From contig JAJYTF010000006.1 of NCBI GenBank assembly GCA_021793155.1, positions 1 to 64,000 on the forward strand: 64,000 nt of DNA, written 5' to 3'. The stretch comes from Pseudomonadota bacterium (lineage in GTDB: Bacteria > Pseudomonadota > Alphaproteobacteria > Rhodospirillales > Magnetospirillaceae). This document shows, in pieces, positions 1-64,000 of this stretch. Position numbers and translations under genes: made by a program. Positions within the stretch are counted from its first letter, which is position 1; the number at the start of each line of letters is the position of its first letter. Under the pieces are notes generated by a model. That model worked only from the letters and a program-made list of their open reading frames with translations. It ran no database searches and had not been told where the DNA came from.

Positions 1-34
1 AAAGGCCGCCGCGTGACCCCGGTCGACGCGGGCC

Positions 35-66
35 GCCGGGGGGTGGGGCATGCCCCACCCCCCGGC
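35..66. repeat. 32-bp perfect palindrome (GC hairpin)
   Basis: The two halves, GCCGGGGGGTGGGGCA and its exact reverse complement, abut at 50/51 with no loop. It lies about 90 bases beyond the argC stop, between argC and whatever gene lies left of the window. It could fold as a terminator hairpin, but no T-run follows on either strand. Function unknown. Confidence 0.5.
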
Positions 67-68
67 CA

Positions 69-84
69 AATTGACCGGTCAATT
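69..84. promoter_or_regulatory. Operator-like palindrome AATTGACCGGTCAATT
   Basis: This is a perfect 16-bp palindrome whose core, TTGACCGGTCAA, has the form of many TetR-family operators. It sits three bases after the 32-bp palindrome and about 70 bases outside the argC stop. It therefore probably serves a gene beginning left of the window on the minus strand. The cognate regulator is not in this window. The assignment rests on motif form only. Confidence 0.4.
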
Positions 85-155
85 GATGTGCTACCTACGT
101 CGGTCATTTTCATTTGCTAGCGACACAGAAAATGCGGGAGAGCGAAGAGGGCCAT

Positions 156-1121
156 TCAACCCCTGGCGATGGCCTCCAGGCCGTAATCGCCGCCGCCGGC
201 CAGCCCCAGCATGACGTCCATGTTCTGCACGGCGGCGCCCGAGGCGCCCTTGCCCAGATTGTCGAGACGCGCCACCAACAGGGCAGCATTGTCGGCCGGG
301 TTGTCGAAGACGAACAACTCGACCATGTTGGTTCCGTTCAACGTCTCCGGCGCCAGCACTTTCGGCCGGGCATCGTACGGCATGACGCGGATGAACCGCT
401 GGCCGGCATAGCGTTCTGCCAAAGCGTCGTGCAGGTCACGGCCGGTGACCACATTGGGCAAGCTCCACAGCAGGAGCGGGATCTGCACGAGCATTCCCTG
501 GCGGAAGGCGCCCACCGCGGGGGTGAACAGCGGACTGTGCGCCAGGCCGGAATGGACCCGCATCTCGGGCACATGCTTATGGGTCAGTTCCAGGGCGTAG
601 GCGCGATAAGGGTCGGTGATGGGCTCGGGGCCCTGGCCTTCGAACGCCTCGATCATCTGGCGGCCGCCACCGCTGTAGCCGGATAGTCCCTGGACGGCGA
701 TGGGCGTGGCCGCGGGGATCAGTCCCGCATCGACCAGGGGACGCAGCAGCGCCAGCGCTCCGGTGGGATAGCAGCCCGGATTGGCCACCCGCGTGGACGC
801 CCGGATGCGCTCGGCCTGGTCGGGTGCCAGTTCCGGAAAGCCGTAGGCCCAGTCGGGATGGATCCGATGGGCCGTGCTGGCATCCAGGATCCGTACGGCC
901 GGATTGTCGACCAGCGCCACGGCGGCTTTCGCCGCATCGTCCGGCAGGCACAGGACGGCCAGGTCCACCGCGTTGAGCAGGCGCCGCCGTTCGGCATCGT
1001 CCTTGCGCTTGGCCGGATCGATGCTGACCAGTTCGATGTCGGTCCGCCCGGCCAGCCGGGCCCGGATCTGCAGGCCGGTGGTGCCGGCCTCCCCGTCGAT
1101 GAAAATAAGCGGCTTGCCCAT
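156..1121 (-). CDS. argC: N-acetyl-gamma-glutamyl-phosphate reductase
   Basis: This is the third step of arginine biosynthesis: NADPH-dependent reduction of N-acetylglutamyl phosphate to the semialdehyde, in the cytoplasm. The protein is about 321 residues, the length of the shorter type 2 ArgC family. It begins with the Rossmann segment [17 protein letters not shown] and carries the catalytic-cysteine motif [15 protein letters not shown] near residue 115. An in-frame ATG seven codons upstream is rejected because it lies in the GTCAT end of the neighbouring palindromic repeat. The chosen ATG has AAAGG seven bases ahead. It lies downstream of the aminotransferase on the same strand, separated by the repeat, so co-transcription is uncertain. 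Confidence 0.93.
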
Positions 1122-1137
1122 CGTTGAACCTTTGCTT

Positions 1138-1203
1138 GTCATTCCGAGCGTCGCGAAGGATCTCCACCAGTCCGGGGAGATCCCTCGCGTTGCTCGGGAT
1201 GAC
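1138..1203. repeat. Dispersed palindromic repeat (GTCATTCCGAGC type)
   Basis: The left end GTCATTCCGAGC pairs with the right end GCTCGGGATGAC, and inside it GCGAAGGATCTC pairs with GAGATCCCTCGC. This gives a nearly continuous long hairpin. It lies between the aminotransferase and argC, both on the minus strand. Its ends resemble the very widespread GTCATCCCGAGC...GCTCGGGATGAC repeats of bacterial chromosomes. A related copy is at 51261-51330. Confidence 0.8.
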
Positions 1204-1211
1204 AGTAACGC

Positions 1212-2456
<1,245 letters not shown>

Positions 2457-2515
2457 TTACTGCTGCAATGCGAAGGGCGCAAGGGGAAGCTTGGCAGGCC
2501 GGCTATGAACTAGGG

Positions 2516-4105
2516 TCAATGGTGATCGGGCGCTCCGCCGCCGCGTCCGCCCTGTTGAGGGTGGGGCTGGCCGCCCGGATGGCCGGCCGGGCCGGGCTGA
2601 TGCTGCGGAGCCCTTACCCAGCCTTGCGGCGTCGCCATCGGCCGCGTTTGCTGCACCGGACGAGGAATATCCTGCCGCGGCATGAACGCCGGGCGTTGCC
2701 GCGCCTGGTCCTGCCAACCGGCTGCCGGCCGTTGGACGGGGGGCGGACTCGGGCGGACGATGGCGGTGGCGGCGCCCAGGCGGGCCTCAGGCATCGGCTG
2801 CAGCCGGCCGATTCTCGCCGTAACCGGGGCTTCCGCGATCTGTCTTGGCGGGCCTTGCAGCAGTTCCTGGTGGACCTGCCGGGCGCCGGTGAAGGTGGTT
2901 GCAGGGACGGCCGTGGCTGCATTGCCGTTGCGAAAAGCGGCGACCGTCGCGGGCGGCGCGGTCTGGCCGGCGGGGCCGCGATAGCCCAAGGAATGGCCGG
3001 AGTTAAGTTTGCGGACATAGTCGGGGCTGGCCCGATAATACGGATGGAACGGCTCGCCCGGTGCCAGTGGCACCCAGCCGACCACCGGGCCACCTCTGGC
3101 AGCATGAGGAACCTGTGCTCCGGGCGGCTCGGCGAAGGCGACCAGCGCAGGCGCGTAGATCGGCCGGGCGATCCGGGGGCCGGGGCACCAGCCCCATCGG
3201 CCGTCAAGATCGACCCAGCGGCCATAATGGAACGGGGTGAATCCCCAGGGCGCGTTGTCCATCCAGGTCCAGCCCCAGGGCGCAACGTAAGCCCAGTGGC
3301 CATAGCGGTAGGGGGCCCAGCCGACGGCGACGGTGGCGGGGAACCATACGGCGCCGTAGGCCGGCACGCTGGTCCAGCTGCCGTAGCGGTCGAGGTCCTG
3401 GTATCCGGTCATCCAGGGCGAGACGTATTGCAGACTGTCCGCCGCGACTTCGCGGCGCTCGCGGGCCAGGGCCCAATCATCGAAGGGGGTGGCTTCCGCC
3501 TGGACCATGGTCAGGGTCGACTGATCCGGGGCGACCACGGCCTCTTCGCCGGGTTGGATATCGACAGCCGTGCGCTGGCCGATGAGGCGCGCCTCGCCTT
3601 CCAGTACGGCGATCCTGGTTGGCGGCGGAGCGCCGCCGGGGGCGGGATGCCCGGTATCGACCCGATAGGTTCCCGGCCCCAGCAGATCGAGCCGGCCGGG
3701 CGCCGTAATCACCTGAGCACCGCCGGGTGGGAGCGCGTGCAGGTGCAGGTTGATGACGCCCTGGTCGACCCGGACCACCAGCCCATTGTCGTCAAGACGC
3801 AGGATGTCGACCTCGGTTTGTCCGTCCATGCGGATTTCAGCGGGCCCAATCTGCACCTCGGCACGAGCGCCGGGGTCGGTCCATAGAGAATCTCCGGCGA
3901 CCACCGGGAAATTGAGCGTCGCCAGGACCCATTGGCCTTGGTCGGCCGGATGAAAAGAGACAGGCCCCTCGATATCGCTCAAGCGCCCGACGACCGACGG
4001 GGGGTCGGCGACGGCGGCCGCAGCCGTGCAGAACAATACGCCGGCGGCGGCGGCAAGGCGGAGGATGAGCGGCATGGCGGGCCTGCTGGCATGACAATGC
4101 GCCAT
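2516..4105 (-). CDS. Secreted FecR-domain / DUF6600 protein
   Basis: The predicted protein is about 529 residues. It starts with a signal-peptide-like stretch (MPLILRLAAAAGVLFCTAAAAVADPP) and so is probably exported. A FecR-type beta domain follows at roughly residues 40-190 (VSFHPADQGQWVLATLNFPVVAGDSLWTDPGARAEVQIG...). Next comes an aromatic-rich repeat region with several W/Y-x-P units (RYGSWTSVP, VGWAPYRYGHWAYVAPWGW, PWGFTPFHYGRW) typical of DUF6600. The C-terminal 150 residues are low-complexity Pro/Gln/Arg. I chose the ATG at 4105; an ATG ten codons further in is also possible, and the open frame runs upstream of any plausible start. Function is unknown. Family members are often misannotated as chromosome partitioning proteins. 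Confidence 0.75.
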   Translation of the reverse strand: MAHCHASRPAMPLILRLAAAAGVLFCTAAAAVADPPSVVGRLSDIEGPVSFHPADQGQWVLATLNFPVVAGDSLWTDPGARAEVQIGPAEIRMDGQTEVDILRLDDNGLVVRVDQGVINLHLHALPPGGAQVITAPGRLDLLGPGTYRVDTGHPAPGGAPPPTRIAVLEGEARLIGQRTAVDIQPGEEAVVAPDQSTLTMVQAEATPFDDWALARERREVAADSLQYVSPWMTGYQDLDRYGSWTSVPAYGAVWFPATVAVGWAPYRYGHWAYVAPWGWTWMDNAPWGFTPFHYGRWVDLDGRWGWCPGPRIARPIYAPALVAFAEPPGAQVPHAARGGPVVGWVPLAPGEPFHPYYRASPDYVRKLNSGHSLGYRGPAGQTAPPATVAAFRNGNAATAVPATTFTGARQVHQELLQGPPRQIAEAPVTARIGRLQPMPEARLGAATAIVRPSPPPVQRPAAGWQDQARQRPAFMPRQDIPRPVQQTRPMATPQGWVRAPQHQPGPAGHPGGQPHPQQGGRGGGAPDHH

Positions 4106-4169
4106 GGTGCAGCCGGAATATGAGAAAAGAAAGGGGTTCTGGTTGCCGCGGGTCGAGGGGCGGGCGGCG

Positions 4170-6470
4170 TCACGCCGATTCTTCATCCGGCCCTGCCGCG
4201 GCGTGCCCTTCGATGGGCAGCCGCAGCGTGAAGATTGCGCCCTGGCCTTCCCGCCCATCCACCTCGATGCTGCCGCCGTGTTTGGTTACAACCACGTTGC
4301 GGCAAATGGCCAGGCCCTGTCCGGTGCCCTTGCCCACGTCCTTGGTAGTGAAAAACGGGTCGAAGATCCTGTCGCGCAGACCTTCCGGAATGCCGGTCCC
4401 GCTGTCCTCGATGCGGATCGTCACCTGTTCGCCGTCACGGCTTGTCGTAACGGCGATGCGGCCGGGGAGTGACTTGCCTGAGGCCTCGATGGCCTGTGCG
4501 GCATTGACGATCAGGTTCAGGAACACCTGGTTCATCTCGCCAGCATGGCAAAGGACCGACGGCAGTTCGGGATCGAAACGCCTGTCGATCTCGGCCACCT
4601 GCTTCCACGCGTTCCGCGAGACGGTGAGCGTGCTCTCCAGGCAGCGGTTGAGGTCCGTCATCGCCTTGGCGCTGTTGCCGGGGTGCGAGAATTCCTTCAT
4701 CGACAGGACGATCCTGGCGATCTGGGCGACTCCCTCCTGCGACTCGCGAATGGCGGCGGGGGTCTCCTCGCCGAGAAAGTCCACCTGCAGGGCCGCGAGC
4801 TCGGCTTCGAAGCGGGCAGCCGCCTCGGCATTCGCCCGTTCAGAAAGTTGCCGGGCAGAGGAGAGAGCGGCGAACAGGCTATCCACGGTGGTGGCGATGA
4901 AACGCAGGTTGTCGCCGATATATTGTACCGGGGTGTTGATCTCGTGGGCTATTCCGGCCGCCAGTTGACCGACGCTGGCCAGGCGGGAGGACTGCATGGA
5001 TTCGGTTTGCGCCCGCTTCAGTGCTTCGATGTCGCGGAACGAAATGATGGCGGCGGTCCTTCCCTGGCCATCGGCCAGCGGGGAACACGCATAGGCGACG
5101 GCGACCGCGCGGCCGGATGCCTTGACGAAGACCGCGTCGTCGCTGGTCAAGGTGACCTTTTCGGCGAGCACACGGCGCCATGGCGAGTCGGCAAACCCGA
5201 TGTCTTCGCCACCCGCCCTGACGGCCATGAAGTGGTCGAGGGGCTGGCCTTCGGGACCCTTGGCATGGTGGCCCTCGGCGAGAAATCGTCGGGCGGAGGC
5301 GTTGGCGAATCTGATCCGGCCGTTCCGGTCGATCACCATGACGCCTTCGAAAAGGCTGTCGGTAATGGCTTTCAGCCGCTCGCGCGACGCGCGCAGCGCC
5401 GCCTCGGCGCGGCTTCGCACATGCACCTCGCGCCGCAGTTCCGCGGTTTGATCGGCGACCTGCCGTTCGAGTTCGCGCTGGTAATCGGCATGAGCCTTTT
5501 GGGCCGCTGCCGCCAGAGTCTGAATGTTCTTGCGGGACGAATTGAAATACAGCCCGAAGCCCATGAGAACGATAAAGAGGAATGATCCGGGTATGGCAAT
5601 CCGCAGCGAACTCTTGCCCCAATTCCGCAAGATGGCGTGAGTCGGGATGGCGTACACGACGGTGACCGGAAAATTGGCCGCCTTGCGATAGGCGGCAATC
5701 CGTTCGATGTTGTCAATCGGCGAGACCAAACGCAGAATTCCTGACCGGGCCGTTTCGCCGATAGCTTCGGCGTCCACTTTCCGCAACAACGGTGGGCCGG
5801 GATTCGGGGTGCGCACCAGGACGAACCCGTCGTCACGGCGCAGTGAGATGGCCGCGTCGGCATCGGGCAGGAATTTCGCGTAAAAGGCCGCCAGGTAGTC
5901 GGGGTCGAGGGCGGCTGCCACGACTCCGCAGAAGTTTCCCGACGTGTCGTTGATGCGGCGGCTCACCGGAATGAGCTCTCTGCCGGTGAGCTTGCTCACC
6001 ACCGGGGCGCCGATGGCGATTCCCCCCTGCATCCGTCCTTCCATCTGGGCGCGGAAGTGGTCACTGCGCGAAATGTTTCGATGGACGGCGGGATAGCGCG
6101 TGGCTTCGGCGATGACAATGCCCTGGGCGTTCGTCAGCACGATGGAGCTGACCTGCGGCAGGCTGGCCTTGGCCGCCGCGAGGCGATCATGGAGGTCCCG
6201 TTCCTCGGCCGGGGAAAGGGGGGCATCGCCGAAACAGCGGTCGGCGAAATTGACCAGAAGCCAGCCGACCTCGCCGAAAGCCCGCGAGGCCTGTTCTTCG
6301 AGAGCCACCGCGCCCAGTGCCGCCTTATGCTCCGCAGTGGAGGTCAGCCGATCGTACTCGGCGTAGACGTTCCAGGCGACATGCGAGGCGAACCCGACGG
6401 CGAGAAGGAAAAACAGCCCGGTGACAATTCTATTGGTGGTGAGCGCGGAGATTTTGCTATTGGCGCGCAT
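4170..6470 (-). CDS. Membrane sensor histidine kinase (dCache-PAS-HisKA-HATPase)
   Basis: This 766-residue hybrid-free sensor kinase has a first transmembrane helix near residues 14-34. A periplasmic dCache-like sensor follows to about residue 285, then a second helix ([14 protein letters not shown]), a coiled coil, and a PAS domain ([25 protein letters not shown]). The H box is [16 protein letters not shown] with the phosphorylated His at residue 509. Other motifs are the N box [14 protein letters not shown]1 DSGTGIP, and F/G2 [20 protein letters not shown]. No response regulator gene is adjacent, so it is an orphan. The ligand is unknown; dCache domains commonly bind amino acids or organic acids. 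It is divergent from uvrB across a 198-bp gap. Confidence 0.9.
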
Positions 6471-6668
6471 TTTCCGTGTTCGGGCTAAACCCTGGAATAT
6501 GTAGTCGATAGGTCTGCAATATTCTTGGCGAAAGGAGCCGCCACAATGTAATGCGGCATTGGGTATTCGGCAATTTCTAGTATGCGGCGGACCCGTGCCG
6601 CGGCGATGCGGCCGGAAGGGAGGTCCGCGGAACTGGTGACCGGCGCCGCCCCATCCATATAATGGGAT

Positions 6669-8810
6669 ATGACAAACTCACTCGCCTTGCCGTTTTTCCA
6701 GCAGCGGCCGTCCGGTCCGCCGGCTGAATTCAAGCTGGTGTCCGAATTCGCCCCGGCGGGGGATCAGCCCCAGGCCATCGCCGAGCTCGTCGCGGGAATC
6801 GACGCAGGGGAAAGAGACCAGGTGCTGCTCGGGGTGACCGGCTCGGGCAAGACCTTCACCATGGCCCAAGTGATCGCCCGCACGGGCCGGCCGGCGTTGG
6901 TCCTGGCGCCCAACAAGACGCTGGCCGCGCAGCTGTACGCCGAGATGAAGGCTTTCTTTCCCGAGAATGCCGTCGAGTATTTCGTCTCGTATTACGACTA
7001 CTATCAACCAGAAGCCTATGTCCCCCGCACGGACACCTATATCGAAAAGGATTCGGCGATCAACGAACAGATCGACCGGATGCGTCATGCCGCCACGCGC
7101 GCCTTGCTCGAGCGCCGCGACGTCGTGATCGTTGCCTCGGTTTCCTGCATCTACGGCATCGGTGCGGTGGAGAGCTATGCCCGCATGACCATCCATCTCG
7201 AAGCCGGGCAGGAGGTGGACCAGCGTGAATTGCTGAAGGGTCTGGTCGAGCTTCAGTATACCCGTAACGATCAGGCGTTTACCCGCGGCACCTTTCGGGT
7301 GCGCGGCGACAACATCGAGATTTTTCCCGTCCACTACGAGGACCGCGCCTGGCGGATCAGCTTGTTCGGCGACGAGATCGAAAGCATCGCCGAATTCGAT
7401 CCTCTGACCGGGGAGAAGACCTGCGGGCTGACCGAGGTCACCGTGTTCCCCTCCAGCCACTACGTCACCCCGCGCCCCACCATCACCGCCGCTATCAAAG
7501 GCATCCGCGAGGAACTGCGCCAGCGGGTCGAGTGGTTCGTCGCCAATGGCAAGCTGCTCGAGGCCCAGCGCGTGCAGGAGCGCACGACCTTCGACCTGGA
7601 GATGATGGAGACCACGGGACACTGTAAATCCATCGAGAACTACTCGCGTTATCTCACGGGGCGGGCGCCTGGAGAGCCGCCCCCGACCTTGTTCGAATAC
7701 CTGCCCGAAGATGCCCTGGTCTTCGTCGATGAGAGCCATGTGACCGTTCCGCAGCTGGGCGGGATGTTCCGCGGCGACTTCAACCGCAAGAGCGTGTTGG
7801 CCCAATACGGCTTCCGGCTGCCGTCCTGCGTCGACAACCGGCCGCTGAAGTTCGAGGAATGGGATGCCATGCGGGGGCATTCGCTCTTCGTGTCGGCGAC
7901 TCCCGGGCCGTGGGAGCTGGAACGCACGGGCGGTGTGTTCACCGAACAGGTGATCCGGCCGACAGGACTGATCGACCCGGTCTGCATCGTTCGCCCGGTC
8001 GAGCATCAGGTCGACGACCTGCTGGCCGAAGCACGCAACTGCGCGATGAAGGCGCAACGGGTGCTGGTCACCGTGCTGACCAAGCGGATGGCCGAGGATT
8101 TGACCGAATACATGCATGAGCAGGGCATCCGCGTGCGCTATCTGCATTCGGACATCGACACCTTGGAGAGGATCGAGATCATCCGCGACCTGCGGCTCGG
8201 CGTCTTCGATGTCCTGGTCGGCATCAACCTGCTGCGCGAGGGACTGGATATTCCGGAATGCGCCCTGGTGGCCATCCTGGACGCCGACAAGGAGGGCTTT
8301 CTGCGTTCCAAGACCTCGCTGGTGCAGACCATAGGCCGGGCGGCGCGCAATATCGACGGTCGGGTCCTGCTTTATGCGGATCGCATGACCGATTCTCTCG
8401 AATACGCCATCAGCGAGACCAACCGTCGGCGCGAGAAGCAGCAGGCCTACAACGCTCAGCACGGGATCACGCCGGAAAGCGTGCGCAAGGCGATCTCCGA
8501 CGTTCTGGACAGCGTCTACGAGCAGGATTACCTGACCGTCGGCACCGGCGTCCTGGCCGAGCCGCATCGTGTCGGAAAGGATCTGAAGGCCACCATGGCC
8601 GATTTGGAAAAGCGGATGCGCGCTGCGGCGGCGGATCTGGAATTCGAGGAGGCGGCGCGGCTACGCGACGAGTTGCGGCGCCTGGAGATGCAGGAGCTGG
8701 GTGTGGCGGCCGAGGGGCGGGCGCCGCAATCCGGTCGACCGACGGCAACCGATGGCGGGCGGTCCGTGCACCGGCCGCAGGTCAGAAAGGGGCGGCGGGC
8801 TCGCGGCTGA
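6669..8810 (+). CDS. uvrB: Excinuclease ABC subunit B
   Basis: UvrB is the damage-verifying helicase-like subunit of nucleotide excision repair. It is loaded by UvrA and recruits UvrC. The 713-residue protein shows Walker [15 protein letters not shown], the beta-hairpin region [28 protein letters not shown]-type motif [11 protein letters not shown], helicase motif [11 protein letters not shown], and a C-terminal UVR domain ([31 protein letters not shown]) that contacts UvrC. I saw no alphaproteobacterial SOS box (GTTC-N7-GTTC or GAAC-N7-GAAC) in the upstream 198 bp. The start ATG has only a weak ribosome site (GGGAT just before it). Confidence 0.97.
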
Positions 8811-8866
8811 AAATCACCCCCAAGGCAATCGCCCTGCAGCTGATATTTACGGTTTGTTAGCTCCCC

Positions 8867-8894
8867 TTGGGTTTTGTGTAAAATATGGTATAAA
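8867..8894 (+). promoter_or_regulatory. Candidate sigma-70 promoter of the pseudo-receiver gene
   Basis: TTGGGT (8867-8872) and TATAAA (8889-8894) are separated by 16 bases in the gap after uvrB. Transcription would start near 8901. That makes the in-frame TTG at 8874 unlikely as a start and favours the TTG at 8934. Confidence 0.45.
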
Positions 8895-8933
8895 AGCCAG
8901 GCAGCCCTTTTAGTCCAAAAGGATGGTGCGCGC

Positions 8934-9848
8934 TTGGCCAAGTGGCGCTATGACAACGTTCGCGCAGTCTTCGCCGTTACAAATGACGAGCTGCGCAGAA
9001 CCGTTCGCCAGTCTCTGCGCGGCTTCGGTTTGCGGAACTGCGAGGACGTCGTCACCGTTGGCGCCTTGGAAGGACGGCTTCAACTCAACGACCTTGACCT
9101 GCTGATCACCACCCCGGAATTGGGGGGCATCGATCTTGGCGGGCTGCTTCAGGAGATGCGCCACGGCCGGCTGGGCACCAACCCATTCCTGATCGTCGTG
9201 ACGCTGCTCGACACGCCCTGCCCGGATACCGCCCGGCGCGTTGTCGATTCAGGGACGGACGACCTGTTGCTCATGCCGCTTTCCACCGCCCAGCTGGTCG
9301 AGCGACTGGATAACTTTGTCATAAGCCGCAGGCCGTTCGTCGTGACCCACGACTATGTCGGCCCCGACCGGCGCACCGGCGATCGGCCCGGGAACGACAC
9401 CCTGCTGCGGATCGAGGTGCCCAATCCAATCCGCTATCAGGTGGTGGCCAATGCCGACGGCGTTCCGCTGGAAGAGCAGATCCGCGATGCCACCGAGCGC
9501 CTCAATGTCCAGAAGATGAAGTGCTACGGCGGGCAAATCAATTACTTGGCCGGCCGCATCATGGCTGCTTTCACCGAGACCGATTGCCAGGCAAACATCC
9601 TGCCCGATGTCCGGGCGCTGAACGAGATGGGATGCGACATGGTCAGGCGGATCGCCGGGACCAATTTCGTCCATAGTATCGAGTTGGTGACCGCACTTTG
9701 CGCGTTGTGCGACCGTTTGAGCGAGCCCAACCGCAAGCCGAAGACCGCCGAGATCGGCATCCTCCCGACGTTGGCCAAAGCCATAGAACGCATGCTCGAC
9801 GAGGATCCTGCAGCCATTTCCTGGGCCAAGACGGCCCTGGTCTTTTAG
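8934..9848 (+). CDS. Degenerate receiver-domain protein
   Basis: This protein of about 304 residues has an N-terminal receiver-like fold (residues 8-125) and a C-terminal helical region of unknown type. Beta strand 3 reads LDLLITTPELGGIDL, so no aspartate stands at the phosphorylation position. The strand-5 lysine (usually K-P) is replaced by LLLMPLS. It therefore probably cannot be phosphorylated in the normal way. A linker follows with HDYVGPDRRTGDR. I chose TTG 8934 because a promoter lies just upstream and the receiver begins here; AAAGGA is ten bases ahead. It is monocistronic, or read with the epimerase gene 98 bp downstream. Its partner is unknown. Confidence 0.65.
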   Translation: MAKWRYDNVRAVFAVTNDELRRTVRQSLRGFGLRNCEDVVTVGALEGRLQLNDLDLLITTPELGGIDLGGLLQEMRHGRLGTNPFLIVVTLLDTPCPDTARRVVDSGTDDLLLMPLSTAQLVERLDNFVISRRPFVVTHDYVGPDRRTGDRPGNDTLLRIEVPNPIRYQVVANADGVPLEEQIRDATERLNVQKMKCYGGQINYLAGRIMAAFTETDCQANILPDVRALNEMGCDMVRRIAGTNFVHSIELVTALCALCDRLSEPNRKPKTAEIGILPTLAKAIERMLDEDPAAISWAKTALVF

Positions 9849-9946
9849 CCTAGGCCAGATCAAAGCAGTTCATCTGCCGGGAGTCGCGTGCTACGTTGGC
9901 GGCCGGCCCGTTGGGCCCTTCCGCACGCCCCGATTCGGTGAACTGA

Positions 9947-10906
9947 ATGAACGAAAAGAGAGTCCTGGTAACCGGAGGAGCCGGTTTCCTCGGGTCCCAT
10001 TTGTGCCAACGGCTGATCGACGCCGGCCACGACGTCCTTTGCGTCGACAACTTCTTCACCGGTCGGCGGGCCAACGTGGCCCATTTGCTCGGCAATCCCC
10101 GATTCGAGCTGATGCGCCACGACGTCACCTTTCCCCTCTATGTCGAGGTGGACGAGATCTACAATCTGGCATGCCCGGCTTCGCCGGTGCACTACCAGTT
10201 TGACCCGGTGCAGACGACCAAGACCTCGGTGCACGGCGCCATCAATATGCTGGGACTGGCCAAGCGCACGCGGGCGAAGATCTTCCAGGCTTCGACCTCC
10301 GAGGTCTACGGCGACCCGACGGTCCATCCGCAGACGGAAGCCTATTGGGGCAACGTCAATCCCATCGGCCCGCGCAGTTGCTACGACGAGGGAAAGCGCT
10401 GCGCCGAGACCCTGTTCTTCGACTATCAGCGACAGCACGGCACCCGCATCAAGGTGGCTCGCATCTTCAACACCTATGGGCCGCGCATGCACCCCAATGA
10501 CGGCCGGGTGGTCTCCAACTTCATCGTTCAGGCACTGAAGGGCGAAGCGATCACCATCTACGGAGAGGGCACGCAAACCCGGTCGTTCTGCTATGTGGAC
10601 GATATGGTCGAAGGGTTCCTTCGCCTGATGGCCACCCCGCCTGCCATCACCGGGCCGATGAACCTGGGCAACCCGGCCGAATTCACCATGCGTCAACTGG
10701 CCGAAATGGTCATTGAAATTACCGGGTCGGCGTCCACGCTCACCTTCAATCCGTTGCCGGTGGATGACCCCAAGCAGCGCCAGCCCGACATCGCTTTCGC
10801 CCGTAAGGAGCTGGGGTGGGAACCGCAGGTGCCGCTGCGCGAAGGCCTGGAGAAGACCGTCCGATATTTTGACGCGCTTCTGAGCGGAGCGAAGGAAGAT
10901 CGGTAG
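9947..10906 (+). CDS. uxs: UDP-glucuronate decarboxylase (UDP-xylose synthase)
   Basis: An extended short-chain dehydrogenase of 319 residues. It converts UDP-glucuronate to UDP-xylose with tightly bound NAD, supplying sugar for surface polysaccharide. It shows the nucleotide-binding motif [12 protein letters not shown], the subfamily signature [23 protein letters not shown], the catalytic YxxxK (Tyr146, Lys150 in [10 protein letters not shown]), and [20 protein letters not shown]. These match the Uxs branch rather than dTDP-glucose dehydratase or UDP-glucose epimerase. No polysaccharide genes are adjacent. It converges with the LysR gene two bases downstream. Confidence 0.88.
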
Positions 10907-10908
10907 AA

Positions 10909-11802
10909 CTAGCTACCCCCTGCTTCCGCGATCTTTTTCAGCAGGAAGTCGCGGAACACGGCGATGCGTTTGGAATGGCGCAGTTCCTCGGGATAGACGA
11001 AAAATGCCTCGATCGCCGGGCCGTGGAGTTCGGGCAGGATCTCGACCAGGGTTTTGACTTGGCGCGAGAAATAGTTGGGCAGCGCCGCAATTCCCAATCC
11101 ACTCTGCACCGCTAGGAAGATGCCGTAGATATTGTTGATCTTGAGCACCGGCCGCCGCGAGACGTCGGTCCGTGAACCAGCGTTGAGCAGCCAATTGACG
11201 TTTCCTGCCGGCGGCTTGGCGTCTTCACCGTAGACGATCAGGCGGTGGTCATCCAGGTCTTCGACGGTTTTCGGTTCGCCGAACCGGCTCAGATAATCGG
11301 GCGCGGCATAGATGTTGAATTGAAGGTTCATCAGGTGGCGCTGCACCAGATCGGGCTGGCGCGGCGGCGACATGCGGATCGCCACATCGGCCTGGCGCAT
11401 GGCCAGATCCAGTTCCCCGTCATCGAGAATGATCGACACCTGGATATCCGGGTAGAGTTCGATGAACTCGCGCAGATAGGGCGTCAGCCAAAGGGTGCCG
11501 AAGGCCACCGTGGTGGTGACCTTCAATGGCCCTTGAGGCCGCTCGCGGCTCTCGGAAATCTGAGCTTCGGTCATCGCCAGCTTGGCGAACACGTCACGCG
11601 CCGTACGGAACAGGACTTCGCCCTGCTCAGTGAGGATCAGCCCCCGGGCGTGGCGGTGAAACAGCGGCACGTCGAGGCTTTCCTCGAGCGCGCTGATCTG
11701 CCGACTAACCGCGGACTGGCTGAGATTGAGCGTTTCTCCCGCGTGGGTGAAGCTCCCCGCCTCGGCGACGGCGTGGAACACCCGCAGCTTGTCCCAATCC
11801 AT
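10909..11802 (-). CDS. LysR-family transcriptional regulator
   Basis: A 297-residue regulator with an N-terminal winged helix-turn-helix (LRVFHAVAEAGSFTHAGETL, then SQSAVSRQISALEESLDVPLF) and a type 2 periplasmic-binding-like effector domain. It starts 66 bp after the trxB stop on the same strand, so it may be co-transcribed with thioredoxin reductase and possibly the peroxiredoxin. That context suggests a redox role but does not prove one. The effector domain has no conspicuous OxyR-type cysteine pair, so it should not be called OxyR. Confidence 0.88.
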   Translation of the reverse strand: MDWDKLRVFHAVAEAGSFTHAGETLNLSQSAVSRQISALEESLDVPLFHRHARGLILTEQGEVLFRTARDVFAKLAMTEAQISESRERPQGPLKVTTTVAFGTLWLTPYLREFIELYPDIQVSIILDDGELDLAMRQADVAIRMSPPRQPDLVQRHLMNLQFNIYAAPDYLSRFGEPKTVEDLDDHRLIVYGEDAKPPAGNVNWLLNAGSRTDVSRRPVLKINNIYGIFLAVQSGLGIAALPNYFSRQVKTLVEILPELHGPAIEAFFVYPEELRHSKRIAVFRDFLLKKIAEAGGS

Positions 11803-11868
11803 AAACGTTCCCTGGCCCGTATTGCCCCCCCGCCAGGTTTCCCTCGGACCGGCGAAGATTTCCGTCGA

Positions 11869-13607
<1,739 letters not shown>

Positions 13608-13719
13608 CATATGGCTCCTGTTGGAATGCGATTGGCGATACGCGACGAACGATCGAGATTTAAGCCGCGATGGCCGGCGGCACAAGTTGCAATAATTTTA
13701 AACGTGTGTCCACACAGCA

Positions 13720-13739
13720 GATAAATAACGATATTTATC
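13720..13739. promoter_or_regulatory. AT-rich inverted repeat in the peroxiredoxin/Lrp intergenic region
   Basis: GATAAATA-ACGA-TATTTATC is a perfect 8-bp inverted repeat with a four-base spacer in an otherwise GC-rich genome. It lies 113 bases upstream of the peroxiredoxin start and 182 upstream of the Lrp start. The binding protein is unknown. Confidence 0.4.
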
Positions 13740-13867
13740 AATTGCCACATATTTTTCAAGGGCAATCCCCGGCGCCCCGCGACGGCATGCGGCAACGGGC
13801 GCGCCATCGACGCGGGGTGGAGGCGGGGCCAATGGTGACGGAGATTGGGGGTTGGCGGACTCGCGGC

Positions 13868-13896
13868 TGCTCTGTAATATAATTTCTTGAGAGCAG
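13868..13896 (+). promoter_or_regulatory. Lrp gene -10 element inside an inverted repeat
   Basis: A consensus TATAAT (13878-13883) lies between the arms CTGCTCT (13868-13874) and AGAGCAG (13890-13896). The start codon is 38 bases after the -10. No good -35 is visible at the right distance. The arrangement suggests a repressor site over the promoter, perhaps for Lrp autoregulation. Confidence 0.45.
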
Positions 13897-13920
13897 GGGG
13901 TTTTTGGAGTCCTACACCAA

Positions 13921-14430
13921 ATGCAGCGGGTCAAGCTCGACCGCATCGACCGGCGTATCCTGCACGATTTGCAGAACGACGGCCGGATGACCAATGTCGA
14001 TTTGGCCCGTCGGGCCGGCATTTCGGCACCACCATGCCTACGGCGCGTGCGCGCGCTGGAAGAGGCCGGCTACATTCGCGGGTATCATGCCAATGTCGAC
14101 GCTGTGGCGTTGGGCTACAACGTGACCGTTTTCGCCCATGTCGGGCTGAACAGCCAGGCCGAGGCCGATCTCAAGGCCTTCGAGGGGTTGGTGCAGGGCT
14201 GGCCGGAAGTGCGCGAATGCCACATGCTGGCCGGCGAGACTGACTTTTTGTTGAAGGTGGTGGCCGAGGACTGGGATGCCTATCAGCGCTTCCTGACCAC
14301 CAAGCTGACCGCGGCCCCCAACATCAGCCATGTGAAGTCGGCCTTGGCCATTCGCACGTCGAAGCTGCAGCCGGGCGTCCCCATCGCGCTGGACGAGGAT
14401 GGCATCACGGAGGATCGGGCCGAAGGCTAG
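13921..14430 (+). CDS. Lrp/AsnC-family transcriptional regulator
   Basis: This 169-residue DNA-binding protein has an N-terminal helix-turn-helix (LDRIDRRILHDLQNDGRM, then NVDLARRAGISAPPCLRRVRALEEAGYI). A C-terminal RAM/AsnC ligand-binding domain follows (VFAHVGLNSQAEADLKAFEGLV...VRECHMLAGETDFLLKVVAEDW). Such proteins sense amino acids and form octamers. The gene is divergent from the peroxiredoxin gene and converges on purN with one base between. Its ligand and targets are unknown. An inverted repeat surrounds its own -10. Confidence 0.9.
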   Translation: MQRVKLDRIDRRILHDLQNDGRMTNVDLARRAGISAPPCLRRVRALEEAGYIRGYHANVDAVALGYNVTVFAHVGLNSQAEADLKAFEGLVQGWPEVRECHMLAGETDFLLKVVAEDWDAYQRFLTTKLTAAPNISHVKSALAIRTSKLQPGVPIALDEDGITEDRAEG

Positions 14431-14431
14431 A

Positions 14432-15069
14432 TCAGTCCGCCGGGTTCAGCAGGGCTGCGGGATTGCCCGCTGCTCCGTCGATGTGCACCACCCGCCCCTC
14501 CAGCCGCACGCGGCCTTCGCCGATCAGCTTGACGGCCAGGGGATAGATGCGGTGTTCGGCGGCCAGTACCCGTTTGGACAGGCTGTCCTCGTCATCGCCC
14601 TCGAGAACCGGCACGGCGGCCTGAACGATCAACGGACCGTCGTCAAGGTCGGGCGTGACGAAGTGGACGCTGCAGCCGTGCAGCTTGACCCCTGCTTCCA
14701 GCGCCCGCTGGTGGGTGTGCAAGCCCTTGAAGCTGGGCAGCAGTGCCGGATGGATGTTGAGCACCCGGCCGCGCCAGGCTTCGGTGAAGCCCGGGCTGAG
14801 CAGGCGCATGAAACCCGCCAGGCAGACCAATTCCGCTCCGGCGGTCCGAATGGCCTCGTCCAGCGCGGCGTCGAAGGCTTCACGGCTGGGGAAGGCCTTG
14901 TGGTCGATGACCTGGGTGGCGACGCCCGCGCGCTTCGCCCGCTCCAGGCCGAAGGCGTCGGCGACGTTGGAGATCACGCGGACGATCCGAGCCGGAAACC
15001 CGGGACTTGCGCAGGCATCCAACAGCGCCTGAAGGTTGCTGCCGCGCCCCGAGATGAGGACGGCGACCT

Positions 15070-15082
<13 letters not shown>
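14432..15082 (-). CDS. purN: Phosphoribosylglycinamide formyltransferase
   Basis: It transfers a formyl group from 10-formyltetrahydrofolate to GAR in purine synthesis. The protein is about 216 residues, with [16 protein letters not shown] at the N-terminus, the catalytic loop [17 protein letters not shown], and the [13 protein letters not shown] aspartate segment. The open frame continues 70 codons upstream, but the ATG at 15082 gives the family start. It overlaps the end of purM by 13 bases, so the two are translationally linked. Confidence 0.95.
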
Positions 15083-16125
<1,043 letters not shown>

Positions 16126-16261
16126 GCCATTGGTGTTATTGGGCTCGGTAATGGCTTCCTCGCGAGCTTGATCATGCTATGGTACAGCGCGACAATAACC
16201 CGGATAAACCGGGGGGCGCGAAAAGAGTGGGCCGAAGATACTTCATCCGGGACCGTTTTCA

Positions 16262-17389
16262 ATGCCTCATCTCCGTTTGAAGCCGACCGCCGCGGCCTGG
16301 CTGGCTATTTTCGTCGTCACCCTGTTGTTCGTGCCGGCCGCCGCCAGGGCGCAATTGGCCGATACCTACACCGTGCGCGATATCCAGGTCGACACGCGGG
16401 ACCAGAACGTCAACCTGGCCCGCGACCGCGCATTGATGGAAGGCCAGCGCGAGGCCTACCAGACCCTGATGCAGCGTCTGACCGCGCCCGCCGATTGGCC
16501 GCGGTTACCCAAGATTTCGGATGCCGAACTGCAGGATATCGTCATCGATGTCGGCATCGACCAGGAAAAGCGCTCGACGGTGCGCTACCTTGCCACCCTT
16601 TCGGTGCGCTTCAAGCCCGATGCGATCCGTCGGCTGCTGCGCAGCGCCAATATCGCCTATGCCGAATGGCGGGGCCGGCCGGTGGTCGTCCTGCCGGTGC
16701 TGCAGGGCGACAGCGGGCCCGTCCCGGCCGAGGCTCCCAACCCTTGGCGCGACGCCTGGAAGAGCAGCGCCGCCCAGGGCGTGGTGCCGTTCTACGTGCC
16801 TACCGCCGAACAAACCGACGGAACGGTTGCCGCCGCCCAGGCGGCGACCGGCGCGCCCGAGGTGTTGGCATCGCTCGGCCAGAGGTTTAACGCCCAGGAT
16901 CAGGTGATTGCCGTGGCGGTTCCTCAGCGACTGGAAGGCGGCAACGCCAAGCTTGACGTGAGCATCGTCGGCAGCGGCCCGGTCGGGGGACTGCTTTCCG
17001 GCTCGCGCAGCTACGTCGGGGAAGCCGGCGAAACCCTCGATATGCTGTTCAGGCGGGCCGTCGCCGATATCGCCAAGACCGCCAATGACGGATGGAAGAG
17101 CGGCAACCTGCTGCAATATGACCGCTCGGCATCGCTGGCGGTAATGGTGCCGATCAACGGTTTTGAGGACTGGCTGGCGTTGCGCGATAGGCTGACTCGC
17201 TCGACGCCGGTCCGATCCTATGAGGTGGCGGCCTTGTCGAAGAGCGAGGCCGCCCTCGTCCTGCATTATGTCGGCGATCAGCAGCAACTCGAAGCGGTGT
17301 TTGTCCAGAATGGGTTGGCCTTGACCTGGGCGGACGACCATTGGGTGCTGCAGACCGCGGCGGCCAGGCCCAACGCCGGGGTAAGGTGA
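16262..17389 (+). CDS. DUF2066 protein, predicted exported
   Basis: A 375-residue protein with a signal peptide or anchor (AAAWLAIFVVTLLFVPAAARAQ) followed by the DUF2066 region (YTVRDIQVDTRDQNVNLARDRALMEGQREAYQTLMQRL). Function is unknown. Its stop overlaps the GTG start of the phosphatidyltransferase gene by four bases (GTGA), and it heads the cluster DUF2066/phosphatidyltransferase/PerM/HdaA. That order is familiar from other alphaproteobacteria. A role at the envelope is inferred from the signal peptide and membrane-protein neighbours. Confidence 0.8.
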   Translation: MPHLRLKPTAAAWLAIFVVTLLFVPAAARAQLADTYTVRDIQVDTRDQNVNLARDRALMEGQREAYQTLMQRLTAPADWPRLPKISDAELQDIVIDVGIDQEKRSTVRYLATLSVRFKPDAIRRLLRSANIAYAEWRGRPVVVLPVLQGDSGPVPAEAPNPWRDAWKSSAAQGVVPFYVPTAEQTDGTVAAAQAATGAPEVLASLGQRFNAQDQVIAVAVPQRLEGGNAKLDVSIVGSGPVGGLLSGSRSYVGEAGETLDMLFRRAVADIAKTANDGWKSGNLLQYDRSASLAVMVPINGFEDWLALRDRLTRSTPVRSYEVAALSKSEAALVLHYVGDQQQLEAVFVQNGLALTWADDHWVLQTAAARPNAGVR

Positions 17390-17934
17390 GGGCGGCGCGC
17401 TATCTTCCCAATGCGGTCACCCTGCTGCGGCTGGGCTGCGTGCCTGCTACGGTCTGGCTGATTGCCCAAAACCATTTGACCGCCGCCTTCTGGGTATTTC
17501 TCGGGGCTGGCCTCAGCGACGCCGTCGACGGCATTCTGGCCCGCCTGTTGCGGGCCCATTCGGCCTTGGGCAGCTATCTCGACGCCCTGGCCGACAAAGT
17601 GCTTCTTGTGAGCACCTTCATATCGCTGGGGATAAGCGGCCGGGTGTGGGGGTGGCTGGTCGTCCTGGTGGTGTGTCGCGATTTGCTGCTTGTCGGATTC
17701 GCCGCATTCATGCATTTCTCCGGTTTGCAGCGGCGAGTGGCGCCTCTCTTGATCAGCAAGGTCAACACCGTTGCCCAGATCCTGCTGGCGGCGGCGGTCA
17801 TGGGGCATGGTGGCACGGGCCTGTTCCCGAACTGGCTGATCGGACTGCTGTCGTGGGTCGTGGCGGGGACCACGGCGGCCTCGGGTGCCGCTTACGTCGT
17901 GTCGTGGCGGCGGCGGATGGCCGCAGGCCGTTGA
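17386..17934 (+). CDS. CDP-alcohol phosphatidyltransferase family protein
   Basis: An integral membrane enzyme of about 182 residues carrying the exact family signature DxxDGxxARx8GxxxDxxxD (DAVDGILARLLRAHSALG, then SYLDALADK). It transfers a phosphatidyl group from CDP-diacylglycerol to an alcohol. The acceptor (glycerol phosphate, as in PgsA, or another) cannot be told from sequence. The GTG start overlaps the DUF2066 stop as GTGA. A TTG 15 codons upstream opens the frame but lies deep inside the upstream gene. Confidence 0.82.
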   Translation: MRAARYLPNAVTLLRLGCVPATVWLIAQNHLTAAFWVFLGAGLSDAVDGILARLLRAHSALGSYLDALADKVLLVSTFISLGISGRVWGWLVVLVVCRDLLLVGFAAFMHFSGLQRRVAPLLISKVNTVAQILLAAAVMGHGGTGLFPNWLIGLLSWVVAGTTAASGAAYVVSWRRRMAAGR

Positions 17935-17958
17935 ACTGGGGGAACGAAGGGGTAGGCC

Positions 17959-19041
17959 ATGCCGATGTCGAGGGAGGGCAAGCTGCGCTTCTGGCTGATC
18001 GGCCTGGCCGTCTTCCTGCTCCTATTGTATCTGCTGCGCGGCATCCTTCTGCCGTTCGTCGCCGGGATGGCCATCTCCTATTTCCTCGACCCGGTGGCCT
18101 ATCGGCTGGAACGGGCCGGCATGTCGCGCACCATGGCCGCCGTGCTCATCGAATTCGTATTCTTCCTGTTCGTCGGCCTTGCCATCTTTCTGCTGGCTCC
18201 CGTGGTCGAGGACCAGGTGGTGAGCTTCGCCCAGAAGGTGCCCAGCTACGCCCAGCAACTGATGCACCGGGGCGAGCCGCTGTGGCGCAGTGCCAAGACC
18301 TATCTGTCGGCCAAGGATATCGATCGGCTGCGGTCTGCGGCAGGTGAATACGCGGGAACCGTGGTGAGTTGGGTCGGCGCCTTCTTCACCCATCTGCTGA
18401 CGGGTTCGCTGGCGGTGGTCAACCTGCTGTCGCTGATCTTCATCACCCCGGTGGTGACCTTCTACATGCTGCGCGACTGGCACGGCATGACGTCGCGCAT
18501 CGACAATTGGCTGCCCCGGCGTCAAGCCAATACGATCCGGCAGCAACTGGCCGAGATCAATGCCATCCTGTCCGGCTTCGTGCGGGGTCAGGCTCTGGTC
18601 TGCCTGGCTCTGGGGAGCTTCTATGGGCTGGGCTTGACGGCGGTCGGGCTCGACCTCGGCCTGGTGGTCGGCTTTACCGCCGGGCTCATTTCCTTCATCC
18701 CCTATCTCGGCACTATTTCTGGGTTCGTCGTGGGTATCGGCCTGGCCCTGGCGCAGTCGCAGGATTGGTCCCTGGCCGCGATGGTCGCCGGGGTGTTCCT
18801 GGTCGGCAACCTGATCGAGGGCAATGTACTGGCTCCCAAGCTGGTGGGCGAGAAGATCGGCCTGCATCCGGTGTGGGTGATCTTCGCTTTGCTGGCCGGC
18901 GGCGCGCTGTTCGGCTTCCTCGGCGTGCTGTTGGCCCTGCCGGTGGCGGCGGTGGTCGGCGTGCTGGCCCGCTTCTCCCTGTCCCGCTACATGGCAAGCT
19001 CGCTCTATTCGGGGGATACGCCCGAAGGGACCGCGCCCTGA
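17959..19041 (+). CDS. AI-2E family transporter (PerM-like)
   Basis: A polytopic membrane protein of 360 residues with about seven or eight hydrophobic segments. It shows the family regions LLLYLLRGILLPFVAGMAISYFLDP, ITPVVTFYMLRDW and FIPYLGTISGFVVGI. Family members have been linked to export of autoinducer-2 or to ion antiport; the substrate here is unknown. The last codon overlaps the hdaA start by one base (TGATG), so the two are coupled. PerM beside hdaA is a conserved alphaproteobacterial pairing. Confidence 0.85.
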   Translation: MPMSREGKLRFWLIGLAVFLLLLYLLRGILLPFVAGMAISYFLDPVAYRLERAGMSRTMAAVLIEFVFFLFVGLAIFLLAPVVEDQVVSFAQKVPSYAQQLMHRGEPLWRSAKTYLSAKDIDRLRSAAGEYAGTVVSWVGAFFTHLLTGSLAVVNLLSLIFITPVVTFYMLRDWHGMTSRIDNWLPRRQANTIRQQLAEINAILSGFVRGQALVCLALGSFYGLGLTAVGLDLGLVVGFTAGLISFIPYLGTISGFVVGIGLALAQSQDWSLAAMVAGVFLVGNLIEGNVLAPKLVGEKIGLHPVWVIFALLAGGALFGFLGVLLALPVAAVVGVLARFSLSRYMASSLYSGDTPEGTAP

Positions 19042-19721
19042 TGGCCGACCCGACTCAGATTCCTATGGATTTCGGCCATCTTCCGGCATTCTCCGACGCT
19101 GATTTTTTGGCGGCGGCAAGCAATGCCGAGGCGTTGGAATGGGTTCGTCGCTGGCCCGCCTGGCCGGCATTCGCGCTGGCTCTCGCCGGTCCGGCCGGTT
19201 GCGGAAAGACCCATCTCGCCCACATGTTCCGCGACCGCAGCGGTGGTGTGCTTTTGGCGGCGGCTTCGCTGACGGAGGATAATGTGCCGCTGCTGGCCGA
19301 GCACATGGCGGTGGTGGTGGAGGACGCCGACCGCGGCGTCGACGAGGTCGCGCTGTTCCATCTTTACAATCTTCTTCGCGAGACCGGCCGATTCCTCCTG
19401 CTGACCGGGCGGCAGGCGCCGGCCCGTTGGCGCCGGGCCTTGCCCGATTTGCGCTCGCGCCTCGCCGCCATGCCGGTGGCGGCGATCCATGCCCCCGACG
19501 ACGGTCTGCTCGAGGCACTTTTGCTCAAGCTTTTTGTCGATCGGCAGTTGCGCGTCGGCCCCGATGTGTTGTCTTTTATCCTACCACGAATGGAGAGGTC
19601 CTTTGCCGGAGCCCGAGCTCTGGTGGAAGCGATCGACGTCGCCGCCTTGGCCCGCCAACGGCCGGTGACGGTGCCGTTGGTGCGAGCGGTATTGCTAGGG
19701 GAGACTGGACGTGACGGCTGA
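19041..19721 (+). CDS. hdaA: DnaA regulatory inactivator HdaA
   Basis: A DnaA-related AAA+ protein of about 226 residues that, with the beta clamp, promotes hydrolysis of DnaA-bound ATP and limits re-initiation. It has a clamp-binding-like N-terminus (QIPMDFG), the P-loop GPAGCGKTHLAHMF, the Walker B region MAVVVEDADRG, and sensor regions through SFAGARALVEAIDVAAL. It lacks the DNA-binding domain IV of DnaA. The start ATG overlaps the perM stop by one base; a longer open frame upstream is not used. Its 3' end overlaps the CDF gene by 11 bases. Confidence 0.88.
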   Translation: MADPTQIPMDFGHLPAFSDADFLAAASNAEALEWVRRWPAWPAFALALAGPAGCGKTHLAHMFRDRSGGVLLAAASLTEDNVPLLAEHMAVVVEDADRGVDEVALFHLYNLLRETGRFLLLTGRQAPARWRRALPDLRSRLAAMPVAAIHAPDDGLLEALLLKLFVDRQLRVGPDVLSFILPRMERSFAGARALVEAIDVAALARQRPVTVPLVRAVLLGETGRDG

Positions 19722-21096
19722 TACGAGCAAGGAGAGGGTCGCTCTCGGCTCGGTCTTCGCCAGTGCCTTCTTGGCCTTGACCAAGCTGGCGGTGGGCCTG
19801 CTGACCGGCAGCCTCGGCATTCTGTCGGAAGCAGCCCATTCACTGCTGGACCTGGGTGCCGCCGGGCTGACCTATTTCGCGGTCCGCATCAGCGACCGCC
19901 CGGCAGACGATACACATCCCTATGGCCATGGCAAGGTCGAGAGCGTCTCGGCCCTGATCGAGACCGGACTGCTGTTCATCACCTCGTTCTGGATCATCCG
20001 CGAGGCGGTACTCCGCCTGCTCTCCGAGGAGGTGACGGTAGAGACCACCTGGTATTCGGTGGCGGTCATCGTCATGTCCATCATCATCGATTTCAGCCGC
20101 TCGCGGGCCTTGATGAAGGTCGCCAAGGCGACCAGGAGCCAGGCGCTGGAAGCCGATGCGCTGCATTTCAGCTCGGACATCCTGTCCTCGGCGGTCGTGC
20201 TGGTGGGGTTGGGCGCGGTGGCGCTGGGCTACCCGAAAGGCGACGCCATCGCCGCCATCGGGGTTTCCCTTTTCGTCTTCCATGTCGGCTACGGCCTCGG
20301 CAAGCGCACGATCGACGTGCTGGTCGATGCGGCGCCCGAAGGCATCGCCGAGCGGGTCGAGGAAATCGCCCGCGGTGTCGAGGGCGTGGCGCGGGTGCAG
20401 TCGGTCCGCGCCCGGCCGACCGGCAGCACGGTTTTCGTCGAGATCCTGATCCGGGTGAGCCGTGCCATGCCGCTCGACCACGCGCAGGAGGTCTGCGACG
20501 CGGTCGCCGCCGCGGTGACGGCCGAAATCTCCGAGGCCAATCCTTTTGTGAAGGCCGAGCCGCTGGCCCTCGACAACGAGTCGATCGTCGACACGGTCCG
20601 CTTTATCGCCGCCAAGCGCGGCCTTTCCGTCCACGACATCAGCGTACACAGCCTGGACGGGCGCCAGCATGTCGGCTTCGACATCGAGGTCGACGAGGGG
20701 ATGAACATTCGCGAAGCCCATGATGTGGCGAGCGAACTGGAAAAGGCCATTCGGTCCGAACTGGGCGATGACGTCCTGGTCGACACGCACATCGATCCGC
20801 GGCGCTTCTCGGTGGTGGTCGGCCAGCCGGTGGCCGAGCCGACCCGACGGCAGCTGGTGCAGGACATCGCCATCCTGGCCCAAAGCGTCACCGAAGTGTG
20901 TGACGTCCACCGCATCCATGTGCAGCAGGGCGATGAAGGGCTTTACCTGTCGCTGCATTGCCTGTTCGCACCCACCACCTCGGTGCGGGTGGTGCATCAG
21001 GCCACGGTGGCGGTGGAACAGCGCCTGCGCCGCCATCTTGGCCAGGTCGGCCGCGTCGTGGTTCATGCCGAACCGCTGGGCGACGAGGAGGATTAG
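19711..21096 (+). CDS. Cation diffusion facilitator (predicted zinc efflux) with extended C-terminus
   Basis: This 461-residue transporter starts at GTG inside the end of hdaA. The six-helix membrane domain spans roughly residues 10-215. Helix 2 carries HxxxD (SEAAHSLLDL, His43/Asp47) and helix 5 carries HxxxD (ALHFSSD, His152/Asp156). This HD-HD tetrad is typical of zinc-group CDFs. The usual single C-terminal dimerisation domain (about 215-300) is followed by two more regions of similar size and pattern (about 300-375 and 380-461), making the protein roughly 150 residues longer than YiiP. It is not a magnetosome MamB/MamM by any feature I can see. Confidence 0.85.
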   Translation: MTADTSKERVALGSVFASAFLALTKLAVGLLTGSLGILSEAAHSLLDLGAAGLTYFAVRISDRPADDTHPYGHGKVESVSALIETGLLFITSFWIIREAVLRLLSEEVTVETTWYSVAVIVMSIIIDFSRSRALMKVAKATRSQALEADALHFSSDILSSAVVLVGLGAVALGYPKGDAIAAIGVSLFVFHVGYGLGKRTIDVLVDAAPEGIAERVEEIARGVEGVARVQSVRARPTGSTVFVEILIRVSRAMPLDHAQEVCDAVAAAVTAEISEANPFVKAEPLALDNESIVDTVRFIAAKRGLSVHDISVHSLDGRQHVGFDIEVDEGMNIREAHDVASELEKAIRSELGDDVLVDTHIDPRRFSVVVGQPVAEPTRRQLVQDIAILAQSVTEVCDVHRIHVQQGDEGLYLSLHCLFAPTTSVRVVHQATVAVEQRLRRHLGQVGRVVVHAEPLGDEED

Positions 21097-21118
21097 AGCA
21101 GATTTTCTGCGTCATGCC

Positions 21119-21643
21119 TTAATCCGACTCGGCGTCCAGATCGGTCGGGCGGATGAAGTCTTCCAGCCGACAACATCCTGCCCGCATTCCGCGCCAATCG
21201 GCTTCGGTGGAGAGGACCGCCAGGGCGCTGGTGGGGAATTTCTCGTGCAGCCGTTCGGTCGCCCTATCGTCGCCGTGCTCGTCCATCAGATAGGCGGCCA
21301 GTCGGTCGAGGCCCGGGTTATGGCCGAGCAGAAGGGCCGATCCGGCTTCGGCCGGCAACTCGGCCAGGCAGGCGAGCAGCGTCTGGTAGCTGGCCTCGTA
21401 GATCCGCTGGTCGAAGATCACCGAGGCATTGTCGAAGGCGGGGGCGACGAGGGCCAGCGTCTCTTTCGCCCGCTTGGCCGGCGAGCATAATACAACCGCG
21501 GGTTCGATGCCGGCGCGGCGCAGATGCTTGGCCATCAGTTTCGCCGCCTTGCGCCCCCGTTTGGCCAGGGGCCGCTCCGCATCGGGCAGCCCAAGCTCAT
21601 CCCAATTGGATTTGGCATGGCGCAGCAGGTAAAGCAGTCTCAT
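21119..21643 (-). CDS. SixA-like histidine phosphatase
   Basis: A cytoplasmic histidine-phosphatase-fold protein of about 174 residues. It has the catalytic motif LLYLLRHAKSNWD at the N-terminus, the VVLCSPAKRAKET segment, and the second histidine in LLLGHNPGLDRLAAYL. SixA removes phosphate from histidine phosphotransfer domains; the substrate here is unknown. ATG 21643 follows a G-rich stretch and is preferred over the GTG four codons upstream. It lies against the flow between the CDF gene and ppk1. Confidence 0.85.
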   Translation of the reverse strand: MRLLYLLRHAKSNWDELGLPDAERPLAKRGRKAAKLMAKHLRRAGIEPAVVLCSPAKRAKETLALVAPAFDNASVIFDQRIYEASYQTLLACLAELPAEAGSALLLGHNPGLDRLAAYLMDEHGDDRATERLHEKFPTSALAVLSTEADWRGMRAGCCRLEDFIRPTDLDAESD

Positions 21644-21769
21644 GTCAGCCCCCACGCTTAAGCTTCGCCGGGCGGAAATCGATCATCGCCGGCCCCGGCC
21701 ATGACATCCGAGATGCGAGGATATATAAACGTGGTGGGTGCATGCCACGGTTGGCTCGGGAGGAACCGA

Positions 21770-23950
21770 TTGGATAATTCGATCGCCGCGGACACGCCAC
21801 AGGACGCAGAGGTGCAGGCCCTGCCGGAAGTCGACCTGCAGTCGAGCGAACGGTTCATCAATCGCGAACTTTCATGGCTGGCGTTCAATACCCGCGTTCT
21901 GGAAGAAGCCGACAACCTCAACCATCCGCTGCTCGAACGGCTGCGCTTCCTCTCCATTTCGGCGGCCAACCTCGATGAGTTCTATATGGTCCGCGTCGCC
22001 GGCCTCAAGGGGCAAGTGGCCAACGGCGTCAATACCACTAGCCAGGACGGATTGACGCCGGCGCAACAGTTGGCGGCGATCCACACGGCGGCCGGGCGGC
22101 TTCTGGACCAGCAGCAGGAATGCTGGAGTCGGGTGCGCGGCGAGATGCGCGCCGCCGGCATCGCCGTCATCGACATCACCGAACTGACCCGTGCCGACCG
22201 CCGCTGGCTGGAAACCCGGTTCATGGAGCACATCTTCCCGGTGCTCACCCCGCTGGCCATCGACCCCGCACACCCCTTTCCGTTCATCCCCAATCTCGGT
22301 TTCGCCATGGCGTTGCACCTGACCCGGTGCGATGACGGCGAGGTGATGCGCGCACTGCTGCCGCTGTCCCACCAGATCGAGCGTTTCATCCGCTTGCCGG
22401 GCGAGGAAATTCGTTACCTGCCCCTGGAAGAGATGGTCAGCCTGTTCCTGGACCGCCTGTTTCCCGGCTTCCATGTGGACGGGACGGGGGTGTTCCGCGT
22501 CATTCGCGACTCGGAAATGGAAATCGACGAAGAGGCCGAAGATCTGGTGCGGGTGTTCGAATCGGCGCTGAAGCGCCGCCGTCGCGGTCACTGCATCCGT
22601 CTGACGGTCAACCGGGGCATGCCCCCCGACCTGCTCAATCTGATCCGCACCGAGATGCAGATCGAGCCCGACGACGTGTTCTCCCTGGCCGGACTGATCG
22701 GCATGGTCGACACGAAGCGCCTGATCACCGACGAACGGCCGGATCTGCAGTTCCCACCCTACAATGCACGCTTTCCAGAACGCATCCGCGATTTCGGCGG
22801 CGACTGCTTCGCCGCCATCAAGAAGAAGGACATCGTCGTCCACCATCCGTTCGAAAGTTTCGACGTCGTGGTGCAGTTCCTTCGTCAGGCGGCGCGCGAC
22901 CCCAGCGTCGTGGCGATCAAGCAGACGCTCTACCGCACCAGCAAGGACAGCCCGATCGTCAAGGCGCTGGTCGAGGCGGCCGAGATGGGCAAGTCGGTGA
23001 CGGCGATGATCGAGTTGAAGGCCCGCTTCGATGAAGAGGCGAACATCGGGTGGGCCCGCGACCTGGAGCGGGCCGGGGCGCAAGTCGTCTACGGCTTCAT
23101 CGAGTTGAAGACCCATGCCAAGATCTCGCTGGTGGTGCGCCGCGAAGGCGGCGAGTTGCGGTCCTATGTGCATCTCGGCACCGGCAACTACCATCCGATC
23201 ACGGCCAAGATTTACACCGACCTCAGCTTCTTCACCACCGATCCGGCGCTGTGCCGCGACGCCAACCGCACGTTCAACTTCATGACCGGCTATGCCAAGC
23301 CGGAAAAGATGGAAAAGCTGGCCATCGCCCCGCTCAACCTGCGCGATCGCTTGCTGGCCCTGATCAAGGCCGAAATCGAGAATGCCCGGGCCGGGCGCCC
23401 GGCCGCCATCTGGGCGAAGATGAACTCATTGGTCGATGCCAAGCTGATCGACGCGTTGTACCAGGCCTCTCAAGCGGGCGTTCCGGTCGATCTGGTGATC
23501 CGCGGCATCTGCTGCCTGCGTCCGGGCGTCCCCGGCCTGTCCGACAGCATCCGGGTCAAAAGCATCGTCGGCCGCTTCCTCGAACACGGCCGGGTGGTCT
23601 GCTTCGCCAATGGCCATCGCCTGCCGTCCCGGCACGCCAAGGTCTATATTTCCTCGGCCGACTGGATGAACCGAAACATGGATTGGCGGGTCGAATCCCT
23701 GGTCCCCATTGAAAACCCAACGGTGCATCGGCAAATCCTTGAACAGATCATGGTGGCCAACCTGAAGGACAATCTGCAGAGCTGGGTGCTGGGGCCGGAC
23801 GGAGCCTATACGCGCATCGGCCCGGCAGAAGGCGAGCTGCCGTTCTCGGCCCACACCTATTTCATGACCAACCCCAGTCTGTCGGGCCGGGGCAGCGCAC
23901 TCGAACGGGCCCATCCCTTGCCCAAGCTGATCTTCAAAGGCTATCCGTGA
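21770..23950 (+). CDS. ppk1: Polyphosphate kinase 1
   Basis: PPK1 reversibly polymerises ATP gamma-phosphate into polyphosphate at the inner membrane. The product is about 726 residues, the normal length. It contains [19 protein letters not shown] (N domain), [27 protein letters not shown], the autophosphorylated histidine in [13 protein letters not shown] (His475), and [21 protein letters not shown] favour the TTG at 21770 because GGGAGG stands exactly six bases ahead. The ATG at 21701 would add 23 residues without a visible ribosome site. ppx follows after three bases, forming a polyphosphate operon. Confidence 0.95.
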
Positions 23951-23953
23951 GCC

Positions 23954-25465
23954 ATGGTATCCTTGGCCGTCCGCAACATTGACCCGGTCATGGCGCAAAA
24001 GCACATCGCCATCGTCGACATCGGCTCGAACTCGATCCGGATGGTCGTCTATGACGGGCTGAACCGTACGCCCGTAGCCATTTTCAACGAGAAGGCGGTG
24101 TGCGCGCTGGGACAGGGGCTGCAGGCGAGCGGCCACCTCAACCCACAGGGCAAGGAGGCGGCAATCCCGGTTCTGGCTCGCTTCGCCCGGCTGGCCGGTG
24201 CCATGGGCGTCAGCGTCCTCGACATCCTGGCCACCGCGGCGGTGCGCGAGGCCAAGGACGGTCTGGCGTTCGCTCATGAAGTGGAGCGGCGCTGCGGCGT
24301 CGGCGTTACCGTGCTGTCGGGCGAGGACGAGGCCCGGCTGGCGGCCATGGGGGTGCTGTGCAGCACGCCCGCCGCCGACGGCATGGTGGCCGATCTGGGG
24401 GGCGGCAGCCTCGAGGTGGTGGCGCTCGACCACGGCAAGTTCGCCGGACCTTTCGCTACCTTTCCGCTGGGGGTATTGCGTCTGTGGGAGGCCTCGGGCG
24501 GCGTCCGCACTGTGGCCGAGCAACTGGTCGACACCCAGTTCCGCAAGGTCGATTGGTGGGGCATGACGAAGGGCCGCCCGCTTTACGCCGTCGGCGGCGC
24601 CTGGCGCGCATTGGCTCGCCTGTGCATCGCCCAGACCGGCCATCCCCTGCATGTCCTCGACAATTTCACCCTGCATTCCACCGAGGCGTTGCGTCTGACC
24701 GAACTGATCGCCAGGCAAAGCCGCAAGTCTCTGGAAAAAGTTCCCGGCCTGTCCAAGAAGCGGCTGCTGCATTTGCCGATGGCGGCCATCCTGTTGGAGA
24801 AGGTCATCGAGGCGGCGCGCCCCTCCCATCTGGTGTTTTCCGTCTATGGCATGCGGGAGGGACAATTCTTCAAGCGGCTTCCGCCCGACGTTCAGTGGCA
24901 GGATCCACTGATCGCCTCCTGCATGGAGATGGCGCAGACCGTTGGGCGCTTTCCCGAGCACGGCGAAGAAATGCTGGAATGGATGGCGCCGCTGTTCAGC
25001 CATGAAACCGCGCAACAGGGGCGGCTGCGCTATGCCGCTTGCCTGCTGGGCGATGTCTTCTGGAACGAGCATCCGGACTACCGGGCCGAACAGGCTTTCC
25101 TGCGCATCTTCCGCATGCCGTTCATGGGGCTTGGGCATCAGGATCGTGCCGCATTGGCGCTTGCCCTCTACGCCCGCTACGAGGGTGAGGATACCCTTTC
25201 CCAGGCGGCTGACGCGCGCAGCCTGCTGTCGGACGACGACCAGCGCCGCGCCCAGGTGGTCGGCCTTGCCCTGCGGCTCGGCCATTCGATTTCCGGCGGC
25301 GTGCCGGGGCTGCTCCGGACCACCCGCCTGCTGATCGACAACGACGCCCTGGTGCTGGAGCTGCCGGCCAGCGACCCGGCCTTCGGTCCGGAACTCAACG
25401 ACCGGCGCTACGACCGGTTGGCCCGCGCCGCCGGCTGTGAGCGGTTCGAGATGCGCCGGGTGTGA
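23954..25465 (+). CDS. ppx: Exopolyphosphatase (Ppx/GppA family)
   Basis: It removes terminal phosphate from polyphosphate; relatives also hydrolyse pppGpp. The 503-residue protein shows the ASKHA phosphate-binding motif AIVDIGSNSIRMVVYDGL and the second motif VADLGGGSLEVVAL. A C-terminal HD-like helical region follows (QQGRLRYAACLLGDVFWNEHPDYRAEQAF). An ATG at 23990 is an alternative start. It is three bases downstream of ppk1. A palindromic repeat plus eight T residues at 25507-25600 follows and probably terminates the pair. Confidence 0.93.
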   Translation: MVSLAVRNIDPVMAQKHIAIVDIGSNSIRMVVYDGLNRTPVAIFNEKAVCALGQGLQASGHLNPQGKEAAIPVLARFARLAGAMGVSVLDILATAAVREAKDGLAFAHEVERRCGVGVTVLSGEDEARLAAMGVLCSTPAADGMVADLGGGSLEVVALDHGKFAGPFATFPLGVLRLWEASGGVRTVAEQLVDTQFRKVDWWGMTKGRPLYAVGGAWRALARLCIAQTGHPLHVLDNFTLHSTEALRLTELIARQSRKSLEKVPGLSKKRLLHLPMAAILLEKVIEAARPSHLVFSVYGMREGQFFKRLPPDVQWQDPLIASCMEMAQTVGRFPEHGEEMLEWMAPLFSHETAQQGRLRYAACLLGDVFWNEHPDYRAEQAFLRIFRMPFMGLGHQDRAALALALYARYEGEDTLSQAADARSLLSDDDQRRAQVVGLALRLGHSISGGVPGLLRTTRLLIDNDALVLELPASDPAFGPELNDRRYDRLARAAGCERFEMRRV

Positions 25466-25506
25466 GTTGGGGACCGGCGGGGTGACCGACCCTCCGGGAT
25501 GAAAGA

Positions 25507-25600
25507 ACCCGTCTCTGCGAGCGCAGCGAAGCGATCCAGGGGCCGTACCACCGGCCCTCGATTGCTTGGCTTCTGGCTTGCAGTGACGGGTCTTTTTTTT
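25507..25600 (+). terminator. Palindromic repeat acting as ppk-ppx terminator
   Basis: An imperfect long hairpin (left end ACCCGTCTCTGCGAGCGCAG, centre GGGGCCG/CGGCCC, right end TTGCAGTGACGGGT) is followed directly by eight T residues (25593-25600). The arms resemble a decayed copy of the common CGTCATTGCGAGC...GCTCGCAATGACG repeat. It lies 41 bases after the ppx stop and just beyond the convergent rnd stop. Confidence 0.7.
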
Positions 25601-25605
25601 GGGGG

Positions 25606-26763
25606 TCACTCCAGCGGGATGAGCCGCAAACCCTTGCCGTTCTCCGCCAGGGCCAGGCCGATGCGGCCGTGTTTCAGGCGCAGGGCGTCCTCGCCGAAGA
25701 TGGCGCGGCGCCAGCCATGCAGCGCTGGCACCTCGGCGTTGTCGTCGGCGGCGATCAGTTCGATCTCCGAACTGGATGCGATCAGTCGCTGAGCCACCTC
25801 ATGCTGGTCGCATTTCAGCTTCAGCAGCACTTTCAGCAAATCGACCACCGGCCCCAGGCCCCGGGGGATTTCGACCCGTTCAGGCGGCAGCGGCCACTTG
25901 GCCTCGGGCGTGGCCAGAGCGCGAGCGACGGCTTCCAGCACGGCGGCGCCCTGTCGGCCTTCGGCGGCGCCCTTGGACAAGCCGCGGGTGCGGGACAGTT
26001 CCTCGACGCTGCCCGGCGCGTGGGCGGCGATCTCCATAAGCGTCTCGTCGCGCATCAGCCGCTGCCGCGGCAGGTCGCGCTCGCGCGCCTCGCGCTCGCG
26101 CCAAGCCGCCAGTTCCTTCAGAACCATCAGGAAGCGCGGGCTCGAGGAACGCGGCTTGAGGCGCCGCCACGCATCCTCGGGCTCGGCCAGATAGGTGCGG
26201 GGGTCGGTCAGCAGGGCCATTTCCTCGGCCAGCCACTCGGCGCGACCGTCGCGGTCCAGGCGCTTCTGCAGCTTCTCGTAGGCAAGGCGAAGATGCGTGA
26301 CGTCGGACAGGGCGTAATGCAGCTGGCGGTCAGTCAGCGGGCGCTGAGCCCAGTCGGTGAAGCGCAGGGACTTGTCGATCCGTGCCCGCGCCAGCTGCGA
26401 CGCCAGGGTCTCGTAGGACACCGCGTCGCCGAAGCCGCAGACCATCGCCGCCACCTGGGTATCGAACAACGGCTTGGGGATCGCTCCCGACAAATGGTGG
26501 AAGATCTCGACATCCTGGCGTGCCGCGTGGAACACCTTGAGGACCTTGGGATCGGCCAGCAACTCGAACAGCGGCACGAGATCCATCCCCGGCGCCAGCG
26601 GGTCGATGGCCACCGCCTCGTCCGGGCCGGCCACCTGGACCAGGCAGAGCTGGGGCCAGTAGGTCTTCTCCCGCATGAACTCGGTGTCGACGGTGATGAA
26701 GTCGGCGTCCTTGAGGCGCCGGCAGAATCCGGCGAGGGAGGCCGTATCGGAAATGAGACTCAT
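25606..26763 (-). CDS. rnd: Ribonuclease D
   Basis: A 3'-to-5' exoribonuclease that trims tRNA and other small RNA precursors. The product is about 385 residues. The DEDD exonuclease domain includes ITVDTEFMREKTYWPQLCLVQ, FHAARQDVEIF and YALSDVTHLRLAYEKL. One or two HRDC domains follow (near 210-290 and 300-380). ATG 26763 has AGGA five bases upstream; the five-codon longer alternative has none. It converges on ppx across the repeat terminator. The rnd position next to ppk/ppx and aspS is common in alphaproteobacteria. Confidence 0.93.
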   Translation of the reverse strand: MSLISDTASLAGFCRRLKDADFITVDTEFMREKTYWPQLCLVQVAGPDEAVAIDPLAPGMDLVPLFELLADPKVLKVFHAARQDVEIFHHLSGAIPKPLFDTQVAAMVCGFGDAVSYETLASQLARARIDKSLRFTDWAQRPLTDRQLHYALSDVTHLRLAYEKLQKRLDRDGRAEWLAEEMALLTDPRTYLAEPEDAWRRLKPRSSSPRFLMVLKELAAWREREARERDLPRQRLMRDETLMEIAAHAPGSVEELSRTRGLSKGAAEGRQGAAVLEAVARALATPEAKWPLPPERVEIPRGLGPVVDLLKVLLKLKCDQHEVAQRLIASSSEIELIAADDNAEVPALHGWRRAIFGEDALRLKHGRIGLALAENGKGLRLIPLE

Positions 26764-26800
26764 TACAGTCCTATACACGCAACAATCATCGAAATCCAGG

Positions 26801-27448
26801 CTATAGGCTGCGCACCATTGCCGAGACGCCCTGCCAGATGATCTCGATGCCGATGCACATCAGCAACAGGGCGAACAAGCGCATCAGAGCATCGGTCAAG
26901 GTGCGGCCGAGCAACCCCTCCATGCGGTCGGCGAAGCGGAAAAACAGGTAGATGAGGGCGCTGATCGCCAGCGAGGCCAGCAGGGCGCCGAGCACCGCCA
27001 GCGAAGGCCATTGGCCAGCGAGGGGTTGGCTGGTGCCCAGCGCGATGGTCACGGCGATGGTGCCGGGGCCGGTGGTCAGCGGCATGGTCAGCGGATAGAA
27101 GGCGGCCGTCTTCAGCCCCTCGGGCGTGGTTTCGACCTCAACGTCACGGTCGGTGGCGCCGGGCTTGGCGTTCAGGAGCCGCCAGCCGGCCACCGAGATC
27201 ACCAGGCCGCCGCCGACCCGCAAGGCGGGAATGGACACGCCGAACAGGGTCAGGATGGCCGACCCGATATAAAGAGAGCCGTTGACGATGAGAAACGCAT
27301 AGACCGCCACACGCGCCGCCAGTTCGGCCCGCTGGCGATGGGTCACCGGCCGCGTATGGGCGAGGAACATGAAGGCGCTGCCCGGCGGGTTGACGATGGG
27401 AAACAGCGAGCCGAACACCAGCAGGAAGCTGTTCAGGACCTCATGCAT
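26801..27448 (-). CDS. MarC-family integral membrane protein
   Basis: A polytopic membrane protein of about 215 residues with six hydrophobic segments. It shows the family motifs LFPIVNPPGSAFMFL and YPLTMPLTTGPGTIAVTIALG. Despite its name, MarC has no proven part in antibiotic resistance, and its function is unknown. The ATG at 27448 gives the normal family start; the frame is open 31 codons further. It is divergent from aspS across about 136 bp. Confidence 0.85.
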   Translation of the reverse strand: MHEVLNSFLLVFGSLFPIVNPPGSAFMFLAHTRPVTHRQRAELAARVAVYAFLIVNGSLYIGSAILTLFGVSIPALRVGGGLVISVAGWRLLNAKPGATDRDVEVETTPEGLKTAAFYPLTMPLTTGPGTIAVTIALGTSQPLAGQWPSLAVLGALLASLAISALIYLFFRFADRMEGLLGRTLTDALMRLFALLLMCIGIEIIWQGVSAMVRSL

Positions 27449-27584
27449 GCCTTGTCGCCCACGGACGGTTGCAAATTCGTGCGACCATATCCTGCCCGCA
27501 CCACCTTGACAAAGGTCGGCTTGCGTGCCCTTTTTCCGCATTCCCCAAGGCCGGTCGGCCCAGTCAAAGCTCAGGATGAAATCG

Positions 27585-29396
27585 ATGCATCGCTACAGAA
27601 CGCATAACTGCGGCCAATTGCGCAGCCGGGATGCCGGTTCGACGGCGCGGCTTTCCGGGTGGGTCCACCGCAAGCGCGACCATGGCAACCTGTTGTTCGT
27701 CGATCTGCGCGACCATTATGGCATCAGCCAGTGCGTCGTCGACACCTCGTCGCCGGTGTTCAAGGTGCTCGAGGCAGCACGGCCGGAAAGCGTGGTGACG
27801 GTGACGGGAAAGGTGGTCAACCGCAGTCCCGAGACGGTCAATCCGAAGCTGCCGACCGGCGAGATCGAGCTGCAGGTCCACGAAGCCGAACTGCAGTCGA
27901 CCGCCGACATGCTGCCCATGCAGGTGGCCGGCGAACAGGAATTCCCCGAAGAGATGCGCCTGCGCTATCGCTATCTCGATCTCCGGCGCGAGAAGGTGCA
28001 TGCGAACATGCTGCTGCGCAGCCGGGTGATCGCTTCGTTGCGGCGGCGCATGATCGACCAGGATTTCGTCGAATACCAGACCCCGATTCTCACCGCATCC
28101 AGTCCGGAAGGCGCGCGGGACTACCTGGTGCCCAGCCGCATTCATCCCGGCAAGTTCTATGCCCTGCCGCAAGCGCCCCAGCAGTTCAAGCAGCTCCTGA
28201 TGGTTGCCGGCTTCGACCGGTACTTCCAGATCGCCCCCTGTTTTCGCGACGAGGACGGGCGCGCCGACCGTTCGCCGGGCGAGTTCTACCAGCTCGACTT
28301 CGAGATGAGCTTTGTCACCCAGGACGACGTGTTCGCCGCCATCGAACCGGTGCTGCAGGGCGTATTCGAGGAATTCGGCGGCGGCCGCAAGGTCACGCCG
28401 GCGCCGTTCCCGCGCATCACCTATGACGACGCCATGCTGAAATACGGCTCGGACAAGCCCGACCTGCGCAATCCGTTGCTGATCTCGGATGTCACCGAAG
28501 CCTTCCGCGGGTCCAGTTTCGGTATCTTCGCCAAGGCCATCGAGACCAAGAACGCCATCGTGCGGGCCATTCCGGCACCGGCCGCCGGCGACAAGCCGCG
28601 CAGCTTCTTCGACAAGCTGAACGAGTGGGCGCGTGAACAGGGGGCCGGCGGACTGGCCTATATCGTGTTTGGCGCCGAGGGGCCGAAGGGACCTATCGCC
28701 AAGAACCTGGAAGAGGGCCGCATCGCCACCATCCGCGAGGCTACGGGGGCGAAGACCGGCGACGCCGTGTTCTTCGTTTGTGACAAGAAGGGCATCGCCG
28801 AGAAGTTCGCCGGCACCGTGCGCACCCGCATCTGCAACGAACTCGACCTCCTGGAAAAGGACGTGTTCAAGTTCTGCTGGACGATCGACTTCCCGATGTA
28901 CGAGCGGAACGAGGATACGGGCCTGATCGAATTCTCCCACAACCCCTTCTCCATGCCGCAAGGCGGGATGGAGGCGCTGATGGAAAAGGACCCGCTGGAG
29001 ATCAAGGCCTATCAGTACGACATCGTGTGCAACGGGGTCGAACTGTCGTCGGGGGCCATCCGCAACCATCGGCCCGACATCATGCTGAAGGCCTTCGCCA
29101 TCGCAGGGTATCCGGCCGAGGAGGTGGAGCACCGGTTCGGCGGCATGCTGAGCGCCTTCCGCTACGGGGCTCCGCCGCATGGCGGGTCGGCGCCCGGTAT
29201 CGACCGCATCGTCATGCTGCTGGCCGACGAGCCGAACATCCGCGAGGTCATCCTGTTCCCGATGAACCAGCAGGCCCAGGATCTGCTGATGCAGGCTCCG
29301 ACCGACGTCACGCCGGAGCGCTTGAAAGAGCTTCACATCAAGCTGGACCTGCCCAAGCCGAAAAAGCCGGTGGAGAAGGAAACCACCTCCGGCTGA
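27585..29396 (+). CDS. aspS: Aspartyl-tRNA synthetase
   Basis: A class II synthetase of about 603 residues. It begins [17 protein letters not shown] with an N-terminal OB fold ([21 protein letters not shown]). Motif 2 is [22 protein letters not shown], a bacterial GAD insertion follows, and motif 3 lies near the end ([23 protein letters not shown]). The ATG at 27585 is eight bases from AGGA; upstream in-frame starts are less well placed. No asparaginyl-tRNA synthetase or gatCAB is nearby, so whether it also charges tRNA-Asn cannot be told here. Confidence 0.96.
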
Positions 29397-29402
29397 GTCC
29401 GC

Positions 29403-29936
29403 TTACTGCCGCCCCGTGCGCGCCGCTGCCCAGCCGCCCAGGCCCCTTGGGGGCGCCGCAGCGCGCGCGGAATCCTGGCGGCGAAGCAGGATCAGTACCT
29501 TTTCGACGCGCCGGACCTCCTTGGATAGCGGGTCGTGGTGCCGAAGCGTGAAGGCCAGACGCTCTTCCCAATCCTTGACCATGTCGCGCGGCGCGTCGGG
29601 CTGGGCCCTTCGGCCCGTCAAGGCGCCGACGGTGCGGTTGTAGTCGGGATGGAGTTCGGCGGGAAAGCCGGCCAGGCAGTATTCCTCCCAGGACAAGGCG
29701 CCGGCCAGGTACATCTCATGCGCCCAGTCGCCGAGTTGCCGCGGCGACATTTGGCGCGGATCGGTCCGCAGTTGGGGGGAGGATGGGGGCGGCGGGGCGG
29801 TCGCGGCGCCCTGAGGGTCCTCTTCTTCGGCGACGACGATGGCTCGGCCCGTGCTGCCGAAACGCGGCTCCTTGCGGTCGCGCCACGAGCTCCCGGGATC
29901 ATGACGGCTAAATAAATAATCCAGCTTCATTTGCAT
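29403..29936 (-). CDS. Conserved hypothetical protein
   Basis: A predicted cytoplasmic protein of about 177 residues that I cannot assign. It starts MQMKLDYLFSRHDPGSSW. A low-complexity Pro-rich stretch lies near residues 45-60, followed by a conserved-looking core (MSPRQLGDWAHEMYLAGALSWEEYCLAGFP) and a charged helical tail (WEERLAFTLRHHDPLSKEVRRVEKVLILL). There is no signal peptide or membrane helix. It converges on aspS with six bases between. The frame is open far upstream, but no better start is visible. Confidence 0.6.
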   Translation of the reverse strand: MQMKLDYLFSRHDPGSSWRDRKEPRFGSTGRAIVVAEEEDPQGAATAPPPPSSPQLRTDPRQMSPRQLGDWAHEMYLAGALSWEEYCLAGFPAELHPDYNRTVGALTGRRAQPDAPRDMVKDWEERLAFTLRHHDPLSKEVRRVEKVLILLRRQDSARAAAPPRGLGGWAAARTGRQ

Positions 29937-30156
29937 TCGCCAATAACGGCGGCCACATCCGCATGGCCGAAGGTTCCCAGTCCTGATGCAAGCGACGTGC
30001 CTGGGTGTCTGGCCGGCGGATATGGCCAACTCGGCCACCTGAGCCACATGCCGAGGAAGATCCTCGGGCGCCGATAGGCAGAATTTGCCGGGTCGTCCTT
30101 GCCCAATGCCTGATTTTCCATTGCGGAGCGGCACTATCGCACCGCCATCAACTCTG

Positions 30157-30162
30157 TATAAT
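30157..30162 (+). promoter_or_regulatory. Candidate -10 box upstream of eipB
   Basis: TATAAT matches the sigma-70 -10 consensus exactly, 41 bases before the eipB start. The hexamer at -35 distance (CTATCG) is poor. Confidence 0.35.
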
Positions 30163-30203
30163 GTCGCCGCCTGATGCGGGCGTGAGTTTGGAGACGACGA
30201 CGG

Positions 30204-31040
30204 ATGAAGGCTGGTTTAGTCGGTTGGGTGGTTGGCTTGGCGCTGACCACGCTCGGTGCCGCCGAGGCCGCGGCGGGGCCGGCCGCTTTCGAACTGGTGC
30301 CGCATCGCGCGGTCTACGCCATGACGCTCAATTCGACCAGTCTCTCCGGCGGCGTCACCGGCGCTTCCGGGGCCATGACCTATAAGTTCGGCGATTCCTG
30401 CGACGGCTGGACGGTGGAGAACAAGACCGTCCTCACCTTCGCCTACAATGACGGCGCGCCCGTGGCCACCACCTGGGACTTCGTCACCTGGGAGTCCAAG
30501 GACGGCCTGCACTATCGTTTCCGCGTCCGCAGTACCCGCGACGGCGTGGTGAGCGACGAAATCGACGGCGTGGCCAACCTGGACGGACGCGGGAAGGGCG
30601 GCGTCGCCAAGTTCACCCTGCCCGAGCCGAAGACCCTGCGCTTGCCCAAGGGGACGCTGTTCCCCACCGAACACACCATTCGCCTGCTCGAGGCGGCGCA
30701 GCACGGCGAACACAGCCTGGAGCGCGTGTTGTTCGACGGCACCGGTGACGACGACATCTTCGACGTCAACGCGATCATCGGCAGGCCGCTGCCGGCCAAT
30801 GCCAATGCCAGCCCGGCTGAGGCGACACCGGGAGTCAACGCCTCGCTGCTGACGGCCCCGTCCTGGCATGTCCAGATGGCATTCTTTCCTCGCGGCAGCA
30901 GCGATCCCACTCCCGACTACGAGGTGGCCTTGCGCTATTACCTCAACGGGGTGGCGGACGAAGTCGTCCAGTCCTTCGGCTCTTTCTCGCTGAAAGGAAC
31001 CCTGCAGAAGCTTGAGACGCTGCCCCGTCCGGACTGCTGA
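30204..31040 (+). CDS. eipB: EipB/DUF1849 cell-envelope integrity protein
   Basis: A periplasmic protein of 278 residues with a signal peptide (residues 1-24, ending AAEAAAG). It has the DUF1849 beta-spiral sequence (YAMTLNSTSLSGGVTGASGAM, GWTVENKTVLTFAYNDG). EipB of Brucella supports envelope integrity and stress survival and has a conserved disulfide to its C-terminal cysteine. Here Cys66 (GDSCDGW) and the final Cys278 fit that pattern. GGAG lies ten bases before the ATG. It is monocistronic, with a hairpin just after the stop. Confidence 0.85.
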   Translation: MKAGLVGWVVGLALTTLGAAEAAAGPAAFELVPHRAVYAMTLNSTSLSGGVTGASGAMTYKFGDSCDGWTVENKTVLTFAYNDGAPVATTWDFVTWESKDGLHYRFRVRSTRDGVVSDEIDGVANLDGRGKGGVAKFTLPEPKTLRLPKGTLFPTEHTIRLLEAAQHGEHSLERVLFDGTGDDDIFDVNAIIGRPLPANANASPAEATPGVNASLLTAPSWHVQMAFFPRGSSDPTPDYEVALRYYLNGVADEVVQSFGSFSLKGTLQKLETLPRPDC

Positions 31041-31041
31041 G

Positions 31042-31070
31042 GCGGAAGAGGCCCGGAAACGCTCTTCCGC
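31042..31070 (+). terminator. Hairpin after eipB
   Basis: GCGGAAGAG pairs with CTCTTCCGC (9 bp, 11-base loop) immediately after the eipB stop. The following sequence is A/T-rich but has no T-run, so termination may be partial. Confidence 0.5.
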
Positions 31071-31079
31071 ACCGTTAAA

Positions 31080-31094
31080 TTAAAATCAGTCTAA
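31080..31094 (+). promoter_or_regulatory. Irr/ICE-like iron-responsive site upstream of rubrerythrin
   Basis: TTAAAATCAGTCTAA matches the palindrome TTAGAATNATTCTAA (as in Irr control elements of alphaproteobacteria) at 12 of the 14 defined positions. It lies 136 bases before the rubrerythrin start. The regulator itself is not in the window. Confidence 0.4.
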
Positions 31095-31230
31095 TCTATT
31101 GATTCCCTATTTCGCGCTGCGCATATCCGGCTATGCCGTGGTGTGCGCGCGGCTGCCAGCCGAAGGCCCGTCACGGCTCCCCAGAAGTGGAATTCCGCCA
31201 TCGGGGCGGGAGCAATCATGGAGGATCGCT

Positions 31231-31650
31231 ATGGCGCTCAAGGGCAGCAAGACCGAAACTAACCTGAAGGCCGCGTTCGCCGGTGAAAGTCAGGCCAACC
31301 GGCGCTATCTGTATTTCGCCCAAAAAGCGGACGTCGAGGGGCATAACGACATTTCCGCACTGTTCCGCTCGACAGCCGAGGGCGAGACCGGGCATGCCTT
31401 CGGCCATCTCGAATTCCTCGAAGCGGTCGGCGATCCCGCGACCGGCCTGCCTATCGGCGAAACCGGCGCCAACCTTGCCGCCGCCGTGGCCGGCGAGACC
31501 CATGAATACACCGATATGTACCCCGGGATGGCCAAAGCCGCCCGCGACGAGGGGTTCGATGAAATCGCCAGCTGGTTCGAGACCCTGGCGAAGGCCGAGC
31601 GGTCGCATGCCGGTCGGTTCCAGAAAGCTCTCAACGGCATGGGCAGCTGA
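31231..31650 (+). CDS. Rubrerythrin-family diiron protein (no rubredoxin domain)
   Basis: A ferritin-like four-helix protein of 139 residues, presumed to bind two irons and reduce peroxide. Carboxylate/histidine motifs are visible in order: [43 protein letters not shown] and [14 protein letters not shown]. The C-terminal rubredoxin domain of classical rubrerythrin is absent, so electrons must come from a separate protein. GGAGGA stands seven bases before the ATG. It is followed by the Fe-S protein and DUF3501 genes on the same strand, a recurring trio that may work together. Confidence 0.88.
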
Positions 31651-31715
31651 ACGACCTGCTCCGGCCCGGCCGGAGGGGGCTCGGGCCGGGGCCATCATTC
31701 GCGAGGAGGCGGGCC

Positions 31716-33059
31716 ATGCGCGAAGGCAACCTCGAGGCGCCGACACGGCATCCCTACGACTGGACCAATCCCGAATTTTACGATGCCGGCAAGCTGGATG
31801 CGGAACTGCGTCGGGTCTTCGATATTTGTCACGGCTGTCGCCGCTGCTTCAATCTTTGCGATTCCTTTCCGCGCCTGTTCGATCTGGTGGACGAGGCCGG
31901 TGATTCCGAGGTGGCGGGCGTATCCAGTTCCGCCTTTAAGACGGTGGCCGACGCATGCACGCTTTGCGACATGTGCTTCATGACGAAGTGTCCCTATGTG
32001 CCGCCGCATCCGTTCGCCATCGATTTTCCCCATTTGATGGTGCGCTACCGCGCCCAGGAACTGAAACAGGGCAAGGTCGGCTTCGCCGATCGCCAGCTCA
32101 CCGAAACCGATCGCAACGGCCGCCTGGCGCGGCTGGTGGCGGGCCTTGCCAACTGGGCGACGCGGCGCGGCAATCGCTTGACCAGGCCGCTTCTGCAGGC
32201 GGTCGCAGGCATCCATCGGGATGCCGAACTGCCGACATATAGCGGCCAAACCTTCGAGCACCAGGCCGCCGAGGCGCCGCCGGCGGTCAACGCCGCAGCG
32301 CCGGCCCGTGGCCGCAAGGCGGTGCTGTTCGCTACCTGCTTCGTCAATTACAACACGCCGGAAATCGGCGTGGCCAGCCGCGCCGTACTGGCGGTCAACG
32401 GCGTCGAGACCGCGATCGCATATCCCGGCTGCTGCGGGATGCCCCAGTTGGAGCACGGCGACCTGGAGCGCCTGGCCGGAACGGCGCGGGCAACCGCTGC
32501 CGCCATGGCTCCCTGGATCGAGCAAAGGTACGACATCGTCGTTCCGGTGCCGTCCTGCGCCTTGATGATGAAATTCGAGTGGCCGCTGATCCTGCCGGGT
32601 GATCCCGCGGTGGAGCGCCTGGCGGCCGCAGTATTCGACGTCTCGGAGTATGTTGTCGACATCGCCGGCAAGGAAGGGCTGGCGCCCGGCCTGCGCCCGC
32701 TCGAAGGAGGGGTGACCGTCCACCTTGCCTGCCATTCCCGTGCCCAGAACATGGGGCCGAAGGCGGCTGAGATGCTGCGGCTACTGCCCGATACCAAGGT
32801 GAGCGTGGTGGAACGCTGTTCGGGCCATGGCGGTTCGTGGGGGGTCAAGACCGAGACCTTTCCCATCGCCATGAAGAACGGCCAGCCAACGGTGCGCCAG
32901 GTCGCGAAGAACGGGTCGCGGCATGTCTGCTCGGAATGTCCTCTGGCTGCGACTCATCTGGTCCAGGGGCTGGAAGGACTTGATGGCGGCAAAGCCGCCG
33001 GTCGGGTCCGTGCCGTTCACCCGATCCAGCTCATCGCCGAGGCCTATGCCCTGATCTGA
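31716..33059 (+). CDS. Heterodisulfide-reductase-related Fe-S protein (GlpC-like)
   Basis: A 447-residue protein with two 4Fe-4S ferredoxin-type motifs near the N-terminus (CHGCRRCFNLCDSFP and CTLCDMCFMTKCPYVPPHP). Two CCG/HdrB-type cysteine domains follow (YPGCCGMPQLEHGD and ERCSGHGGSWGVK). It resembles GlpC and the HdrD family, which pass electrons between a flavoprotein and membrane or protein partners. Lying between rubrerythrin and DUF3501, it is a plausible electron donor to the rubrerythrin; this is inference from context. GAGGAGG precedes the ATG at a good distance. Confidence 0.85.
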   Translation: MREGNLEAPTRHPYDWTNPEFYDAGKLDAELRRVFDICHGCRRCFNLCDSFPRLFDLVDEAGDSEVAGVSSSAFKTVADACTLCDMCFMTKCPYVPPHPFAIDFPHLMVRYRAQELKQGKVGFADRQLTETDRNGRLARLVAGLANWATRRGNRLTRPLLQAVAGIHRDAELPTYSGQTFEHQAAEAPPAVNAAAPARGRKAVLFATCFVNYNTPEIGVASRAVLAVNGVETAIAYPGCCGMPQLEHGDLERLAGTARATAAAMAPWIEQRYDIVVPVPSCALMMKFEWPLILPGDPAVERLAAAVFDVSEYVVDIAGKEGLAPGLRPLEGGVTVHLACHSRAQNMGPKAAEMLRLLPDTKVSVVERCSGHGGSWGVKTETFPIAMKNGQPTVRQVAKNGSRHVCSECPLAATHLVQGLEGLDGGKAAGRVRAVHPIQLIAEAYALI

Positions 33060-33073
33060 CCACAAGGAATCCC

Positions 33074-33664
33074 GTGATGAAACGTCAAATCAGCCGCGAC
33101 GATATCATGCCGCTCGAGCTTTACGCCAAGATCCGTGGCGAGCGGCGTAAGGCGCTGGTCGAACTGAAGCGGAACCGCCGCATCCATGTGGGGCCTCATG
33201 CGACCGTTCATTTCGAATGCTACGAGACCATGTGGCATCAGGTGCAGGAGATGCTCTACATCGAGAAGGGTGGCGACGAACAGCTTGCCGGCGAGTTGGA
33301 AGCCTACAACCCGCTGATTCCGCAAGGCAGCGAACTCGTCGCCACAGTGATGTTCGAGGTCGAGGAAGAAGTCCGGCGCCATCGACTCCTGGCCGGCTTG
33401 GGCGGGGTGGAGCGGACCATGGCGCTGACCTTCGAGGGAGAGCGGATACAGGGGGTCGCGGAATCGGACATCGATCGCACCACCGCCGAGGGCAAGGCGT
33501 CCAGCGTGCAATTCCTGCATTTTCCCTTCACAGCCGGGCAGATCGCCAAGTTCCGCGCGTCTGGCGCTACTGTTCTGTTCGTCATCGACCACCCCAACTA
33601 TCACCATATGGCCGCGCTGCCCGAGCCGGTTCGCGCGGCGTTGGCCACGGATTTCGCGAGATAA
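33074..33664 (+). CDS. DUF3501 family protein
   Basis: A soluble protein of 196 residues beginning KRQISRDDIMPLELYAKIRGERRKALVELKRNRR, with the core VGPHATVHFECYETMWHQVQEMLYIEKGG. DUF3501 genes are repeatedly found beside this type of Fe-S protein and rubrerythrin, and their function is unknown. There are no cysteines arranged for a cluster. The gene starts 14 bases after the Fe-S gene stop and ends the operon. A short hairpin and a truncated palindromic repeat follow. Confidence 0.82.
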   Translation: MMKRQISRDDIMPLELYAKIRGERRKALVELKRNRRIHVGPHATVHFECYETMWHQVQEMLYIEKGGDEQLAGELEAYNPLIPQGSELVATVMFEVEEEVRRHRLLAGLGGVERTMALTFEGERIQGVAESDIDRTTAEGKASSVQFLHFPFTAGQIAKFRASGATVLFVIDHPNYHHMAALPEPVRAALATDFAR

Positions 33665-33696
33665 AGGGCGCAGGTCCGCCCAATGCGCCCGACGGT

Positions 33697-33739
33697 GAAC
33701 CGTAAGGTTCCGTCATCCCCGCGAAAGCGTGGATGACCG
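33697..33739. repeat. Hairpin plus truncated palindromic repeat between convergent genes
   Basis: GAACC-GTAA-GGTTC (33697-33710) is followed by CGTCATCCCCGCGAAAGCG (33711-33729) and then GGATGAC (33731-33737). The last two form GTCATCC/GGATGAC. It looks like a deletion derivative of the CGTCATCCCCGC repeat seen intact at 56277-56344. It lies between DUF3501 and lactate permease and could end both transcripts. Confidence 0.55.
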
Positions 33740-33756
33740 GGCAGGCGGGATGCGGT

Positions 33757-35394
33757 CTATCCACCTCCCAGCACCAGGACTCCCGGGGCGAAGACATAGA
33801 AGGCGGCGCCGATCGCCACCAGATAGGCGAGGAGAAGCAGGGTCCAGCCGAAATTGTGGCGGATCACTTCGCCTTCGTTGCGCACGAAGCGGCTGGTGGA
33901 GACCCCGACGCTGGCTGTCTGCGGGGCCACTGGTTTGCCGATTTCGGCTCCCACCGAGTTCAGCGACGGCAGAAGCAGGGCCGGCAGGCCGAGGATCTTT
34001 CCCACGGCCAGCTGGAACGCCCCGAACATGGCATTGGTCGAGGTATTGGATCCCGACAGGGCGACGCCGATGAAGCCCAGGATCGGCGCCACCACCACAT
34101 AGAACGCCCCGATCTTCGAGAAGCCATAGGCCAGCGAGGCGGCCATTCCCGAGAAGTTGAAGACATAGGCAAGCCCGAAGATGAACACCCCTACCAGGCA
34201 GGCACCCCACATCTGGTGAAACGTCCGTTGGGCGATCGTCTTCAGCTGGTGGCGGTTGATCCGCAACAGAACTGCGACGACGACCCATGAGGCGGCGATG
34301 GCAGACCCGCCAATTCCCGGGGCCCAGGCGAAGGTCGCCGCCACGTGCCCCCCCTGGACCAGCGACGATCCCGCCTCGACGCTAAGCTTGAACGGCACGT
34401 AACGGGGCCAGGCCGACCATGGGCCGGTCCACAGGACGACGATCACGATGAGCACGATGAAGGGAAGCCATGCCTCGAAGATTTCCATGCGGCCGAGGCC
34501 ATGCCGACCGCCCGCCAGACTGGCCTGTTGCTCTTCGGAGATCGGTGCGCCGCCATAACCTCGCACCGTGGCGGGGTGCCAGGCCTTGAGCAGCAGCAAC
34601 AGGCAAGCGAAACAGACCATGGCTCCGGCGACGTCGGGCAAATAGGGCCCAAGATAGACGGCGACCGGCAGCTGGCCGGCGATATAGGCCAGCGAACCGA
34701 CAACGGCGAGCGGCCAGGCCTCCCACATGCCTCGCCAGCCGCTCACCAGATAGAGCAGCACCCAGGGCGGCAAGAGGGCCAGGACGGCAACGATATGGCC
34801 CACCGAGCCTGATAGCGACTGCAGCGGCAGCCCGGTTACTGCCGCCAGGGCAATGATGGGCGCACCCAGAGCCCCGTATGAAACCGGCGCATTGTTGGCA
34901 ATCGCCGCCACCCGGATGGCGTTGATGTCCGGTATACCCAGGCTGACCAGAATTGGGGCGACGAAGGCCCAGGGATAGCCGAAGCCGACCAGCCCTTCAA
35001 GAAGGGCCCCGAAGGCCCAGGCGAACAGCATGGTCTGCACCCGGACGTCGGCGGTCCCCTGGGCGATCAGCCAGCGTCGGAACTTCTCGAAGACGCCGGT
35101 CACCTGCAAGGTGTTGAACAGGATCACTCCCCAGACGGTGATCCAATCCACCGCCCAGATGCCCGTCAACGAGCCGAAAGCGTAGGCCTTGAGCCCGTCG
35201 ATGGGCGGCATCCGCCACACGGTGACGGCTAGGCCATAGGTGACCAGCGAGCCGATGAGGACGGCCAGCCAGGCCGACAACCGGAACACCGCCAGCAAGA
35301 CCAGCAGCAAAGCCACCGGAACCAGCGCCAGCAGCCATGTGAGGAAAAGCACACCAGTCGGGTCGATGCTTTGCGTGAACATGATTGCCGCCAT
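33757..35394 (-). CDS. lctP: L-lactate/glycolate permease (LctP family)
   Basis: A membrane transporter of about 545 residues with at least twelve hydrophobic segments. It belongs to the lactate permease family of proton symporters. Family regions include WGVILFNTLQVTGVF, GALLEGLVGFGYPWAFVAPIL, NAPVSYGALGAPIIALAAVTG and the C-terminal ALSGSNTSTNAMFGAFQ. Lactate and glycolate cannot be separated by sequence. ATG 35394 or 35382 are both possible; the frame runs 51 codons further. The GlcD-like dehydrogenase at 51 kb could use its substrate, but the genes are not linked. Confidence 0.9.
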   Translation of the reverse strand: MAAIMFTQSIDPTGVLFLTWLLALVPVALLLVLLAVFRLSAWLAVLIGSLVTYGLAVTVWRMPPIDGLKAYAFGSLTGIWAVDWITVWGVILFNTLQVTGVFEKFRRWLIAQGTADVRVQTMLFAWAFGALLEGLVGFGYPWAFVAPILVSLGIPDINAIRVAAIANNAPVSYGALGAPIIALAAVTGLPLQSLSGSVGHIVAVLALLPPWVLLYLVSGWRGMWEAWPLAVVGSLAYIAGQLPVAVYLGPYLPDVAGAMVCFACLLLLLKAWHPATVRGYGGAPISEEQQASLAGGRHGLGRMEIFEAWLPFIVLIVIVVLWTGPWSAWPRYVPFKLSVEAGSSLVQGGHVAATFAWAPGIGGSAIAASWVVVAVLLRINRHQLKTIAQRTFHQMWGACLVGVFIFGLAYVFNFSGMAASLAYGFSKIGAFYVVVAPILGFIGVALSGSNTSTNAMFGAFQLAVGKILGLPALLLPSLNSVGAEIGKPVAPQTASVGVSTSRFVRNEGEVIRHNFGWTLLLLAYLVAIGAAFYVFAPGVLVLGGG

Positions 35395-35670
35395 TGGAGC
35401 ATTGTTCTCGTCCAAAGAAGTGGGTGTTGCGGATTGCCGGAACCACCCGGGGGGACGAGGGCCTGCCCGGGGGATGTCCCGGCACGCCGCCAGACGACGA
35501 CAGATGTGGAAGGGCTGACGACGCGACGACTCCGCGCTTTCGGCCAAACAGGCAAATGGCTCGCTGCTTTTCCGCTGCGAAGCGCTTGAGGAAGCCCAGG
35601 AGGATTACGCCTGAGTCCCCGGCTGTTCATGCGGTCGAGGCGCGCCTCGCGATATGCGCCTTGCCAGTTC

Positions 35671-36456
35671 TCAGCCCTGGGGCCGCGGGCGCAGAAAGCG
35701 GCCGGCGGCGGCGATGGCGACGCCGACCACGGTGATTACCACGGTGGCCAGGGCATTGATCTCGGGGCTGACGCCGAGGCGCACCTTCGAGAAAATGACG
35801 ATGGGCAGCGTGGTCGCCCCCGGGCCCGTGACGAAGGCCGAGATCACCACGTCGTCGATCGACAGGGTGAAGGCCAGCAGCCAGCCGGCGGCCAAGGCGG
35901 GGGCGATCAGGGGTAGGGTAATGACGAAGAACACCTTGAGTGGGCGTGCGCCCAGGTCCAGGGCCGCCTCTTCAAGGGAGATGTCCATCTGCACCAGGCG
36001 TGACTGCACCACCACCGTGACGAAACTGAGGCAGAAGGTGATGTGGGCGATGACGATGGTGGTCATCGACCGGCCCGACGGCCAGCCGACCGCCTGCTCC
36101 ATGGCAATGAACAACAGCAGCATGGCCAGGCCGGTGATGACTTCCGGCATTACCAGTGGTGCGGCAATCATGCCGGAGAACAGCGTGCGGCCGGGGAACC
36201 GCCGGAAGCGGACCAGGACCACGGCTGCCAAGGTGCCGAGCACCGTGGCGGCCGTGGCGGTGATCACGGCGACCTTCAGGGACAGCCACGCCGCATCGAG
36301 GACTTTGTCGTCGTGCAAAAGCACGGCGTACCATTTCGTCGACAACCCGCCCCAAACCGTAACCAGCCGGGATGCGTTGAAGGAATAGATCACCAGCAGC
36401 ACGATCGGCAGGTAAAGGAAGGCGAAGCCGAGGGCGAGCAGAAGAAGCAGGATCAC
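35671..36456 (-). CDS. potI: Polyamine ABC transporter permease
   Basis: The second inner-membrane permease of a spermidine/putrescine importer. It has 261 residues and about six transmembrane helices. The EAA loop faces the ATPase (SLEEAALDLGARPLKVFFVITLPLIAPALAAG). It follows potH with a four-base overlap and is the last gene of the potFGHI operon on the minus strand. Assignment as PotI rather than PotC rests on operon order and similarity. Confidence 0.88.
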   Translation of the reverse strand: MILLLLLALGFAFLYLPIVLLVIYSFNASRLVTVWGGLSTKWYAVLLHDDKVLDAAWLSLKVAVITATAATVLGTLAAVVLVRFRRFPGRTLFSGMIAAPLVMPEVITGLAMLLLFIAMEQAVGWPSGRSMTTIVIAHITFCLSFVTVVVQSRLVQMDISLEEAALDLGARPLKVFFVITLPLIAPALAAGWLLAFTLSIDDVVISAFVTGPGATTLPIVIFSKVRLGVSPEINALATVVITVVGVAIAAAGRFLRPRPQG

Positions 36457-37454
36457 TCGGTGGCCCTCTTCTGGAAATGCTGGAAGATCATGATGGGGGC
36501 GACCAGGGCGACCAGCATGGCGACCGCAATGGCCGAGGCCACCGGCCAGTCACGGTTGTCGAAGAATTCCGACCACAGGATCTTGGCGATCATCAACGTG
36601 TCGGGGCCGCCCAGCAGGTCCGGGATGACGAACTCGCCGACCGCCGGGATGAACACCAGCATGGAGCCGGCGACCATGCCCGGTACCGACAGCGGCAGCG
36701 TCACCGAAAGAAAGGCGCGGAATGGCCGGCAGCCGAGGTCCCAGGCTGCCTCGAGCAGCGAGCGGTCCATCTTCTCCAGGGTGGCGTACAGCGGCAGCAC
36801 CATGAAGGGCAGGTACGAATAGACGATGCCGATATACACGGCAAGGTCGGTCTCCAGGATCTGCAACGGCTCGTGAATCACGCCGGTCCATAGCAGGAAG
36901 GCGTTGAGCAGGCCTTCCGTCTTCAGGATGCCCATCCAGGCATAAACGCGGATCAGGAAGCTGGTCCAGAACGGCAGCACCACCAGCATCAGCAGGGCAT
37001 TGCGATGCCGGTCCGAGGAGCGCGCGATGCCATAGGCCATGGGATAGCCGATGAGCAGGCAGAGCAGGGTGGAGACCGCGGCGATCTTCAGCGAGTTGAG
37101 ATAGGCCAGGACGTAAAGGTCGTCGGTGAGCAGCGTTCGGTAGTTGCCGAGATTCAGCCTGACTTCGAGAACGCCGGCCTGGGCCCAGTCGAGCAGCGGC
37201 TTGTACGGAGGAATGCCGATCTGGGTTTCCGCGAGGCTGATCTTCAGCACGATGAGGAAGGGCAGGGCGAAGAACAAGCCGAGCCACAGATAGGGCGGCA
37301 GCCCCACCAGGAAGCGCCCACCGGGAATTCGTCTGAACAGGGTGCCGCTCGGTCCCTTGCCGCCATCCCCGCGCAAGCCGGGGCCCATATCGCCGCTTGG
37401 AGCCGCACCTGCGTGGGGATGACGGGCGTCATCCCGGAGCCCGGCCGCGGTCAT
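36453..37454 (-). CDS. potH: Polyamine ABC transporter permease with repeat-encoded N-terminus
   Basis: The first permease of the importer, about 333 residues. The conserved part begins near residue 50 (FLVGLPPYLWLGLFFALPFLIVLKISLAE) and includes the EAA loop LLEAAWDLGCRPFRAFLSVTLPLSVPG. The first 45 or so residues are hydrophilic and non-conserved-looking. Codons in this part overlap a CGTCATCCCC...GGGGATGGCGG palindromic element (37363-37428), so the repeat appears to be translated. The ATG overlaps the potG stop (ATGA), supporting this start. ATG 37388 inside the repeat is the alternative. Confidence 0.85.
   Translation of the reverse strand: MTAAGLRDDARHPHAGAAPSGDMGPGLRGDGGKGPSGTLFRRIPGGRFLVGLPPYLWLGLFFALPFLIVLKISLAETQIGIPPYKPLLDWAQAGVLEVRLNLGNYRTLLTDDLYVLAYLNSLKIAAVSTLLCLLIGYPMAYGIARSSDRHRNALLMLVVLPFWTSFLIRVYAWMGILKTEGLLNAFLLWTGVIHEPLQILETDLAVYIGIVYSYLPFMVLPLYATLEKMDRSLLEAAWDLGCRPFRAFLSVTLPLSVPGMVAGSMLVFIPAVGEFVIPDLLGGPDTLMIAKILWSEFFDNRDWPVASAIAVAMLVALVAPIMIFQHFQKRATE
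37363..37428. repeat. Palindromic repeat inside the potH 5' coding region
   Basis: Read on the minus strand, the element runs CGTCATCCCCACGCAGGTGC ... GCTTGCGCGGGGATGGCGG. Its ends are inverted and match the CGTCATCCCCGC family present at 33711 and 56277. The reading frame of potH continues through it without a stop. Confidence 0.7.
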
Positions 37455-38542
37455 TGGACCAGAACCACCGCGTTGGCCGGGTGCCACGCCACATAGACCT
37501 CGTCGCCCGAGGATGGCCCGCCGCCGTCCACATGCTTGAGATTGGCCTGGGTTGCCTGCACGCTGAGCCCCGACGCCAATTCGATATGGTAGGCCGAAAG
37601 CCCGCCCAGATAGGCCATGTCTCCGATCCGCCCGCGCAGCCAATTCATCTGGGCGCCGGGCTCGTCGCGGGACAGCAGCAGTTTCTCGGGGCGTACCATG
37701 ACCTTGACGGCAGCGCCCACCGGCAGCGGTGGCGCATGGGTGACCGCCACGTCCCGGCCCAGATCGGGGCACGCCACCATGACCTGCGAGTCGTGGTGCC
37801 GGCTTATGCTTCCCTCGAACATGTTCGCCGCCCCGATGAAGTCGGCGACGAAGATCGAGGCAGGGTATTCGTAGATCTCGACCGGGGCGCCGATCTGTTC
37901 GATGGAGCCCGCCTTCATCACGGCGATGCGGCTCGACATGGTCATGGCCTCTTCCTGGTCGTGGGTGACCATGATGAAGGTGATGCCGACACGATGCTGT
38001 ATCTTCACCAGCTCCAGGCGGGTCTGCTCCCGCAGTTTCTTGTCCAGCGCCGCCAGCGGCTCGTCAAGCAGCAGAACCTTGGGCTCCTTGGCCAGGCTGC
38101 GGGCCAGGGCAACCCGCTGACGTTGGCCGCCCGACAACTGGGCCGGCTTGCGGCGGCCGAACGGTGCCATCTGCACCAGGTCCAGCATTTCCTGGACCTT
38201 GTCGCGGATCCGGTCCTTGGGCCAGCCTTCCTGCCTCAGGCCGAAGGCGACGTTCTGTTCCACGGTCATATGGGGGAACAGGGCGTAGGATTGGAACATC
38301 ATGTTGACCGGGCGCAAATAGGGCGGAACGCCGGTCATGTCGGTTCCGTCGATGACGATCCGGCCTTCGCTCGGCTGTTCGAGGCCGGCCAGCATCCTGA
38401 GCAACGTGGTCTTGCCGCAGCCCGAGGCGCCCAGCAGCGAGAAGAATTCGCCGCGATGGATGGACAGGCTCAGTCGATTGACCGCGGCGAAGCTGCCGAA
38501 GCTTTTCGAAACCGCGTCGATGCTGATGATCGTCTCAGCCAT
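37451..38542 (-). CDS. potG: Polyamine ABC transporter ATP-binding protein
   Basis: The ATPase subunit, about 363 residues, with Walker A LLGASGCGKTTLLRML, Q-loop MMFQSYALFPHMTV, signature AQLSGGQRQRVALARSLA, Walker B VLLLDEPLAALDKKL and the switch histidine in FIMVTHDQEEAMTMS. A TOBE domain forms the last 80 residues. The first in-frame start is a TTG (38560) overlapping the potF stop as TTGA; ATG 38542 is 14 bases beyond the stop and preferred weakly. Its stop overlaps potH. It powers the PotFGHI importer. Confidence 0.93.
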   Translation of the reverse strand: MAETIISIDAVSKSFGSFAAVNRLSLSIHRGEFFSLLGASGCGKTTLLRMLAGLEQPSEGRIVIDGTDMTGVPPYLRPVNMMFQSYALFPHMTVEQNVAFGLRQEGWPKDRIRDKVQEMLDLVQMAPFGRRKPAQLSGGQRQRVALARSLAKEPKVLLLDEPLAALDKKLREQTRLELVKIQHRVGITFIMVTHDQEEAMTMSSRIAVMKAGSIEQIGAPVEIYEYPASIFVADFIGAANMFEGSISRHHDSQVMVACPDLGRDVAVTHAPPLPVGAAVKVMVRPEKLLLSRDEPGAQMNWLRGRIGDMAYLGGLSAYHIELASGLSVQATQANLKHVDGGGPSSGDEVYVAWHPANAVVLVQ

Positions 38543-38556
38543 TCCCCTGATCCAGC

Positions 38557-39663
38557 TCAATGCCCTGTCTTGACCTTGATCCAGGCCCGTGTCCGCGCCC
38601 GCTCGTAGTCGGGCGAGGCGGGGGGAACCAGGAATTCCTTGGCGCGCACGTCATCGGGCGGATAGATCACCGGATCGGCCAGGATCTCCGGCTTGAGCAG
38701 TGGCCGGGCGGCAAGCACCGCATTGGCGTAGCCGACCGTGTTGGTGATCGCCGCGACGATCTCGGGCCGGATAATGAAATTGATGAATGTCTGCGCGTTT
38801 TCAGGGTGAGGCGCGTCGATCGGGATGACCATCGAATCGATCCCCAGGACGGCGCCTTCGTTAGGAATGATGATGCCGATATGGACCTCTTTTCCGGCTT
38901 CCCTGGCCCGGTTGCGCGCCTGCACCAGATCACCCACGAAGCCATGGGCGAGGCAGATGTCGCCATTGGCCAGGTCGTTGATGTATTTCGACGAATGGAT
39001 GTATTTGAGATAGGGGCGGGCCTTCGTCGCCACTTCGGCGGCGGCGTTCAGGTCGTCCATGCTTTGGCTGGTCGGGTTCTTGCCCAGATAGGCCAGGGCG
39101 GCAGGGAAGACTTCGGTCGGCGTATCGAGGAAGGTGACGCCGCACCCCTTCAGCTTCGACAGAATGGCCGGATCGAACAACAGCGACCAGGAGTCCAGCT
39201 TGGTTCCCGGCGGCAGCAACGCCTTGACCTTGTCGATGTTGAAGCCGATGCCGGTGGCGCTGATCATGTAGGGCACGGCATGGGCATTGCCGGGGTCGGC
39301 GGTGGCAAGGATTTTCATCACCGCCGGGTCGAGCCCCGACCAGTTGGGAATTCGGGCGCGGTCCAGCGGTCGGTAAAGACCGGCCTTCAGCTGCTGCGCG
39401 AGGAAAGGCGATGCCGACGGGAACACCACGTCATAGCCCGAGTCGCCGGCTTGCACTTTGGCCGCCAGCACTTCGTTGGAATCGTAGACGTCGTAATTGA
39501 CCTTGATGCCGGTTTCAGCGGTGAACTTCTCCAAGGTGTCGGGAGCGATATAGTCCGACCAGTTGTAGACGTTCACGACCTTTTCCTCGGCCGAGACCGC
39601 CGGTGCGGCGAGCAGGGCCGACAAGCCGAGCGCCACCAAGGAAATCGCTATCTTGAAACGCAT
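38557..39663 (-). CDS. potF: Periplasmic polyamine-binding protein
   Basis: The substrate-binding subunit, about 368 residues. It has a signal peptide (RFKIAISLVALGLSALLAAPAVSA) and a mature start EEKVVNVYNWSDYIAPDTL that is characteristic of PotD/PotF. Further conserved parts are YDVVFPSASPFLAQQL and the pocket region around IHSSKYINDLANGDICLAHGF. Putrescine is the favoured ligand by gene order (potFGHI), but spermidine or others are possible. ATG 39663 gives the signal peptide; the open frame extends 36 codons further without support. Confidence 0.92.
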   Translation of the reverse strand: MRFKIAISLVALGLSALLAAPAVSAEEKVVNVYNWSDYIAPDTLEKFTAETGIKVNYDVYDSNEVLAAKVQAGDSGYDVVFPSASPFLAQQLKAGLYRPLDRARIPNWSGLDPAVMKILATADPGNAHAVPYMISATGIGFNIDKVKALLPPGTKLDSWSLLFDPAILSKLKGCGVTFLDTPTEVFPAALAYLGKNPTSQSMDDLNAAAEVATKARPYLKYIHSSKYINDLANGDICLAHGFVGDLVQARNRAREAGKEVHIGIIIPNEGAVLGIDSMVIPIDAPHPENAQTFINFIIRPEIVAAITNTVGYANAVLAARPLLKPEILADPVIYPPDDVRAKEFLVPPASPDYERARTRAWIKVKTGH

Positions 39664-39772
39664 CGCGGTCGCCACCTTCCTGATCCTGCCCCACTTTCCT
39701 TTTAGCGGGCGCTTGCGGGAAGTCAACCACGCAAGGTTAAGGCATCGCCTGCATGCGATTACCCTGGTCAAT

Positions 39773-40528
39773 TCAGCGCTTGGCCGGCAGGCGGCGCAGC
39801 GCGAGGTCGGTCCAGGCCGGTGGCAGGGCGGCCAGCAACTGGACAGCCAGGGCCATCGGCCAGGGATAGGCGATACGGCCGCGGTTGGCGTCGATTCCCC
39901 TTTTCATTCGTTGCGCGGCCGCCTCGGCGGTCATCAGAAAGGGCATGGGAAAGTCGTTGCGGCCGGTCATGCGGGTGCTGACGAATCCCGGACAGACGAC
40001 CGTGACGCCGATACCGTCGCCTGCCAGCCAGCCGCGCAGGCCTTCGCCCCAGACTCGCACCGCCGCCTTGCTCGCGCAATAGGCGGGCGCCGAGGGAAAA
40101 CCCCGGAAGCCGGCGAGCGAAGCCATCAGGGCGATCTGGCCGCGGCGGCGCCTCCGCATCGGCTCGATCACCGGCAGAACGGTGTTCAGCACGCCGTCCA
40201 GATTGACCGAGAAGATGGCGCGCGCCTGTTCGGCGCTTTCGCCGGCCTGTGATCCGGTGCCGGCGGAGATGCCGGCATTGGCGATGACCAGGTCGAGCGG
40301 GCAGGTGTCCAGGCAATCGGCAATCCAGCGCTGCATGGCCGGGCGATCGGCCACGTCGACCATCCGCCCGACGGCTTCGGCACCTTCGGCCCGGCAGGCT
40401 TCGGCGACGGCCGACAGGCGGCCTTCATCGCGACCGGACAGGAACAGCCGGACCCCGGGTGCGGCATAGGCGAGGGCCAAGGCTTCGCCGAGGCCGCTGG
40501 AGGCGCCGGTGATAAGGACTGCCGTCAT
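39773..40528 (-). CDS. Short-chain dehydrogenase/reductase
   Basis: A classical SDR of about 251 residues with AVLITGASSGLGEALALAYA (cofactor binding), VIANAGISAGTGS (NAG motif), the catalytic serine in IALMASLAGFRG, and YCASKAAVRVWGEGLR (YxxxK). An Arg after the second strand (FLSGRDEGRL) suggests NADPH preference. Substrate unknown. The start ATG overlaps the stop of the upstream hepT-like gene as ATGA, so it is translationally coupled to a toxin-antitoxin pair. Confidence 0.87.
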   Translation of the reverse strand: MTAVLITGASSGLGEALALAYAAPGVRLFLSGRDEGRLSAVAEACRAEGAEAVGRMVDVADRPAMQRWIADCLDTCPLDLVIANAGISAGTGSQAGESAEQARAIFSVNLDGVLNTVLPVIEPMRRRRRGQIALMASLAGFRGFPSAPAYCASKAAVRVWGEGLRGWLAGDGIGVTVVCPGFVSTRMTGRNDFPMPFLMTAEAAAQRMKRGIDANRGRIAYPWPMALAVQLLAALPPAWTDLALRRLPAKR

Positions 40529-40875
40529 GCCGACGCGATTTCGTTGAGGATGGCGCGCAACGGGCGGCGCAGCGGCGGCAGGTCGTTGACCGCCGTCGCC
40601 CAGATGATGCCGGCGTCCACCGAGTGATATTCGTGGACCAGGATATGGCGCATTTCCGCCATATGGCTCCAAGGGATTTCGGGATGCCGCTGCGTCACTT
40701 CGGTCGGAACCCGGCGCGCCGCCTCGCCGATGATTTCGAGATTGCGCACGACCGCGTCGATCGACCTTTCGTCGGCGCAGAAGCTCTTTTCGTTCCATTC
40801 GTCAGTGTAGCGGTCGATCCGCTCGATGGCTTCGAGGATGTCCTCGATGCGCACACGCCAATCCTTAAAGGACAA
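40525..40875 (-). CDS. hepT: HepT-like (DUF86) toxin, predicted RNase
   Basis: A 116-residue protein of the HEPN/DUF86 family. It has the conserved RNLEIIGEAARRVP segment and the active-site motif Rx4HxY (RHILVHEY), where the tyrosine is the known AMPylation target in HepT/MntA systems. It starts at TTG with GGAGG eight bases ahead. The nucleotidyltransferase antitoxin gene ends 15 bases upstream on the same strand, giving the standard mntA-hepT order. Its stop overlaps the SDR start. Confidence 0.85.
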   Translation of the reverse strand: MSFKDWRVRIEDILEAIERIDRYTDEWNEKSFCADERSIDAVVRNLEIIGEAARRVPTEVTQRHPEIPWSHMAEMRHILVHEYHSVDAGIIWATAVNDLPPLRRPLRAILNEIASA

Positions 40876-40890
40876 GCTTGATTCCTCCCC

Positions 40891-41304
40891 TCAGTAAATC
40901 CGCTCGGCTTCCCTCAGGATGCGGGCTCTCAGCCGCGGTTTGATGTTGGCCGCCGTGGTAAGGTCCACCGGGCGGCCCAGCAATCCCTCCAAGACATGTT
41001 TCAGTTCGACGAATTCGAACAGTCCGGAGGGGCGCCCGGTCTCGAATTCGACCAGCAGGTCGATATCGGAATGAGGCTTGGCTTCGTCGCGCACCGCCGA
41101 TCCGAACAACGACAGCGAGCGCACCCCGAACCGCTCGGTGAGGTGGCGGTTGCGTTGCAGCAGGTCGATGATGTCCTGGCGCGACGGCGGCGCCCGCCGT
41201 TGACCGATCCTCCGGGCATAGGTCTTCACCGCCTCGGCCTTCTCGGCCGGCACCCAGACGGTGACTTCGGCCAAGCCCCGGCGGCCATGTCTGCGTTCCC
41301 TCAT
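40891..41304 (-). CDS. mntA: MntA-like nucleotidyltransferase antitoxin
   Basis: A minimal nucleotidyltransferase of about 137 residues with the exact GSx10DxD catalytic motif (LFGSAVRDEAKPHSDIDLLV). MntA antitoxins neutralise HepT by transferring AMP to its tyrosine. The N-terminal 50 residues (EVTVWVPAEKAEAVKTYARRIGQ) form an extra segment before the usual domain. The ATG at 41304 has no clear ribosome site, and the frame stays open upstream, so the start is uncertain. The pair lies between the SDR and yicC. Confidence 0.83.
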   Translation of the reverse strand: MRERRHGRRGLAEVTVWVPAEKAEAVKTYARRIGQRRAPPSRQDIIDLLQRNRHLTERFGVRSLSLFGSAVRDEAKPHSDIDLLVEFETGRPSGLFEFVELKHVLEGLLGRPVDLTTAANIKPRLRARILREAERIY

Positions 41305-41521
41305 GCAAGGAAGGATAACAAGCTCCGGCTCGGAACGGCAGGGCAATCGGGCGAGCCAGCGCGGAAACCGTGGCGCGGGAATGCCGGCGACGCGAGAGCC
41401 GAGCCCCGTGGATGCGGGGTGCCCGGCGATCGTGGGGCCGATATTTGAACAGGAAGGACGGTTGTTGCGGAGTGGGGACAGGGGTATAACCCGTGGTTCG
41501 CCAATCTCGACGAGGCCTATC

Positions 41522-42412
41522 TTGAGCGTCAACAGCATGACCGGTTACGCCCGCGTCCAGGGGCAGGACAAGGCGCTGACCTGGACCTGGGAGGTGAAGA
41601 GCGTCAACGGCCGTGGCCTCGAACTGCGGTCGCGCATGGCGCCCGGATACGATTTTCTCGACCTTGCCGCCCGCGAGGCGGTGCAGAAGCGCTTCAAGCG
41701 CGGCAGCTTCAACCTTTCCTTGACCGTGACCAGGGGCCGCGATGCCGCAGTGATGACGGTGAACGAGGCCGTGTTGGGGCGCTACATGGAACTGGCCAGG
41801 CAATGGCAGGACAAAATGCCGGGCCTGACGCCGCCGCGGCTCGATGGCCTGTTCGCCCTGCGTGGCGTCGTCGAATGCGGTGAGGGAGATGAAGACCCGG
41901 CGGCTGTCGAGGCCCGGGGCGGCGTCATGCAGGAGACGCTGCGCCAATGCCTCGAAGCGCTGGCCGCGATGCGGGCGGCGGAAGGCCGGCGCCTGGCCGA
42001 GGTGCTGGCCGGGCATCTGGGCGAGATCGAGGCTCTGGTGGGGCGGGCCGAAGGGTTGGCCGTCCTCGATCCCGAAACAATCAAGGAGCGCCTGCGCCAA
42101 CAACTCCAGGCCCTGCTCGAAGCGGTTCCCCTGCTGCCCGAGGAACGGCTGGCCCAGGAGGCTGCGCTCATCGCCGCCAAGGCCGATGTGCGCGAGGAAC
42201 TCGACCGGCTGAAAGCGCATATCGCCGCCGCCCGGGAGATGCTCGCCCTGAACGAGGTGGTGGGGCGTCGGCTCGACTTTCTCTGCCAGGAGTTCAACCG
42301 CGAGGCCAATACCTTGTGCTCAAAGGCCAATGATGTCGAATTGACCCGTGTCGGCCTGGCTTTGAAGGCGGTAATCGAGCAATTCCGCGAGCAGGTGCAG
42401 AACATCGAATGA
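41522..42412 (+). CDS. yicC: YicC-family endoribonuclease
   Basis: A protein of about 296 residues with the YicC N-terminal domain (NSMTGYARVQGQDKALTWTWEVKSVNGRGLEL). The C-terminal DUF1732 ends in GRRLDFLCQEFNREANTLCSKA and ELTRVGLALKAVIEQFREQVQNIE. YicC-like proteins are RNA endonucleases affecting small-RNA stability. TTG 41522 is favoured because a GAGG lies six bases ahead and it gives the usual N-terminus; ATG 41537 has none. gmk overlaps its stop by four bases (ATGA), a common pairing. Confidence 0.88.
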   Translation: MSVNSMTGYARVQGQDKALTWTWEVKSVNGRGLELRSRMAPGYDFLDLAAREAVQKRFKRGSFNLSLTVTRGRDAAVMTVNEAVLGRYMELARQWQDKMPGLTPPRLDGLFALRGVVECGEGDEDPAAVEARGGVMQETLRQCLEALAAMRAAEGRRLAEVLAGHLGEIEALVGRAEGLAVLDPETIKERLRQQLQALLEAVPLLPEERLAQEAALIAAKADVREELDRLKAHIAAAREMLALNEVVGRRLDFLCQEFNREANTLCSKANDVELTRVGLALKAVIEQFREQVQNIE

Positions 42413-43071
42413 GCCCCCAAGCGACCCCGGCGCCGTCGCGCCGGCCCGGCAGAATTCAACGACGGGGACTGATGCTGGTCCTGTCATCGCCCTCGGGCGC
42501 CGGCAAGACCACGATCGCTCGCGCCCTGCTGGACGGCGACCGCAATCTGGTGATGTCGGTCTCGGCCACCACTCGGCCGCCGCGCCCCGGCGAAGTGCCA
42601 GGCCGTGACTATCACTTCCTCGGTCATGCCGAATTCGAGGCGATGATTCGCGACGGCCAGCTTCTGGAGCACGCCCGGGTATTCGATAACATGTACGGCA
42701 CGCCGCGCCAGCCCGTCGAAGAGGCGCTCGTCGGCGGCTGGGACGTGCTGTTCGACATCGACTGGCAGGGTACCCAGCAACTCCGCCAAAACGCCCGTGC
42801 AGATCTGGTCAGCATTTTCATCCTGCCGCCGTCGGTGGCTGAACTGGAACAGCGGCTGCGCAGCCGCGCCCAGGACAGCGACGAAGTCGTGCGCAAACGC
42901 ATGGCCAAGGCCGGTGACGAAATGAGCCATTGGCCGGAATATGATTATATCGTGGTCAATTCGGACATCGGGGCCAGCGTCGAAGCCGTCCAGTCCATTC
43001 TCGCCGCCGAACGTCTGAAGCGGGAACGCCAGATCGGCCTGGCCGATTTCGTCAACGATCTGCGAGGTTAG
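42409..43071 (+). CDS. gmk: Guanylate kinase
   Basis: It phosphorylates GMP to GDP with ATP. The 220-residue protein has the P-loop VLSSPSGAGKTTIARAL, the GMP-binding region SATTRPPRPGEVPGRDYHFL, and the lid sequence around RLRSRAQDSDEVVRKRM. About 17 extra basic residues precede the domain, starting at an ATG that overlaps the yicC stop. It is the last gene of the yicC-gmk pair; a 463-bp gap with a cobalamin riboswitch follows. Confidence 0.95.
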   Translation: MSPQATPAPSRRPGRIQRRGLMLVLSSPSGAGKTTIARALLDGDRNLVMSVSATTRPPRPGEVPGRDYHFLGHAEFEAMIRDGQLLEHARVFDNMYGTPRQPVEEALVGGWDVLFDIDWQGTQQLRQNARADLVSIFILPPSVAELEQRLRSRAQDSDEVVRKRMAKAGDEMSHWPEYDYIVVNSDIGASVEAVQSILAAERLKRERQIGLADFVNDLRG

Positions 43072-43184
43072 TGCCTGCGCCATTCAAATGGTTCAGAGCA
43101 CGAAATCTACATAGTTCCTCGTCGGAGGCCCCGCCCGGCGAAGGGCGCAAAACCATCCCTAGCCTCTCGCTCACGCATCGGCTA

Positions 43185-43475
43185 CAAGGAACCACCCATC
43201 TGGTGCCCGCCTCGACCGGCGGGAGAATCGGGAACGCGGTGCGAATCCGCGACGTGCCCAACGCTGTGAGGGGAACTGGTCCGGACGTGACTCCGAGGCC
43301 GTTCGCTTCGTCGTCTTTGCCGGATTGATCCGGCGATCCATGGACCCCGGGTGAGGCCCGAGGGTGACGGAATATGGAACGACGGCAGGCGAACAGTATC
43401 GGAGTCAAAGGCCACTGGCTTCGGCTGGGAAGGCGTCCGGCTGGGATTCTCGCCCCAAGTCAGAAGACCGGCCAG
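43185..43475 (+). ncRNA. Cobalamin riboswitch upstream of bluB
   Basis: Conserved aptamer segments appear in order: GGTGCC (43202), GGTGCGAATCCGCG then CCCAACGCTGTGA (near 43238-43269), GGCCACTGG (near 43410), GGGAAGGC (near 43427) and AAGTCAGAAGACC (43457-43469). Adenosylcobalamin binding is expected to shut off bluB. The region between CTGTGA and CCACTGG is unusually long because arms 43288-43296/43399-43407, 43301-43306/43389-43394 and 43309-43314/43379-43384 pair and are capped by a palindromic repeat. After the aptamer, a GCTCGCC/GGCGAGC hairpin (43485-43513) lies just before the ribosome site and may form the expression platform. Confidence 0.88.
43309..43370. repeat. Palindromic repeat inside the riboswitch arm
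   Basis: It begins CGTCGTCTTTGCCGGATTGA, contains the perfect hairpin GCCGGAT-TG-ATCCGGC, then CCATGGACCCCGGG, and ends GGCCCGAGGGTGACGG. It has the layout of the common CGTCATTGCCGG...CCATGGACCCCGGG...GATGACGG repeat. It sits at the tip of the extended riboswitch arm. Confidence 0.75.
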
Positions 43476-43534
43476 GAGGGAATGGCTCGCCACGCGCGGA
43501 CGGTGGGGCGAGCGTGCCATCAAAGGGGAACACG

Positions 43535-44302
43535 ATGGATGCCATGCCCGATTCGTTGCTGCCTGCCGTTGCCATGCCCGATGCCGAACGCCGCGGCGTT
43601 TACCAGGCAATCCTAACCCGCCGCGATACCCGCGGCGAATTCTTGCCCGATCCCGTGCCGGACGAGGTGCTGAGCCGTCTTCTCATTGCCGCCCATCACG
43701 CGCCGTCAGTCGGTTTCATGCAGCCGTGGAGTTTCGTGATCGTCCGCGATCCCGCGGTGCGCAAGACGGTCCACGAGGCATTCCTGAAAGCGCATGCCGA
43801 GGCGGCGCTGATGTTTCCCGAGGACAAGCAGGATTTCTACCGATCCCTCAAGCTGGAGGGGATCATGGAGGCGCCGATCAACATCTGCGTGACCTGCGAT
43901 CGCGATCGGGCCGGCCCGGTGGTCATCGGCCGCACTCATATCCGCACCATGGACCTCTACAGTTCGGTCTGCGCCGTCCAGAACCTGTGGCTGGCAGCAC
44001 GCGCCGAGGGTCTGGGCGTCGGCTGGGTCAGCATCTTCGACAACGGTGTGGTGCAAGAGGCGCTGAACATCCCCAAGAAGGTCATGCCGATCGCCTATCT
44101 CTGCCTCGGCAAGATCCGTGGGTACCATCCCATTCCCGAACTGGAGGCAGCGGGCTGGCGGCCGCGCCTGCCGCTCGACCAGTTGATCCATTTCGACCAA
44201 TGGGGCGTTGAGCAGGGTAACGATGCTTTGCTTGACCACCTTCGGGGTGATCAGCGTGCAGTGAACGAAGGGCAGTTCATTTCCGGGCGTCTACCGGGGT
44301 AG
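43535..44302 (+). CDS. bluB: 5,6-dimethylbenzimidazole synthase
   Basis: A nitroreductase-fold flavoenzyme of about 255 residues that cannibalises FMN with oxygen to form DMB, the lower ligand of B12. Diagnostic segments are ILTRRDTRGEFLPDPVPDEVL, AAHHAPSVGFMQPWSFVIV, and GVGWVSIFDNGVVQEALNIPKKVMPIAYLCLG. GGGG lies seven bases before the ATG. It is controlled by the cobalamin riboswitch just upstream. Its 3' end overlaps the convergent rsmA by 26 bases. No other B12 gene is in the window. Confidence 0.95.
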   Translation: MDAMPDSLLPAVAMPDAERRGVYQAILTRRDTRGEFLPDPVPDEVLSRLLIAAHHAPSVGFMQPWSFVIVRDPAVRKTVHEAFLKAHAEAALMFPEDKQDFYRSLKLEGIMEAPINICVTCDRDRAGPVVIGRTHIRTMDLYSSVCAVQNLWLAARAEGLGVGWVSIFDNGVVQEALNIPKKVMPIAYLCLGKIRGYHPIPELEAAGWRPRLPLDQLIHFDQWGVEQGNDALLDHLRGDQRAVNEGQFISGRLPG

Positions 44303-45137
44303 GGAAGGTCGCCTCCACCGCCCGCGCCAAAGCGCAGAACCCTTCGACATCCACCTCTTCGGCCCTCAGGGTCGGGGCAAGGCCGGCGGCCTCCAGCAGG
44401 CCGTCGGCATTGCCCAGGGATTTGAGGCTGGAGCGCAGCATCTTGCGGCGTTGGCCGAAGGCCGCCGCAGTGACCCGCTCCAGCACCTCCATGCGTGCGG
44501 CGGCCAAAGGTTTGGACCGCGGGATCAATTGGACGACGGTGCTGACCACCTTGGGCGGTGGAGTGAAGGCCTCGCGCGAGATGTTGAACAGGGGGCGTAC
44601 CTCGCAACGCCATTGGGTGATCACCGAAAGCCGGCCGTAATCGGCGGTACGCGGAGTGGCGGCCAGGCGGTCGACCACTTCTTTCTGGAACATCAAGGTC
44701 AGGCTTTCGAAGCACTCCGCCCGGCGCAACCAGCCGATCAGCAGCACCGTCGAGATGTTGTAGGGCAGGTTGGCGACGATGCGCCGGGGTGCTTCGCCCA
44801 AACCGGCGATGTCGACCTCCAGCGCGTCGCCGGCCACCACTTCGAGGCGTCCGGGATAGGCGGTTGCCAGTTCCTGCTGAATGGCGACCGCCCGCTCGTC
44901 CCGCTCTACCGCGACGACTTGCCGCGCTCCGGCGTCCAGCAAAGCCCTGGTCAGGCCGCCCGGGCCGGGGCCGACCTCGATGGTGGTTCCCCGGGTCAAA
45001 TTGCCGGCCGCCCGGGCGATACGCCCCGTCAGGTTGAGGTCGAGCAGGAAATGCTGGCCCAGCGACTTGCGCGCCGCCAGCCCATGGGCGGCAATGACCT
45101 CGCGCAGCGGAGGAAGGCTGGGGCGGCCAGCGATCAA
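44277..45137 (-). CDS. rsmA: 16S rRNA dimethyladenosine transferase
   Basis: It methylates two adjacent adenosines near the 3' end of 16S rRNA using SAM. The 286-residue protein shows LGQHFLLDLNLTGRIARAAG, the SAM motif IEVGPGPGGLTRALLDAGA, and the catalytic NLPYNIST (NxPY). The start is a TTG with GGAG nine bases ahead. It follows pdxA after 197 bases, so the usual surA-pdxA-rsmA order is kept but with a looser spacing. The 3' end overlaps bluB on the other strand. Confidence 0.94.
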   Translation of the reverse strand: MIAGRPSLPPLREVIAAHGLAARKSLGQHFLLDLNLTGRIARAAGNLTRGTTIEVGPGPGGLTRALLDAGARQVVAVERDERAVAIQQELATAYPGRLEVVAGDALEVDIAGLGEAPRRIVANLPYNISTVLLIGWLRRAECFESLTLMFQKEVVDRLAATPRTADYGRLSVITQWRCEVRPLFNISREAFTPPPKVVSTVVQLIPRSKPLAAARMEVLERVTAAAFGQRRKMLRSSLKSLGNADGLLEAAGLAPTLRAEEVDVEGFCALARAVEATFPTPVDARK

Positions 45138-45334
45138 AGTGAACTACTCCTTCGTTTCGTCACGCGCCTTGGCCACGGATGGGCTGAGGAGCTTCGCCAA
45201 GTCGGCAACACGGCAAGGCGACTTCAGCGCCGCAGGCATCCTCTTCCTGGAGCCGCACTCCGATGGGAAGGTGAAAAATCGCCTGCGGCGCTATCGATGC
45301 CTTGGCGTCTTGGCGGTTGATCTGCTTCCCGGCT

Positions 45335-46330
45335 TTAGCCACGCCGCGACGCCATCTCTCCCGCCATTTTCAGCGCCGCGATCAGGCTGGCCGGGCGGGC
45401 CTGTCCGGTGCCTGCCAGGTCGAGGGCGGTGCCGTGGTCGGGTGAGGTGCGGATGAAGGGCAAACCCAGCGTGACGTTGACGCCGGCGTCGAAATCGATG
45501 GTTTTCAGGGGAATCAGTGCCTGATCGTGATACATGCACAGGGCAACATCATATTCGGTGCGGGCCTGCGGATGGAACATGGTATCGGCGGCCAGCGGCC
45601 CGAAGGCGTCGATCCCTTCGTGGCGCAAGGCCGCCACGGCGGGGGCGACGATCTCCATGTCCTCGCGGCCGATCGAACCGCCTTCCCCGGCATGGGGGTT
45701 CAGCCCAGCCACCGCCAGCCGTGGCCGCGGGATGCCGAAATCACGGGTCAGCGCCTCGGCCGCGATGCGGCCGGCAGCCACGATGTCGGCGCTCTTCAGC
45801 GATTCCACGACTGTACGGAGCGGCACATGGATGGTCACCGGCACGACGCGGAGCTGCGGCGAGGCCAGCATCATCACCACTCGGTGCTGGCCCGCCAGTT
45901 CGGCAAGGAATTCGGTATGGCCGGGAAAGCCGAAACCGGCATCGTACAGCACCTTCTTATGGATCGGATTGGTCACCACGGCGGCCGCCCGCCGGCTTTG
46001 CACCAGCCGAACCGCCTGTTCGATGGCGGCAATGACGGCCGGCGCATTGGCCCGATCGGGCAGTCCCGAACGCACCGGCGCGGCGAGCGGTCGGTGAAGA
46101 ACGGGCAGGGCCTGGCCGAAATGTTCGGCGGCCGCTTCCGGCTCGCCGATCGGGCGGACCGGCACCGGCAGGCCAAGGCGCTGGGCCAGCAAGGTCAGCC
46201 GATGCGCGTCGTCGATGACGAAGAAGGTCGGCAGCCCGGCCTGCTCGCGGCCGAGCCATGCCGCCAGGGCGATGTCGCCGCCGATGCCCGCCGGCTCCCC
46301 CATGGTGAGGGCAATGGGTTTCGCCGTCAT
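45335..46330 (-). CDS. pdxA: 4-hydroxythreonine-4-phosphate dehydrogenase
   Basis: An NAD-dependent, metal-requiring step in the DXP-dependent route to pyridoxal phosphate. The 331-residue protein begins IALTMGEPAGIGGDIAL. It contains the metal-binding GFPGHTEFLAEL and the AGLNPHAGEGGSIGREDMEIV and CMYHDQALIPLK segments. The ATG overlaps the surA stop by one base (TGATG). PdxH, the last enzyme of the pathway, is encoded at 61.7 kb. Confidence 0.95.
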   Translation of the reverse strand: MTAKPIALTMGEPAGIGGDIALAAWLGREQAGLPTFFVIDDAHRLTLLAQRLGLPVPVRPIGEPEAAAEHFGQALPVLHRPLAAPVRSGLPDRANAPAVIAAIEQAVRLVQSRRAAAVVTNPIHKKVLYDAGFGFPGHTEFLAELAGQHRVVMMLASPQLRVVPVTIHVPLRTVVESLKSADIVAAGRIAAEALTRDFGIPRPRLAVAGLNPHAGEGGSIGREDMEIVAPAVAALRHEGIDAFGPLAADTMFHPQARTEYDVALCMYHDQALIPLKTIDFDAGVNVTLGLPFIRTSPDHGTALDLAGTGQARPASLIAALKMAGEMASRRG

Positions 46331-47646
46331 CAGATACGCAACTCGATGAAAGCGGAGCGCCGCAGGTCGCGAAGATAGCGCCGCGCCATGATCTCGAACT
46401 GCTCATCCTCCATCCGGCGGCGGATGGTGTCCCGCGAGGGCAGTCCCCCGGTGTCTTCGTGGCGGGCGCAGACGGCGAACATGCGGCGGGAGTTGCTGCC
46501 TTCCAGCGGTTCGCTGACGGTGCCGATCGGGAGTGTTCCAATCAGCGCCTGGACCGCCGGGGGAACCTGGGCCACCGGCACCTCGGTGGCCCGGCTGGTG
46601 GTGGCCGAGGGAACCTCGTGCGCCAGCTTCTCGAAATCGTCGCAGCTCTTTCCGGTAGCCAGGCTGTCACGCAGGCGTTTTAGCTGGGTGTCGCGTTCGG
46701 CCGCGGTGGCGCTCGGCAGGCTGGCCAATTCGATAGTCAGGACGTCGACGGTGGGGCCGTTGCTCAGGCCCTGGCCGACCAACCGCCTGTCGCGCAGCAG
46801 CAGGATATGGAACCCATCGGCGGTGCGCAGGGGCGGGGTCACCTGGCCCGGCCGCATTTCGGACAAGGCCGTCATCAGACGGTCGTCGAGCATTCCTTCC
46901 GACACCCAGCCAAGGTCGCCGCCGGCCGCTCCGGTCTGGCTGAATTGCAGGGCCAGGGCCGCGAACGGCGCGCCTTGGCGCATCTGCTCGATCAGGCGTT
47001 CACCCAGGGTGCGGATTTCTTCCTCGTGGCGAGGATTGTCGACGGCCAGGAAGATTTCAGCCACCAGATATTCCGGCTTTCCCTGGTTGGCTTTGATCGC
47101 CGCCAGACGCGCATCGACCGACTCTTCGGCCACGTGCAGTTCGTTGCGCAATTCGTGGCGGACCACCTGGCCCCAGGCCAGCTCGGAACGGATCTGCTGG
47201 CGGATGGTTTCCGGGTCGATGCCCTTGCTCTTCAGCAGGGGCTCGAACATTCCCGGCTGCATATTGTTGCGCTGCTCGATGGTGGCCAAGCCGGTGGCAA
47301 TCTCGGCGGTGGAGACGGAAAGCTTCAGTCGGGCCGCTTCCTGGAGTTCCAGATGCTCGTCGATCAGGCGGCGCAACACCTGCGGCAGCAGACGCGATCG
47401 CGCTTCCACGGAATCGGGTAGGTTCGACGATAACAAGGCCAGCTTCATGCGATTTTCGAGATCGCGCAGCGAAATGACCTCGTCATTGACCACCGCGGCC
47501 ACCCGTTGGACATCCTGCGCCGTCGGCGACGGCGGGATCCTGCGGGTTTCCTGGGCAGCGGCAGTGCCGGCGGCGAGGCCGGCGAGAGAGAGGATGATCG
47601 CCACGGAACGGGCGAAAGACGATAAGGAGAAGCGGCGCGCGGTCAT
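46330..47646 (-). CDS. surA: Periplasmic chaperone/peptidyl-prolyl isomerase SurA
   Basis: SurA escorts outer-membrane proteins, including LptD, through the periplasm. The product is about 438 residues with a signal peptide (SVAIILSLAGLAAGTAAAQ). An N-terminal chaperone domain follows (VAAVVNDEVISLRDLENRMKLAL...). A parvulin domain lies near residues 200-300 (VAEIFLAVDNPRHEEEIRTLGERLIEQMRQGAPFAALALQFS) and a second, weaker one follows. ATG 47646 is preferred to a 47-codon longer frame. The lptD stop lies three bases upstream, so lptD-surA-pdxA are one unit. Confidence 0.93.
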   Translation of the reverse strand: MTARRFSLSSFARSVAIILSLAGLAAGTAAAQETRRIPPSPTAQDVQRVAAVVNDEVISLRDLENRMKLALLSSNLPDSVEARSRLLPQVLRRLIDEHLELQEAARLKLSVSTAEIATGLATIEQRNNMQPGMFEPLLKSKGIDPETIRQQIRSELAWGQVVRHELRNELHVAEESVDARLAAIKANQGKPEYLVAEIFLAVDNPRHEEEIRTLGERLIEQMRQGAPFAALALQFSQTGAAGGDLGWVSEGMLDDRLMTALSEMRPGQVTPPLRTADGFHILLLRDRRLVGQGLSNGPTVDVLTIELASLPSATAAERDTQLKRLRDSLATGKSCDDFEKLAHEVPSATTSRATEVPVAQVPPAVQALIGTLPIGTVSEPLEGSNSRRMFAVCARHEDTGGLPSRDTIRRRMEDEQFEIMARRYLRDLRRSAFIELRI

Positions 47647-47648
47647 GG

Positions 47649-49916
47649 TCAGAATACGTCCACAGGGAATTGGCCCAGGGTTTTGAAGACGACGCTCAGC
47701 ATCAGATAGTGCCCGGCGCTGAAGGTCTGCAGCTGGATAGGCAGCTGAGTGTACCGGTCGCCGGCGTCGCCGGTAACCATGAAGCATTCGTCCTCGTAAA
47801 TCACGCGAAAGCCGGATTGCAGGGGAACAGCCCCTGCGCCCAGGTTCTGCGTGGTGTAGAACTGGGCCGACCAGTAATGGCTGAACTGCGCCGTCAGGGT
47901 CGACGAAAGCTGCTCGCGTGCATTGAACGGGCTGGTCGGGCTCAGCTTGTCGTAGAACACGTAGTTGGTCTGCAGATTGAGCGGGCGCGGGCCGAATGAG
48001 GCCGAGATTTCACTGCGCCGCAGCATCAGGTCGCTTTCGCTCATCCGGAACGAATAATCGAAGATCACGTTGGTCGACGGCGAGAAGGCGGCCCGCCCGA
48101 CGATGTCCGAGAGGTTGTGATCGAGGCCCGTGCCTTGCGGCAGGATGTCCTGGGGATGCAGCTGATAGCTCTGCCCCAGCAGGAAATCGGCGCTTTGCGC
48201 GCCGCGGTTGACCACCGTGTACTCGGCGCCATAGGCGACTCGCGGTCCGGTGACGACCCGGTCGTAACCTGTCGACGGCTGGGGGCTGAAGATATTGAGG
48301 TCGTTCAACTCGAAGTCCAGGCTGTCTTCGTTAGGAATTCTGTAAGAGTTGCCGCCATAGGGGCTGGCGCTGACCATAACGATGGGCGTGATGGTCTGCG
48401 AAGAATGGTCGCCGAGTTTGGTGAATGGATAGCGCCAGTCCACCGCGACATCGGGGATCGCTCGCATCGCGTTGACCATCTTGCTGTCCTGCGGCGTCAG
48501 GTCGTTGGTGTTGTAGCCATCGGCGCGCAGTGAGGTGGTCAGATGGTACACCTCGCCGTCCGGAGCCGTGTAGGGCAGGTTCCACGCGGTGACAGTGTTG
48601 ATCTGCCGGCTGTCGGTACCGATGCCGCGGCTCACGGCCGCGCCATGCGTGTCGAACGTCCAATAGCCCCCATAGGCGCCTGGATCGCCCATATAGCTGT
48701 AATTGACCAGAGGAAAGACGACCGGGGCCTGACGCAGGGCCGCCGCGCCGGCCGGCAGGATCGTGGGGGCGAGATTCTGGAACGTGTAGCCCTCGATCAC
48801 GGCATAGTTTTTGTAGCCGAAGTCTTCGAGGTAGGGCCGCGTGGTCAGGTAGGGCAGCGGCGTGATGTAGCCGAACGTGGGCAGATAGGCCAGATCCGAA
48901 ACCCGCTGAACTTGGTATCCCGCCCGCCAATCCTCGTTGAGGTCGAACTCGCCGTGCGCGTCGATGTGCCAGCCGATGGTCGGATTGCCGGCATAGCCTT
49001 GCGAAGACAGATCAGCGACGCTGAATACCGTCTTGGCTTCTCCGTATTCGTTGCGGTAGCGGTCGACCACCCCCAGCCAGGCGTCGTTCGTGCTGGTCAA
49101 CATCGGCGAAAGGGTGATGTCCTGATAGGGGTCGATGACCTGGAAATAAGGGGTCTTGAGGCCCGAGCCGATGATGTTGTTGTTCAGCACGCTGGGCGGC
49201 AGCAAACCGCTTTCGCGCTTTACCGTCGGATCGGCGTGCTGCATGTAAGGGGTGTAGGCGACGGGAATTCCGTCCATTTCGAGCCATGCATCGTCGTACT
49301 GGATGATGTGCTCGACTTCGTTGTGGGTGACCTGTTTCGCCTTGAGTTCCCAGAGCGGCGGCTTGGTCGGGTCTTCGACGCAGGGCTTGCAGGCGGTGTA
49401 GATGGCTTTGTCGAGAATGCTGCGATCGCCGGCGATGCGGTGGCCGGACTTGGCCTCAAGGCGTGAATCATCGATCATCAGCACACGAATGCCTTCCGAG
49501 ACAGCCTTCTTCATGTCGCCGGTCAGTTCCATGTAGTCGGCGAAGCTGATCTCTCCGGTCGCCTCGGTGACGCTCACATTGCCGGAGGCAATGATGACGT
49601 CCTGCTTGAGGTTGTAGGACACCGTATCGGCCAGAAGGACGCGGCCTCCCTGATGGATTTCCACATGGCCCCTGGCAGTGACCGTATTGAGGTCGCGGTC
49701 GTGGATGACCTGATCGGCGGTCATCGCCACCGGCTGTCTCTCCTCGCTCTTGCGCTTCTTGCCCGGCTTACCCGGCTTGGCTGCCGGCGGCGCCTGCTTT
49801 TCGCCGTCCTTGTGGTCGGCGGCCGCCTCGGGGGGGGCCTGTTGAGCCCGGGCGGGCAGCGCGAAGGCGACGCACAGGGTGATGGCGGAAGCGGTCAGGC
49901 GGGTGCGGAGGCGCAA
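47649..49916 (-). CDS. lptD: LPS-assembly protein LptD
   Basis: The outer-membrane beta barrel that inserts lipopolysaccharide with LptE. It has 755 residues: a signal peptide (residues 1-24), a lysine/proline linker (about 35-60), a periplasmic beta-jellyroll (MTADQVIHDRDLNTVTARGHVEIHQGGRVLLADTVSYN), and a large barrel. Cysteines CKPC near residue 175 could take part in the disulfides seen in LptD. The start is TTG with GGAG eight bases ahead. It follows lptF directly after 13 bases; lptG, normally between, is absent. Confidence 0.94.
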   Translation of the reverse strand: MRLRTRLTASAITLCVAFALPARAQQAPPEAAADHKDGEKQAPPAAKPGKPGKKRKSEERQPVAMTADQVIHDRDLNTVTARGHVEIHQGGRVLLADTVSYNLKQDVIIASGNVSVTEATGEISFADYMELTGDMKKAVSEGIRVLMIDDSRLEAKSGHRIAGDRSILDKAIYTACKPCVEDPTKPPLWELKAKQVTHNEVEHIIQYDDAWLEMDGIPVAYTPYMQHADPTVKRESGLLPPSVLNNNIIGSGLKTPYFQVIDPYQDITLSPMLTSTNDAWLGVVDRYRNEYGEAKTVFSVADLSSQGYAGNPTIGWHIDAHGEFDLNEDWRAGYQVQRVSDLAYLPTFGYITPLPYLTTRPYLEDFGYKNYAVIEGYTFQNLAPTILPAGAAALRQAPVVFPLVNYSYMGDPGAYGGYWTFDTHGAAVSRGIGTDSRQINTVTAWNLPYTAPDGEVYHLTTSLRADGYNTNDLTPQDSKMVNAMRAIPDVAVDWRYPFTKLGDHSSQTITPIVMVSASPYGGNSYRIPNEDSLDFELNDLNIFSPQPSTGYDRVVTGPRVAYGAEYTVVNRGAQSADFLLGQSYQLHPQDILPQGTGLDHNLSDIVGRAAFSPSTNVIFDYSFRMSESDLMLRRSEISASFGPRPLNLQTNYVFYDKLSPTSPFNAREQLSSTLTAQFSHYWSAQFYTTQNLGAGAVPLQSGFRVIYEDECFMVTGDAGDRYTQLPIQLQTFSAGHYLMLSVVFKTLGQFPVDVF

Positions 49917-49929
49917 CGTGCCGTCTCCG

Positions 49930-51054
49930 TCAACTGGCGGGCAAAGTGCCGGGCAACATCGTCTTTCTCAGCGACGGCGCCAGCAAGACCCAGGCCCCGA
50001 TGGCCGAGGGCAGCAAAGGCATCAGATATATCAGCGGGACCAGTGCGAGATGGCGTGTGGCAAGGTTCGAAACACCCAGGGCCATGGCCTGGATGGCGAC
50101 CATCAATCCGATGGCGAGGATCAGTCGGCGTCCCTGGCCGCGGCGGTTGAACCAGCCTGACAGGAGGCAGGCTGCGGCGACGAAGGCGAACGAGAAGTGG
50201 TACAGCGGTGATGCCAATCTCTGATGCCCCTCGACGCGGAATTGACGGAATTCCACCGGTCCAACCTCGTCCTCGGTCACCGAGAAGAGTTCCGCCGTGG
50301 GGCGCTCACGGGCATCCCGGCTTCGCTCCTCTGGGTTGCCCGTGGAGTCGGTGAATTCCATGGCATAATTGTCGAAATATAGCAACGAGAGGCGATCGGA
50401 ACCGCGCGTCACCTGCTGGCGGGTGCCGTTGATCATCAGCACCTTGGGCGTGCCGTTTTCCCCTTTGATCAGCGCCCCGCGCTCGGCCATCAAAGTCACC
50501 GTGCGCTCGGGGTTCCGGCGGTCATAGACGATGATGCCGAGCAACTCGCCTTTCGGGCTGCGGGCGCGCACATAGACGGTCAATCCGTCACCCATCTGGT
50601 TGAACTGGCCTTCCTGCAGCATCACGCTTGTGGCGTTGTTGCGCAGGGACCACTGCAAACGATGGAACTCCTCCACGGTTCGGGGGATCACCCAAACGTT
50701 CAGCACCAGTCCGATCACCGTGCTGGCTGCGGCAAGGAGCAAAGCGGGCCGGGCCAGCGTCCAGTGGCTTAAACCCGCCGCCCGAAGAACCACCAGTTCG
50801 CGATCGCTGATCAGCTTGTTGTAGGTGAACAGCACCACGGCGAACAGCGACACCGGCAGGATGACGGTGAGGAAGTTGGGCATCACCAAAAGGGTGAGTT
50901 TGAGGAATGTCCCGATGGATGCGCCCTTGTTTACGGTCACCTCGATGAAACGCAGCGATTGGGTCAGCCAAAGAATGGCGGTCAGGCCAATGGTGACCAG
51001 CACCATCCCCAAGGACATTTGACGCAGAATGTAGCGGACTATGGTGGCCCGCAT
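49930..51054 (-). CDS. lptF: LPS export ABC transporter permease LptF
   Basis: One of the two permeases that, with LptB, extract LPS from the inner membrane. The 374-residue protein has a first transmembrane region (LGMVLVTIGLTAILWLTQSLRFIEV), the coupling region YNKLISDRELVVLRAAGLSHW, and a periplasmic beta domain (about 130-260). Three C-terminal helices follow. The sequence is LptF-like rather than LptG-like. GGAGG lies eight bases before the ATG. lptD follows immediately. Confidence 0.9.
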   Translation of the reverse strand: MRATIVRYILRQMSLGMVLVTIGLTAILWLTQSLRFIEVTVNKGASIGTFLKLTLLVMPNFLTVILPVSLFAVVLFTYNKLISDRELVVLRAAGLSHWTLARPALLLAAASTVIGLVLNVWVIPRTVEEFHRLQWSLRNNATSVMLQEGQFNQMGDGLTVYVRARSPKGELLGIIVYDRRNPERTVTLMAERGALIKGENGTPKVLMINGTRQQVTRGSDRLSLLYFDNYAMEFTDSTGNPEERSRDARERPTAELFSVTEDEVGPVEFRQFRVEGHQRLASPLYHFSFAFVAAACLLSGWFNRRGQGRRLILAIGLMVAIQAMALGVSNLATRHLALVPLIYLMPLLPSAIGAWVLLAPSLRKTMLPGTLPAS

Positions 51055-51260
51055 TTCTCACACCTCCGTCGTCGGCATCGCGTTCCGGGGAGGCGATCCG
51101 GCCAGACAGCGCCGCTCTCTGCGCGAACTGCGCGCAACTGGTGAAGTCTCGCGCGCAGTCGTTGAGGTTTGTCGGCAGGGGTATGAGAAATGCGGGCTAA
51201 GCATGCGGCCGGATTATGACGACGGCCGCTGCCGAAGAACAGCCAAATCCTGTGCCCTCG

Positions 51261-51330
51261 GTCATCCCGAGGGCAAGCGAGGGCTCTGGCCTGGCCGGAC
51301 GAGATCCTTCGGCAGGTGCCTCAGGATGGC
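51261..51330. repeat. Dispersed palindromic repeat (GTCATCCCGAG type)
   Basis: GTCATCCCGAG and GCGAGGG at the left face GAGATCCTTC and CTCAGGATGGC at the right, a diverged relative of the element at 1138-1203. The left end also forms GCCCTCG-GTCATCC-CGAGGGC (51254-51274). It lies in the 287-bp gap between the GlcD-like gene and lptF, which otherwise holds nothing I can recognise. Confidence 0.65.
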
Positions 51331-51341
51331 AGGTGGCTGTA

Positions 51342-52772
51342 TCAGAGAATCTTTCCCGGATTCATGATGCCCTGTGGATCGAAGGCCGCCTTGATACGCC
51401 GCATCAGTTCGACCTCCAGCGGCGCCTTGTAATGCGCCAGCTCGCCCTTTTTGAGCTGGCCGATGCCGTGTTCGGCGCTGATCGAGCCCCGCATCTCGAC
51501 GACGATGTCGTGGACGATGCGGTTCATCTCTTCCCAGCGGTCGAGGAAGGCCTGTTTGTCGGCTCCTGCCGGCTGGGTCAAATTGAAATGGATGTTGCCA
51601 TCGCCGAGATGGCCGAACGGCACCACGCGCACACCCCGCAGCGCCTGTTCCACCGCCACCGTCGCCCGGCGGATGAATTCCGGGACCGAGGAGGTGGGGA
51701 CGGAAACGTCATGCTTTATGCTGCCGCCCTCGCGCTTCTGGGCTTCCGGTATGTTCTCGCGGATGCGCCATAGCGCGTCGCGTTGGTCGAGCGACGAGGC
51801 GATCACCGCGTCGGCCACTTCGCCCTCTTCGAAGGCCGCCCCGAGCAAGGCTTCCATCATGTCCTGCAGCGACCCGTCGGGCCGCGAACTGGACAGCTCG
51901 ATCAGGGCGTACCATGGGTGCGGCGCGTCGAACGGATCTGTCACCCCGGGCACCAGGCGGCAGCCCATGTCCAGGCCGATGCGCGGCACCAGTTCGAAGG
52001 CCGTGACCTGGTCGCCGGTGGCGGCGCGGCCGCGAGCCAGCAGGGCCAGTGCGGCGTCCAGGTCGGTCAGCGCGCAAAAGGCGGTCTGCACTTCCCGCGG
52101 CTTGGGGAACAGCTTCAGCACGGCGGCGGTGATGATGCCCAGCGTGCCTTCGCCGCCGATGAACAGCTGCTTCAGGTCATAACCGGTGTTGTCTTTGCGC
52201 AGGCTTCTCAGGCCATCCCACACGCGGCCGTCGGGCAGCACCACCTCGAGCCCCAGCACCAGGTCGCGGGTGTTGCCGTAGCGCAGCACGCCCGACCCAC
52301 CGGCATTGGTCGAGATATTGCCGCCGATCTGGCAGCTGCCTTCGGCGCCCAGGCTCAAGGGGAACAGGCAGCCTGCCTCGTCAGCCGCCTGCTGCAGGCT
52401 CTCCAGAATCACCCCGGCGTCAACCGTGATGGTGAAATTCAGCGGGTCGACGGAGCGGATGCGGTTCATCCGCTGCAAGCTGAGGAGCACCTGATCACCT
52501 GAAGTGTCGGGTGCGGCGCCGCCGCACAGGCCGGTATTGCCGCCCTGCGGCACGATGCCGATTCCGGCCGCGGCGCAAAGGCGGACCACCTTCGCCGTCT
52601 CGGCGGTCGAGGCAGGACGCACCACCATGCGGGCGCGACCGTGGAACAGGCCGCGCTCCTCTTCCAGATAGGGTGCCATTTCGGTGGGATCGGCGATCAG
52701 GCCGTTGGGCCCGACCACGGCGGCGATGCGCGAAAGAAATTCGTCAGTCATGGGGAGAGGATGTAACGTCAA
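51342..52772 (-). CDS. FAD-linked 2-hydroxyacid dehydrogenase (GlcD/D2HGDH type)
   Basis: A 476-residue flavoprotein with a PCMH-type FAD-binding domain (PQGGNTGLCGGAAPDTSGDQVLLSL and GAEGSCQIGGNISTNAGGSG). A C-terminal FAD-linked oxidase domain ends in ISAEHGIGQLKKGELAHYK and FDPQGIMNPGKIL. Substrates in the family are D-lactate, glycolate and D-2-hydroxyglutarate. The length and lack of glcE/glcF neighbours favour a D-lactate or D-2-hydroxyglutarate dehydrogenase. It lies 52 bases downstream of tsaC on the same strand. Confidence 0.88.
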   Translation of the reverse strand: MTLHPLPMTDEFLSRIAAVVGPNGLIADPTEMAPYLEEERGLFHGRARMVVRPASTAETAKVVRLCAAAGIGIVPQGGNTGLCGGAAPDTSGDQVLLSLQRMNRIRSVDPLNFTITVDAGVILESLQQAADEAGCLFPLSLGAEGSCQIGGNISTNAGGSGVLRYGNTRDLVLGLEVVLPDGRVWDGLRSLRKDNTGYDLKQLFIGGEGTLGIITAAVLKLFPKPREVQTAFCALTDLDAALALLARGRAATGDQVTAFELVPRIGLDMGCRLVPGVTDPFDAPHPWYALIELSSSRPDGSLQDMMEALLGAAFEEGEVADAVIASSLDQRDALWRIRENIPEAQKREGGSIKHDVSVPTSSVPEFIRRATVAVEQALRGVRVVPFGHLGDGNIHFNLTQPAGADKQAFLDRWEEMNRIVHDIVVEMRGSISAEHGIGQLKKGELAHYKAPLEVELMRRIKAAFDPQGIMNPGKIL

Positions 52773-52824
52773 CTGCGTCTGGACACAAGGACTCCACTAC
52801 CGCTTTGGCGCCTCTCGACGTGTC

Positions 52825-53775
52825 TTAGCGCTGTCCGCGCGGCGCGGCGGCTCGGCGCAGACGGTCGTTGATGGCGGCGCCCAGGTCGTGGTCGGGAATG
52901 GGCATGACGGCGATACCGGTGAACGGGGAACGGTCCAGGGCCCGCAGCATGGCGAACAGGTTGGCTGCGGCCTCTGTCAGGTCGCCGCGCTCGCTCAAAT
53001 TCATCTGGGCGCCCTCGGCCGGCCCGAATCCCAGCAGCGCCTCGCCGAGGCGTGCCGAGCGGGCGTCGAGGCGGACCGGAAGGCCGGGGGCGTAATGGCT
53101 GGACAACATGCCGGGTGAGCGCGGCCCCCCCAGGTCCGAAGCCTTGGCCAGGGCTACCGGGCCCAGTTCCTTTTCCAGGGTTTCGCGGGGAATGCCGCCG
53201 GGCCGGAGGAGAGTCGGAGTCTCGCCCGTCAGATCGAGGACGGTGGATTCGACGCCCACCGGACAGGGACCGCCGTCGAGGATCATCGCCAGTGTGCCGG
53301 TCAAGCCGTCGGCCACATGCCGGGCGTTGGTCGGGCTGACCCGCCCCGACGGGTTGGCGCTGGGCGCCGCAATCGGTCGGCCGGTGGCCAGCAGCAGCGC
53401 CAAGGCGACCGGATGCGCGGGGATGCGGACGGCGATGCTGTCCAGTCCGGCCGAGGCCAGCAGCGATACCGGCGAATCACTCCGCCGCGGCAGCACCAGG
53501 GTCAGCGGGCCGGGCCAGAAACACCCGGCCAGGCGTTCGGCGCGCGCGTCCCACTGGGCCAGATGTGCGACGCCGGCGACATCGGGTAAGTGGACGATCA
53601 GCGGGTTGAAGCTGGGGCGCCCCTTGGCGGCAAAAATAGCAGCGACGGCGCGATCATCGGTGGCGTCGCCGCCCAGGCCATAGACGGTCTCGGTGGGAAA
53701 GGCCACCAATTGACCCGATCGCAGCAGAAAGGCGGCTTTCTGGATGTTGGCCGGGGTGGCGGGGACAATCGGCAT
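52825..53775 (-). CDS. sua5: L-threonylcarbamoyladenylate synthase (Sua5 type)
   Basis: It makes threonylcarbamoyl-AMP for the t6A modification of ANN-decoding tRNAs. The 316-residue protein has the YrdC domain (LVAFPTETVYGLGGDATDDRAVAAIFAAKGRPSFNPLIVHL and SANPSGRVSPTNARHV). A C-terminal Sua5 domain (about 210-316) makes it longer than TsaC. The ATG is preceded by a possible TATATT -10 near 53800. A probable small RNA gene ends just upstream. Confidence 0.93.
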   Translation of the reverse strand: MPIVPATPANIQKAAFLLRSGQLVAFPTETVYGLGGDATDDRAVAAIFAAKGRPSFNPLIVHLPDVAGVAHLAQWDARAERLAGCFWPGPLTLVLPRRSDSPVSLLASAGLDSIAVRIPAHPVALALLLATGRPIAAPSANPSGRVSPTNARHVADGLTGTLAMILDGGPCPVGVESTVLDLTGETPTLLRPGGIPRETLEKELGPVALAKASDLGGPRSPGMLSSHYAPGLPVRLDARSARLGEALLGFGPAEGAQMNLSERGDLTEAAANLFAMLRALDRSPFTGIAVMPIPDHDLGAAINDRLRRAAAPRGQR

Positions 53776-53873
53776 CGGGCAGAACTTCAGTGCATCGTAA
53801 TATAAGACGTGCCGTCGGAAATGTACTTCACTGAACAGACAGGCGTCCGTTACAGCACTAATATACGTTTAAC

Positions 53874-54012
53874 ATAAAAGGGCCGCCGGTTTTGAGGGCG
53901 GCCCTTGTCTCGCTATTCTGTAGGATCGGACCACCGATCGTCGTGATCCGGAGCCAAGTCACCGCAAAGGCATGTGCGGCGGCTAATCATCGGACGATGT
54001 TCATCGTCCGCA
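53874..54012 (-). ncRNA. Candidate small RNA gene (about 139 nt)
   Basis: On the minus strand a promoter (TTGACT, 17 bases, CAATAT) predicts a start near 54012. The 3' end is the hairpin AAGGGCCGCC/GGCGGCCCTT followed by TTTTATG near 53875. Inside are the hairpin GGACGAT-GAAC-ATCGTCC and the stretches GCCGCCGCACATGCC and CCGATCGGTGGTCCGATCC. It has no start-stop frame worth calling. A terminator for cysQ abuts its promoter, so it looks like an independent unit. I could not match it to 6S, SRP RNA, tmRNA or RNase P RNA by eye. Confidence 0.5.
53879..53907 (-). terminator. Intrinsic terminator of the candidate small RNA
   Basis: A perfect 10-bp stem AAGGGCCGCC/GGCGGCCCTT with a nine-base loop; TTTTATG follows on the minus strand, two of the T residues being in the stem. 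Confidence 0.6.
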
Positions 54013-54018
54013 ATGTTT

Positions 54019-54047
54019 ATATTGTGACGGTTCTTTGAAAGAGTCAA
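54019..54047 (-). promoter_or_regulatory. Sigma-70-type promoter of the candidate small RNA
   Basis: TTGACT (54042-54047) and CAATAT (54019-54024) are spaced by exactly 17 bases on the minus strand. The -35 box abuts the T-run of the cysQ terminator. Confidence 0.55.
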
Positions 54048-54092
54048 GAAAAAGCCCGGGTTCGCAGACCAATGCGCAGTCATTTCCGGGCT
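54048..54092 (-). terminator. Intrinsic terminator of the MEMO-cysQ unit
   Basis: AGCCCGG (54086-54092) pairs with CCGGGCT (54053-54059) and is followed by TTTTT on the minus strand. An inner CGCA/TGCG pair closes part of the loop. The first arm lies within the last codons of cysQ. Confidence 0.7.
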
Positions 54093-54871
54093 GATTCGAG
54101 GGGGGTGGGGGTGCCCCAGGCCACGATGGGAGGATTTTCAAACCCTGGCTTGCCATAGGTCAGCGGGCTGCCGTCGGCCAGGGTGATGTCGCCGCCGGCG
54201 GCGCGCAGAATGGCGTGGCCGGCCGCCGTGTCCCATTCCATGGTGCGTCCGAAGCGCGGGTAGAGGTCCCCCTCGCCGGCGGCAATCAGGGCAAATTTCA
54301 GCGAACTGCCGGAATGGCGGATTTCAGCGACGGGAAAGTCGCCGATGAAGCTGTCGAAGCGCCCAGGATCGCGGTGTGATCTGCTGGACAGGACCACCAG
54401 CCCGCCGGCCGGAGGCTTTCGGCAGGCGATCGGCCGGGGCGGGGCGCCGCCGTCCTCGGCGGTGACCAGGCCCGGGCAGGCGGCGAACAGCCGATCGGGC
54501 ACCGGTGCGAAGATCACACCCACCAACGGTTTGCCGTCGACAATTAAGCCCATGTTGACGGTGAACTCGCCGTTGCGCTTGACGAACTCCTTGGTCCCGT
54601 CCAGCGGGTCGACCAGCCAGAAACGGCCACCGGCCAGGTCAACGACCTTTCCGGCCGCCGCCGCTTCCTCGGAAACCACCGGAATGTCGGGGGTTAGCCG
54701 CTCGAGGCCGGCCAGGATGACCTGTTCCGAGCGCAGGTCGGCTTCGGTCACCGGCGACGCGTCCGCTTTTGCCTCGACGGCAAAATCGCTGCGGTAGACC
54801 TCGAGGACAGCGGCGCCGGCCTCGCGGGCCAGCCGGCGCAATGGCGGCAGAAGAGCGGTAAAATCGGTCAT
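54080..54871 (-). CDS. cysQ: 3'(2'),5'-bisphosphate nucleotidase
   Basis: An inositol-monophosphatase-fold enzyme of about 263 residues. It hydrolyses PAP, a by-product of sulfate assimilation, to AMP. It has metal-binding motifs SEEAAAAG and WLVDPLDGTKEFVKRNGEFTVN, and WDTAAGHAILRAAGG near the C-terminus. The GTKEF form of the second motif favours CysQ over inositol monophosphatase. The ATG overlaps the stop of the MEMO-AMMECR1 gene as ATGA, so the two are coupled. Confidence 0.9.
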   Translation of the reverse strand: MTDFTALLPPLRRLAREAGAAVLEVYRSDFAVEAKADASPVTEADLRSEQVILAGLERLTPDIPVVSEEAAAAGKVVDLAGGRFWLVDPLDGTKEFVKRNGEFTVNMGLIVDGKPLVGVIFAPVPDRLFAACPGLVTAEDGGAPPRPIACRKPPAGGLVVLSSRSHRDPGRFDSFIGDFPVAEIRHSGSSLKFALIAAGEGDLYPRFGRTMEWDTAAGHAILRAAGGDITLADGSPLTYGKPGFENPPIVAWGTPTPLESARK

Positions 54872-56241
54872 CGGATATCCTCGGTGGCGAAGCGGTAGGC
54901 GCGCAGGTTGGGCGACCAGTGGGTCGGCGCAAGGCCGGCCTTGCGCTTGAGTTGGGCGAGAAAATCCCGCGGCTCGGGCAGAACCTTCCAAACCGCCGGC
55001 AGGAACAGGGCTCGGTACTGGCCATCCTCGATGATCAGTCCGTCCGCATGCGGGCGAAGTTTGGCCACCAGGTCGGCCTCGTCGGCGGCGATGATCAATT
55101 GCGGAGCGGTGAGTACCGAAATCGATAGATCGGTATCCGTCCATTCGTCTTCCGTCATCGGCGGGAAGCGCGGGTCCTCGAATGCGGCCCGTAGCGCGTT
55201 CTCGGCGACATCGGCGGCCAGCGGGCGCCAGGCTGTGGTCGAGCCGATGCACCCCCTGAGCTCGCCGTGGTGCATCAATGTGACGAAGGTGGCCCCCGCG
55301 GCCAGCAGGGCAGGCGGCAGGTCGCCGGGCATTTCCGACGGGCCGCCGCTCTTCAGGCGCTTTTCGATGGCCGAGCGGGCGATCGACAGGAGTTGCGCCG
55401 CATGTTGGTGCAAGGATGCTCTTCCGGAGTCCGTGTCCGCCGCGGTTTCCGGTTCGGTGAAGCACCAGGCGCCGTAACCGACGACCTGGTCGCGCGGCCC
55501 GGCGGTGTCGCCGGAATTGCGCAGGTCCACCGTTTCCACGGTGAGATCGCGCCGCCGGGCGACCGTCAGCAGGCCGGCGATCGGAAGGCGCCCGCAGGCC
55601 TGGTCGAAGGTGATGGCGGCGGGGTCGAGCCGCTCGATGGCGTCGCGGGTGGCTAGGTCGACGCCGCGCGCGGCCTTGTAGTCCAGGTAGTGGCTCAAGT
55701 CCGAACTGACGACGATCAATGTCTCCGACCCGCCCCACAGGGCGTCCAGCACCGCCGCCACGGAGTCTGCCGAGGCGTCGCCGACTACCAGCGGCACCAG
55801 GGTGAAGCGGTCGAAGATGGCCTGCAGGAACGGCAGATGCACTTCCAGGCTATGTTCCTCGCTATGGGCCGCGTCCAGGACAGCAACGCCGGGCAGGACG
55901 AGCAGGCCGTTGATGCTGTCGCGATCGACGTTGATGCGCCCCAGCGGCGTATCGAAAGCGTCGGCCGAACTGGCCGCGATGCCTCGGAAGGCGACACGGT
56001 GGGACGGCCCGACCAGAACCACCCGCGAGACGTCGTGGCGCGCCGGGATCAGCCGCGCATAGACCGAAGCCGCGACGGGGCCTGAGTAAATATACCCGGC
56101 ATGCGGGGCGATGATTGCTTTGGGGCGGGCGGCTCCCGGCCTGGCGGCGGAGTCGAGCAGGGAACGGACATCCCGCGCCAGCGTGGCCGGATCGGCGGGG
56201 TAGAACATGCCGGCGACGGCCGGACTGCGGACGAAACCCAT
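54868..56241 (-). CDS. MEMO-AMMECR1 fusion protein (AmmeMemoRadiSam proteins B and A)
   Basis: The product of about 457 residues fuses two domains. The MEMO domain (residues 1 to about 275) has AGMFYPADPATLARDV, IIAPHAGYIYSGPVAASVYARL and DAAHSEEHSLEVHLPFLQ. The AMMECR1 domain (about 285-457) has TFVTLMHHGELRGCIGST and DLSISVLTAP. These are two of the three parts of the AmmeMemoRadiSam system, whose biochemical role is unsettled. The radical-SAM partner is not in the window. ATG 56241 follows AGGAGG by six bases. cysQ overlaps its stop. Confidence 0.9.
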   Translation of the reverse strand: MGFVRSPAVAGMFYPADPATLARDVRSLLDSAARPGAARPKAIIAPHAGYIYSGPVAASVYARLIPARHDVSRVVLVGPSHRVAFRGIAASSADAFDTPLGRINVDRDSINGLLVLPGVAVLDAAHSEEHSLEVHLPFLQAIFDRFTLVPLVVGDASADSVAAVLDALWGGSETLIVVSSDLSHYLDYKAARGVDLATRDAIERLDPAAITFDQACGRLPIAGLLTVARRRDLTVETVDLRNSGDTAGPRDQVVGYGAWCFTEPETAADTDSGRASLHQHAAQLLSIARSAIEKRLKSGGPSEMPGDLPPALLAAGATFVTLMHHGELRGCIGSTTAWRPLAADVAENALRAAFEDPRFPPMTEDEWTDTDLSISVLTAPQLIIAADEADLVAKLRPHADGLIIEDGQYRALFLPAVWKVLPEPRDFLAQLKRKAGLAPTHWSPNLRAYRFATEDIR

Positions 56242-56276
56242 GGACGGCCTCCTCATCGACTGCGGGCCGGCAGCTT

Positions 56277-56344
56277 CGTCATCCCCGCGGAAGCGGGGAT
56301 CCAGGCGACGGAATGGATGGATCCCCGCTGCCGCGGGGATGACG
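56277..56344. repeat. Dispersed palindromic repeat (CGTCATCCCCGCGG type), intact copy
   Basis: Arms of 27 bases at 56277-56303 and 56318-56344 are inverted copies with one mismatch (CGTCATCCCCGCGGAAGCGG at the left end). The loop is 14 bases. It lies between aroC and the MEMO gene, both on the minus strand, and could form a strong cruciform or RNA hairpin. Confidence 0.85.
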
Positions 56345-56408
56345 GGTGAAAGCAGGCTTAGCTAACCGCCCTCGTGCCCAATTGTAAAGGTCTCGCGCCC
56401 GAGGACCT

Positions 56409-57491
56409 TCAATAGGTCAGCGCCCGCTGGCGCAGCAGATGGTCGGCCAAGGTTACCGCCAGCATCGCCTCGGCCACCGGAACGCCGCGAATGGCGACGC
56501 AAGGATCGTGGCGGCCTTTGGTCGACACCTCGACGTCGTGGCCGTGGCGATCCACGCTTCGGCGGGGCGTCAGGATCGAACTGGTGGGTTTGAGCGCCAT
56601 GCGGGCGATGATGGGCTGCCCGGTGGATATCCCGCCCAGGATGCCGCCGGCGCGGTTCGACAGGAAGCGTACGCGATCGCCGTTCATCCGCATCTCGTCA
56701 GCGTTCTCTTCGCCCGACAGGGCGGCGGCGGCGAAGCCTTCGCCGATTTCAACGCCCTTGACGGCATTGATGCTCATCAGGGCCTTGGCAATGTCGGCAT
56801 CCAACTTATCGTAGACCGGGTCACCAAGCCCCGCCGGCAGGTTGTCGGCCACCACCTCGACCACGCCGCCGGTCGACGAGCCGGCCTTGCGGACCTCGTC
56901 GAGATAGGTTTCCCACAATCGGGCGGCCGTCGCGTCGGGGCACCAGAAGGGATTGTTGGCCAGTTCGGCCCAATCCCAGTTGCCGCGGTCGATCTTGTGC
57001 GGCCCCATCTGCACCAGGGCGCCACGAATGGTCACGCCGCCCGGGAGCAGGGTGTCGAGGACGCGACGGGCGACCGCGCCGGCGGCCACCCGGGTGGCCG
57101 TCTCGCGGGCCGAGGCGCGGCCGCCGCCCCGGTAGTCGCGGATGCCGTATTTGGCCTGATAGGCGTAGTCGGCGTGGCCGGGCCGGAAGCTGTCGGCGAT
57201 GTCCGAATAATCCTTGGACCGCTGGTCGGTGTTCTCGATCACCAGGGCGATGGGGGTGCCGGTGGTCTGCCCCTCGAATACGCCGGACAGAATCTTCACC
57301 TGGTCGGCTTCGCGGCGCTGGGTGGTGAAGCGGCTCTGGCCGGGTTTGCGCTTATCCAGCCAGGGCTGGATATGGGACTCGGCCAACGGGATGCGGGGTG
57401 GGACACCGTCGATCACGCAGCCGATCGCCGGACCGTGGCTTTCGCCGAAGGTGGTGAACCGGAACAGCGTGCCGAAAGCGTTTCCCGCCAT
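56409..57491 (-). CDS. aroC: Chorismate synthase
   Basis: It converts EPSP to chorismate, the last shikimate step, with reduced FMN. The 360-residue protein carries the three family signatures: [17 protein letters not shown], the [27 protein letters not shown] segment, and the C-terminal [20 protein letters not shown]. It starts three bases after the fabI stop, forming a fabI-aroC operon. Confidence 0.96.
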
Positions 57492-57494
57492 GCC

Positions 57495-58307
57495 TCACAC
57501 CACGCTGATGTCGGGTGCGTCGACCGCCTTCATGCCGACGACGTGGTAGCCGCAGTCGACATGATGCACTTCGCCGGACACGCCGGTCGACAGGTCGGAC
57601 AGCAGGTAGACGCCGGCGCCACCGATGTCCTCCAGCGTGACATTGCGCTTCAGCGGCGCATTGTACTGGTTCCACTTCAGGATATAACGGAAGTCGCCGA
57701 TACCGGATGCGGCCAGGGTCTTGATTGGTCCGGCCGACATGGCGTTGACCCGGACGTTCTGCGCGCCCAGGTCGACGGCCAGATAGCGCACGCTGGCTTC
57801 CAGCGCCGCCTTGGCCACGCCCATCACGTTGTAATGCGGCATCACCCGCTCGGCGCCGAAATAGGTCAAGGTCAGCATGCTGCCGCCCTCGGTCATCAGC
57901 GGCGCGGCGCGGCGGGCGACGGCGGTGAACGAATAGCAGGAGACGAACATCGTGCGGTTGAAGTTGTCCGCACTGGTGTCCAGATACCGTCCCTTCAGTT
58001 CGTCCTTGTCCGAATAGGCGATGGCGTGGACGATGAAATCGAGGCGGCCCCATTTTTCCGAAAGGGTCGCGAAGGCCGCGTCGAGGCTTGCCTCATCGGT
58101 GACGTCGCAGGGCAGCAGAAGATCGCAGCCGATGCTCTCGGCCAGGGGGCGGACCCGCTTTTCCAGCGCCTCTCCCTGATAAGTGAAGGCCAGTTCGGCA
58201 CCATGCGACTGGGCCGCCTTGGCGATCCCCCAGGCGATGGAGCGGTCATTGGCGACACCCATGATCAGGCCCCTCTTGCCGGCCATCAGAGCCGAAGAAA
58301 CGGTCAT
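57495..58307 (-). CDS. fabI: Enoyl-[acyl-carrier-protein] reductase (NADH)
   Basis: The last reductive step of each fatty-acid elongation cycle. The protein of about 270 residues has GLIMGVANDRSIAWGIAKAAQSHGAELAFTYQ at the N-terminus, the SDR core VHAIAYSDKDELKG, and the active-site segment LTLTYFGAERVMPHYNVMGVAKAALEASVRYLA (YxxxxxxK spacing). ATG 58307 follows GAGGAG. The frame is open 108 codons upstream, but that part is not conserved. It heads the fabI-aroC unit and is divergent from the YihY gene. Confidence 0.95.
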   Translation of the reverse strand: MTVSSALMAGKRGLIMGVANDRSIAWGIAKAAQSHGAELAFTYQGEALEKRVRPLAESIGCDLLLPCDVTDEASLDAAFATLSEKWGRLDFIVHAIAYSDKDELKGRYLDTSADNFNRTMFVSCYSFTAVARRAAPLMTEGGSMLTLTYFGAERVMPHYNVMGVAKAALEASVRYLAVDLGAQNVRVNAMSAGPIKTLAASGIGDFRYILKWNQYNAPLKRNVTLEDIGGAGVYLLSDLSTGVSGEVHHVDCGYHVVGMKAVDAPDISVV

Positions 58308-58424
58308 ACGCTCCTCACTGTCAGAGAATTCCATAGCCATCTTCATGGCGAAGAGGGCGCATCCTACACTAAAGAAGGGTATGGTCAAAGTACGCGTGAC
58401 GGACCGGAAAGGCGGAGCAGACGG

Positions 58425-59699
58425 GTGAACATCGCGGCTTGGCGAGGCATCGCGCGGAGGTTGGGCGGGTTGGCCGTCTATGTTGGGAAGCGCTTCTACA
58501 CCGGCGGTGCGTTCAACATGGCATCGTCGCTGTCCTATACCTCGTTGTTGTCGCTGGTGCCGCTGTTGGCCATCGGCCTGGCGCTCCTGGCCGCGTTTCC
58601 GGCGTTCGACGATATCCGGCAGGAACTTCAAGCCGCCGCCTTCCGCTATTTCGTACCGCAGATTGGTCAGCAGGTTCAGAGCTATGTAGGCTCCTTCGTC
58701 GCCAACGCGGGTAAGCTGACTGCCGCCGGCATCGTCGGCCTGGCTTTTTCGGCAGTGATGGTTCTGGTGACCATCGAAACCTCGCTCAACCAGATCTTTC
58801 GGGTCGAAACGCCGCGCTCGCCCATCTCACGGCTGCTCCTTTACTGGACCGTGGTAACCCTCGGACCCTTGATGCTGGGCGCCAGCCTGTCCCTGTCGGC
58901 GTGGTTCTTTGCCGTCGGCGATTGGGCCACGCGTGCCGGATTCTCCAAGCTCACCCAGGCCGTTACCCAGGTGACCCCAACCTTGCTGCTGATGCTGGCC
59001 TTCAGCCTGCTGTATCTCACCGTGCCCAATCGCCGGGTCCGCCCGGGCGACGCCCTTGCCGGGGCCTTCGCTGCCGGTATCGCCCTTGCCTTGCTGCGCT
59101 GGGGGTTCGGCATATACTTGGCCAACGCTCACAGCTACCAGTCGATCTACGGCGCGGTGGCGGCGGTGCCGATCTTCCTGTTCTGGATGTACTTGTCCTG
59201 GGCCGTGGTGCTGTTCGGGGCCGAACTGGCCGCGGCGCTGCCGGAATGGCGGCTGTCTCGCCCCGATCTCGGCGAGCCGCTGCCGGCGCATCGGCGCCTG
59301 GCTATCGCCCTGACCATACTGTCGGCGTTGCTGGAGCAGTCGCGGCAGGGCGGCAAGGGCTGGTCGCGGCTGGACTTGCTGGAGCGCGTGGGCGAAGGGG
59401 AAAAATCCTTCCTGGCAGTGCTCAACCGCCTGTGCGACCAAGGCTATGCGGCGCGCACGGCGGGCAACCGCTTCGTTCTCGGCCGGGACCTCGGCGAGGT
59501 CACCCTGGCGGACTTGGTGCATCTTCTCGACCTTGGCTTGGCTTCGGCCGAAGCGGCGGAATGCGCCGCGCCCTGGATGCAGAGGGTGGCGGACCACCTG
59601 GCAGAAGCCGCCCGCGCCGAAACCGGGCCGCTGAACCTGCCGCTGCGCCCGCTGCTGCAAGACGCCCGACACCGGCCGCCGCCGAGGCTATCCGCCTGA
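58425..59699 (+). CDS. YihY/BrkB-family inner-membrane protein
   Basis: A membrane protein of about 424 residues with six hydrophobic segments in the YihY domain (ASSLSYTSLLSLVPLLAIGLALLAAFPAF; LYLTVPNRRVRPGDALAGAFAAGIALALLRWGFGIYL; FLFWMYLSWAVVLFGAELAAAL). A C-terminal winged-helix-like region follows (WSRLDLLERVGEGEKSFLAVLNRLCDQGYAART). Despite older names (RNase BN, virulence factor BrkB), its function is unknown. GTG 58425 has GGAG seven bases ahead. It converges on cbpM. Confidence 0.85.
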   Translation: MNIAAWRGIARRLGGLAVYVGKRFYTGGAFNMASSLSYTSLLSLVPLLAIGLALLAAFPAFDDIRQELQAAAFRYFVPQIGQQVQSYVGSFVANAGKLTAAGIVGLAFSAVMVLVTIETSLNQIFRVETPRSPISRLLLYWTVVTLGPLMLGASLSLSAWFFAVGDWATRAGFSKLTQAVTQVTPTLLLMLAFSLLYLTVPNRRVRPGDALAGAFAAGIALALLRWGFGIYLANAHSYQSIYGAVAAVPIFLFWMYLSWAVVLFGAELAAALPEWRLSRPDLGEPLPAHRRLAIALTILSALLEQSRQGGKGWSRLDLLERVGEGEKSFLAVLNRLCDQGYAARTAGNRFVLGRDLGEVTLADLVHLLDLGLASAEAAECAAPWMQRVADHLAEAARAETGPLNLPLRPLLQDARHRPPPRLSA

Positions 59700-59715
59700 G
59701 CCGGCTGGCCGGCCG

Positions 59716-60045
59716 TCATTCCTTTTCCAGCTCGGCTTCGAGTTTGGCCAGAACGTCGGCCAGGGTGGGGTCGGGGAGTTGCGCCAGTACGTCGCGGACA
59801 TGGCGCAGAGTGCTGCGCGCTGCGTAAAGCTGGTCGAGCAGCGACAGCACGACGGGCAGCGCCTCTTCGTTGATGTCGAGATCGCGGCGCAGGTCGCAGA
59901 TCAGTTCAAGGCGGGCGACGTCGCTGTCGTCGAATGTCCAGACGTCCCCGTCGTGCAACGGGCGCACCCATTTCTGTTCGATCCAGGCAGTCAGCTCCTG
60001 TCCGCTGATTGCATAGCGCGCGATGGCTTCGTCGAAGGTCATCAT
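59716..60045 (-). CDS. cbpM: Chaperone modulator CbpM
   Basis: A 109-residue MerR-like helical protein (FDEAIARYAISGQELTAWIEQKWVRP, then VARLELICDLRRDLDINEEALPVVLSLLDQLYAAR). CbpM binds the J domain of CbpA and blocks its co-chaperone activity. The gene follows the CbpA-like gene after nine bases, the usual pairing, which supports the call. A second ATG is one codon in. Confidence 0.88.
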   Translation of the reverse strand: MMTFDEAIARYAISGQELTAWIEQKWVRPLHDGDVWTFDDSDVARLELICDLRRDLDINEEALPVVLSLLDQLYAARSTLRHVRDVLAQLPDPTLADVLAKLEAELEKE

Positions 60046-60054
60046 GGTCAGCCC

Positions 60055-60990
60055 TCAGCTCATGCCCAGCTTGCTGCGAACGTCGTAAGGGTGTTTGGCG
60101 GTCCAGTCGCGCAGGAATTCCTCCAACTCGGTGTCCGGCCTGTCGGGCAGAACGACCTTGAGGGTGACCAACTGGTCGCCCCGGCCGCCACCGCTTGGCG
60201 CGCCCTTGCCCTTGAGCCGCAGCACGGTGCCGCTGTTGGAGCCGGGCGGGACGGTCAGGGCCACCTTGCCGTCGACGGTGGGGACGGTGACCTTCCCGCC
60301 CAGTACCGCTTCAGGCAGGGTGACCGGAACGGTGACCAGGATATCGTCGCCTTCGCGGCTGAAAAAAGGATGCGGATCGACTTTCAGCTCAACCAGCGCG
60401 TCACCGGCCGGCCCGCCGCTCCGGCCCGCATTGCCTTGGCCTTTCAGGCGGAGCGTGGCACCATCCTTGCTGCCGGGAGGAACCTTGACGGCCAGGTTCT
60501 TGCCGTTGGGAAGGGTGATCCGCTTGGTGGCGCCCATGACCGCCTCGGGCAGCGTGATGCGCAGCGAGTAGCGGGCGTCGGCCCCCTTGTTCGGGACCTC
60601 CATTTCCTCCTGGTCGAAGAAGTTCCAGCCCTTGTTGCGCCCCTTGCTGCGCCGGCGCAGCAATTCGGCGAAGATGTCGTCGGCGTTGTCGCCGAAGCGG
60701 AATCCCTCGCTGTATTTGCCGCCCGCCCCGCCTTCCGCGTAGGTGCGGTATGAGGTCCGTGGCCGTTCCGCGCCGCTTGCGTCGATTTCGCCGGCGTCGA
60801 AGCGGGCCCGCTTCGCCGGGTCACCCAGAAGGTCGTAGGCGGCGCTGACCTTCTTGAATTTCTCTTCCGCCTGCTTGTTGCCCGGGTTGAGGTCGGGATG
60901 CAGGCTGCGCGCCAGCTTGCGGTAGGCGCTCTTGATCTGTTCGGGCGTCGCGGTCCGGGCGACGCCCAGAAGTGCATAAGGATCATCCAC
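60055..60990 (-). CDS. cbpA: DnaJ-class co-chaperone CbpA
   Basis: A type II J protein of 311 residues. The J domain (residues 1-70) has ARSLHPDLNPG, with the HPD tripeptide needed to stimulate DnaK. A Gly/Phe-rich linker follows (about 75-120). Two C-terminal substrate-binding domains follow (ITLPEAVMGATKRITLPNG and VTLPEAVLGGKVTVPTVDG), without the zinc finger of DnaJ. cbpM lies directly downstream. Confidence 0.92.
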   Translation of the reverse strand: MDDPYALLGVARTATPEQIKSAYRKLARSLHPDLNPGNKQAEEKFKKVSAAYDLLGDPAKRARFDAGEIDASGAERPRTSYRTYAEGGAGGKYSEGFRFGDNADDIFAELLRRRSKGRNKGWNFFDQEEMEVPNKGADARYSLRITLPEAVMGATKRITLPNGKNLAVKVPPGSKDGATLRLKGQGNAGRSGGPAGDALVELKVDPHPFFSREGDDILVTVPVTLPEAVLGGKVTVPTVDGKVALTVPPGSNSGTVLRLKGKGAPSGGGRGDQLVTLKVVLPDRPDTELEEFLRDWTAKHPYDVRSKLGMS

Positions 60991-61046
60991 CGATTCGTCA
61001 CCTTCTCATCCGGCAAGGAGGGGTGGCGCCAAGGAACGCCGCCCCT

Positions 61047-61061
61047 GCCGGCTTTGCCGGC
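61047..61061. repeat. Small GC hairpin upstream of cbpA
   Basis: GCCGGC-TTT-GCCGGC lies between the cbpA start and the stop of the glycine-zipper gene. It may help end the latter's transcript, but no T-run follows. Confidence 0.35.
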
Positions 61062-61114
61062 ACCAGCTAATGATGGCGCGCCAAGCGCGCGGACCGAAGA
61101 TGAAAGATAAAGTG

Positions 61115-61597
61115 TTACTTGACCACTTTCCAGCTGCCGTCCGGCTGACGGCATGCGGTGCCGTAGGCCTTTTGCGTCTTACCGCCGACCGTGACCGTGG
61201 TTTCGTATTCGCGGCAATAGGCGCCCGTCGCTTGATCGGTGCCGTCCCGCAAGGGGGTGAAGCTTCCCTGGTTGCCGGATTCCGGGTTGTTCCACAGGAT
61301 CGTCTGGCCGGTGGGGGCGGCATAGGCGCGCTGTTCCGCCTGCTGGGCATAGGCCTGGTCGGCCTTGTCCAGGGACTTGCCGACTTCGCTGCCGGCATAG
61401 GCGCCCAGCAGCGTGCCGATGGCCGTGGCGGCCAGGGCGCCCGAGCCGCGGCCGATCTGCGAGCCGACCAAGCCGCCGGCGGCAGCGCCGATCAAGGCGC
61501 CACCGACCTGTTTGTCGCCCATGTCCTGCGTGGCGCAGGCCGCGAGAAGCGAGACAGCCACCGCAGCGGTCGAAGTCCTGAGCGCGATCCTGTTCAT
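61115..61597 (-). CDS. Glycine-zipper outer-membrane lipoprotein (17 kDa antigen-like)
   Basis: A predicted lipoprotein of about 160 residues. The signal peptide ends in a lipobox (SLLAACATQ), so the cysteine would be lipidated. A glycine-zipper membrane segment follows (VGGALIGAAAGGLVGSQIGRG and GTLLGAYAGSEVG). The C-terminal half (GAYCREYETTVTVGGKTQKAYGTACRQPDGSWKVV) resembles the rickettsial 17-kDa surface antigen/RT0821 family and has a cysteine pair. ATG 61597 has GGAG eight bases ahead. It is divergent from pdxH. Confidence 0.87.
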   Translation of the reverse strand: MNRIALRTSTAAVAVSLLAACATQDMGDKQVGGALIGAAAGGLVGSQIGRGSGALAATAIGTLLGAYAGSEVGKSLDKADQAYAQQAEQRAYAAPTGQTILWNNPESGNQGSFTPLRDGTDQATGAYCREYETTVTVGGKTQKAYGTACRQPDGSWKVVK

Positions 61598-61701
61598 TTC
61601 GGTCGCTCCGATTTCCAAGGGGCCGTTTCGCGAGGGGGGGTGCCGATGCGGGAAAACCACGCTAACATGACGGCCCCCACCGAAACGTTGGAACACACGA
61701 C

Positions 61702-62289
61702 ATGCCCCGCAGCGGCAAGGATCCTCTTACTATATTCCACTTGTGGGCGAGTGAGGCGGAAAAAAGCGAGCCGAACGACCCCAACGCCATGGCCCTGGCC
61801 ACCGCCACTCCCGACGGCCGCCCGTCGGTCCGCATGGTCCTGCTGAAGGGGGCCGACGAACAGGGCTTCGTCTTCTACACCAACCTGGAAAGTCGCAAGG
61901 GCGACGAACTCCAGGCCAATCCTCACGCCGCGCTGTGCCTGCACTGGAAGAGCCTCCGACGCCAGGTGCGTGTCGAGGGGCGGGTGCATCCGGTCGATGA
62001 GGCCGAGGCGGATGCCTATTTTGCCAGCCGCGCCCGGGGCAGCCAGATTGGTGCCTGGGCCTCGCGGCAGTCGCGGCCGATGGGCGGCCGGTTCGAATTG
62101 GAGAAGCGGATCGGCGAATTTGCCGCCAAATTCGGTTTAGGCAGCATCCCGAGGCCGGCTTGCTGGTCCGGCTTCCGGCTGGTACCCGACCGCATCGAGT
62201 TCTGGCAAGACCGGCCATTCCGCCTGCATGACCGGACGGTCTATCTGCGATCCGAGGACGGCTGGCGGACCGAGCACCTGTTCCCCTGA
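61702..62289 (+). CDS. pdxH: Pyridoxamine 5'-phosphate oxidase
   Basis: An FMN enzyme of 195 residues that oxidises pyridoxine or pyridoxamine phosphate to PLP. It shows [33 protein letters not shown], the SRQSRPM segment, and the C-terminal [24 protein letters not shown] plus W..EHLFP. The N-terminus is short, as usual for alphaproteobacterial members. An 11-bp hairpin follows 25 bases after the stop. Confidence 0.95.
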
Positions 62290-62314
62290 TTTTATCCCAC
62301 TGGGCAGGTCTGTC

Positions 62315-62352
62315 GCGCCTTTCCGGGCATTTCCGTTTGGTCGGAAAGGCGC
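62315..62352 (+). terminator. Hairpin after pdxH
   Basis: GCGCCTTTCCG pairs perfectly with CGGAAAGGCGC (11 bp, 16-base loop). No T-run follows; the next hairpin begins within its last bases. Confidence 0.5.
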
Positions 62353-62616
62353 TAGTGTTCTGACGCAAACTACAGATCCAGGTTACGTCAGAACATTAGC
62401 CTTGGTTTTTGTCCCTCGCCAGGCGAGGCCATCGGGCCCCTTGGCCGCCGCCTCAATAGCGGCTGCTTGGGGCCGCTGCTTGGGGCGGCTGGTTGGCCGG
62501 TTTCCTTGTCCCAGCGCCCGGTGAGGGCGCGGCCAAAGGGCCGGACGGCCCTGTGCCCGGCGAGGGGCCATGGTAAACCTAGTGCAGTGAGCTTTTTCAT
62601 TGAGCCACTGCACTAG
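62351..62616. repeat. Composite palindrome-rich element (MITE-like)
   Basis: This 266-bp block fills most of the 353-bp gap between pdxH and the next gene. Its left end is a hairpin, GCTAGTGTTCTGACG/CGTCAGAACATTAGC (62351-62365, 62386-62400, one mismatch). Its right end is CTAGTGCAGTG/CACTGCACTAG (62579-62589, 62606-62616). Between them, CCTCGCC...TTGGCCGC near 62413-62448 is imperfectly inverted at 62530-62566 (GCGGCCAA...GGCGAGG). Both end hairpins share the outer CTAGTG. There is no transposase; a 76-codon minus-strand frame crosses it but looks incidental. Confidence 0.55.
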
Positions 62617-62642
62617 TGTGGATGGATAAATGGAGCGTTCCG

Positions 62643-64000
62643 ATGTCTCCCGACCAGCAAAGCGACGTTTTCGCCCTGCTGTCGACGCCTGCAGCCTATG
62701 GGCCTGGGGTCAGGCGTGTCCGGCGAATCGACACTCATATCTCGGCGGTTTTCATCGCCGGAAACCGGGTCTATAAGCTCAAGCGGGCCGTGCGTCTGCC
62801 GTTCGTCGATTTCTCGACACTGGCCGCCCGGCATCGCGCCTGCCAGGCCGAACTGGCCGTGAACCGCCGTACCGCGCCCGCTCTCTATCTCGGCGTAACC
62901 CCGGTGACCCGCGAAGACGACGGGACGCTGGCGCTGGGCGGGGAAGGTCAGCCGGTGGACTGGCTGGTGGTGATGCGGCGTTTCGAAGACCTGAATCTGT
63001 TCGACCGCATGGCCGCCGCCGGCCGGTTGACCCGCGAACACGCCCGTGCCCTCGCCGACGCGGTGGCCGCCTTGCATGAGACCGCCGAGCTGCGCCCCCA
63101 ATGGGGCGGCGAAGCGGGGCTCGGCCAGACCATCGAGGGCAATGCCGTGTGCTTCGCCCAGTATATCCCCGGCCTGTTCGATGCGGTGAGCACCGGCCGC
63201 CTGACCGAGAAGTCGCTGGAGTGGCTGATCCGTCTCACGCCTCTCCTCGAGGCGCGGCGCGCCTCAGGCAAGGTGAGGCTGTGCCATGGCGATCTCCATT
63301 TGGGAAATATCTGCCTGTTCGAGGGGCGGCCCACCCTGTTCGACGCCATCGAGTTCAACGACGAATTCGCCTGTATCGACGTGCTCTACGACCTGGCTTT
63401 CCTGCTGATGGATCTCCAGGCGCGGGGGCTGGCCGATATGGCGAACTGGGTGTTCAACCGTTACCTTGAGCGGACCACCGATTTCGAGGGGTTGGCGGCG
63501 CTGCCATTGTTTCTGTCGCTGCGGGCGGCGATTCGGGCTCATGTTTCAGCCGCCATGGTGGCCGCCGGCGGCCAAGGGCTGGAACGGGACGCCCTTGCCT
63601 ATCTCGAACGGGCCTGCGGCTACCTGTCGCCGCCGCCACCACGGTTGTTGGCGGTCGGCGGGCTGTCCGGGTCGGGCAAGTCGCGGCTGGGGCGCGGCCT
63701 GGCACCGCTGATGGGGGCGGCGCCGGGGGCGGTGATCCTGCGGACCGACGTGTTGCGTAAACGCCTGATGGGGGTGGGGCCGGAGGTGCGTCTGCCGGCG
63801 GAAGGTTATTCCACCGAAATGACCGAGCGGACCTACCAAACCCTTTATGATGAAGCCGAGCGGGTGCTGGCGGCCGGCCAGTCGGTCGTGGCCGATGCGG
63901 TGTTCGCCAACGCCACGCAGCGTGCCGCCATCGAGGAGGTGGGCCGCCGAATGGCGGTGCCGTTCGACGGCTTGTGGCTGGAGGCCAGTCCAGAGGTGAT
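62643..64000 (+). CDS. Phosphotransferase-ATPase two-domain protein (3' end outside window)
   Basis: The frame from ATG 62643 (GGAG seven bases ahead) is open to the window end, at least 452 codons. The N-terminal 330 residues resemble the aminoglycoside-phosphotransferase/kinase fold (VYKLKRAVRLPFVDFSTL, then VRLCHGDLHLGNICLFEGRPTLFDAIEFND, with the catalytic HGDLHxxN). A P-loop NTPase domain begins at LLAVGGLSGSGKSRLGRGL and continues to ADAVFANATQR. This is the architecture of a conserved bifunctional aminoglycoside phosphotransferase/ATP-binding protein; its substrate is unknown and antibiotic resistance should not be assumed. Confidence 0.85.
   Translation, partial: MSPDQQSDVFALLSTPAAYGPGVRRVRRIDTHISAVFIAGNRVYKLKRAVRLPFVDFSTLAARHRACQAELAVNRRTAPALYLGVTPVTREDDGTLALGGEGQPVDWLVVMRRFEDLNLFDRMAAAGRLTREHARALADAVAALHETAELRPQWGGEAGLGQTIEGNAVCFAQYIPGLFDAVSTGRLTEKSLEWLIRLTPLLEARRASGKVRLCHGDLHLGNICLFEGRPTLFDAIEFNDEFACIDVLYDLAFLLMDLQARGLADMANWVFNRYLERTTDFEGLAALPLFLSLRAAIRAHVSAAMVAAGGQGLERDALAYLERACGYLSPPPPRLLAVGGLSGSGKSRLGRGLAPLMGAAPGAVILRTDVLRKRLMGVGPEVRLPAEGYSTEMTERTYQTLYDEAERVLAAGQSVVADAVFANATQRAAIEEVGRRMAVPFDGLWLEASPEV

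Follow-up and report, generated by a model that had tools for sequence, protein, structure and literature searches.

In the 64,000-nucleotide stretch of DNA analysed here (the window, G000:C37:1-64000, G000 being the source genome), parts A and B of the AmmeMemoRadiSam system form one polypeptide chain. The reading that we consider probable is that the single TIGR04337 radical-SAM protein (rSAM) of this genome serves as the third part in trans, and that cysQ, which follows the fusion gene, is merely the next gene of an inherited block. We assigned the genes to the AmmeMemoRadiSam system because the components co-occur, A and B are fused, and the residues that bind iron in human MEMO1 are conserved.

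The fusion protein of 457 amino acids is encoded by a single gene on the minus strand (56241-54868), and the gene coordinates were verified. An in-frame alternative ATG is present at 56256, but it is the ATG at 56241 that is preceded by GAGGAGG. Residues 5-261 (55459-56229, minus strand) matched the MEMO profile TIGR04336 (AmmeMemoRadiSam system protein B) at 259 bits with a cut-off of 26, and residues 283-454 (54880-55395, minus strand) matched the AMMECR1 profile TIGR04335 (system protein A) at 196 bits with a cut-off of 99. A Pfam domain search agreed with this assignment. Both profiles exceeded their cut-offs in one frame, confirming an earlier note on this DNA, which had described MEMO and AMMECR1 as one polypeptide. 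Moreover, 28 of 40 other genomes aligned to the protein in one frame, free of stops and over both domains (51-78% identity), and the single reading frame is therefore not a product of chance.

The predicted structure of the fusion protein had a mean pLDDT of 93 and a pTM of 0.67, with a pLDDT of 68 for the linker (residues 261-280). As modelled, each domain is reliable but the mutual placing of the two is not, and we left this placing loose because of the pTM value and the weak linker. In a fold search, MEMO1 and three AMMECR1-family structures were matched, and extradiol dioxygenases gave weaker matches. The MEMO domain shares its fold (TM-score by target length 0.80) and three iron ligands with human MEMO1 (PDB 7kq8), although the identity in the fold match was 27% and the 294-residue human chain is without an AMMECR1 part. 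Similarly, the AMMECR1 domain has the fold of PH0010 (PDB 1vaj; TM-score by target length 0.80), with 38% identity and a common LRGCIG motif, but PH0010 is a stand-alone chain. This motif, which we take to be the signature of the AMMECR1 family, contains Cys331 (codon at 55249-55251, minus strand). All of its residues except the Ile were invariant in two alignments of 19 and 48 sequences, and C331 is a candidate reactive cysteine.

Human MEMO1 coordinates iron with H49, H81 and C244 according to the accessible part of the published account (PMC11081632). In a profile alignment these correspond to H47, H81 and C216 of the window protein, so that the His, His, Cys ligand set is present in the fusion protein. 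Their codons are found at 56101-56103 (His47), 55999-56001 (His81) and 55594-55596 (Cys216, in the sequence ACGR), all on the minus strand. The three residues were invariant in both alignments (19 and 48 sequences), and the position of Cys216 is occupied by Ser in the C244S MEMO1 structure 7m8h. Judged from its sequence, the MEMO domain would hold one Fe(II) through H47, H81 and C216. Alternatively, the domain could be a LigB-type extradiol dioxygenase that uses O2. DesB and an aminophenol dioxygenase were among its fold matches (E 1.6e-6 to 1.1e-5) and two His ligands are conserved, both of which are in line with such an activity. However, LigB-type enzymes bind iron through two His and one Glu, as stated in the accessible part of PMC11081632, and the third position here is Cys216 instead of Glu. 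The same part of that source describes human MEMO1 as lacking dioxygenase activity on the standard substrates tried. In addition, AMMECR1 is listed, in the available part of PMC13386939, as one of seven anaerobe-marker Pfams, present in 3.38% of 4,227 aerobes versus 50.66% of 1,293 anaerobes, and this prevalence in anaerobes argues against an obligatory O2-using dioxygenase. We consider a dioxygenase unlikely.

The fusion itself is ordinary, and the locus is an unremarkable example of a known but unsolved system. In a sample of 41 genomes of the order (the source and 40 relatives), 29, including the source, matched the fusion as a single stretch over both domains; G019, G027, G029 and G038 matched in two pieces, G037 in the AMMECR1 part only, and 7 of the 41 gave no match. 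A contig scan with two patterns from the MEMO part yielded at least 588 stretches, at least 585 of them confirmed, and the best 80 were kept, a choice by score that favours fused and near rows. With the addition of 30 loci from the source and its relatives and the removal of a duplicate (L035, the same as L009), 109 rows were obtained. AMMECR1 was fused in 95 of these and separate in 14, and the tree of the 109 rows required five changes between the two states, the rows in both cases being the best 80 of at least 585 together with the loci of the order itself. The unfused arrangement was checked in the best 30 MEMO matches of a phylum sample, where 7 were fused (the window among them), 22 had an adjacent AMMECR1 in its own frame, and no AMMECR1 was seen in the locus of the remaining one. 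Among the rows listed, the rSAM gene mostly faces the MEMO gene in loci of gammaproteobacterial type and comes after it in those of betaproteobacterial type. Four loci labelled Stygiobacter, Kuenenia, Rhizobium and Planctomycetaceae (L037, L085, L086 and L096) grouped with proteobacterial rows on the tree, and are possibly misbinned contigs or cases of transfer.

We located the radical-SAM partner elsewhere in the source genome. The sole TIGR04337 match was intact and scored 644 bits (cut-off 220) on contig C64, while the window is on C37, in keeping with the earlier note, which had placed this partner outside the window and proposed finding its gene in the genome. On C64 the rSAM gene adjoins LPGS, a gene with an LPG_synthase_TM domain, and the leucyl aminopeptidase gene pepA. 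All three components of the AmmeMemoRadiSam system (TIGR04335, TIGR04336 and TIGR04337; amrA, amrB and amrS) are thus over their cut-offs in the source genome. The arrangement differs from the known system in that A and B are one chain and the rSAM gene, on C64 rather than C37, is not adjacent; three genes at a single locus are a common trait of the system, which we did not hold to be required.

Occurrence of the components across genomes was closely matched. In the order sample, a MEMO/AMMECR1 match was found in 34 of 41 genomes and rSAM over the cut-off in 35 of 41, and 33 of the 34 genomes with MEMO and/or AMMECR1 also had rSAM. The exceptions were G037, with AMMECR1 only, and G010 and G036, with rSAM only, and these three genomes are 82-88% complete. 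Neither MEMO/AMMECR1 nor rSAM was found in G013, G016 (a genome of 0.9 Mb) and G023, all at least 92% complete, and MEMO was likewise missing from G031 (82% complete) and G039 (63%), as was any rSAM over the cut-off. The phylum sample consisted of 150 genomes, each at least 90% complete and weighted to a few families. MEMO and rSAM were both present in 59 of these and both absent from 88; MEMO alone was seen in G149 and rSAM alone in G062 and G167, so that the two agree in 147 of 150 genomes. Fisher tests on the co-occurrence of MEMO, rSAM and CysQ ignore kinship. The claim of the earlier note that the components act together is well supported by the fusion, the mostly adjacent unfused copies and the co-occurrence of MEMO and rSAM; its further claim of a fixed ratio holds for MEMO and AMMECR1, which are one chain, but not beyond these two. 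Multiple MEMO matches, placed on separate contigs, were observed in G070, G074, G077, G081, G097, G101, G109, G129, G133, G141 and G157. Several of the genomes with multiple MEMO matches also had a weaker TIGR04337 match (about 367-397 bits), which suggests a divergent second AmmeMemoRadiSam system.

In all five members of the genus that were examined (G000-G004), the rSAM gene was on a different contig from the fusion, as might be seen if the fusion had been cut loose from rSAM in this genus and worked alone. This is highly improbable in our judgement. Four of these genomes have an intact rSAM gene (629-645 bits), that of G002 being a piece at a contig end, and rSAM was kept with MEMO/AMMECR1 in all but one of the order genomes counted above. 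Separation is also not peculiar to the genus: in 11 of the 33 order genomes with both genes, rSAM was more than 5 kb from the fusion or on another contig, and in G018, G020, G024, G032 and G040 the two were apart with neither gene lost. A third part acting in trans is the reading we retain for the genus.

The gene following the fusion, cysQ (54080-54871, minus strand), encodes a predicted 3'(2'),5'-bisphosphate nucleotidase of 263 amino acids that scored 270 bits with TIGR01331 (cut-off 228.8). No second cysQ in the source genome exceeded the cut-off, and three weaker relatives scored 110, 97 and 78 bits. The protein resembles CysQ in scoring over this cut-off, and only its place beside the fusion is unusual, a place that is common to many genomes of the order. 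The ATGA overlap reported earlier was confirmed at 54868-54871 (minus strand), which reads ccgATGAccg, the TGA stop of the fusion overlapping the ATG start of cysQ. ATGA occurs in G000 and G001, a GTGA of like kind is possible in G002 and G003, and a gap of some tens of bases separates the two genes in G004; coupling of the fusion with cysQ is therefore a within-genus feature on top of an older gene order. A scan of 53700-56500 for promoters gave no sigma-70-like site, and the count of terminator-like elements in this region was near chance (2, with 1.7 expected).

That older order is a larger block, which we pieced together from partial loci. Its two halves diverge, with holC-pepA-LPGS-rSAM to the left and fusion-cysQ-sua5-FAD oxidase-lptF-lptD to the right (holC and lptD were named by the look of their sequences alone), and the window carries the right half. 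Family scans confirmed three further members in the window, all on the minus strand. A sua5-type L-threonylcarbamoyladenylate synthase with Sua5 domains follows at 52825-53775 (TIGR00057, 187 bits, cut-off 123.2). A FAD-linked oxidase of the GlcD kind at 51342-52772 was over the cut-offs of PF02913 and PF01565, with a TIGR00387 score below the GlcD cut-off (269 of 567.9 bits). The LPS export permease LptF is encoded at 49930-51054 (TIGR04407, 261 bits, cut-off 230). Genes recurring around the fusion in 80 longer loci were sua5 (18), the FAD oxidase (17), pepA (14), holC (10), LPGS (9) and LptF/G (7).

We then compared how well neighbours are retained in the order. Where a genome had both the fusion and cysQ, their distance was at most 5 kb in 26 of 33 cases and at most 0.4 kb in 19, and all 26 close pairs shared a strand. 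The fusion and rSAM were this close (5 kb) in 22 of the 33 genomes that have the two genes, and never shared a strand; cysQ and sua5, within 5 kb in 28 of 36, were retained about as well as the fusion and cysQ. All three counts are lower bounds in draft genomes since genes on different contigs were counted as apart, and an extra cysQ piece under the cut-off at a contig end of G017 was left out. The earlier note had named random neighbours of the fusion as what would refute its view; in the order, the place of cysQ beside it is not random.

Individual genomes show how the block comes apart. In G016 and G013, which are without the fusion, sua5, the FAD oxidase and lptF still come after cysQ, at a distance of 3.3 kb in G013, and in G023, also without it, sua5 and cysQ are on different contigs. 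In G005 and G008 cysQ is elsewhere and the fusion keeps sua5 nearby, and cysQ is likewise away from the fusion in G014, G019 and G020. In G007 (L150, L154) the rSAM-fusion pair is found elsewhere, and pepA-LPGS directly faces cysQ-sua5-FAD oxidase-lptF; rSAM and the fusion apparently left the block together. In the clade of the window the block is broken between rSAM and the fusion. The rSAM gene lies beside LPGS (plus pepA where the locus reaches) in G000, G001, G003, G004, G024 and G020, and aroC lies upstream of the fusion in G000, G001, G004, G024, G020 and L034; the short flanks seen for G002 and G003 showed no aroC. A break at this point in the genus would have separated fusion-cysQ-sua5 from pepA-LPGS-rSAM. 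Adjacency of rSAM and the fusion has been lost in several lineages (G018, G032, G040 and the clade of the window) with both genes kept, and the spacer that separates them may be prone to repeated breakage.

The aroC-fusion spacer of the window contains a palindromic element (56279-56342) made of two head-to-head GGATCCCCGC-N5-CGGGGATGA units, and the RNA fold of this spacer had a z of -5.8. The genome has 16 such units with at most one mismatch, and none of a reversed control pattern; the element is a dispersed REP-like repeat. A repeat-mediated break between rSAM and the fusion was rejected, as no such element was found in the 18 kb examined around rSAM.

Beyond the order, cysQ lay downstream of the fusion in 38 of the 65 rows listed for one part of the tree, which is mostly alphaproteobacterial, and in none of the 44 outside it, some of which are alphaproteobacterial too. 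The fork delimiting this part had a support of 83 and was unstarred. Many loci have a flank of 1.5 kb or reach a contig end, so that absences of cysQ are partly censored; we therefore counted as judgeable those rows with at least 5 kb seen downstream or with cysQ within 5 kb. Of these 79 rows, 47 are inside this part, 37 of them with cysQ, and 32 are outside it, all without cysQ. Four changes on the tree suffice for the 79 judgeable rows listed, and repeated independent gain of the cysQ neighbour was rejected. Weak cysQ-like matches in L046, L073 and L082 (28-30% identity, 7-9 kb away) were not accepted as cysQ.

In the phylum sample, 2 of the 60 MEMO genomes (G000 and G143) had a CysQ that passed the cut-off, versus 57 of the 90 without MEMO. 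For some genomes the choice of cut-off decides whether CysQ counts as missing; one is the MEMO genome G109, whose CysQ match scored 206 bits and fell below it. Over the 150 genomes the two were strongly opposed (both 2, MEMO only 58, CysQ only 57, neither 33); this opposition is kinship at least in part, and perhaps only kinship. The AmmeMemoRadiSam system is independent of CysQ, because 58 of the 60 MEMO genomes have no CysQ over the cut-off.

These data bear on whether CysQ is a functional partner, with the system making or consuming a 3'-phosphorylated (PAP-like) nucleotide and translational coupling keeping the two in step. The non-random neighbourhood in the order, with its constant strand, the ATGA and possible GTGA overlaps, and the retention of cysQ beside the fusion where rSAM has moved off (G000-G004, G018, G024, G032 and G040) agree with such a partnership. 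Nevertheless, we find it very unlikely, as none of the 44 rows listed outside the mostly alphaproteobacterial part has the neighbour (32 of them with at least 5 kb seen downstream), CysQ over the cut-off is rare in the MEMO genomes of the phylum sample, the cysQ-sua5 pair is conserved about as well as fusion-cysQ, and CysQ is present in G013, G016 and G023, three genomes devoid of MEMO and rSAM. The connection with nucleotide or sulfur metabolism that had been drawn from the overlap is unsupported, since the adjacency is limited to a clade and part of a larger inherited block, cysQ keeps sua5 in G013 and G016 without the fusion, and nearly all MEMO genomes of the phylum sample have no CysQ over the cut-off. 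The neighbour looks real but clade-limited and inherited, and not a working partner. Selection for coupled expression of the fusion with cysQ may still operate, because fusion-cysQ was kept more often than fusion-rSAM and because of the ATGA and possible GTGA overlaps.

It is also conceivable, although we give this very little credence, that in the alphaproteobacterial clade the system was recruited to nucleotide/tRNA metabolism, with the fusion, CysQ and the Sua5-type synthase as an expression unit in which CysQ would clear a 3'-phosphate by-product of a nucleotide-like substrate. Were this so, a different phosphatase would do the task of CysQ in other lineages that do not have it. The abstract of a 2019 JBC paper by Burroughs on the PCAD-Memo superfamily reportedly points to nucleotide-base and isoprenoid modification. 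In the literature searched, with most subscription papers outside the search, we found no description of a fusion-cysQ link. The available part of PMC9062700 names both cysQ and AmmeMemoRadiSam, in two different figure legends; it has amrS, amrB and amrA as separate genes, in a legend within a section on the urease system.

Taking the system to be a three-part unit with rSAM in trans, its parts may work on a shared substrate. Going by their association, the AMMECR1 domain with its invariant C331 would bind or carry the same substrate as the MEMO domain, and rSAM would make or use a radical intermediate of it. The tether between A and B would hand the substrate from one domain to the other. CysQ is predicted to be a housekeeping PAP phosphatase, probably read after the fusion as the next gene of the inherited block.

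The primary molecular function of human MEMO1 is called unknown in the accessible part of PMC11081632, and AMMECR1 is described, in that of PMC6393860, as a family found in 429 of 524 archaeal genomes and a priority uncharacterised protein. MEMO and AMMECR1 are thus widespread, unsolved proteins. Our analysis removes a tempting but weak clue from cysQ and strengthens the three-part unit, in which A and B are fused and rSAM is in trans yet co-inherited. Because the bacterial protein retains the iron ligands of its human counterpart, biochemical work could be carried out on a single bacterial chain.
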